From a virus: DNA of 32,535 nt. The position numbers were made by a program, and so were the translations under genes. The stretch covers positions 1 through 32,535 of IMG/VR virus record IMGVR_UViG_3300035184_001104, one strand, 5' to 3'. Of the stretch, positions 1 through 32,535 are shown piece by piece (positions within the stretch are counted from its first letter, which is position 1; the number at the start of each line of letters is the position of its first letter). Below the pieces are notes generated by a model. That model was not told where the DNA came from. It saw nothing but the letters and a program-made list of their open reading frames with translations, and did no database searches.

Positions 1-1
1 T

Positions 2-403
2 CAAGGTAGAATTAACCCAATTGCAACATTCTCAGATGTGGGAACTGTTATATGGGGTAACAAAACCTTACAAATTAGAGAAAGTGCTTTAGATAGGATT
101 AACGTCAGAAGATTATTATTACAAGCTCGTAAATTAATTTCGGCTGTTTCAGTTAGATTATTATTCGAACAAAATGATGAAAAAGTAAGACAGGATTTCT
201 TAGACGCGGTCAACCCGATACTAGACGCAATTAGACGTGATAGAGGTATCTATGACTTTAGAGTGACTGTTTCATCAGACGCATCTGATTTGGATAGAAA
301 CCAAATGACCGGTAGTATTTATATTAAACCTACTAAATCATTAGAATTTATCGACATCACGTTCTTTATAACACCTGCGGGAGCATCGTTTGAGAACATA
401 TAA
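2..403 (+). CDS. Tail sheath protein, C-terminal part (gp18-like, 5' truncated by window)
   Basis: The reading frame is open from the first bases and ends at TAA 401-403, leaving 133 residues. The segment contains the typical sheath C-terminus: a conserved VIWGNKTL stretch, then a helix with paired arginines (NVRRLLLQARKLI), a FEQND turn, and a final beta-rich part ending in a TFFITPAGASFENI-like tail. In T4-like phages gp18 polymerises around the tail tube and contracts to drive the tube into the cell; the C-terminal part forms the inner, tube-contacting domain and the inter-subunit strand exchange. Position immediately before a tail tube gene supports the call. The N-terminus lies outside the window, so the total length is unknown. 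A hairpin with a weak T-rich tail follows directly. Confidence 0.88.
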   Translation, partial: QGRINPIATFSDVGTVIWGNKTLQIRESALDRINVRRLLLQARKLISAVSVRLLFEQNDEKVRQDFLDAVNPILDAIRRDRGIYDFRVTVSSDASDLDRNQMTGSIYIKPTKSLEFIDITFFITPAGASFENI

Positions 404-415
404 TAAAAAAAACCT

Positions 416-450
416 AAAGGTGGGGTCATAAAACGACTCCACCTTTTATT
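416..450 (+). terminator. Stem-loop terminator after the sheath gene
   Basis: A 12-bp stem pairs 416-427 with 435-446 (one G-U pair) around a 7-nt loop, and is followed by a T-rich but interrupted tail. It lies 13 bp after the sheath stop codon. It probably ends the highly expressed sheath transcript or protects its 3' end. Confidence 0.7.
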
Positions 451-458
451 TATATAAT
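447..458 (+). promoter_or_regulatory. Late-promoter-like motif (TATTTATATAAT)
   Basis: This is a variant of the motif found before several structural genes, sitting on the 3' side of the sheath terminator. It abuts the first ATG of the next gene (459). If it is a true -10 element, transcription would begin inside that reading frame and the in-frame ATG at 513 would be the usable start. Confidence 0.4.
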
Positions 459-1274
459 ATGAAAACACATAATAATATTTTAGAAGGTATTGATGAAGAA
501 GGAACTCCGGATATGAAGTATTACGCTTTTGACTGGGATGATAATATCATGAATATGCCAACCAAAATTATATTAAAAGACGATGAGGGTGATGAGGTAG
601 GTATGTCTACTGAAGATTTCGCAGAGTATAGGACTTTAATAGGTAAAGAAGACTTTAACTATGAAGGTCATAATATTGTTGGTTTTGGGGAAGACCCATT
701 TAAAAATTTTGGAGTTAAAGGTGATAAACAATTTATAATTGACTCAATGTTAGCATCTGTAGGTCCGGCTTGGCCAGATTTTGTAGAAGCGATTAATAAC
801 GGGTCAATATTTTCGATAATAACGGCTAGAGGTCATACACCATCAATCTTAAAAGAAGCTTGTTATAATTTAATTGTGTCGAATCATAATGGTATCGATT
901 CAAATGAATTAGTTAAAAACTTAGAAAAATTTAGAGATATTAATGGTCAAGATGAAGTTTCTAAAAAAGATATGATAAGAGAATATTTAGATTTGTGTCG
1001 TTTCCACCCCGTTAGTTATGGTGAGGGTTCGGCGACAGACCCTGAAGAAGGTAAGGTTAGTGCTTTACGGGAATTTATTGAACACATTAAAGTTATCTCA
1101 AATGAAATTAAAAAAAGAGCCTTTCTTAAAAATAAAGTTTCAAATAATTTCACACCTACAATAGGTTTCTCAGATGACGATATACGTAACGTAGAGGTTA
1201 TTAAAGATAGATTTAAGGATGAACCTATGGTTAAAACATATTCGACCGCTGGTGGGGTTAAGAGACCATATTAA
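459..1274 (+). CDS. HAD-superfamily phosphatase-like protein
   Basis: The 271-aa protein shows the four haloacid dehalogenase motifs: FDWDDN (nucleophile D25, acid/base D27), SIITARG with T122, a candidate motif III lysine at K199 in EEGKVSAL, and the acidic motif IV GFSDDDIRN (D239-D241). HAD enzymes form an aspartyl-phosphate and are usually Mg-dependent phosphatases; in phages relatives act on polynucleotide ends or nucleotides, but the substrate cannot be read from this sequence. An insertion of about 90 residues between motifs I and II probably forms a cap. It sits between tail sheath and tail tube genes, which in T4 are adjacent. The start could also be ATG 513 (M19), just before the conserved KYYAFDWDDN, because a promoter-like element touches ATG 459. 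Confidence 0.75.
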   Translation: MKTHNNILEGIDEEGTPDMKYYAFDWDDNIMNMPTKIILKDDEGDEVGMSTEDFAEYRTLIGKEDFNYEGHNIVGFGEDPFKNFGVKGDKQFIIDSMLASVGPAWPDFVEAINNGSIFSIITARGHTPSILKEACYNLIVSNHNGIDSNELVKNLEKFRDINGQDEVSKKDMIREYLDLCRFHPVSYGEGSATDPEEGKVSALREFIEHIKVISNEIKKRAFLKNKVSNNFTPTIGFSDDDIRNVEVIKDRFKDEPMVKTYSTAGGVKRPY

Positions 1275-1282
1275 AGATTTTT

Positions 1283-1308
1283 TACTAGTATATAATATAT
1301 TACTAGTT
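1283..1308. repeat. Paired ACTAGT palindromes flanking a TATAAT-like stretch
   Basis: Two copies of the self-complementary hexamer ACTAGT (1284-1289, 1302-1307) are 18 bp apart and enclose TATAATATAT. The arrangement resembles an operator or a promoter with flanking binding sites in the 198-bp leader of the tail tube gene. Function is unknown. Confidence 0.35.
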
Positions 1309-1433
1309 AATTATATATTTATAAATAAGTTAATTAAATTTTAAGTATTTATTATTAGAGTTCTAGTTAGAGAATATTTTAAAAAAAAATAAAGTAAATA
1401 GAAAAATTTTAGTTAGGCTATATTTATAAGAGA
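1304..1433 (+). promoter_or_regulatory. Tail tube leader with repeated TAGTTA ... TATTTATAA elements
   Basis: The non-coding stretch before the tail tube gene holds three copies of TAGTTA (1304-1309, 1364-1369, 1410-1415), each followed within a few bases by an A/T box. Two of these boxes are good matches to the phage-wide motif: TATTTATAAATAA at 1316 and TATTTATAAGAGA at 1421. The last is 52 nt upstream of the start codon. Tandem late promoters would suit one of the most abundant virion proteins, but no transcript data are available. Confidence 0.45.
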
Positions 1434-1472
1434 AATAAAAAGATAAACAAAAATAATTAAATACAAAAACAA

Positions 1473-1961
1473 ATGGCTGATTTATTAATGAAAATGCCCA
1501 TACCATACGAACCAAAAAGACAAAATAGGTTCGTTCTGAGATTTCCATCATCTCTAGGGATAAATGAATGGTTCGTAGAGTCTACGGCTAGACCTAAAAT
1601 AACGGTGGCTTCTACAGAGATACAATTTTTAAACACCTCAACATATGTTGCTGGTAGATTTAATTGGGAACCTCTTAATGTTACATTTAGAGACCCTATT
1701 GGACCATCGGCTTCTCAAGCTTTAATGGAATGGGTTAGGTTATGTGCTGAATCTGTTACAGGTCGTATGGGTTACGCCGCAGGATATAAGAAAAATGTCG
1801 ATTTAGAATTACTAGACCCAACAGGTGTAGTTGTTGAAAAATGGATACTTGAAGGAACTTTTCTAACTTCAGTTGATTTTGGAAGTTTAGATTATAAGAC
1901 TGATGCTATCGCGACTATAACGGCTAGTATGAGAATGGACCGTTGTGTTTTAGTATATTAA
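1473..1961 (+). CDS. Tail tube protein (gp19-like)
   Basis: The 162-aa product matches the T4 gp19 family in size (T4: 163 aa) and pattern. It has an N-terminal PYEPKRQNRFVLRFP strand, a PKITVASTEI segment with the family's proline-bearing loop, a helix with WVRLCAESVTGRMGY, and an EKWILEGTFLTSVDFG beta hairpin near the end. Subunits stack as hexamers to form the inner tube through which DNA leaves. It follows the sheath gene with one HAD gene between, and is flanked upstream by a long repeat-rich leader and downstream by a strong terminator, suggesting its own, heavily transcribed unit. The ATG at 1473 is preceded by an A-rich tract (ATACAAAAACAA), the usual start context in this genome. Confidence 0.92.
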   Translation: MADLLMKMPIPYEPKRQNRFVLRFPSSLGINEWFVESTARPKITVASTEIQFLNTSTYVAGRFNWEPLNVTFRDPIGPSASQALMEWVRLCAESVTGRMGYAAGYKKNVDLELLDPTGVVVEKWILEGTFLTSVDFGSLDYKTDAIATITASMRMDRCVLVY

Positions 1962-1980
1962 AATGAAAAAATTTTATTTA

Positions 1981-2014
1981 AAAAATCCATACAAATTTGT
2001 GTGGATTTTTTTTT
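1981..2014 (+). terminator. Rho-independent terminator after tail tube
   Basis: An 11-bp stem (ATCCATAC paired with GTGTGGAT plus flanking A-T pairs, one G-U) closes a 6-nt loop and is followed by a run of nine or more T residues. It begins 20 bp after the tail tube stop codon. Confidence 0.88.
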
Positions 2015-2032
2015 ATTAATATTGTAGTATAC

Positions 2033-2044
2033 CATTTATAAATG
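2033..2044 (+). promoter_or_regulatory. Late-promoter-like motif (ATTTATAAAT)
   Basis: This near match to the recurring TATTTATAATAAA element lies after the tail tube terminator and 48 bp before the gp26-like gene. It is likely to restart transcription for the assembly protein and tape measure genes. Confidence 0.4.
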
Positions 2045-2081
2045 TGTAAAATACTTTATTATAGATTTAAAGAGAATTTAT

Positions 2082-2840
2082 ATGGATGATAACTTAGTAA
2101 AGGCTGGTACTGAAAATTTCAATTTACCACACGATGTTGTAAAATTACCCTCAGGTGGTAAATTTTATAAAAACAATAAAAAATCTGTTAAGGTTGGTTA
2201 CCTAACCGCTAGCGATGAAAATATGTTAATAAATGCATTACAAAATAACGCTAATGATTTAACGTATCAATTACTACGTAATAAAGTTTATGAGCACGAT
2301 ATGAGACCTGAAGATTTTATCGATGGTGATATTGAAGCAATACTTTTATTTTTACGTAATACGTCTTTTGGTCCTGAATATGAGGTTAAATTACAAGACC
2401 CGGGTACTTCAAAAATGTTTGACCATACAATAGTGTTGGATGAACTTGACGTTATAAGACCTGAGGTTGAACCTACTCAAGACGGGTATTTTAATGTAAA
2501 ATTACCTAAGTCTGAAGCGACAATTAAACTTAGACCACTTACTTTTGGTGAAAGTCGTGAGATAGAATCAAAAAAACTACAATATCCCGCAAGTAGAGTG
2601 GCTCCGATTGTTAATTGGAAATTAGAGTCTCAAATAATTGAGTTAAATGGGAGTGAAGATAAGGCAAATATAAGTAAATTTATTAATGAAATGCCAATAT
2701 TCGATTCAAAATTTATTAGAAAATTTTTAGATAAAAACGTTCCGGCCTTGGACTTAAAAAGGTCAATTTACGCCCCATCAGGAGAATTAGTGACATCTAA
2801 TGTTGCTTTCGGGGTGGAGTTTTTTCGTCCTTTCTTCTAA
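2082..2840 (+). CDS. gp26-like baseplate/tail assembly protein
   Basis: The 252-aa product resembles the T4 gp26 family. It opens with the characteristic LPSGGKFY motif and a KVGYLTASDENML segment, followed by a helical stretch and GDIEAILLFLRNTSFGPEY, matching the family's 'gD...il..lR..syG' signature, then a region of short strands and helices ending EFFRPFF. T4 gp26 is needed for baseplate hub assembly; in many related phages this gene occupies the place of the tail assembly chaperone upstream of the tape measure. The last codons overlap a +1-frame extension that continues to 2982 and looks homologous to the C-terminal part of longer relatives, so this protein may be the unshifted product of a frameshift pair. 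Family assignment is firm; the precise role is inferred. Confidence 0.78.
   Translation: MDDNLVKAGTENFNLPHDVVKLPSGGKFYKNNKKSVKVGYLTASDENMLINALQNNANDLTYQLLRNKVYEHDMRPEDFIDGDIEAILLFLRNTSFGPEYEVKLQDPGTSKMFDHTIVLDELDVIRPEVEPTQDGYFNVKLPKSEATIKLRPLTFGESREIESKKLQYPASRVAPIVNWKLESQIIELNGSEDKANISKFINEMPIFDSKFIRKFLDKNVPALDLKRSIYAPSGELVTSNVAFGVEFFRPFF
2811..2826 (+). promoter_or_regulatory. Candidate +1 programmed frameshift site
   Basis: Near the end of the gp26-like frame, codons TTT TTT are followed by C and a CGT codon, so a Phe tRNA can slip from TTT (2823-2825) onto TTC (2824-2826). A G-rich, Shine-Dalgarno-like stretch GGGGTGGAG (2811-2819) ends 3 nt before the slipping codon, the same spacing as the internal SD element of bacterial RF2 (prfB) +1 frameshifting. 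Such a G-run is unusual in this AT-rich genome. Shifting here joins the gp26-like frame to an open frame running to 2982. Confidence 0.55.
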
Positions 2841-2982
2841 CCACAGACAAGTTCTGCTCGAAGAGTTCTATATGATTAATAAATTCATAACTCTTTCGAT
2901 GAAAGAATTTAACGAAATGCCGATATACGGTAGAAAATATATTATAAACAGAATAATCGAAGATAATACACCAAAGAGTTAA
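2827..2982 (+). CDS. C-terminal frameshift extension of the gp26-like protein (or separate small ORF from ATG 2872)
   Basis: In the +1 frame, 51 residues follow the slip site without a stop. The segment NHRQVLLEEFYMINKF plus MKEFNEMPIYGRKYI resembles the C-terminal helical part of gp26-type and tail-chaperone proteins, where a histidine-led helix is followed by a 'MP.y.R..yi' motif. Protein-like sequence begins before the only good internal start, ATG 2872 (36-aa product), which argues for fusion by frameshifting rather than independent initiation. The predicted fused protein is about 299 aa. In many tailed phages the two products of such a pair assist tape measure folding and tube assembly, and the tape measure gene does follow directly. 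The translation mechanism is inferred, not proven. Confidence 0.6.
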   Translation, partial: VLSSNHRQVLLEEFYMINKFITLSMKEFNEMPIYGRKYIINRIIEDNTPKS

Positions 2983-3001
2983 AATTACTTTTTGGTGTAT
3001 T
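2965..3001 (+). terminator. Long stem-loop spanning the extension's stop codon
   Basis: A 15-bp stem (2965-2979 with 2987-3001, one G-U pair) closes a 7-nt loop that starts with the TAA stop codon. There is no clean T-run downstream, so it could be a weak terminator, an RNA-processing or stability element, or a barrier between the chaperone and tape measure messages. The 3' arm overlaps a late-promoter-like motif. Confidence 0.5.
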
Positions 3002-3010
3002 TATGTTATA
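2998..3010 (+). promoter_or_regulatory. Late-promoter-like motif (TATTTATGTTATA)
   Basis: A weaker match to the recurring element, 29 bp before the tape measure start, the same spacing as the exact copy at 5018 before its gene. Confidence 0.3.
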
Positions 3011-3026
3011 TATACAAATGTAAATT

Positions 3027-5000
3027 ATGGCAACACCAAACGCAGATGGTTATTTAGATAAAATGGAGAAACTACTTTCAGATTCTCTTATACCTAATGC
3101 TCAAACTTTAATTGATAAAATAAGAGAGGTTGACGAAAAAGCATATCAAGTCGTAAAAACTTTTGGTCTAAGTAATACTCAAGTAATGGCGATTAAATCG
3201 TCTTTAACTGGAGCGGCTAGTGAAGTTGAACGATTAGGGGGACAGATGCAAGATGTTCTCGATATTCAAATACAGTTAGGTAAAGTAACGAATAGAAATA
3301 TTATACTAACATCAGACTCTTTTGCGGGTATATTTGCGGCTGCGGAAGTTTCAGGTCAATCTGCGGATGATATGGGTAAGTCATTTAAAGACACCGGATT
3401 TTCTTTATATAGTATTAGTGAACAAATGGAAGGTGTGATTAATACCGCTAGGTCCATGGGACTTAATACCAAAGAAATTTCATCACAGGTGATAGATAAT
3501 ATGGGTGAATTAAATAGGTTTAACTTTGAGGGTGGAGTGCAGGGGTTAGCTAAAATGGCGGCTAACGCAACTAATCTAAGAGTTGACATGAAAACCACAA
3601 TGGGTTTTGCCGAAAATGTTTTTGACCCAGAAAACGCTATTAAAATGGCAGCATCTATGCAGAGATTAGGTGTTAATGTTAGTGGTTTGAAAGACCCATT
3701 AGAGTTGATGTACAACGCTATGAATAATCCTGATAAATTAAATGACCAATTAGCTCAATTAGGTAAATCTTTTGTTAAAATGAATGCCGATGGTAATTTT
3801 GAAATTATGCCGGGGGCTAAAAGAAGATTAAGAGAATTAAATTCAGAATTAAAACTTCCTGCTGGTACACTTCAAAAAATGGGGTTAGCATCGGCAGAGT
3901 TAGATAAAAAAATGAGTCAAATTAGGATGCCTTCAGGGTTAAATCTTAGTAAAGAACAACAAACAATGATTGCTAATATGTCTGAGATGAAAGACGGGGT
4001 GGCGACAATTAAATTTACGGATGACAAAGGGGAAGCTCAAGAAAAAAATGTGATGTCGTTAGATGAGAAAGACTTGAAATCTATTGCGGAAACAGGGAGA
4101 CCTAAATCTATTGAGGAAATTCAACGAGGACAACTAAATCTTCAAGAAAGAATAAACGCGTCACTTAATGTTATAAAAGGTAAAGTGGCTACGGGTGTTG
4201 CCGGAGCTAAAACTACGGATGATGCTTTTAAAGGAGCAGCGAAAATAGAATCAGAATTATATGATTTTATAAGTAATAGTTTAGGTAAGACTAGTGAAAT
4301 AAGTAGTACTTTTGATAAAACATCGGATGTTTTAATTGACTCTATAGAAAATTTAGTATCGGGTGAACAAAGTCTAAGTGAGGTTTTTACTAATATAGGG
4401 TCTGTTGGTAATGAAATTGCAACACAATTAAATGAAAATTTTAAAGTCGCTCTCAGTACTGCGGAAACTAACCTTGATAAATTTGCAAGTGGTGATAATA
4501 AAATTGTACCTCTGTTGGAGGAGTTAATAGATAAAATGACGACGGTAGGGAATAATTCTCAAACACCGATTACACCGGTTGAAGATTTTATAAAAATGCC
4601 CGGAATGACAATAGAGCCGTTAGCGAAAGATACAATATTTGGAGGTACAGGGTTCGAAAGTTTTATCGATGGTCTTAAAGAAATGAAGACCCTTCCTAAT
4701 AAGACAATGGGGGTTAATAATGGTGAACTTGAAAGAATGGCGTTAGCTTCGGCAAAGTTAAGTAATAAAAGTAACGAACCTCAAACACCGATTGAGACAA
4801 AATCTACCGCAGATATTAATTTAAATATAAAAATAGACGCTCCCAATCAAATAGATACTAATCAAATTATTTTAGCCTTGGAAAACCAAGGGGTAAAACA
4901 AAAATTATATCAGTCTATGAAAGAGGCCATGTACAATAATGGGTTAAGTGCTCCAACTTCTTCTAAAACTAAACTAATGAACCCTTATCTTAACCGCTAA
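3027..5000 (+). CDS. Tail tape measure protein
   Basis: The 657-aa protein is mostly helical, with coiled-coil-like heptads at the N-terminus and a central block around residues 165-215 (FNFEGGVQGLAKMAA, then DPENAIKMAASMQRLG) typical of tape measure proteins. The C-terminal half is Lys/Glu/Thr-rich and ends in a beta-rich stretch followed by a basic tail. The tape measure sets tail length and is ejected with or before DNA; at about 0.15 nm per residue, 657 aa would give a tail near 100 nm, close to T4, whose gp29 has 590 aa. Position directly after the assembly/frameshift gene pair and before baseplate hub genes is the standard order. No lytic or peptidase domain is recognisable in it, unlike many tape measures. 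Confidence 0.82.
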   Translation: MATPNADGYLDKMEKLLSDSLIPNAQTLIDKIREVDEKAYQVVKTFGLSNTQVMAIKSSLTGAASEVERLGGQMQDVLDIQIQLGKVTNRNIILTSDSFAGIFAAAEVSGQSADDMGKSFKDTGFSLYSISEQMEGVINTARSMGLNTKEISSQVIDNMGELNRFNFEGGVQGLAKMAANATNLRVDMKTTMGFAENVFDPENAIKMAASMQRLGVNVSGLKDPLELMYNAMNNPDKLNDQLAQLGKSFVKMNADGNFEIMPGAKRRLRELNSELKLPAGTLQKMGLASAELDKKMSQIRMPSGLNLSKEQQTMIANMSEMKDGVATIKFTDDKGEAQEKNVMSLDEKDLKSIAETGRPKSIEEIQRGQLNLQERINASLNVIKGKVATGVAGAKTTDDAFKGAAKIESELYDFISNSLGKTSEISSTFDKTSDVLIDSIENLVSGEQSLSEVFTNIGSVGNEIATQLNENFKVALSTAETNLDKFASGDNKIVPLLEELIDKMTTVGNNSQTPITPVEDFIKMPGMTIEPLAKDTIFGGTGFESFIDGLKEMKTLPNKTMGVNNGELERMALASAKLSNKSNEPQTPIETKSTADINLNIKIDAPNQIDTNQIILALENQGVKQKLYQSMKEAMYNNGLSAPTSSKTKLMNPYLNR

Positions 5001-5017
5001 AAAATAACTTATTACTC

Positions 5018-5030
5018 TATTTATAATAAA
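5018..5030 (+). promoter_or_regulatory. Late-promoter-like motif, exact copy (TATTTATAATAAA)
   Basis: One of three exact copies of the 13-mer. It contains TATAAT (5022-5027) and leaves room for a leader of about a dozen bases before ATG 5047. It would drive the three-gene hub operon 5047-16783. No -35 box is visible. Confidence 0.55.
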
Positions 5031-5046
5031 AACATAAAAACTTATT

Positions 5047-8000
5047 ATGAGTAGTTTATCATTCGCTTCAACATCTACATTTAGGAATGCACTTATGGGT
5101 GTTAATTTACCACCATATACTGTTCCGGGTACTTATACACCTCCGGTAGGTGTTTTAACCTACCCAACACAATTAAGTAATTATAGTGTTGTTGATTCCC
5201 CTGATTTTTTAATCGCCAATAGTCCATTCCCTAATCAATCTTATGTTTTAAATGAGTTTGGTCCTACGGGTGGTTTTAATAATTCGATTACGTTTAACGG
5301 TCCCTTAGTACCTATTTTACCAACATATGCGGAATATAGTCCTAATCAGACTAATATGGATATATTAAACGATACATTCATTGACGCGGCTTACATACAG
5401 AATGCTTACGGACCTAATGGAGGTTATCAGTATATGGTTGACATAACGGATATACAGTTAAATAACTTTATTTATCAACCTTATTGGGACCCACCTAATT
5501 TTGTGGCGTCAAGTTATGACCCTTATTCTATACTTTTTTCGGATAATCCTCAAGGTGATGTAGGTCCTTTATCTCAAGATTCGTATTTAGCTAGATTAGG
5601 AGCTGAACAACTTAAAATTTCTTTTCAGAATAGAGTTGACGCTGAAATATATCAAAACACGGTTGGTTTAGTTAATTTGGACTCATTACAAGACCCATTT
5701 GAGGCGTCTTTAATTGCGACAGGTAAAGAACCTTTAATATATAGAAATTGGAGGATTACGGTTCCTGAGAATCCGATATTACAAGCGGTTGATTTTGTTA
5801 CTAGATTGGGAGGGGCATATTGGCCTGTATCTCCTATACCGGGTGATTATTTTGATGAACCTAATTTTGATAGTAAACAAACGTCTAATGCTTTAAATGT
5901 TGTTAATCAATTAACAGGAGGTTTTTTAGGTCCTATTCTTAATAAAAGAAGACAACCTTCACAAGTGTTTATTGCCAACACCGGTAATGGTCAAAGGTCG
6001 GCTCTTTTTAGGTCGTTAGATTACAATAGGTACCAACCAGGTTTTAATAAAGATTTTGGTGGGTTATTGGGTATTGGTCAAGGATTGGTTAATCTTGCAA
6101 TTGATTTAATAAATCCGGATAACGGAACATTAAATGGAGGTTATTACGTTGGTAGTAAAGACGCCGACCCATCTACAATAACATCACCACCTAATCAAGT
6201 CCCTGTTAACCCATTTGGTCAACAAGAACAGTCTCCTGTTTATGGCCCATCTGAGATGGGTAAACTATATGAGGGTAATATTGGTAGTTTAAATTTTGGA
6301 CTTGCAGGAAAATCATTTAGTGATGGTGGTGGAATAACGGGAGAGTTTGTTTGGGTTTCACCTAAATATAAACCAAATGCCGGTTTTAAAGCGACTCCGG
6401 GAGGTGGTAGTGGTTCTCAAGACGAAGATTATGATATTATAGCCGGTCAGTTTACTAGAGGGGAATCTACCAATCTTACATTTAAAGAGACCTCAATATT
6501 AGACCGAACACAGAGACTTGTTGATTCGGCGGATAATGTTTCGGGAATTGCTAGATTAAAACACGTAGGTAATGCTATTAATCAAGTTAGTAAAGTTTTT
6601 AATGATGGGTATAAAGAGATAACTAAAGGTTCTCAAGTATTATCATATACTGATAATTCTGACGGGTCTCAAGCCGGTATTGAATATTGTCGAGTTTTTA
6701 CTAAAGATACTCCTTACTACACTTACAATGATTTACAAAAAACGGAAGGTATTGTCGATTCAGGTCGAAAATTTAATAATTCAGTTCTAAAAAATACTTT
6801 TAATTTAAATATTGCCCCTACGAGTGAAAATGTTATTGAGGCTAGTCAAGATAACTTTATCGCTAAAAAATATATGTTCTCGATTGAAAACTTAGCTTGG
6901 AGAACGTCAAGTAAACCAGGGTTTAGATATGATGATTTACCTAATTGTGAAAAAGGTCCTAATGGTGGTAGAGTAATGTGGTTTCCACCTTATGATATTG
7001 AATTTAGTGAGACTAACACCGCTAATTGGAATTCGACTTCATTTTTAGGAAGACCCGAACCTATGTATACATATAAAGATACTTCTAGAGCTGGTAGTTT
7101 AAAATGGAAAATAATTGTTGACCATCCATCTATAATGAATTTAATCGTTAAGAAACAATTAGAAGGTGTTTCTAAGGATAGGGTGAACTCTATGTTGGAT
7201 TCTTTCTTTGCAGGATGTTTAAAATATGATTTATATGATTTAGGTATTAAATTTAATACTATTCCATCGTCTGATTTATTTACGTATCAAGAGTTATTAA
7301 GTAATAACCCTACAACTGAGGTGGTGAGAACAATCATACAAGAACTACCTGATAAAGATAATTCTAAAGATACCCCTGACCCTAGTATTGAGACTTTTAA
7401 AAGTAAATACAAAGGATTGGCGTTCTATTTTGACAACGATATTCCTGACCCTAACACTAGAAATACGACATCGTCTGTACCGTTTCAACAAACATATGGA
7501 CCGTATACTAGTCAATCAAACATTGATAATTATGTGTCTGAAGCCAATGGCCTTTTTGTTGATGGTAGTACTGAAAAAAATGTTAAACAATTCTTTGATA
7601 CCGTTGTAATTGATAATTATAATACTATAGCTAATAATACAAGTGGTAATTTTATTAAAGATGCTTTCGACATATTAAAAGAAAAGAAAGGTCGAATAAA
7701 TATAACATTAATTGGGTCGGCATCGGCACCCGCATCCGAAGATTACAATAAAACATTATCTCAAAGGAGAATTGATTCGGTTAAACAATTTCTTGAGAGT
7801 TTTACATCGGGGGACGCTAATTTAAAACAATATTTTGACGACAAGACCATTTTAATAAGTGAAACAAAGGCTGTAGGTGAGGAAAATATTTCTAATGAAG
7901 AAATTATTTCCCCTAAAACCTCTAATGGTGATTTTGGGTCGCCGGTTGATTGTACAAAAAATATTAAAGATAGAGATGGTAAAACTAATAGAGGTTCTCA

Positions 8001-10005
8001 AATATATTCTGTAAATGCCATGGCTTGTAGAAGAGTGTCTATTAATCAAATTGAAGTTATACCTACTGAGACTATACCTGAATTAGAAGATAAAATAATA
8101 GAGACTAATGTTACAAAAGATAATTTTACTAAAACAACTCAAGAGAGATTAAAAGAAGGTATAGGTAAAAGAATTTTAAGAAAACTATTGTCGGAATGTG
8201 ATTATTTTGAAGTGATTCGACAAGAAAGTCCAATGGTATATGATTCTATTAAGGAAAAGATAAAATATTTTAATCCTGCTTTTCATTCTATGACTCCGGA
8301 AGGTTTAAATGGGAGGTTGACTTTTTTAAATCAATGTCTAAGACCTGGTGAGACAATACCTATAGTTAGGACTGATAGTAATGGTAACGATACTTTAGTT
8401 AGTAATGACGCTACCAATACTTCATTTGGTACCCCACCGATTTTAGTTTTAAGAATTGGAGATTTTTATAATACTAAAATAGTACCTAAGAGTGTAAACA
8501 TCTCGTATAACCCACTTAATTTAGATTTAAATCCGGAGGGTATAGGTGTTCAACCTATGGTTGCGGAGGTTAATATGTCGTTTGATTTTATTGGTGGTCA
8601 GGGGTTAACCGGACCGGTTGAACAATTACAAAACGCGTTATCATTCAATTATTATGCTAACACTGAAATATATGATGAAAGAGCGGTGGCAACCGAAGAT
8701 AGGTCAACATTAGACCGAGAGTTAATTAATAGAATATTAGATACGGAAGAACAGGTAAGAGTTGAGAATGACCTACCGAATGAAGGGGGTAATACTATTG
8801 GTACAGTGACTTCTGAGAATACCGTTCCCTCTGGTTTGACGGGTACTATGACTTATAAAAGTATAGTGGATGATTTATTGAAAGTTGAGAACGACTATTA
8901 TGTTTCTATACCAAATAAGGTTGAAACATTTATTAATGAAGAAAACTTTGGTATTTGGCAGTTAGTTTCTAAAAATAGAAAGTATATCGATGGTAATGGT
9001 TTTATTGGTTCGGGAACAACTTTTAACGAGGGGAGCGATTTTCCAACTCGAATTTATGGAAAACCTGAAAAAACTCAAGAAAATATAGATAATTTATTTC
9101 AATTTTTAATTAATGATATAGAAGAACCTTACTCTAGTAATAAAAACTTTATAATTAAAGGATTGGTTGATAAGAATATAAGTAAAGGAGATGTAGAATC
9201 TGTTCAGACTAACATGGTAAATTATATTAATAGTTATAGAGCTACGTTTTCATCACCAATATTTACAAAAATTAATGAAATAACGGAACAACAACAAAAC
9301 ATGGTTCAAGTCCTAAGAGAAATTAATTTAATCTCAAAAAAGTTTGACGGTAAAATACCGGAGTCAGGTATCCCTATTATATATAATACAACCTCAACCG
9401 ATAAAGTTGATAATTCATCGACATCTGCTGAAAATACTTTTCAAGAACTTTGTGATGATTATAAAAAAGTTCTTTTGGCTTTTAACCAGTTCTATGAAGA
9501 ACTTTTATGTAATAAAAACAGTACCTCTTCAGATGAACCATTTATAACAGAAGATGGTAGTAATTATGATGAAGATACGGGTACATTTAATTGGGTAGGT
9601 AATGCTGAAAACGATGACTTGGTGAATCAACATATGTTTTTGATTTTATCAAATGTGTTTAATAATGAGGATAAACTTGAAATATTTAATGATGCTGTAA
9701 TAACCGCACCTATAAATAAAAATGGTAGATTAAAAAGAATTTTTAGAAGACTCTGTAATGAATTTGCGGATATAGTCAAAGAAGAGTTGGGTGAGGAACA
9801 AAAATTAATTGAGGATTTTAAGTCGCTGCAATCTTACACAAGTTTCGTAAATAACTCAGACGGTGTTATTGAAGGTAAAGTTAGGGAATTTGATTATTCC
9901 ACGGTTGTAATTGCGGCTGATATATCTCAACAACAAACACTACTAAAAGAACTCTATAGACCTGCCGGTGGTGATAAATGGGATAGTGTTGTAAAATTTA
10001 TTTAA
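5047..10005 (+). CDS. Giant baseplate/tail protein with embedded OmpA-like peptidoglycan-binding domain
   Basis: The 1652-aa protein begins with a Pro/Tyr/Gly/Asn-rich region carrying a repeated motif (NEFGPTGGF at 69-77, NAYGPNGGY at 119-127). Around residues 640-740 it has RVMWFPPYDIEFSE, a tryptophan, then EPMYTYKDTSR and LKWKIIVDHPS, a pattern reminiscent of tube-initiator/CIS-tube proteins; a second similar beta segment (SVNISYNPLNLDLNPEG) lies near residues 1150-1200. Between them, about 849-960, is an OmpA-family domain: IGSASAP strand at 889, then NKTLSQRRIDSVKQFL from N901 with R907/R908 in the diaminopimelate-contacting position. The C-terminus is mostly helical. It is the first gene of the hub operon, four bases from the LysM gene. 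It is probably a virion protein linking tube, hub and cell wall; the domain calls are by eye and the overall role is inferred. Confidence 0.7.
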   Translation: MSSLSFASTSTFRNALMGVNLPPYTVPGTYTPPVGVLTYPTQLSNYSVVDSPDFLIANSPFPNQSYVLNEFGPTGGFNNSITFNGPLVPILPTYAEYSPNQTNMDILNDTFIDAAYIQNAYGPNGGYQYMVDITDIQLNNFIYQPYWDPPNFVASSYDPYSILFSDNPQGDVGPLSQDSYLARLGAEQLKISFQNRVDAEIYQNTVGLVNLDSLQDPFEASLIATGKEPLIYRNWRITVPENPILQAVDFVTRLGGAYWPVSPIPGDYFDEPNFDSKQTSNALNVVNQLTGGFLGPILNKRRQPSQVFIANTGNGQRSALFRSLDYNRYQPGFNKDFGGLLGIGQGLVNLAIDLINPDNGTLNGGYYVGSKDADPSTITSPPNQVPVNPFGQQEQSPVYGPSEMGKLYEGNIGSLNFGLAGKSFSDGGGITGEFVWVSPKYKPNAGFKATPGGGSGSQDEDYDIIAGQFTRGESTNLTFKETSILDRTQRLVDSADNVSGIARLKHVGNAINQVSKVFNDGYKEITKGSQVLSYTDNSDGSQAGIEYCRVFTKDTPYYTYNDLQKTEGIVDSGRKFNNSVLKNTFNLNIAPTSENVIEASQDNFIAKKYMFSIENLAWRTSSKPGFRYDDLPNCEKGPNGGRVMWFPPYDIEFSETNTANWNSTSFLGRPEPMYTYKDTSRAGSLKWKIIVDHPSIMNLIVKKQLEGVSKDRVNSMLDSFFAGCLKYDLYDLGIKFNTIPSSDLFTYQELLSNNPTTEVVRTIIQELPDKDNSKDTPDPSIETFKSKYKGLAFYFDNDIPDPNTRNTTSSVPFQQTYGPYTSQSNIDNYVSEANGLFVDGSTEKNVKQFFDTVVIDNYNTIANNTSGNFIKDAFDILKEKKGRINITLIGSASAPASEDYNKTLSQRRIDSVKQFLESFTSGDANLKQYFDDKTILISETKAVGEENISNEEIISPKTSNGDFGSPVDCTKNIKDRDGKTNRGSQIYSVNAMACRRVSINQIEVIPTETIPELEDKIIETNVTKDNFTKTTQERLKEGIGKRILRKLLSECDYFEVIRQESPMVYDSIKEKIKYFNPAFHSMTPEGLNGRLTFLNQCLRPGETIPIVRTDSNGNDTLVSNDATNTSFGTPPILVLRIGDFYNTKIVPKSVNISYNPLNLDLNPEGIGVQPMVAEVNMSFDFIGGQGLTGPVEQLQNALSFNYYANTEIYDERAVATEDRSTLDRELINRILDTEEQVRVENDLPNEGGNTIGTVTSENTVPSGLTGTMTYKSIVDDLLKVENDYYVSIPNKVETFINEENFGIWQLVSKNRKYIDGNGFIGSGTTFNEGSDFPTRIYGKPEKTQENIDNLFQFLINDIEEPYSSNKNFIIKGLVDKNISKGDVESVQTNMVNYINSYRATFSSPIFTKINEITEQQQNMVQVLREINLISKKFDGKIPESGIPIIYNTTSTDKVDNSSTSAENTFQELCDDYKKVLLAFNQFYEELLCNKNSTSSDEPFITEDGSNYDEDTGTFNWVGNAENDDLVNQHMFLILSNVFNNEDKLEIFNDAVITAPINKNGRLKRIFRRLCNEFADIVKEELGEEQKLIEDFKSLQSYTSFVNNSDGVIEGKVREFDYSTVVIAADISQQQTLLKELYRPAGGDKWDSVVKFI

Positions 10006-10008
10006 GAA

Positions 10009-10332
10009 ATGGGAAAAGAATATTATAATAGATACAAAGGTTTTGTTATTGAAGGTAAACAAACTACAGTGCCATATATATCGTTACCTAGTAAAAGTAG
10101 CGATAAAAAATATATCTATAAAGTTAGTCAGTCAAGATTAGATAAAGTGTCACAACAATATTATGGGACACCTTTTTTCGGTTGGTTAATAATGAGTGCT
10201 AACCCTGAATTTGGAGGACAAGAGTGGAATATACCTGACGCTTCTATCTTGACTATTCCCTATCCTTTAGTAAGTTCTATACAAGACTATAAATCTCAAT
10301 TAGATAACCACTTCTTCTATTATGGTAGATAA
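10009..10332 (+). CDS. LysM-like baseplate protein (gp53-like)
   Basis: The 107-aa protein has the pattern of the T4 gp53/LysM group: YKVSQSRLDKVSQQYYGTPF, then GWLIMSANPEFGG, and a short C-terminal segment DASILTIPYPL that corresponds to the usual hydrophobic 'G..L.IP' strand. T4 gp53 (196 aa) is a baseplate wedge component, and LysM-bearing small proteins also link tube to hub in contractile injection systems. It is shorter than gp53. Its ATG lies 3 bp after the preceding stop and its last 11 bases overlap the next start codon, so the three genes are almost certainly translated from one message. Confidence 0.72.
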   Translation: MGKEYYNRYKGFVIEGKQTTVPYISLPSKSSDKKYIYKVSQSRLDKVSQQYYGTPFFGWLIMSANPEFGGQEWNIPDASILTIPYPLVSSIQDYKSQLDNHFFYYGR

Positions 10333-13300
10333 TAATGAAAATATTTTTGTTGAATTTGATTATAATAATATTACTTTAATTGACCCTAATAAGGTTGTTG
10401 ATAGTGAAGGTAAAATCAAAGACCGACTTGTTAACCATGAAAATTTGGTTATGTACGCAAACTTAGAGTGTAACCTACTACCAAGAACTAAACTTGCTTT
10501 AGGGGTGTCTAATGACGATAGAAATCAGACAATAACCGTAGGGTCTATTAATTTTCTAAAACAAGGTGATAAAACAAATTTAGACAATTCATATACTGAT
10601 GAGTTAACAGGTAAAGATTCTCTTAAAGGTAAAGGGGTTAATCAAGTAAAACAACAATTTAATCGGACCCCTAATGAAACCGCTAAAAATGATGAATCGT
10701 TTTATGTTAGACAAAGCCTTCTTTCTGATGGGGAACAAGGAGGTACCGATAATGGATTATTGGGTATTACTAGTATAAACATAAGACAAGGATTAGATTT
10801 CTTACCAAGTATAAGAATTGAATTAGAAGATATAAAAGGTCGGGCTATGTTTGAAGGTGGTGATAGTTCACCATATGCCGCGTTCTTTAATTTACCATAT
10901 CCTAAATTTAATCTAACTATTAAAGGTTATTATGGAAAGGCTGTTAGACTACCTTTAATGTTACAAAGTTTTTCTTCTAGATATGACACCTCCAAGGGTA
11001 ACTTTAGTATAGATTTAGAATTTTATACTTACAAATATACTATATTGGCAGAGGTGACTATGGGTTCTTTGTTAGCCGTTCCTCATATGTATTCTTCAAG
11101 AATCCAAATACAAACTAAAAAAAATACCTCAACAAACTTTTCTGATGTGGAAGATGGGGTTGTTGAGTTGGGTTATCAAAAAATTAAAGAAGTATATGGG
11201 GAATATAAATCTAAAGGTCTTATAGATGATGGTTTTCCTGAGTTAACTTTGATGCAATTAAAGTTTAGGTTGGAATTATTTATAAAAAATACTTTGGATA
11301 CTTTTACTAAAGAGAATTTAGACCCTTTAACTAATGTTACTCAATATACTAACGATTTAATAGATTATACAAAGGAGGTTTTTACTTTTGCCGGTACCGA
11401 TAAAAGTGGTTCTTGGTTTAATCAGAATATGGATACTCAGAACTTTTTTATTCTTAACGATACCAAAAAAACTAAAGTATATACTTTCAAAAAAGAGTTG
11501 AGGGACCCTCAAAAGAGGAGTGTTGCGATATCAAACTTGAAGGGGTTAATAGTTAAATTTAATTCTAAATTGAGTGAAAACGAAACTTTAGGTGAAAATG
11601 GTTCTTATGTTGTTGGTGGTAAACCACCTGTTCCGTCATCCATACCTAATCCTATAACTTACGACACATTCTATAAAACAAACGCCACAATAAATGATAT
11701 CGATTTAAAAGAAACATATATCCAACAAAAAGGTTTGAGTACCCAACCTACAGATGGTCAAATTGCTGATTTTAAAGTTGAATTAATAACAAAAGGTATT
11801 TTTAATAATGTTGAATTGGATTTTTCTTCAAATCAAAACTCTTCAGACGCAAACCCTGATAAAGTTAGTTATTACTATGTTTTTGAAGGTGAAGGTGCTT
11901 TTATAGGGATTGTCGACAAAATCGAAGTAGAGGTTAGACAGATTAAAGAAAAAATACAAGAACAATTAACAGACTCTTTAGCTGAATTATTGAAGGATAA
12001 GGGAAATAATGGTATTGGTTTTGTCCCGACTATTAGAAATGTTTTGGCTGTAATATTTGCCAATGGGGAAGCGTTTCTTAGATTATTGGATAATACCCAT
12101 AGGGAAGCTTGGGATGTTAGAGATGATAAGAATAGACAAGACGCGATATTTAATAGTGAAGTGGCTAACGCTAATCCTGATAATGTTTCGTCGGGTGTTA
12201 ATAGTGATAATCCGGTTTATCCTTGGCCTCAATTTATTGTTGCAACTAATACTGGTGATGATAGAGAAAAATATGAAATCGCTTATCCGGGTGATAGTAA
12301 ATATACGAATATAACTAAAGGTTATTTATATAATGTTTGGCCTGAAGTTGAATTTGTAGAGGAATATTTAAGGGGGTTAACTAAAAGAGGGTTATCACCT
12401 ACTCAATCAACATCAATCGCTAATGAATTATTTGAAACAAATAGAGTTTCGATTAACGCCATTGAATTTCCTATTGATAACAATGTTTATCAAAATAAAG
12501 AAAAAATAAAATATTTTTATGAGATATATGAAAGGTTATTTTTAATTTCTAATTATAGTGGACTTGTTAGGGTTAATAATTTACTTGATTCGGATAAGAT
12601 TACTAATATAATAGCCGATACTGAAAAAAATAATATTGTTGAAAGTTTATCTAATGATAATCCTTTTTTAATACAAGACCTTAAAACTTTTAATATTACC
12701 GGTGAAAACTTTTTACCGATTTTAGAGTTAATTTCTAATGATGGTCAAGGGTTGAGTTGGAATAATTTAATAAGGGGTATTTTTAATACGGGTTACATAA
12801 AAAATGAAGTTGATAATGGTAGTTTTACGTTTTTTTCTAACCATTTTTTAAATAGTGAAGTGACAAGACCTCAATCCCCATTGCCGGGTAGTGAAAATTT
12901 AGTTAATTATTTGAATTCTAGTAAGAGTGATGTTATTAGTTTTGTGGATACATATCCCTTTACTGATTTAACTTGGATAAAAAATAATTTACAAGATGGT
13001 AATAAGATTAGTGGTGTTAAGGGTTCTAAAAGTACTACCAAAACATTATTCCTCAATGAGGATAAAAAAATAATGTCAAACTTCAAAGTTAACACTACTT
13101 CTGATGAGATTAGACCTATAACAAATTTTGGGTTTAAACAGAGTTTATCCGTTCCAAATTATGGGAACATTAATTTAAGTGATTTTTACCTCTATCGTAG
13201 CCCTAATAAACAGTTATTAACTGAAGGTAATTTAAATTATTATGATTATGATGGTTTGGTAAGGTCAAATCAGACTGTGTCTATTATGAATACACCTTAT

Positions 13301-16300
13301 TTTATAAACTCACTACAGAGTTCAGCCGATAACTTAAGAAATTCTAGTGTGAACCCATTTATTGTCCCCGCTTATTTATTTATTAATAGTTTACCTTTAG
13401 CGACACTTAGAGAAAAATTTACAACAAATAATAGTGGTTATGTTGACCCTATTAGTTTGGATTATATATTTAGTACAATTAAAAAGTTTGGGGGTATACA
13501 TAAAGTACCTTATGCTTGGGTTCTAAAGATTGGTTCTGAGTGGCATAGATATAAAAAGTATATTGAAAGTAATGTTGATATATTAACTAATTCTTGGAAT
13601 AATTTTGATGAAAACTCAAATTATGACCCAATTACTTCTTCACCTGATAAGAAATATATTCTAAATATAAATGGTTCTCCATATGATATGGTGATGGAGG
13701 AAACTGTACCAATTACATATAATTCGATATTAAAAAATGTTACAATGATTAATACCGGGTTTTACCCTAAATTAATTAACGATTTTACTTTTTTATATGA
13801 TGGTGTGGATGTTTTCGGTGGTTATACTGATTCGGATATACAATCGGGTATTGATACAAATTTGGATATGACATTTGTAGATGATGCGGTTATAAACTAT
13901 AGTAGTTCATTTGAAGATATTAAAGTAGTTCCGTGGAGTGTTTTTTATAAAAGTAATGATGGTGAGTCATCATTTATAATACCATCAAATGGTTCTTTAA
14001 TTAATCAAACTAAAGATGAATGTATTGATATCAATGGTGTCATGAAATTTGATATAAAAAATAATCAATCAATGTATAATGGTTCGGTTCGGTTATTTTG
14101 GTCGGCCCCTAATTATGGGTATTTCGACAATAGTAAAGTTGTTAAACCTGAGTATAACCAACATATTAAAAAGGTTTATTCTGATGAATCTAACACTATC
14201 ACTATCAATGTTTTAGGGTCAAACGTTAGTTTACCAAGCCCACCCCAAAACTTTTCAATTAATGGGCTCGTTGAGGAATATAGTAATATTAGTGAAATGT
14301 TTTCGGCTTTTGAAAAAGACGTCATGGACCAATTTGAAACTGTGTTTTTAAAGTTTACTGAAAGTAGATTTGATTATTTAGGTGACCCTTTTTCTGTAAC
14401 TCAATCTACAAATACAAGTGTAGAACAATTAATAGAAAGTGAATCACCTTCCTTTAATGGTCATTTTCAGAATTTCCATCTTATGTTTATCGATATGTTT
14501 AAGTCACCTAAGGTAACTTTAACGACAGGTGAAGAAACAGTTGGTAATTCACAGAACGACCAAATGGGGAAAATAACCGATTACCTATCAAAATTTTTGG
14601 ATTATGATGTCGCTTTCAAATATGGTAACCCTGGTCTTTTTGATAAAAAACTTTTTTATTCTTTTGCAACGAGACTCTCAAATACTATGAGGATAGTTGA
14701 TGGTTATACTTGGAATCAATACACATTATCTACACCAAACGCATTACCAACAGGTAGTAATAGTACGACTCTTGTATCTTCTAAACTTACCTACCCTACT
14801 GAGTGGGTAGATTTAGAATTATATGTTGGTTTTTCAGATATTCCTGAGTTAGAGTATGATGATGACGGTTCTTATATTACCGATTTTTTTGTTGATAATA
14901 ATATTGCGTTTGAATCTCAAAATATTAAAGATTTTTCTCCGATAATTAAAATATATGCAACCCAAAAGTTAGCTGATGCAACAATGACTTCGTCAAAGTT
15001 TGAGGTTTTAATGGATACGTATTTAAATGACGTCGATAGTTTTCAAAATAAAATAACAAATAATTTAGTCACTAAATTAAAAGCTAGTTTGCCGGATGTG
15101 GATTCTACGACTTCACTTAATAAAAAAAGTGTTATTGAGGGTGACCAAACTAAAGTAGAGTTATATGAAATATTTAAAGCTCTAAATGATAAATGGATTG
15201 CCGGAAATGACTTTTCGTCTAATAAGACTCTATTTGAAGATGTCTTATTATTAGATAGGGCAAGTCGAGACATTGGGGATAAGGTTTTTGTTGATATATA
15301 CAAGTTAAAAGATTCTTTATTTGATATAGAAAATTCTTCAACGGTTGATATGTTAACTTTCATAACAGGAATTTTATTAGAAAATGGTTTTAATGTAATG
15401 AACCTTCCTTCGTATGTTAATTTTTATAATGTACAAGATGTTGTAAAAAATCCCGTACCTAAATCAGAAGATACTTTAGAGATTGCTAATACTTTATTTG
15501 GTACATTCGCGAACGTTGATTATAGAAATTCGTCGACTAAGTTAGTTTGTTTTTATGGTAATAAGGGTAGTTCGGTTTTAGATTTAAAAGATAATGTTGA
15601 TTATAGGTTTAAGAGTGATGCTTTTGATTTACGTAGAAAAAGTGATAATCCATTACTTGACGATATTAAAGAGGATAAATCAGATTATGCTACTTCTAAT
15701 AAAGTAGTTGGGTTTAATGTTGATATAGGACCCCAAAACCAATCAATTTTTACTTCCTTTAGAGTTTCACAAGACCCAGGAAAGGCCACTTACGAATCTA
15801 TCGAGGCTACAAACTCGTTAGTTAATGGTAACCGAAGAGGTGGTTCCACACAAAACTTATCGTTATATAATCTTTATAAAAATAGAAGTTATCAATGTGT
15901 ACTTAGTATGATGGGTAACGCTGTGATGCAACCAACTATGTATTTTAACTTAAGAAATGTGCCTATGTTTAACGGGCCTTATATGATTACAAGAGTTGAC
16001 CATGTTATTAGCCCCGGTACTTTCGAAACCATTATTGAGGGAACTAGACAACCGACAGCAGGATTACCTAAAGTCGATTCATTTTTACAAACTTTAAGAG
16101 CTAATTTATTAAACAGTATACTTGATAAAAATCAAGATAGAATAGCCACCACTAGTACAACTAAATCAGGAACAACTGATTCTAATGTTATATCTCAAAA
16201 AGATGGTATTGTTAATGATTTAACTAATCAACCTAACAAAAATGTTTCTAATGTGAGTAATTGTGAACCTAATTCTAATGGTGTATATAGTGGGTTTGAT

Positions 16301-16783
16301 ATAGTGACACCATCTTTGACTAAAAGTAGTTATAATGATGTTAAGGTTAATATAGATACTACATTAGGTTCTAATAATAGTAATCTTAAATATATTATAT
16401 TCGCCTCAATATATTTAAAATCAAAAACAAACGACAAGTTCACATCTTATGATAATAATTTCTCAGGTGTTGATATTAAGGAGAAGTACTCTCAAGGTAT
16501 TGTTAATCAATATATGGCAAGTAAAACTTTTTATTGTTCTAAAACTAACACTCCATACGTTTCTTTTAATAGTTTAAGTGACAACGTTGGTTTACTTAAA
16601 AGTAGATGGGAAAAAAGAGTTGATAATGTAACTAAAGATAAGGTTAGCGTAACTAAATTCTTAATATTGAATAGTGGTCCGGTAACTCTAAAAGAAAATG
16701 TTTACAGTGATATGGACAAATTAGATAGGGAAAATATAGAGGCTTCAGTTGAAAAATCTATTATTTTATATGATGTTGTATAA
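10322..16783 (+). CDS. Giant baseplate hub protein (gp27/gpD-like hub with extensions)
   Basis: The 2153-aa protein has hub-like segments at both ends. Residues ~148-218 contain GITSINIRQGLDFLPSI, ELEDIKGRAMFEGG and a PYPKFNLTIKGYYGKAV strand pair; residues ~1850-1910 contain SYQCVLSMMGNAVMQPTMYF, LRNVPMFNGPYMI and VDHVISPGTFET, the beta-barrel pattern of phage hub proteins. The roughly 1600 residues between are beta-rich and Asn/Ser/Tyr-rich, with no recognised enzyme. After a Thr/Ser/Asn linker (~1940-1985) comes a compact C-terminal domain with a CSKTNTPYVSF stretch that faintly recalls lysozyme-like domains but lacks the expected catalytic glutamate. T4 uses separate gp27 and gp5 proteins; here hub functions appear merged in one chain. 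Hub assignment is moderate, the rest unknown. Confidence 0.65.
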   Translation: MVDNNENIFVEFDYNNITLIDPNKVVDSEGKIKDRLVNHENLVMYANLECNLLPRTKLALGVSNDDRNQTITVGSINFLKQGDKTNLDNSYTDELTGKDSLKGKGVNQVKQQFNRTPNETAKNDESFYVRQSLLSDGEQGGTDNGLLGITSINIRQGLDFLPSIRIELEDIKGRAMFEGGDSSPYAAFFNLPYPKFNLTIKGYYGKAVRLPLMLQSFSSRYDTSKGNFSIDLEFYTYKYTILAEVTMGSLLAVPHMYSSRIQIQTKKNTSTNFSDVEDGVVELGYQKIKEVYGEYKSKGLIDDGFPELTLMQLKFRLELFIKNTLDTFTKENLDPLTNVTQYTNDLIDYTKEVFTFAGTDKSGSWFNQNMDTQNFFILNDTKKTKVYTFKKELRDPQKRSVAISNLKGLIVKFNSKLSENETLGENGSYVVGGKPPVPSSIPNPITYDTFYKTNATINDIDLKETYIQQKGLSTQPTDGQIADFKVELITKGIFNNVELDFSSNQNSSDANPDKVSYYYVFEGEGAFIGIVDKIEVEVRQIKEKIQEQLTDSLAELLKDKGNNGIGFVPTIRNVLAVIFANGEAFLRLLDNTHREAWDVRDDKNRQDAIFNSEVANANPDNVSSGVNSDNPVYPWPQFIVATNTGDDREKYEIAYPGDSKYTNITKGYLYNVWPEVEFVEEYLRGLTKRGLSPTQSTSIANELFETNRVSINAIEFPIDNNVYQNKEKIKYFYEIYERLFLISNYSGLVRVNNLLDSDKITNIIADTEKNNIVESLSNDNPFLIQDLKTFNITGENFLPILELISNDGQGLSWNNLIRGIFNTGYIKNEVDNGSFTFFSNHFLNSEVTRPQSPLPGSENLVNYLNSSKSDVISFVDTYPFTDLTWIKNNLQDGNKISGVKGSKSTTKTLFLNEDKKIMSNFKVNTTSDEIRPITNFGFKQSLSVPNYGNINLSDFYLYRSPNKQLLTEGNLNYYDYDGLVRSNQTVSIMNTPYFINSLQSSADNLRNSSVNPFIVPAYLFINSLPLATLREKFTTNNSGYVDPISLDYIFSTIKKFGGIHKVPYAWVLKIGSEWHRYKKYIESNVDILTNSWNNFDENSNYDPITSSPDKKYILNINGSPYDMVMEETVPITYNSILKNVTMINTGFYPKLINDFTFLYDGVDVFGGYTDSDIQSGIDTNLDMTFVDDAVINYSSSFEDIKVVPWSVFYKSNDGESSFIIPSNGSLINQTKDECIDINGVMKFDIKNNQSMYNGSVRLFWSAPNYGYFDNSKVVKPEYNQHIKKVYSDESNTITINVLGSNVSLPSPPQNFSINGLVEEYSNISEMFSAFEKDVMDQFETVFLKFTESRFDYLGDPFSVTQSTNTSVEQLIESESPSFNGHFQNFHLMFIDMFKSPKVTLTTGEETVGNSQNDQMGKITDYLSKFLDYDVAFKYGNPGLFDKKLFYSFATRLSNTMRIVDGYTWNQYTLSTPNALPTGSNSTTLVSSKLTYPTEWVDLELYVGFSDIPELEYDDDGSYITDFFVDNNIAFESQNIKDFSPIIKIYATQKLADATMTSSKFEVLMDTYLNDVDSFQNKITNNLVTKLKASLPDVDSTTSLNKKSVIEGDQTKVELYEIFKALNDKWIAGNDFSSNKTLFEDVLLLDRASRDIGDKVFVDIYKLKDSLFDIENSSTVDMLTFITGILLENGFNVMNLPSYVNFYNVQDVVKNPVPKSEDTLEIANTLFGTFANVDYRNSSTKLVCFYGNKGSSVLDLKDNVDYRFKSDAFDLRRKSDNPLLDDIKEDKSDYATSNKVVGFNVDIGPQNQSIFTSFRVSQDPGKATYESIEATNSLVNGNRRGGSTQNLSLYNLYKNRSYQCVLSMMGNAVMQPTMYFNLRNVPMFNGPYMITRVDHVISPGTFETIIEGTRQPTAGLPKVDSFLQTLRANLLNSILDKNQDRIATTSTTKSGTTDSNVISQKDGIVNDLTNQPNKNVSNVSNCEPNSNGVYSGFDIVTPSLTKSSYNDVKVNIDTTLGSNNSNLKYIIFASIYLKSKTNDKFTSYDNNFSGVDIKEKYSQGIVNQYMASKTFYCSKTNTPYVSFNSLSDNVGLLKSRWEKRVDNVTKDKVSVTKFLILNSGPVTLKENVYSDMDKLDRENIEASVEKSIILYDVV

Positions 16784-16811
16784 TAAATTTAATTTTTTTC
16801 AGAATAAACGA

Positions 16812-16824
16812 TATTTATAATAAA
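16812..16824 (+). promoter_or_regulatory. Late-promoter-like motif, exact copy (TATTTATAATAAA)
   Basis: An exact copy lying 21 bp upstream of ATG 16833, with TATAAT at 16816-16821 and an A-rich AAACAAAAC leader. If it is a -10 element the transcript leader would be only a few bases long. Confidence 0.5.
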
Positions 16825-16832
16825 AACAAAAC

Positions 16833-17057
16833 ATGGATTTAAAACTAATACTAGATAATTATTTGGGAAAAAACACCAAAATGTCTGAAAAAGATAACGG
16901 AGACGGGACTAAACAAGTGTGTGATTTGGATACAGGTGATTGTTATACTATAAGTATGAGAGATGGTCTGATTGAGAGAGTCGACAATACTATGAGAACA
17001 AATAAACGAATTCAGGTTGAGACTTCTAATGGAGTTAAACAACTATTAAACGGTTAA
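16833..17057 (+). CDS. Hypothetical protein, 74 aa
   Basis: Not recognised. The protein is small and polar, with a CDLDTGDC motif in which two cysteines are six residues apart, around residues 29-35, and an otherwise strand-rich second half (ERVDNTMRTNKRIQVETS). There is no signal peptide or membrane segment. It is preceded by an exact late-promoter-like motif and followed after 6 bp by the 214-aa gene, so both are probably co-expressed late and may be virion or assembly proteins. A start at 16833 fits the A-rich context. Confidence 0.6.
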   Translation: MDLKLILDNYLGKNTKMSEKDNGDGTKQVCDLDTGDCYTISMRDGLIERVDNTMRTNKRIQVETSNGVKQLLNG

Positions 17058-17063
17058 TTTAAT

Positions 17064-17708
17064 ATGGAAATTGATAAAAAAATATTATCGGAGATATCAA
17101 GATATAACTCTATTAATAACTACATTGTTGAACAAGAGGGTGAATTACCACCACCACCTGATGAAGAGCCGTTACCGGATGGTGAAGTTGGGGGGCCTAT
17201 GCCAGCTGAGGATGATTTAGGTGTTGAACCACCTATGGAACCTGAAACAGGTCAAACTATAGATATTAAAAATGACCCGGATGTTGATAAAATTAATACT
17301 GATGGTGATGTTGTTGGTGGTAGTGAAAACACGACTGATGGTGAATCTGAAGAATTGGAAATAACCGATTTGGTTAATTCTCAAAAAAACATTGAAACTA
17401 AACAGGATGATTATTTTGACAATTTATTTAAACAATTGGGTGACTTAGAATCTAAATTAGGTAGTATGGACAATATTGTTAACAAACTTAACAGTTTAGA
17501 AGATAAGATTGAAAAATATAGACCTAAAACACCTGAAGAGAAACTAGAGTTAAGAAGTATTGATTCAGGACCATATAGTCAGAAGTTAACAGATTTCTTT
17601 GTTGATAAACAAGAAGATATGGAGAAGTCAGGTAAAAATGAGTATATTTTAACTACTGACGATGTTGAAAATTTTACCGACGATGAAATCAGACAATCAT
17701 TTAGTTAA
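17064..17708 (+). CDS. Acidic protein with proline-rich N-terminus and coiled coil, 214 aa
   Basis: Not assigned to a family. A short helical N-terminus (EIDKKILSEISRYNSINNYI) is followed by a strongly acidic, Pro/Gly-rich and probably disordered region (ELPPPPDEEPLPDGE and onward, residues ~27-100), then a heptad-like coiled coil at about 110-150 (LFKQLGDLESKLGSMDNIVNKL in two halves), and a C-terminal helical part. Such acidic, extended proteins in T4-like genomes may act as scaffold, linker or DNA-mimic-like virion components, but nothing here decides. It is the last gene before a strong terminator and just before the replication block. Confidence 0.62.
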   Translation: MEIDKKILSEISRYNSINNYIVEQEGELPPPPDEEPLPDGEVGGPMPAEDDLGVEPPMEPETGQTIDIKNDPDVDKINTDGDVVGGSENTTDGESEELEITDLVNSQKNIETKQDDYFDNLFKQLGDLESKLGSMDNIVNKLNSLEDKIEKYRPKTPEEKLELRSIDSGPYSQKLTDFFVDKQEDMEKSGKNEYILTTDDVENFTDDEIRQSFS

Positions 17709-17733
17709 CCATACCACAATAATTTAAAATTTT

Positions 17734-17764
17734 AAGAGAGACCAATTAGGTCTCTTTTTTTTTT
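17734..17764 (+). terminator. Rho-independent terminator closing the hub region
   Basis: A 7-bp perfect stem AGAGACC/GGTCTCT (extendable by A-T and G-U pairs) around loop AATTA is followed by ten T residues. It separates late structural genes from the gp32 unit, so the gp32 promoter downstream acts independently. Confidence 0.9.
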
Positions 17765-17772
17765 AATTATAG

Positions 17773-17804
17773 TTTGACAAATCAGTAAATGTTTATTATC
17801 TTTG
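17773..17804 (+). promoter_or_regulatory. Bacteroidota-type host promoter for the gp32-like gene
   Basis: TTTG at 17773-17776 and TATCTTTG at 17797-17804 are separated by 20 bp, matching the Bacteroidota primary-sigma consensus TTTG / TAnnTTTG. Transcription should start near 17811, giving a leader of about 27 nt that ends in an A-rich tract before ATG 17838. It lies directly after a terminator. No comparable site was seen before the structural genes. Confidence 0.78.
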
Positions 17805-17837
17805 AAGTAATTAAACAATTTAAAACAAAAAAAAAAT

Positions 17838-18698
17838 ATGTCAAACAACGCATTAGATGCTATCTTAAGTCAATATGAGAAAGCACAAAACTCGGGGAAT
17901 TCCTCAAACAAAATGACTAGTGAAGAAAGACTAAAAAAGTATTTCGCCGCTATCCTACCAAAAGATGAAAAACAAGGACAAAGAACACTTAGAATCTTAC
18001 CTACATCAGATGGTTCTTCACCTTTTAAAGAGGTGTGGTACCATGAAATGCAGGTAGATGGTAAATGGGTTAAATTATATGACCCGGGAGCGAACGATAA
18101 TGAACGTTCACCATTAACCGAAGTTTATGAAGCTCTAACTTCAACAGGAAAAGATTCTGATAGACAATTAGCGTCTCAGTATCGTTCACGTAAATTTTAC
18201 ATTGTAAAAGTTGTCGATAGAGATAATGAAGCCGATGGGGTTAAATTTTGGAGATTCAAACACAACTACAAAAATGAAGGTATCTTAGATAAAATTATCC
18301 CTATCTTCAGAACTAAAGGTGATATTACTGAACCTGAAAAAGGTAGAGATATTATCTTGGAATTAACTAAAGCTAAGGCTAACAACGGTAACCAATATAC
18401 TGTGGTACAAACAGTTATGTTTGACGACCCATCTCCGGTACACGAAGATAAAGAAACTTCTGATGTGTGGGTAAATGACCCATCAACATTGCATGATGTT
18501 TATGCTAAAAAACCGGTAGAGTATTTAGAGGCTGTTGCGAATGGTGAAACACCTAAATGGGATACGGTAACAGGTAAATATGTTTTCGGAGATAGTAGTC
18601 AAGGTGAAGTTTCTTTTGGGGGACAATCACAGAAAGAAGAGGTTAAGAAAACTGACCCACAATCGAAAGACTCTGCTTCAGATGATATGCCTTTCTAA
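17838..18698 (+). CDS. Single-stranded DNA-binding protein (T4 gp32-like)
   Basis: The 286-aa protein matches the gp32 family in size (T4: 301 aa) and order. It has a short basic-helical N-terminus for cooperativity, a core OB-fold region from about residue 35 to 225 with TLRILPTSDG, FKEVWYHEM, YRSRKFYIVKVVDRD and FWRFKHNYKNEGI, then an acidic Gln/Ser/Lys-rich tail. gp32 coats ssDNA at the fork and in recombination and contacts recombinase, helicase and polymerase. Two oddities are visible: the protein has no cysteine, so the T4-type zinc site is absent, and it ends in SDDMPF, like the C-terminal tip of bacterial SSB. It has a host-type promoter and its own terminator, and lies just before uvsX. 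Confidence 0.87.
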   Translation: MSNNALDAILSQYEKAQNSGNSSNKMTSEERLKKYFAAILPKDEKQGQRTLRILPTSDGSSPFKEVWYHEMQVDGKWVKLYDPGANDNERSPLTEVYEALTSTGKDSDRQLASQYRSRKFYIVKVVDRDNEADGVKFWRFKHNYKNEGILDKIIPIFRTKGDITEPEKGRDIILELTKAKANNGNQYTVVQTVMFDDPSPVHEDKETSDVWVNDPSTLHDVYAKKPVEYLEAVANGETPKWDTVTGKYVFGDSSQGEVSFGGQSQKEEVKKTDPQSKDSASDDMPF

Positions 18699-18717
18699 AT
18701 AACGCAATTAATAACAT

Positions 18718-18752
18718 ATAACCTTCCACATAAAAATGGAAGGTTATTTTTT
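18718..18752 (+). terminator. Rho-independent terminator after gp32-like gene
   Basis: An 11-bp perfect stem ATAACCTTCCA/TGGAAGGTTAT around an 8-nt loop is followed by six T residues, starting 20 bp after the gp32 stop. It likely lets gp32 be expressed well above the downstream recombination genes, with read-through supplying the latter. Confidence 0.9.
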
Positions 18753-18764
18753 AATTAGATAAAA

Positions 18765-18992
18765 ATGAAAATAATAAAATCAAAAACACTACAAGAAAAG
18801 ATTTACGAATCTTTGGAGTTAAAATATAAAACTGAAATGGCTGAAGCTGAGGTTATATTAGATTTATATTACAATAACCCTGTTGGGATTGGTGAACACC
18901 CACAAATTGTTAAAGAAATTGATGACGCAATTGCTAAATTGGGTGAATCAAAAGATAAATTAAAGACACTACAGGAAACTTATAAAAAATAA
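18765..18992 (+). CDS. Small helical hypothetical protein, 75 aa
   Basis: No known function is recognised. It is predicted almost wholly helical, with two amphipathic helices joined by a turn NNPVGIGEHPQI (residues ~37-48). The C-terminal helix is Lys/Glu/Leu-rich and could form a coiled coil. The gene lies between gp32 and uvsX, 6 bp before uvsX, so it is probably cotranscribed with uvsX and may assist recombination or replication. This is position-based inference only. It lacks membrane segments and cysteines. Confidence 0.68.
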   Translation: MKIIKSKTLQEKIYESLELKYKTEMAEAEVILDLYYNNPVGIGEHPQIVKEIDDAIAKLGESKDKLKTLQETYKK

Positions 18993-18998
18993 AATATT

Positions 18999-20003
18999 AT
19001 GGCAATAAAGAAAAAAACTGACTTCAAAAGTCTAAAACAGAAGTTTTCAACTTCGGCGAAATATAAACCACAAAGGTTTTTTGATATTGGTGAATCGTTC
19101 TTAGATGCCGTTGGTGTCCCGGGTCCGGCTATTGGTCATTTGAATATGTTCTTAGGTCATTCGGATACTGGTAAAACGACTGCTTTGGTTAAAACTGCTG
19201 TAGATGCTCAAAAGAAAGGTATCCTACCTGTTTTTATAATTACAGAACAAAAATGGTCTTTTGACCACGCTAAATTGATGGGTTTTGAATGTGAAGAAGT
19301 GGTTGATGAAGAAACAGGTGAGTTAGATTGGGATGGGTTTTTCTTATTTAATAATAACTTTAACTATATTGAAGAAATAACTGATTATATTAATGAGTTA
19401 TTAGATTCACAACAAAAGGGTGAATTAGATTATAGTCTTTGTATAATGTGGGATTCTGTTGGTTCTGTACCTTGTAAAATGACGTTTGAAGGTAAGGGTG
19501 GTGCTATGCACAACGCTAGAACTTTAGCGGATAAAATTGGTATGGGTGTCAATCAAAGAATTTCAGGAAGTAGAAAGGCGGATTCAAAATATGAAAATAC
19601 TTTAATTGTTGTTAATCAACCATGGGTTGAATTACCTGACAATCCATTCGGACAACCTAAAATAAAGGCTAAGGGTGGTGAAGCTATCTGGTTAAATTCT
19701 TCTTTAGTGTTTCTTTATGGTAATCAAAAAAATTCCGGAATTACAAAAATATCTGCGGTTAAGGATAAAAGGAAGATTAGGTTTGCTTCAAGAACAAAGG
19801 TATCGGTTATGAAGAATCATATCAACGGTCTTGGGTATGAAGATGGTAAAATATTGGTAACACCACACGGTTTTCTTTCAGGTAAAGATACTACAGAAGA
19901 AAAAAAATCAATTGAGAAGTATAAGTTAGAAAACGCTGAGTATTGGAAAAAAATTATTGGTACTGATGGTGATTTTGACTTAAAAGAAGAAAGAGGAGAG
20001 TAA
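18999..20003 (+). CDS. uvsX: UvsX-type RecA-like recombinase
   Basis: The 334-aa protein is a RecA/UvsX family ATPase. The Walker A motif is GHSDTGKTT (G53-T61, K59), the catalytic ITEQKWSFD glutamate strand follows, Walker B ends at D152 (LCIMWDS), and the NQRISGSRKADSKY and IKAKGGEAIWLNSS stretches correspond to DNA-binding loops L1 and L2. It forms filaments on ssDNA and carries out strand invasion for recombination-dependent replication and repair, loading on gp32-coated DNA. It is shorter than T4 UvsX (391 aa), mainly at the C-terminus. The neighbours gp32, exonuclease and helicase make the context consistent. No separate uvsY gene is recognisable here. Confidence 0.9.
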   Translation: MAIKKKTDFKSLKQKFSTSAKYKPQRFFDIGESFLDAVGVPGPAIGHLNMFLGHSDTGKTTALVKTAVDAQKKGILPVFIITEQKWSFDHAKLMGFECEEVVDEETGELDWDGFFLFNNNFNYIEEITDYINELLDSQQKGELDYSLCIMWDSVGSVPCKMTFEGKGGAMHNARTLADKIGMGVNQRISGSRKADSKYENTLIVVNQPWVELPDNPFGQPKIKAKGGEAIWLNSSLVFLYGNQKNSGITKISAVKDKRKIRFASRTKVSVMKNHINGLGYEDGKILVTPHGFLSGKDTTEEKKSIEKYKLENAEYWKKIIGTDGDFDLKEERGE

Positions 20004-20021
20004 ATTTTTATAGTGAGAACC

Positions 20022-20035
20022 GGTGAGAAATCACC
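20022..20035 (+). promoter_or_regulatory. GAAA-tetraloop hairpin upstream of the exonuclease start
   Basis: GGTGA and TCACC form a 5-bp stem closed by a GAAA tetraloop, ending 14 nt before the preferred GTG start at 20050. A compact GNRA hairpin right at a ribosome-loading region could be a protein-binding operator or a structural spacer. No function is proven. Confidence 0.4.
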
Positions 20036-20049
20036 ACAACAAAAAAAAT

Positions 20050-21063
20050 GTGATTAAAACATTATTAGTCGACGGAAATAACCTACTTAAGATAGGTTTT
20101 CACGGAGTCAAAGATTATTACCATAAGGGTAAACATATTGGTGGTATATGGCATTTCTTGAATACTACAAGACGTTTCATTGAGGAATATAATTATGATA
20201 AAGTTGTTGTTTTTTGGGATGGTGAAGATAGTTCTAAAGCAAGAAAAGATATATACCCTCAATACAAAGAAAACCGAAAAAAACATTCTGATTCAAATGA
20301 GTATAAAGAAGAGTCTTTTACTGAACAAAAAGGTAGGGTCAAACTTTATTTGGAAGAAATGTTTATTCGACAAATTGATGTTGACAATAATGAGGCCGAT
20401 GACTTAATTGCTTATTATTGTCAAATATCAAACAATGAGCACAAAACAATCTTTTCGGGAGATAAGGACCTTACTCAACTAATTGGGGAGAACGTCTCTG
20501 TATACTCTCCAAACACAAGACAATTCTACCATAATGGTGATAAAATTAAGGGTAAAGATTATGAGTTTCCACACTCTAATATTATAACCCTTAAAATTTT
20601 TACTGGCGATAAATCTGATAATATTGATGGAATATATTATTTTGGTGAAAAAACTTTAGTTAAATTCTTTCCTGAAATACTTGATAATACAGTTTCCGTT
20701 ACCGATATTTTAACAAAGGCTCAAAGGTTATTTGAGAATAAGGAAGGTGGTGCGGCTATTGAAAATTTATTGTCCGGTAAAACTAAAACGGGGATTCATG
20801 GGGATGAATTTTTTAAGGTAAATCAAAAAATAGTAGATTTATCAATACCTTTGATAACCGACGAGGGTAAAGAACTCGTAGAACTGTATTATACTGAAAC
20901 TTTAGACCCTGAAGGTAGAGGACATCGAAATTTAATAAAAATGATGATGGATGATGGTATTTTTAAATATCTACCTAAAGGTGATGATAATTGGGTGTAC
21001 TTTTTAACTCCATTCCTAAAGTTAACTAGAAAAGAAAAAAGAAATTTTAAACAAAATAAGTAA
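20050..21063 (+). CDS. 5'-3' exonuclease / flap endonuclease (T4 RNase H-like)
   Basis: The protein is a FEN/PIN-type nuclease with the acidic active-site set: LVDGNN (D8 from this start), VVFWDGED, NNEADDLIAYY, SGDKDLTQL, and the helix-two-turn-helix motif TGDKSDNIDGI, which binds duplex DNA. It would remove RNA primers and flaps at the lagging strand, as T4 RNase H does. The chosen GTG start at 20050 gives 337 aa, begins immediately before the conserved IKTLLVDGNN strand and follows an A-rich leader. An in-frame GTG at 20023 would add an unlikely Asn/His/Lys-rich extension and would put the hairpin at 20022-20035 inside the coding region. The gene is followed by a 1-bp gap to the next ATG. 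Confidence 0.85.
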   Translation: MIKTLLVDGNNLLKIGFHGVKDYYHKGKHIGGIWHFLNTTRRFIEEYNYDKVVVFWDGEDSSKARKDIYPQYKENRKKHSDSNEYKEESFTEQKGRVKLYLEEMFIRQIDVDNNEADDLIAYYCQISNNEHKTIFSGDKDLTQLIGENVSVYSPNTRQFYHNGDKIKGKDYEFPHSNIITLKIFTGDKSDNIDGIYYFGEKTLVKFFPEILDNTVSVTDILTKAQRLFENKEGGAAIENLLSGKTKTGIHGDEFFKVNQKIVDLSIPLITDEGKELVELYYTETLDPEGRGHRNLIKMMMDDGIFKYLPKGDDNWVYFLTPFLKLTRKEKRNFKQNK

Positions 21064-21064
21064 T

Positions 21065-21454
21065 ATGATGAATTTAAAAGATTTTGAAAAACAAATAAAA
21101 ATGATGAGTAGGGGGGGTAATTCTAATATTCCTAATATTCCTGATATTTCCGACTTTATGAATCCCAAAAAGATGTTTTCTAATATTAAAAATGGATTTA
21201 AAAATTGGTGGAAGAGAAACATGAAAAAGATTATCGTAGGTGGTTTATCAATTTTAATAACGGTATTTAGTTTAAAAATTATGTTATCGGAAAAAAAAGG
21301 AGTATATTTGGTGACAGATTCATTAGGTATTGAATATAATACGAACCAATATAAAATTAATGGTCAGTGTATAGAATTTAATAGAAATAAGAAAAATATG
21401 TTAATTACCATATGTGGTGATTTTAAAATAGTAAAACAACAACAAAAAAAATAA
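21065..21454 (+). CDS. Hypothetical single-pass membrane protein, 129 aa
   Basis: Not recognised. A charged, Asn/Pro/Met-rich N-terminal half (with NIPNIPDIS) leads to a very basic juxtamembrane stretch WWKRNMKK and one transmembrane helix at about residues 56-74 (IIVGGLSILITVFSLKIML). A C-terminal domain of about 50 residues follows, with two cysteines (NGQCIEF, ITICGDF). By the positive-inside rule the N-terminus is cytoplasmic and the C-terminal domain periplasmic. It is tightly coupled to its neighbours (1-bp gaps, TAATATG junctions), so it is expressed with replication enzymes. Possible roles include membrane tethering of the replisome or superinfection immunity, but neither is supported by homology. 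Confidence 0.65.
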   Translation: MMNLKDFEKQIKMMSRGGNSNIPNIPDISDFMNPKKMFSNIKNGFKNWWKRNMKKIIVGGLSILITVFSLKIMLSEKKGVYLVTDSLGIEYNTNQYKINGQCIEFNRNKKNMLITICGDFKIVKQQQKK

Positions 21455-21455
21455 T

Positions 21456-21908
21456 ATGAAAAACCAAGATTCAACTAAGTTAGAATTACTAATGACGGTT
21501 AACGATAACTTTATCGTACAACGTTTCTTTAACGTGAGAGATTATAACAAAAACGCTAAAAGCTCTTATGAGTTATATAGATATATGAAAGATTTTTCAG
21601 AAACATTGACTACTGATTTAAAATATAAGACTATGGATTATTTGTCTGAAAATATGTACCAAATTATGAATAATCCAATGATACTAGAAACTTCAAATAC
21701 TGAAGGTCCGGAACATATTAATATATATCTTAAAAAAGATGGTGTGACAATGTGTCATAGAATTGTAGACGCAAAACTATTCCCACCTAAAATAAGATAC
21801 ACCGTAGATGTGCGTCCTCACCTAAAAAGTGTTCTTTATGATTTAACTGACATATTTTCATCCCAAGATTTAAATTACGAATATTTGGGCATTAATCTAA
21901 CTCAGTAA
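21456..21908 (+). CDS. Hypothetical protein, 150 aa
   Basis: No family is recognised. The protein looks soluble and mixed alpha/beta: a strand-led start (LELLMTVNDNFIVQRFFNV), a helical middle with repeated aromatic residues (YELYRYMKDFSETL), and a C-terminal part with NIYLKKDGV and VDVRPHLKSVLYDLTDIFSS. Its position between an exonuclease and the replicative helicase, with a 1-bp gap from the preceding gene, suggests a replication-linked role such as a helicase loader or accessory factor. That is a guess from position only. Confidence 0.6.
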   Translation: MKNQDSTKLELLMTVNDNFIVQRFFNVRDYNKNAKSSYELYRYMKDFSETLTTDLKYKTMDYLSENMYQIMNNPMILETSNTEGPEHINIYLKKDGVTMCHRIVDAKLFPPKIRYTVDVRPHLKSVLYDLTDIFSSQDLNYEYLGINLTQ

Positions 21909-21936
21909 TATTTATTTTTACTACAAATAAAATCAT

Positions 21937-23316
21937 ATGTCAATAACAAAAAAATTCGATTATTTAGGGTCGACATTTCAACAACAATTACTAAACCAAA
22001 TTATTCTTGATAAGGATTTTTCGAGGTCTATTATAGATGTGATAGAAACTGACTATTTTGACAATAAATATTTTAAAATCATAATACAGATGATTAGAGA
22101 GTATTATTTAAAATATGAACACGTACCTAATTTTGAAACCTTAGAACAATTAACTAAATCTGAAATTAAACAAGAATTAGCCTCTAAAATTATAATTGAT
22201 ACGATAAATAAAATAAAGGGGGTTAGTATTGAGGGTTCTGAGTTTGTCCAAGAAAAAGCTATGAAATTTTGTAAACAACAAGAGTTACAAAAAGTTATGG
22301 TCAAGGCTCAAAAGATAATTGACGATGGTGAATTTGAAAACTACGATACTTTAGAAAGGTTAGTAAGAGAAGCTCTACTAGTTGGGGAGAGAGAAGACAA
22401 TATGTCAGACGTTTTTTACAATTTAGATGAGGTTTTAAATGAGGATTACAGACATCCGGTACCAATGGGTATACCCGGAATAGATAGACTCTTAAAAGGT
22501 GGTTTAGCTAAAGGGGAAATTGGGGTTGTTTTAGCACCTACCGGTGTTGGTAAATCTACATTGTTGACAAAAATAGCTAATCACGCATTTAATATAGGGA
22601 ATAACGTATTACAAGTATTTTTTGAGGATAACCCAAAAATTATTCAAAGGAAACACATTACTCTTTGGACTAAGGTTCACCCTGATGAATTATCGGAAAG
22701 AAAGGCGGAGGTTATGGTAAAAGTAAACGAAGTTAAAGATAGTATGGAGAACAAGTTAATTTTGAAAAAACTTCCATCGGATACTGTAACTATGGGTCAG
22801 ATTAAAAACCAAGTTAGAAAAATGATTGCTGAAGGTATTAATATTGATGTTATTCTTTTGGATTATATTGATTGTGTTGTACCTGAAAAAAACTTGGGTG
22901 ATGAATGGAAATCTGAAGGTTCTGTTATGAGAGCGTTCGAATCTATGTGTCACGAATTAGATTTAGTAGGGTGGACCGCTACTCAAGGAAATAGAAGTTC
23001 AATCTCTTCTGATGTTGTTACGACTGACCAAATGGGTGGTTCAATCAAAAAAGCTCAAGTTGGTCACGTTATTATATCAGTGGCCAAATCTCTACAACAA
23101 AAAGAAATGAAACTAGCAACTATTGCAATAACTAAATCTAGAATTGGTGATGATGGTATTGTCTTTGAAAATTGTAAATTCGATAACGGTATGTTGGAGA
23201 TTGATACTGAGAGTTCTGTGACTTTTTTAGGTTTAGAGGATAACAAAGAAGAAAAAAATAGACAACGAGTTAAAGAATTACTCGAAAAGAAAAAATTAAA
23301 ACAAACGCAATCTTAA
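21937..23316 (+). CDS. Replicative DNA helicase (DnaB/T4 gp41-like)
   Basis: The 459-aa protein has the DnaB-type architecture: an N-terminal helical domain (~1-150), a linker region (~150-175), and a RecA-like motor. Walker A is APTGVGKST (A200-T208, K206), Walker B is VILLDYID with D309, and the DnaB-specific segments WTATQGNRSS and GGSIKKAQVGHVI follow, with a Lys-rich C-terminal tail. It would form a hexamer on the lagging strand and unwind DNA ahead of the polymerase. Size is close to T4 gp41 (475 aa). The primase (gp61) is not in this window. It lies upstream of the RNR genes, with an 81-bp AT-rich gap after it. Confidence 0.88.
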   Translation: MSITKKFDYLGSTFQQQLLNQIILDKDFSRSIIDVIETDYFDNKYFKIIIQMIREYYLKYEHVPNFETLEQLTKSEIKQELASKIIIDTINKIKGVSIEGSEFVQEKAMKFCKQQELQKVMVKAQKIIDDGEFENYDTLERLVREALLVGEREDNMSDVFYNLDEVLNEDYRHPVPMGIPGIDRLLKGGLAKGEIGVVLAPTGVGKSTLLTKIANHAFNIGNNVLQVFFEDNPKIIQRKHITLWTKVHPDELSERKAEVMVKVNEVKDSMENKLILKKLPSDTVTMGQIKNQVRKMIAEGINIDVILLDYIDCVVPEKNLGDEWKSEGSVMRAFESMCHELDLVGWTATQGNRSSISSDVVTTDQMGGSIKKAQVGHVIISVAKSLQQKEMKLATIAITKSRIGDDGIVFENCKFDNGMLEIDTESSVTFLGLEDNKEEKNRQRVKELLEKKKLKQTQS

Positions 23317-23397
23317 TTGGATGGTTGTTCAATAAAATAAAAAAAAAAAGGTTAATAAAATTAGTAATTTAAATAATTATTATATAAAAGAAGAAAC

Positions 23398-24381
23398 ATG
23401 GAAAAACAAAGTATTTTTAACAAAAGGGAAAACATATTACCTTACGATTATCCTTCATTATTGAAATATAAGGATGCGATTAGACATTCTTATTGGATTG
23501 ATACGGAGTATAACTTCACTACCGATATTAATGATTTTAAAGTGGTGATAAATGACAATGAAAGACAGGTAATAAAAAGAACGATGTTATCTATCGCTCA
23601 AATTGAGGTTTCGGTAAAGACTTTTTGGGCTGACCTTTATAAAAGAATGCCAATCACGGAAATAGGTGATGTTGGTATGACATTTGCGGAGTCTGAGGTT
23701 AGACATAAAGATGCCTATGCTAGACTTTTAAGAATTCTTGGGTTAGAGGAAGAGTTTAAACACGTTATTGAAATTCCGGCGATTAAAGATAGAATTAAAT
23801 ATTTAAGAAAATATTTGGATGGTACGAGAAGTCGAGATAATAAGATGTATACTAAATCAGTATTACTATTTTCCTTATTTATTGAACACGTTTCATTATT
23901 CTCACAATTCTTAATTATGATGTCATTTAATAAAGAGAAAAATGTCTTTAAGGGTATTTCTAATGTTGTTGAAGCGACATCTAAAGAAGAGGATATCCAT
24001 GGTAACTTTGGTGTTGAATTAATTAATATAATTAAAAGTGAAAATCCGGAGTGGTTTGATGAGGAGTTTGATAATCTAATTATTTCAGCTTGTAAAAAGG
24101 CTTTTCAAGCGGAATGTAAGATATTAGATTGGATTTTTGAAAATGGTGAATTAGAATTTTTACCTAAAGAAACCATAAAACATTTCATAATGAACAGATT
24201 TAACAATTCATTAGGTAAAATTGGGATGAAACCCGTATTTGAGGTTGATATCGATAAGTTAGAGAAAACACTATGGTTTGAGGTAGAAATTACATCAACT
24301 AAGGAAGGTGATTTCTTTTATAAGAAACAAATTGATTACTCTAAAAAACAAAAAGCAATTACAGAAGACGATTTATTTTAA
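23398..24381 (+). CDS. nrdB: Ribonucleotide reductase class I, small subunit
   Basis: The 327-aa protein has a full set of di-metal ligands by alignment of motifs: E70 (AQIEVSVKTFW), E100 and H103 in SEVRHKDAY, E163 (FIEHVSLF), and E198 with H201 (EEDIHGNFG). The radical tyrosine position is occupied by Y107. The first ligand is glutamate rather than the aspartate of E. coli NrdB. The C-terminus EDDLF is the acidic tail that docks into NrdA. It generates the tyrosyl radical used by NrdA to make deoxynucleotides. The ISQIEV-type motif recalls Bacteroidota NrdB. The gene precedes nrdA by 23 bp, an order opposite to E. coli. Confidence 0.92.
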   Translation: MEKQSIFNKRENILPYDYPSLLKYKDAIRHSYWIDTEYNFTTDINDFKVVINDNERQVIKRTMLSIAQIEVSVKTFWADLYKRMPITEIGDVGMTFAESEVRHKDAYARLLRILGLEEEFKHVIEIPAIKDRIKYLRKYLDGTRSRDNKMYTKSVLLFSLFIEHVSLFSQFLIMMSFNKEKNVFKGISNVVEATSKEEDIHGNFGVELINIIKSENPEWFDEEFDNLIISACKKAFQAECKILDWIFENGELEFLPKETIKHFIMNRFNNSLGKIGMKPVFEVDIDKLEKTLWFEVEITSTKEGDFFYKKQIDYSKKQKAITEDDLF

Positions 24382-24404
24382 AAACAAAAAAAAAACAAAA
24401 AAAT

Positions 24405-26123
24405 ATGAATATGAATAATGGTTATTCTCTAGAAGAAGTTAGAGAACTTGAAATACAATCGATAATGGGCGGAGATGATAAAGAAGTTAAAACTAGTGAG
24501 TATAAAAAATACTATTGGTTGAATGACGAGTCAAGAACTTTTTTATCCCGGGGATATATTACGGAAACTCCGGAACAAAGAATAAAAGATATGGCTAACA
24601 AGGCTGAGAGTATTCTTAAAATTGAAGGTTGGGCTGAGAAATTTGAAAAATATATGTCTAAAGGTTTCTATAGTTTATCTACACCTGTTTGGATTAACTT
24701 TGGAAAAGAAAAGGGATTACCGATTAGTTGTTATGGGTCAAATATTGATGATTCACTAGATAGTATACTGAACGCGGGTCGAGAAATAGGTATGATGTCT
24801 AAATATGGTGGTGGAACATCGGCTTATTTAGGTAATATTAGACCGAGGGGGTCTGTTATTAAAACAGGTGGTCGTGCAGATGGACCTGTACACTATTCTA
24901 GATTGTATGATACTACGGTTGACGTATGTAAACAATCTGAAGCTCGAAGAGGGGCTTGTGCGGTGTGGTTACCGATAGAACATGAAGATATCGCGGAATT
25001 TTTAGATATCGGTACTGAAGGTAATCCAATTCAAAACTTACAGTTCGGTGTTACCATAACTGATGAGTGGATGAAAGAGATGAAAGAAGGTGATTCTAGC
25101 AAACGTAAAATATGGGCTAAAGTAATTCAAAGACGAAGTGAGTTTGGTTTTCCATATATTATGTTTAAAGATAATACAAATAATAATACTCCTTACAAGG
25201 AATTAGGTTTAGAGATTACAGCCTCTAATTTATGTTCTGAAATACAGTTACCGACTGATAGTTTTAACTCGTTTGTTTGTTGTATTGGGTCTATTAACCT
25301 ATTACATTGGGAAGAGATTGAGAAAACAGATGCTATTGAGGTCTATACTCAGTTTCTAAATGCCGTTCTTGATGAATTCATATTTAAATCTTATAACATG
25401 GCTGGTATGAAGAGGGCTTGGAGATTCGCTAAAGACCATAGAGCGATAGGTGTTGGTGTTTTAGGGTATCACTCATTTTTACAGTCAAAATTAATTGATT
25501 TTGAATCAATAGATAGTAAGTACTACAATAATCTAATTTTTGAGACTCTAAAAGAAAGAACCGACAAAGCGTCTCAAGAGTTATTCAACAGGAATCCTGA
25601 AAAATATAAATCGATAAGAGATGGTTTTGCTAACACTACTTTAGTGGCGATAGCACCTACTAAGTCAAGTTCATTTATTTTAGGTCAAGTAAGTATGGGA
25701 ATTGAACCAATTAAATCTAACTACTTCGTTAAAGATTTGGCTAAAATTAAAACGGTTTATAAAAATCCTTATTTAATTGCTGAATTAGATAAATATGAAA
25801 TAAACACACCTGAAGTTTGGGATACTATTCTTAGAAAAGATGGGTCGGTTCAACATTTAGATTTCCCCACTAAAGATGTTTTTAAAACTTTCTTGGAGAT
25901 TACACCTAAAGAAATTATTTTACAAGCGGCTCAAAGACAAAAGTATATTGACCAATCTCAGAGTTTGAATCTTATGATTCACCCTTCAATTCCGGCAAAA
26001 GATATTAATCAATTATATCTATATGCTCATGAAGAAGGTGTCAAGACATTATACTACCAATTCTCACAGAATTCTGCTCAAGCATTCTCAAGAAATATCT
26101 TAGAATGTGTTAGTTGTGAATAA
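24405..26123 (+). CDS. nrdA: Ribonucleotide reductase class I, large subunit
   Basis: The 572-aa protein retains the catalytic parts: C109 (PISCYGSN), the N275-x-C277-x-E279 triad in NLCSEI, the partner cysteine C292 in VCCIGSINL, the radical-path tyrosine pair Y550/Y551 (KTLYYQ), and the C-terminal redox pair C568/C571 in ECVSCE. It reduces ribonucleoside diphosphates, with NrdB supplying the radical. It is much shorter than E. coli NrdA (761 aa) because the N-terminal ATP-cone is absent, so overall-activity inhibition by dATP is probably missing, suiting a phage that needs high dNTP levels. Two in-frame ATGs (24405, 24411) make the exact start uncertain by two residues. A strong terminator follows. 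Confidence 0.92.
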   Translation: MNMNNGYSLEEVRELEIQSIMGGDDKEVKTSEYKKYYWLNDESRTFLSRGYITETPEQRIKDMANKAESILKIEGWAEKFEKYMSKGFYSLSTPVWINFGKEKGLPISCYGSNIDDSLDSILNAGREIGMMSKYGGGTSAYLGNIRPRGSVIKTGGRADGPVHYSRLYDTTVDVCKQSEARRGACAVWLPIEHEDIAEFLDIGTEGNPIQNLQFGVTITDEWMKEMKEGDSSKRKIWAKVIQRRSEFGFPYIMFKDNTNNNTPYKELGLEITASNLCSEIQLPTDSFNSFVCCIGSINLLHWEEIEKTDAIEVYTQFLNAVLDEFIFKSYNMAGMKRAWRFAKDHRAIGVGVLGYHSFLQSKLIDFESIDSKYYNNLIFETLKERTDKASQELFNRNPEKYKSIRDGFANTTLVAIAPTKSSSFILGQVSMGIEPIKSNYFVKDLAKIKTVYKNPYLIAELDKYEINTPEVWDTILRKDGSVQHLDFPTKDVFKTFLEITPKEIILQAAQRQKYIDQSQSLNLMIHPSIPAKDINQLYLYAHEEGVKTLYYQFSQNSAQAFSRNILECVSCE

Positions 26124-26141
26124 AGAATAAACCAAACTAAC

Positions 26142-26180
26142 AAATCGTGATATGTCTTTAATGGTATGTCACGATTTTTT
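26142..26180 (+). terminator. Rho-independent terminator after nrdA
   Basis: A stem AAATCGTGA/TCACGATTT, extendable inward with A-T and G-U pairs and outward by AAC/GTT, closes a loop of about 10 nt and is followed by a T-run. It separates the metabolic block from the baseplate wedge genes. Confidence 0.85.
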
Positions 26181-26189
26181 ATTTGTTGG

Positions 26190-26202
26190 TATTTATAATA
26201 AA
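26190..26202 (+). promoter_or_regulatory. Late-promoter-like motif, exact copy (TATTTATAATAAA)
   Basis: The third exact copy of the 13-mer, placed 10 bp after the nrdA terminator and 38 bp before the gp25 gene. A partial second copy (TATTTATCGAT) touches the start codon at 26217-26227. Confidence 0.55.
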
Positions 26203-26227
26203 TAAGTAAGACAATATATTTATCGAT

Positions 26228-26665
26228 ATGGCAAATGGTACAACATACGGAATTACATTTCCTTTTTTAGATTCTGTTGAGGGTAAGTTTTTAGAACTAA
26301 CTCAAAATAATGATGAAGAGATTAGAACTGATTTAATACATTTAATATTAACTCGTAAAGGTAGTAGATATTTTTTACCTACTTTTGGTACTAGATTATA
26401 TGAGTTTATTTTTGAACCTATGGATGGTCCAACTTTTTCAGATATACAAGCGGAAATAAAAGAAGCTGTTGATGAATTTATGCCGGGAATTACTTTAAAT
26501 GAAGTCACTATTAAACCGGCTTCTGAAGAAATACCGTCTATTGAAAATAATGTATATCAAGTTCCGGGTTTAGAGACTAAAGAACATACGGCTAAAGTTA
26601 AGATAGATTATACAATAAATAACAGTGCATTCAGTAGCAATGATTTTATAATCATTAACATTTAA
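26228..26665 (+). CDS. Baseplate wedge protein (gp25-like)
   Basis: The 145-aa protein belongs to the GPW/gp25 family: NNDEEIRTDLIHLILTRKG, then LPTFGTRLYEFIFEPMDG from about residue 50, the lysozyme-like-fold signature with the conserved P-x-F-G-T motif, followed by an amphipathic helix and a C-terminal strand pair. In T4 (132 aa) gp25 sits in the inner baseplate and nucleates sheath assembly. It is followed after 5 bp by the gp6 gene, the usual pairing in contractile systems. A late-promoter-like motif precedes it. Confidence 0.9.
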   Translation: MANGTTYGITFPFLDSVEGKFLELTQNNDEEIRTDLIHLILTRKGSRYFLPTFGTRLYEFIFEPMDGPTFSDIQAEIKEAVDEFMPGITLNEVTIKPASEEIPSIENNVYQVPGLETKEHTAKVKIDYTINNSAFSSNDFIIINI

Positions 26666-26670
26666 ATATT

Positions 26671-28509
26671 ATGGGTAATAAGAAAATTTCATATACGACA
26701 AGGGACTTCCAAGGGATAAGGACGGAGTTAATTAACTTTACAAGAACTTATTATCCGGATTTAATTGAAAATGTAAATGACGCGTCAGTCTTTTCAGTTT
26801 TATTAGATTTAAATGCGGCGGTAACAGATAATTTACAATTTAATATAGATAGAAGTATTCAAGAAACAGTTCTTCAATACGCACAACAAAAATCTTCGGT
26901 ATTTAATATCGCTAGAACATATGGGTTAAAAATTCCGGGACAAAGACCATCAGTTGCTTTAGTCGATTTTTCTATCACGGTACCGGCTTTCGGAGATAAA
27001 GAGGATTTGAGGTATTGTGGTATATTAAGAAGAGGTTCTCAATCCATTGGGGCAGGTCAAGTTTTTGAAACAGTTTATGATATTGATTTTGCTTCAAATG
27101 TTGGTGGTGATGGTACACCTAACAGATTAAAAATACCTAATTTTGATTCTAACAATAAATTACTTAACTATACAATAGTTAAAAGAGAAACGGTGGTTAA
27201 TGGTATTACTAAAGTTTTTAAACAAACAATATCATCTAACGATGTAAGACCATTTTATGAAATATTTTTACCTGAAAAAAACATATTGGGTATTACTAGT
27301 GTTTTACTAAAAGACGGTACACAATATGCTAATGTACCACCGGCTCAAGAGTTTTTAGCGTTAAATAATCGATGGTATGAGGTTAAAGCGTTAGTTGAGG
27401 ATAAAGTATTTATTGAAGACCCTTCTAAGGTTTCTGATAACCCCGGTATTAAGGTAGGTAGGTATATTACTACAAATGATAAATTTATTAGTGAGTATAC
27501 TCCGGAAGGTTATCTTAAGATGACATTTGGTGGTGGTAGTCAATCCGCAGATGAACAATTAAGAGAATTTGCAAGAAATGGGTATAAACTTAATTTAAAT
27601 AAATATTCTAATAATTTTGCGTTAGGTTCAACACTTAAGTCTAACAGTACATTATTTATACAATATAGAATTGGGGGTGGTTTAGGTAGTAATTTAGGTG
27701 TAAATGTTATTAATCAAATCGGTGTTATATCATTTTTCGTAAACGGACCTTCTCAAAATATAAACACGAGTGTTACCAATTCTTTAAGATGTACTAATGT
27801 TACTGCGGCTATTGGAGGAGCAAATATTATGACGATAGAAGAAGTTAGAAATTTAGTTGGTTTTAATTTTTCATCTCAAAACAGAGCTGTCACTGTTAAT
27901 GATTACAACGCTATTCTTAGGACTATGCCTTCACAATTTGGAGCTCCGGCTAAAGTGGCGATAACTGAAAATAATAATAAGATTAATATTAAAATGTTAT
28001 CATATAATGAATCAGCCCAACTTACTGAAGTTGTTTCCGAAACTTTAAAAAATAATGTGGCTAATTATTTATCTAATTATAGGATGATGAATGATTATAT
28101 ATCTATCGAGTCTGCTAATGTTATTGATTTATCGGTTGATGTGGATGTCGTGTTGGATAATAGTCAAAATCAAGGTACTGTAATTTCTAATATTATTAAT
28201 ATTGTTACAGATTTTTTCAGTCCTTTAAATAGAGAAATGGGAGAAAATGTATACATTTCAGATTTAAGAAGATTATTACAATCGGAAAATGGTGTTATAT
28301 CATTATCCGACATTAAAATATTTAATCAAGTTGGGGGTCAATATTCTTCTTCTCAGACTTCCCAAAAGTATTCAGATTCTGATACTAGACAAATTGGTTT
28401 AGTTGATGACACTATTTTTGCCGAACCAAGTCAAACTTATCAATTAAGGTTTCCTAATAGGGATGTTAACGTTAGAGTTAAGAATCTTAAGAATGTGAAC
28501 TTCTCTTAA
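26671..28509 (+). CDS. Baseplate wedge protein (gp6-like, baseplate J family)
   Basis: The 612-aa protein matches gp6/baseplate_J proteins. Its N-terminus is YTTRDFQGIRTELINFTRTYYPDL with NDASVFSVLLDLNAAVTD, followed by a helix with QETVLQYAQQKSSVFNIARTYG, a beta-rich middle, and a C-terminal region with SSQNRAVTVNDYNAILRTMPSQFG, the conserved 'av...dye...' motif. T4 gp6 (660 aa) forms the iris ring of the inner baseplate and, with gp25 and gp53, triggers sheath contraction. gp25 immediately upstream supports the call. Two genes encoding membrane-associated products follow, unlike the T4 order (7, 8, 9, 10). Confidence 0.88.
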   Translation: MGNKKISYTTRDFQGIRTELINFTRTYYPDLIENVNDASVFSVLLDLNAAVTDNLQFNIDRSIQETVLQYAQQKSSVFNIARTYGLKIPGQRPSVALVDFSITVPAFGDKEDLRYCGILRRGSQSIGAGQVFETVYDIDFASNVGGDGTPNRLKIPNFDSNNKLLNYTIVKRETVVNGITKVFKQTISSNDVRPFYEIFLPEKNILGITSVLLKDGTQYANVPPAQEFLALNNRWYEVKALVEDKVFIEDPSKVSDNPGIKVGRYITTNDKFISEYTPEGYLKMTFGGGSQSADEQLREFARNGYKLNLNKYSNNFALGSTLKSNSTLFIQYRIGGGLGSNLGVNVINQIGVISFFVNGPSQNINTSVTNSLRCTNVTAAIGGANIMTIEEVRNLVGFNFSSQNRAVTVNDYNAILRTMPSQFGAPAKVAITENNNKINIKMLSYNESAQLTEVVSETLKNNVANYLSNYRMMNDYISIESANVIDLSVDVDVVLDNSQNQGTVISNIINIVTDFFSPLNREMGENVYISDLRRLLQSENGVISLSDIKIFNQVGGQYSSSQTSQKYSDSDTRQIGLVDDTIFAEPSQTYQLRFPNRDVNVRVKNLKNVNFS

Positions 28510-28546
28510 CAATTTATTTTATTAAAATATTTTGTATTTTAATAAT

Positions 28547-29425
28547 ATGGATACTTTAAACACGTTTATCGATTTTATTAAGGGAAACAATGGTAGTTGG
28601 GTCCAAACTATCTTTTCAGGTTTATTTCTAAACTTAAAACTATGGGTTTATTTATTTATTTTTATCTATCTAATAAAAAAAATAAAACATAATGTAATAA
28701 ATTATGTGATAATATTTATGATGTCATTCTTGGTTATATTTGAAATTATAAATATAACTGATAGACAAAATTATGAGGTGGTTAAATATCAGTTTGAGTT
28801 AATTAATAAAAGTAGTGAAAATTTAGTTATTGTAATTCAGGGGGCTAACAATCCGGTTAAAGATGCTATTAAAGATAATCAAATTCAAGTTGACAATACC
28901 TCATCTCGAGATTATGATGGTTTAGGGTTGGTTGAGAGTTACGTGGAGGATGAGAAAACCCAAGTCATGACTTACGTCGGAACTCACTCATTTAACCTAA
29001 CTCCAATTCGTATAATTAATATGGTAAATGACTTTAAGTTATCTAAACCAAATGGTAAAATTATTTTAGTTGGTCATAGTTTAGGGGCGTATAATATTGT
29101 TCAAGCGTTAAAAGAGTTAAATAAAATAAATGTTAGTGTGGACTTAGTGATACTATTAGATACTTCGAATAAAAAATATAATAACTATGATTTCGTAGTT
29201 CAAAAAAACGTTAAAAATATTATTAATTATACCTCACCAAAATGGTCCGATAAATTAAGGTTTTTTACTAATTCAGGTGGTCAAGTAGTTTTATCTGAGG
29301 GTAATATTTATACTAATTATAGTAATCTCGAGATTGCGGGGGTTGAACATACCACGATAGATAATGAGATAACAACCTTAGTAATTAACGACATACAAAA
29401 CTTTTTATGTAGGAATTCAAAATAA
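28547..29425 (+). CDS. Membrane-anchored alpha/beta hydrolase (lipase/esterase-like)
   Basis: The 292-aa protein starts with two hydrophobic helices (about residues 22-43 and 50-68) joined by a basic KKIKH loop, then a soluble domain with an alpha/beta hydrolase layout: LVIVIQGANNP (oxyanion strand), IILVGHSLGAY with nucleophile S178 in G-x-S-x-G, LVILLDTSN with D205, and GVEHTTI with H268, in the canonical Ser-Asp-His order. The positive-inside rule puts the loop in the cytoplasm and the hydrolase domain in the periplasm. Substrate is unknown: lipid, ester-linked polysaccharide and lipoprotein are all possible. The start ATG 28547 is preferred over an in-frame TTG at 28532. It lies between gp6 and a giant membrane-segment virion protein, so lysis or envelope-penetration roles are both possible. 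Confidence 0.72.
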   Translation: MDTLNTFIDFIKGNNGSWVQTIFSGLFLNLKLWVYLFIFIYLIKKIKHNVINYVIIFMMSFLVIFEIINITDRQNYEVVKYQFELINKSSENLVIVIQGANNPVKDAIKDNQIQVDNTSSRDYDGLGLVESYVEDEKTQVMTYVGTHSFNLTPIRIINMVNDFKLSKPNGKIILVGHSLGAYNIVQALKELNKINVSVDLVILLDTSNKKYNNYDFVVQKNVKNIINYTSPKWSDKLRFFTNSGGQVVLSEGNIYTNYSNLEIAGVEHTTIDNEITTLVINDIQNFLCRNSK

Positions 29426-29426
29426 T

Positions 29427-29484
29427 TATGTTTTATGGTGTAGGTTTATTTTAAAACATATTAAGTTATCATTCTAAAATGATA
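29427..29484. other. Two small hairpins between hydrolase and giant gene
   Basis: TATGTTTTA (29427-29435) pairs with TAAAACATA (29452-29460), and TATCATT/AATGATA (29467-29484) forms a 7-bp stem with a CTAA loop. Neither has a T-run, so they are poor terminators; they may affect mRNA stability or be AT-rich chance pairings. Confidence 0.3.
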
Positions 29485-29491
29485 TATAAAC

Positions 29492-29504
29492 TATTTATCA
29501 ATAA
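29492..29504 (+). promoter_or_regulatory. Late-promoter-like motif (TATTTATCAATAA)
   Basis: A variant of the recurring motif 21 bp upstream of the giant gene at 29513, the same spacing as at 16812/16833. Confidence 0.42.
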
Positions 29505-29512
29505 AAGAAACG

Positions 29513-32500
29513 ATGTCTAAATCATATAGAATAAGGACCGAACCCGGGGTCGATAAATCACTTAACGTACAAATTGAGCAGGATTTCGAATATTTGGAAA
29601 TCTTATCGTTAAAATTATTACAAAGTGAAATATACACTAGACAATGTTCCGACTATGGGGTTATTATTGGTCGTGTTAGTGTAAATAACGGTTTTGGTAT
29701 TCCAAATGCTAAAGTTTCTATCTTTATTCCTCTTGAAAGTGAGGATGAGGAAAACCCTATTATTAGTGAATTATACCCTTATAAGACATTAAACGATGTT
29801 AATGAAGATGGTTATAGATATAATTTATTACCATATAAAAATTCGTATAATGGACATAGGGCCACAGGAACGTTTTTTGATAGGAATGATGTGTTAGTTG
29901 ACCCTAATTTAATTGAAGTTTTTGATAAGTACTACAAGTATACTGCCACAACTAATGACAGTGGTGATTTTATGTTATTTGGGGTTCCTGTCGGGAGTCA
30001 CCAAATTGTAATGGATGTTGATTTATCGGATATTGGGGAGTTTTCTTTATCACCTCAGGATTTAATTAGAATGGGTATTGCTACCGAACAAGAAGTTGCC
30101 GGTACTAATTTTAAAGTTGGTGAAAATTTAAGAGCGTTACCTCAGATTGTTAATATAAATAAGACTATCCAAGTAGAGCCTTTATGGGGTCAAGAAGACT
30201 TATGTGATTTAGGTATAAATCGAACTGATTTTGATTTAAGTGGGGAGTCTAATATTGATATAAGACCAACATCTGTTTTTATGGGTTCGATTATATCATC
30301 ACCTGATGATTCACCCGTTAGACGAAATTGTAAACCTAAAGGTAAACTAGGTTATCTATGTAATTTAACTACTAATTCAGGTGAAATACTAGCGATTAGA
30401 CAAACTATATTCCAAGATGAAGATGGTAGACCAATATTGGAAAGTGTTGACTTAGACCAAGGAGGTTTGGTTATCGATGAAAATGGTACTTGGTTATTGG
30501 ATGTACCTATGAACTTAGATTATGTTACGACTAATGAATTTGGTGAGAAAGTTATATCTAATGACCCAAAAATCGGTATACCTACATCAGGTAAATATCG
30601 TTTTAAAGTTAAATGGGGTCAAACACCCACTCTTAGTGAGCCGGTTAAAAGAGGTTATTTTTTAGTTCCTAATGTTAAGGAATATGGTTGGGATTCGGCA
30701 GGTTTATCAGTTACTAATTCTACAGACGCAGCAAATTCTTACGCATTTAGTTTAGATTGGGGTGAATACGGAGACGTTACTACACCAACAGGTGTAGCTA
30801 TGATACAAGAAGCTATAGATTGTGAGGATAGATTTTACCCTATGGTTTATAATAAAGTTTATACGGTCTCTCAATTTATTGATGAACAGAGAGCGGGTAG
30901 TGGAATAGAAAGGTATGTTGGTATTAAAAATATTTTAGATGGTGAATGTGACAGTACTAATAATAAATTCCCAACTAACGACGGTAATTTAAGGTTTGAT
31001 ATATTATATATTATTTTTGCATTTATCAGTATTATCCTAACACCAATATTTTTCGCGTTAGTAATTCTATTACATTTATTATATTTTACTATTTGGATTC
31101 TTAGAGTTGCTTTAATTCCATTACTAATCTTATGGGCTGCTGCGAAAATAATTAATTATGCGTTATTAATAATTGGGGCTGTTCCATATGCTATAGTTAT
31201 GATAATTGGATTTGCCGCTATGATTGTTTTATATGTAATAATTGGTATCGCTTTAGGTTTACTTCTGGCCCAACTATGGAAGATGGAATTAAAGGGAATA
31301 TCTTTACCTTTATTAACTTACCCTGATTGTAAAATGTGTGATTGTAGTGACACTAACGGTTTACCACCTGAGGAAACACCTGACGATGGTGAATATGAAA
31401 CGGGGGGGTTAGATGAAAACGAGTTTATTCCGTGTGAAACAATTGTAGTGGACGATACTCCTGTGAATCAACTATATTTAGGTACCTCAATTACACAACT
31501 AAGTACTACTTCAGCATTTAAATATGTTTCTCCAACTGACTCAATCGCTGGACCTTCAGGTATATTATCTTTATTTAACCCTTCTATAAAAGAAGGTATA
31601 ACGAGTCTATTAGCTGGTAATCAATATATTGGAGGTGATACTCCTAGTCCGAGTGGGATAGGTGTACCAACTCCGGTTGAGGTTGTTTATACAAGACCTA
31701 GTAATAATGAAGAGGTGGATTATAGATGGTATCATACCTTAAGTTTACCTATTGCTGACAGGGTAAATCTTTTTAATACTAAAGCCAAATACTTTAATCA
31801 GAATGCGGGTTATGGTAACCCCGGTGGTGGTGTTAATAGGATGAAAGTGAAATTCAACCCTACTGTTGAACCCGGTAAATCCCATTATGATAATACTATT
31901 ATTTTAATATGTAATAAATCTACTCTAAGTCGTTTTAGTCCGGGACAATTATTATCTTTTCAAAACCCATCTTATTCTAAGGATATTAATGTGAATGAGT
32001 TACCCGCAATTAATGATTATGGTAACAACTCTGTAACAGGTAGTACAAAAACGAGTGTGATAAATACTCCTACCGGATATAATATACCTTCAGTTACGGT
32101 TAATTGGTCAAGGTTAGATGGTACTGGTAATGATAGTACAACTTACACTAATATTAGTCAACCAACGGGTGATACTCAGAGTGTTGATTTTCATAAGTTC
32201 CCTACTGATATTGAATATTTTCAAGTCATAACGAGTATGACTTATGATGAATTTAATACCGATTGTGTCACACTATTAAGTAATTCACTTAATGTTAGAT
32301 ACCTTAATAATACAAGTAAAATATATAATACTCAATATTATCCCGGAAATATTGGCTTCCCCAATGTTGGAGATAGGATGCTTACTGGTTCACCCAATAA
32401 TATATTTTTAACTAAACCTATTGATAATGTTAGAGATACCTCGGAAAACATTGTTTTAATTTTAAATAGGGGTGTTGACCCTTACTCGCTTCCTACCGAA

Positions 32501-32535
32501 ATAGAGTACGATTTAAGTCTGATATTTGGTTATAA
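29513..32535 (+). CDS. Giant virion-type protein with Ig/carboxypeptidase-regulatory-like domain and polytopic hydrophobic segment (3' end outside window)
   Basis: The frame is open for 1007 codons to the end of the window. After a short N-terminal helix, residues 53-73 (GRVSVNNGFGIPNAKVSIFIP) and ~145-171 (TTNDSGDFMLFGVPVGSHQIV) form the split halves of a carboxypeptidase-regulatory-like beta domain. Further beta-rich sequence leads to residues ~497-588, about 92 residues almost free of charge (only an Arg, a Lys and a His), enough for three or four membrane helices. A cysteine cluster follows at C606, C609, C611 (CKMCDC), then an acidic linker and a Ser/Thr/Asn/Tyr-rich beta region. It has no signal peptide. 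Placement after gp6 suggests a baseplate or tail-fibre component, in the place of T4 gp7, but no sequence match to gp7 is visible. Its ATG follows AAAAGAAACG. Confidence 0.7.
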   Translation, partial: MSKSYRIRTEPGVDKSLNVQIEQDFEYLEILSLKLLQSEIYTRQCSDYGVIIGRVSVNNGFGIPNAKVSIFIPLESEDEENPIISELYPYKTLNDVNEDGYRYNLLPYKNSYNGHRATGTFFDRNDVLVDPNLIEVFDKYYKYTATTNDSGDFMLFGVPVGSHQIVMDVDLSDIGEFSLSPQDLIRMGIATEQEVAGTNFKVGENLRALPQIVNINKTIQVEPLWGQEDLCDLGINRTDFDLSGESNIDIRPTSVFMGSIISSPDDSPVRRNCKPKGKLGYLCNLTTNSGEILAIRQTIFQDEDGRPILESVDLDQGGLVIDENGTWLLDVPMNLDYVTTNEFGEKVISNDPKIGIPTSGKYRFKVKWGQTPTLSEPVKRGYFLVPNVKEYGWDSAGLSVTNSTDAANSYAFSLDWGEYGDVTTPTGVAMIQEAIDCEDRFYPMVYNKVYTVSQFIDEQRAGSGIERYVGIKNILDGECDSTNNKFPTNDGNLRFDILYIIFAFISIILTPIFFALVILLHLLYFTIWILRVALIPLLILWAAAKIINYALLIIGAVPYAIVMIIGFAAMIVLYVIIGIALGLLLAQLWKMELKGISLPLLTYPDCKMCDCSDTNGLPPEETPDDGEYETGGLDENEFIPCETIVVDDTPVNQLYLGTSITQLSTTSAFKYVSPTDSIAGPSGILSLFNPSIKEGITSLLAGNQYIGGDTPSPSGIGVPTPVEVVYTRPSNNEEVDYRWYHTLSLPIADRVNLFNTKAKYFNQNAGYGNPGGGVNRMKVKFNPTVEPGKSHYDNTIILICNKSTLSRFSPGQLLSFQNPSYSKDINVNELPAINDYGNNSVTGSTKTSVINTPTGYNIPSVTVNWSRLDGTGNDSTTYTNISQPTGDTQSVDFHKFPTDIEYFQVITSMTYDEFNTDCVTLLSNSLNVRYLNNTSKIYNTQYYPGNIGFPNVGDRMLTGSPNNIFLTKPIDNVRDTSENIVLILNRGVDPYSLPTEIEYDLSLIFGY

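What the first reader, a model, noticed from the sequence alone, without database searches (positions are those of the whole stretch)
2811..2982. RF2-like +1 frameshift cassette in the gp26-type tail assembly gene
The frame of the gp26-like protein stops at 2838-2840, but a +1 frame continues with protein-like sequence homologous in style to the C-terminal part of longer relatives. The overlap contains TTT TTT C, preceded by GGGGTGGAG with 3 nt between GGAG and the slipping codon, which is the geometry of the bacterial prfB frameshift. Tail assembly chaperones of many tailed phages use frameshifting, mostly -1; a +1, SD-stimulated case in a T4-like phage of a low-SD host group would be unusual. 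A caveat is that Bacteroidota ribosomes are thought to use SD pairing little.
Basis: partly seen in the sequence, partly recalled or inferred. Interest (0 to 1): 0.75.

Follow-up and report, generated by a model that had tools for sequence, protein, structure and literature searches.

The report
+1 frameshift in phage tail-chaperone gene
A T4-type phage appears to make a short and a long form of its tail-assembly chaperone from one gene, by letting some ribosomes skip one base at a TTTTTTC site just before the stop codon; relatives shift in either direction at the same spot, and T4 itself uses two separate genes instead.

Summary
Gene 2082-2840 (PF12322, T4 gp26/gp51 family, between tail tube and tape measure) stops three codons after TTT TTT CGT; a +1 frame runs through the stop to 2982. 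All 79 close loci that reach the stop, and all 79 loci of a second, Flavobacterium-phage-related group, keep this +1 frame open. It is under purifying selection (dN/dS 0.12-0.13) and starts at a conserved Phe-Phe/Leu; TTT TTT is invariant in the close group while other conserved Phe codons vary. The +1 tail is predicted as a confident three-helix domain that the ATG at 2872 would truncate. Distant relatives reach a homologous tail by +1 (SP-15, GXN1, RM378) or by -1 at T_TTT_TTC (80/80 cyanophage-like loci). T4 gp26 matches the short form and gp51 the long form; that identity and -1 signals were published in 2022 (seen here only through citations). The RF2 analogy is weak: GGAG is not conserved; the invariant GGGG is the 3' arm of a hairpin with GCCCC that shows compensatory changes. 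Best reading: programmed +1 slippage, UUU to UUC, before a rare CGN codon, perhaps helped by the 5' hairpin. Translation itself is untested.

The parts
2082..2840 (+). Short form of the tail-assembly chaperone (frame 0, 252 aa), T4 gp26/gp51 family
   Evidence: PF12322 E 3.7e-10, phrog_150 E 5.9e-14, predicted fold matches BFVD baseplate hub proteins such as SP-15, TM 0.80
2824..2982 (+). +1-frame C-terminal (T) domain of the long form, from the re-paired codon TTC 2824-2826 to the stop 2980-2982; long form 299 aa
   Evidence: Open in all close loci, dN/dS 0.12; AlphaFold three helices, pLDDT 90; read with TTTC=F
2820..2828 (+). Slip site TTT TTT CGT: UUU (2823-2825) in the P site slips to UUC (2824-2826) with CGT in the A site
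   Evidence: TTT TTT in 54/54 distinct close loci, next codon always CGN; invariant codons against a within-gene control
2771..2776 (+). 5' arm (CGCCCC) of the hairpin upstream of the slip site
   Evidence: RNAalifold and 42/45 MFE folds; pair counts; fold of the window's own sequence
2811..2816 (+).
   Evidence: As for the 5' arm; GGG is 54/54 here but 10% of Gly codons in these genes
2816..2819 (+). GGAG, the proposed SD-like element; not conserved
   Evidence: GAG 38, GAA 16 of 54, and the base before it varies
2838..2840 (+). Frame-0 stop TAA that ends the short form
1473..1961 (+). Tail tube gene (gp19-like), upstream neighbour
   Evidence: phrog_4542 E 2.1e-26
3027..5000 (+). 657-aa gene in the tape-measure position, downstream neighbour
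   Evidence: Gene order as in immuto and SP-15, whose records name the tape measure there; own family match weak

Best explanation
The locus is a tail-assembly chaperone gene of the T4 gp26/gp51 family. Most ribosomes make the 252-aa short form (equivalent to T4 gp26). A minority slip +1 at UUU_UUU_CGU: peptidyl-tRNA-Phe moves from UUU to UUC while the rare Arg codon CGN waits in the A site, and translation goes on for 51 codons in the +1 frame, giving a 299-aa long form with a three-helix C-terminal domain (equivalent to T4 gp51). By analogy with lambda gpG/gpGT, the short form would bind the tape measure protein and the long form would recruit the tail tube. In the window's own clade a hairpin just 5' of the site (GCCCC:GGGGY), closing behind the ribosome, may favour the forward slip. 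Shown by sequence: the conserved frame, selection on it, invariant slip codons, hairpin pairing, homology to gp26/gp51, gene order. Inferred: that frameshifting occurs, its efficiency, which codon slips, the parts played by hairpin and rare codon, and the chaperone function.
For: +1 frame open in 79/79 close and 79/79 second-group loci; dN/dS 0.12 and 0.13; invariant TTT TTT in the close group and invariant slip TTT in the second against varying Phe codons elsewhere in the gene; A-site CGC/CGG in 36/54 close loci although 0-0.2% of Arg codons in these genes; T domain folds as three helices that begin right after the shift; no start codon before the MP motif in 40/57 distinct second-group loci; same junction in SP-15, GXN1, Mel-JY01, RM378 by +1 and in cyanophage-like loci by -1; fused forms align across the junction with each other and, for the cyanophage form, with T4 gp51; hairpin with compensatory changes; tube-chaperone-tape measure gene order.
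Against: No protein or reporter data. Bacteroidia ribosomes, the likely hosts, occlude the anti-SD, so SD help is doubtful. The third base of the CGN codon is also set by the +1 amino acid, so its rarity is not clean evidence. The hairpin is absent from the second group and four of its seven pairs never vary. The window's T domain alone matches the gp51 tail only weakly.
Confidence: 0.88

Rival explanations
1. The T segment is an independent small gene started inside the +1 frame (for the window, ATG 2872, 36 aa), as annotators have it in SP-15, immuto and the cyanophages ('gp51').
For: An ATG exists at 2872, and an ATG lies within 12 nt after the stop in about half of the cyanophage-like loci. 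Annotated small ORFs in several records. TAATG overlaps in VAP7, D509 and Cygsa01 point to reinitiation there.
Against: In-frame ATG positions differ between close loci and 11/79 have none; no ATG lies near the stop in any of the 79. 40/57 distinct second-group loci have no ATG, GTG or TTG before the MP motif. ATG 2872 would cut off most of helix 1. Invariant slip codons would be unexplained.
Confidence: 0.05
2. RF2-like +1 frameshift stimulated by SD pairing of GGGGTGGAG.
For: Geometry right in the window; close-group sites bind the anti-SD better (mean -7.6) than random positions (-3.3, sd 2.4; 6% as strong), RF2 -10.3. GGGG invariant.
Against: GGAG not conserved and best anti-SD energies range down to -5.1; 61 clusters as strong in the window; the window's genes use no SD; Bacteroidia ribosomes occlude the anti-SD; hairpin explains GGGG and GCCCC together.
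Confidence: 0.2
3. The same frame is reached by -2 slippage or by transcriptional slippage on the T run.
For: -2 gives the same frame; runs of six or seven T occur in the close group and half of the second.
Against: About half of the second group has TTT CTT TGG or TTT CTA TGG, with no long T run; UUU to UUC re-pairing at +1 is simpler.
Confidence: 0.06
4. Sequencing or assembly error, or a decayed gene.
For: Overlapping frames in a metagenomic contig can be artefacts.
Against: Two other metagenome contigs carry the identical protein and site; 158 loci share the arrangement; purifying selection in that frame.
Confidence: 0.01

Closest known systems
[quoted passage not shown] known here only by title and through PMC10885494 and PMC12846349)
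   Same: Same protein family; short and long forms; poly-T slip signals are credited to it for T4-like TAC-N genes.
   Different: T4 itself uses two genes and the cited signals are -1; here the shift is +1 with a CGN codon and a 5' hairpin. Whether the paper mentions +1 members could not be checked.
Lambda gpG/gpGT and relatives (Xu, Hendrix and Duda 2004; PMC5009743)
   Same: Gene upstream of the tape measure; short form plus minor long form by frameshift near the 3' end.
   Different: -1 instead of +1; no sequence relation to lambda G shown here; HK97 chaperone fold match not significant.
prfB (RF2) +1 frameshift
   Same: +1 direction, pyrimidine slip codon, G-rich stretch upstream; some prfB genes slip on UUU (PMC12421855).
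   Different: No stop codon in the A site, no conserved SD at 3 nt, no autoregulation.
Influenza A PA-X +1 site UCC_UUU_CGU (reference in PMC5009743)
   Same: P-site UUU to UUC slip with CGU in the A site, +1.
   Different: Bacterial ribosomes; here an upstream hairpin; PA-X has no evident stimulator and very low efficiency.
Halorubrum virus HSTV-2, likely +1 in its tail-assembly gene (PMC5009743)
   Same: +1 direction in a tail-assembly gene of a myovirus.
   Different: Archaeal virus; not compared at sequence level here.

Membership tests
PF12322 / phrog_150 (T4 gp26/gp51) | Profile match above the curated cut-off | tested here: met
   40.3 bits against a cut-off of 24.5; phrog_150 E 5.9e-14
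Frameshifted tail-assembly chaperone (G/GT, TAC-N/TAC-NC) | Gene between tail tube and tape measure | tested here: met
   Tube at 1473-1961; tape-measure position 3027-5000 by gene order with immuto and SP-15; own tape-measure match weak
Frameshifted tail-assembly chaperone (G/GT, TAC-N/TAC-NC) | Conserved out-of-frame C-terminal domain reached from a conserved slip site near the 3' end | tested here: met
Frameshifted tail-assembly chaperone (G/GT, TAC-N/TAC-NC) | Long form homologous to T4 gp51 through the T domain | tested here: inconclusive
   Strong for the cyanophage fused form against gp51 (E 5e-17); window group linked to it across the junction at E 1e-5; window T alone to the gp51 tail E 0.007; fused window form to gp51 directly not significant
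Frameshifted tail-assembly chaperone (G/GT, TAC-N/TAC-NC) | Both products made in a fixed ratio and absent from the virion | not testable with these tools
   Needs proteomics
RF2-type (SD-stimulated) +1 frameshift | Conserved SD-like element 3 nt before the slip codon | tested here: not met
   GGAG in only part of the close group, absent in the second
RF2-type (SD-stimulated) +1 frameshift | Slip codon followed by a stop codon in the A site | tested here: not met
   CGN, TGG, CTN or CAC follow
-1 X_XXY_YYZ frameshift of T4-like TAC genes | T_TTT_TTC heptamer with the T domain in the -1 frame | tested here: not met
   Not in the window or the two +1 groups; present in 80/80 cyanophage-like loci

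The most novel reading that the evidence does not exclude
A +1 frameshift driven by a hairpin that closes behind the ribosome and pulls the mRNA forward by one base, used in SD-blind hosts in place of SD pairing, within a chaperone family whose members switch between +1, -1 and gene duplication.
Probability: 0.3. Interest if true: 0.78.

Novelty: new variant of a known kind. Interest (0 to 1): 0.6.

Why it matters
Tail-assembly chaperones of long-tailed phages are the classic bacterial -1 frameshift system, and T4 was listed as the exception (PMC5009743). This locus adds a conserved +1 solution inside the T4 chaperone family, with a clear UUU|CGN slip site and a candidate stimulator 5' of it. 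Because +1, -1 and two-gene versions occur in one protein family at one Phe-Phe position, it is a natural experiment on how frameshift direction evolves. The flavobacterial phage immuto is in culture, so it can be tested. It also accounts for cyanophage 'gp51' being only about 20% of the length of other gp51 proteins and for the 'missing' gp51 of Aeh1 (PMC3037559), though the 2022 paper may already say so.

Tried and rejected
Independent start at ATG 2872: rejected as the conserved mode. RF2-like SD: not conserved and, as a match to the anti-SD, common in the window. Downstream structure: no conserved stem 3' of the site in the three groups (mean z -0.4 to -1.5). Hairpin in the second +1 group or the cyanophages: none found. 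PDB search with the short form and BFVD search with the T domain: nothing significant. tblastn of the T frame alone in phage records: no match. Apparent +1 in cyanophage S-SCSM1: looks like a 10-base insertion after a -1 site and was not counted. My idea that 'gp26 = short form, gp51 = long form' was new proved to be anticipated by the 2022 paper, which is not held.

Full report
What is there. The window is a virus record of 32,535 bases. The gene 2082-2840 encodes 252 aa of the T4 gp26/gp51 family (PF12322, E 3.7e-10; phrog_150, E 5.9e-14). It follows the tail tube gene 1473-1961 and precedes a 657-aa gene in the place of the tape measure. Its end reads GGG GTG GAG TTT TTT CGT CCT TTC TTC TAA (2811-2840). 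The +1 frame is open from 2800 to 2982 and gives, after a shift at TTT...VEFF|VLSSNHRQVLLEEFYMINKFITLSMKEFNEMPIYGRKYIINRIIEDNTPKS.

Conservation. Scans of IMG/VR gave a close group (the window plus 78 loci that reach the stop, 51-100% identical) and a second group around Flavobacterium phage immuto (79 loci). In every one the +1 frame runs on, for 45-57 codons in the close group and 76-101 in the second, and the -1 frame is shorter (one close locus ends inside the tail). Changes fall mainly on third positions of the +1 frame; dN/dS is 0.12 and 0.13. The close-group site is GGG GYN GAR TTT TTT CGN, then CCT or GTT, TTC TTC and a stop, with TTT TTT in 54/54 distinct loci. The second group has TTT [TTT, CTT or CTA] TGG, with one TAC variant. 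As a control for shared ancestry, of 57 degenerate columns with one conserved amino acid in the close group only seven have one codon throughout: GGG, TTT, TTT, TTC, TTC at the site, and GCC and GGA further up. TTC TTC are also fixed by the +1 reading (Leu-Ser-Ser); GGG and TTT TTT are not. In the second group the only invariant Phe codon is the slip TTT.

The tail. AlphaFold gives the T segment three helices (3-19, 26-31, 34-48) with mean pLDDT 90 from an alignment of both groups. The first helix begins two residues after the shift; a start at ATG 2872 (residue 17) would lose most of it. Forty of 57 distinct second-group loci have no start codon at all before the MP motif. So T looks like the C-terminal domain of a fused protein rather than a gene of its own.

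Wider family. The same relation is found at the same Phe-Phe in isolates. By +1: Bacillus phage SP-15 (TTT TTT CAC), Streptococcus phage GXN1 (TTC TTT CGT), Microcystis phage Mel-JY01 and Rhodothermus phage RM378 (TTT TTT TGG), immuto (TTT CTT TGG) and a huge phage contig (TTT CTA). By -1 at T_TTT_TTC: 80 of 80 cyanophage-like loci, and S-SSM5, ACP17, Moby, Aeh1, a Schizotequatrovirus, X1, SRB7757 and Bakedbeans. VAP7, D509 and Cygsa01 have instead a TAATG overlap. T4 and the other Straboviridae compared (Aeh1 and the Schizotequatrovirus apart) carry gp51 as one long gene, and T4's gp26 ends at ...EFFELL. Profile comparison: fused cyanophage form against gp51 E 5e-17 over the whole length, against gp26 E 1e-15 up to the shift; window group against second group E 8e-30; window group against cyanophage fused form E 1e-5 across the junction. 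The window's T alone against the gp51 tail is weak (E 0.007), and its fused form against gp51 directly is not significant.

How it works. One rule fits the +1 sites: peptidyl-tRNA-Phe on UUU, followed by a pyrimidine, slips to UUC or UUU. In the close group the next codon is CGN; CGC and CGG make up 36 of 54 cases although they are 0-0.2% of Arg codons elsewhere in these genes. This fits a slow A-site codon, with the caution that its third base is also chosen by the +1 reading. UUU_CGU is the +1 site reported for influenza PA-X (reference in PMC5009743).

The G-rich stretch. GGAG is not conserved, the window's genes use no SD, and the window's + strand has 61 clusters that match the anti-SD as well. 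GGGG, however, is invariant. With the equally invariant GCCCC, 34 nt further up, it forms a hairpin (window 2771-2776 with 2811-2816). 42 of 45 MFE folds contain it; 93% of cells pair; 19 cells show double changes where shuffles give 5.8 (sd 3.3), with 0 of 500 as high; slid versions pair at 32-59%. Four of the seven pairs never vary, and the hairpin is not found in the second group, so it is a clade-specific candidate stimulator. A hairpin closing at the ribosome's rear could favour forward slippage; this is inference. Bacteroidia ribosomes occlude the anti-SD (PMC8710568), and low prfB frameshifting is reported for F. johnsoniae (PMC12421855). That the window's own host is a bacteroidote is inferred from the immuto relationship and the lack of SD sequences.

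What is known. The 2016 review lists T4 as the exception to G/GT frameshifting (PMC5009743). Vladimirov, Gautam and Davidson (2022) identified the T4-like chaperone genes. I know it only from its title and two citing papers, which credit it with the short-plus-fusion gene pair and poly-T slip signals; it is not held. The identity of gp26 and gp51 and the -1 mode are therefore not claimed as new. The ten paper searches turned up no held paper that describes +1 in this family, or the hairpin; I read only a few of the hits. Sullivan et al. 2010 noted that cyanophage gp51 lacks the first ~200 aa and that Aeh1 lacks gp51 (PMC3037559); the out-of-frame T domain accounts for both.

Verdict. A real, conserved, very probably programmed +1 frameshift in a T4-type tail-assembly chaperone gene: a new variant of a known kind. 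The frame and the selection on it are shown; the translation event, its efficiency and its stimulators are not.

Noticed in passing
L270 (Aeromonas phage Aeh1) 1742-1920: Aeh1, reported to lack gp51, has a T domain in the -1 frame after T_TTT_TTC at the end of its gp26 gene.
   Followed up: partly
L175 (cyanophage S-SCSM1), about 3170-3210: The T domain is in +1 although the site is the cyanophage -1 heptamer; about 10 extra bases after the site seem to have changed the frame (real insertion or assembly error).
   Followed up: no
L178, L271, L272 (Cygsa01, D509, VAP7), end of the gp26-like gene: T domain in -1 but with a TAATG stop-start overlap and no perfect heptamer: perhaps reinitiation instead of frameshifting.
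   Followed up: no
L013 (Xanthomonas phage XacN1) 3740-3980 and L014 3300-3950: These distant relatives have the tail in the -1 frame, at T runs near the same Phe-Phe.
   Followed up: no
window 2781-2783 (GGA) and the same place in close relatives: GGA of the APSG motif is invariant at codon level in 55 distinct sequences, which the hairpin does not explain.
   Followed up: no
window 459-1274: 271-aa gene between sheath and tube with a DWDDN motif like that of HAD phosphatases; no Pfam or PHROG match above threshold.
   Followed up: no
window 5047-10005: 1,652-aa protein with a stretch that looks like an OmpA-type motif (ITLIGSASAPASEDYNKTLSQRRIDSVKQFL); by eye only.
   Followed up: no
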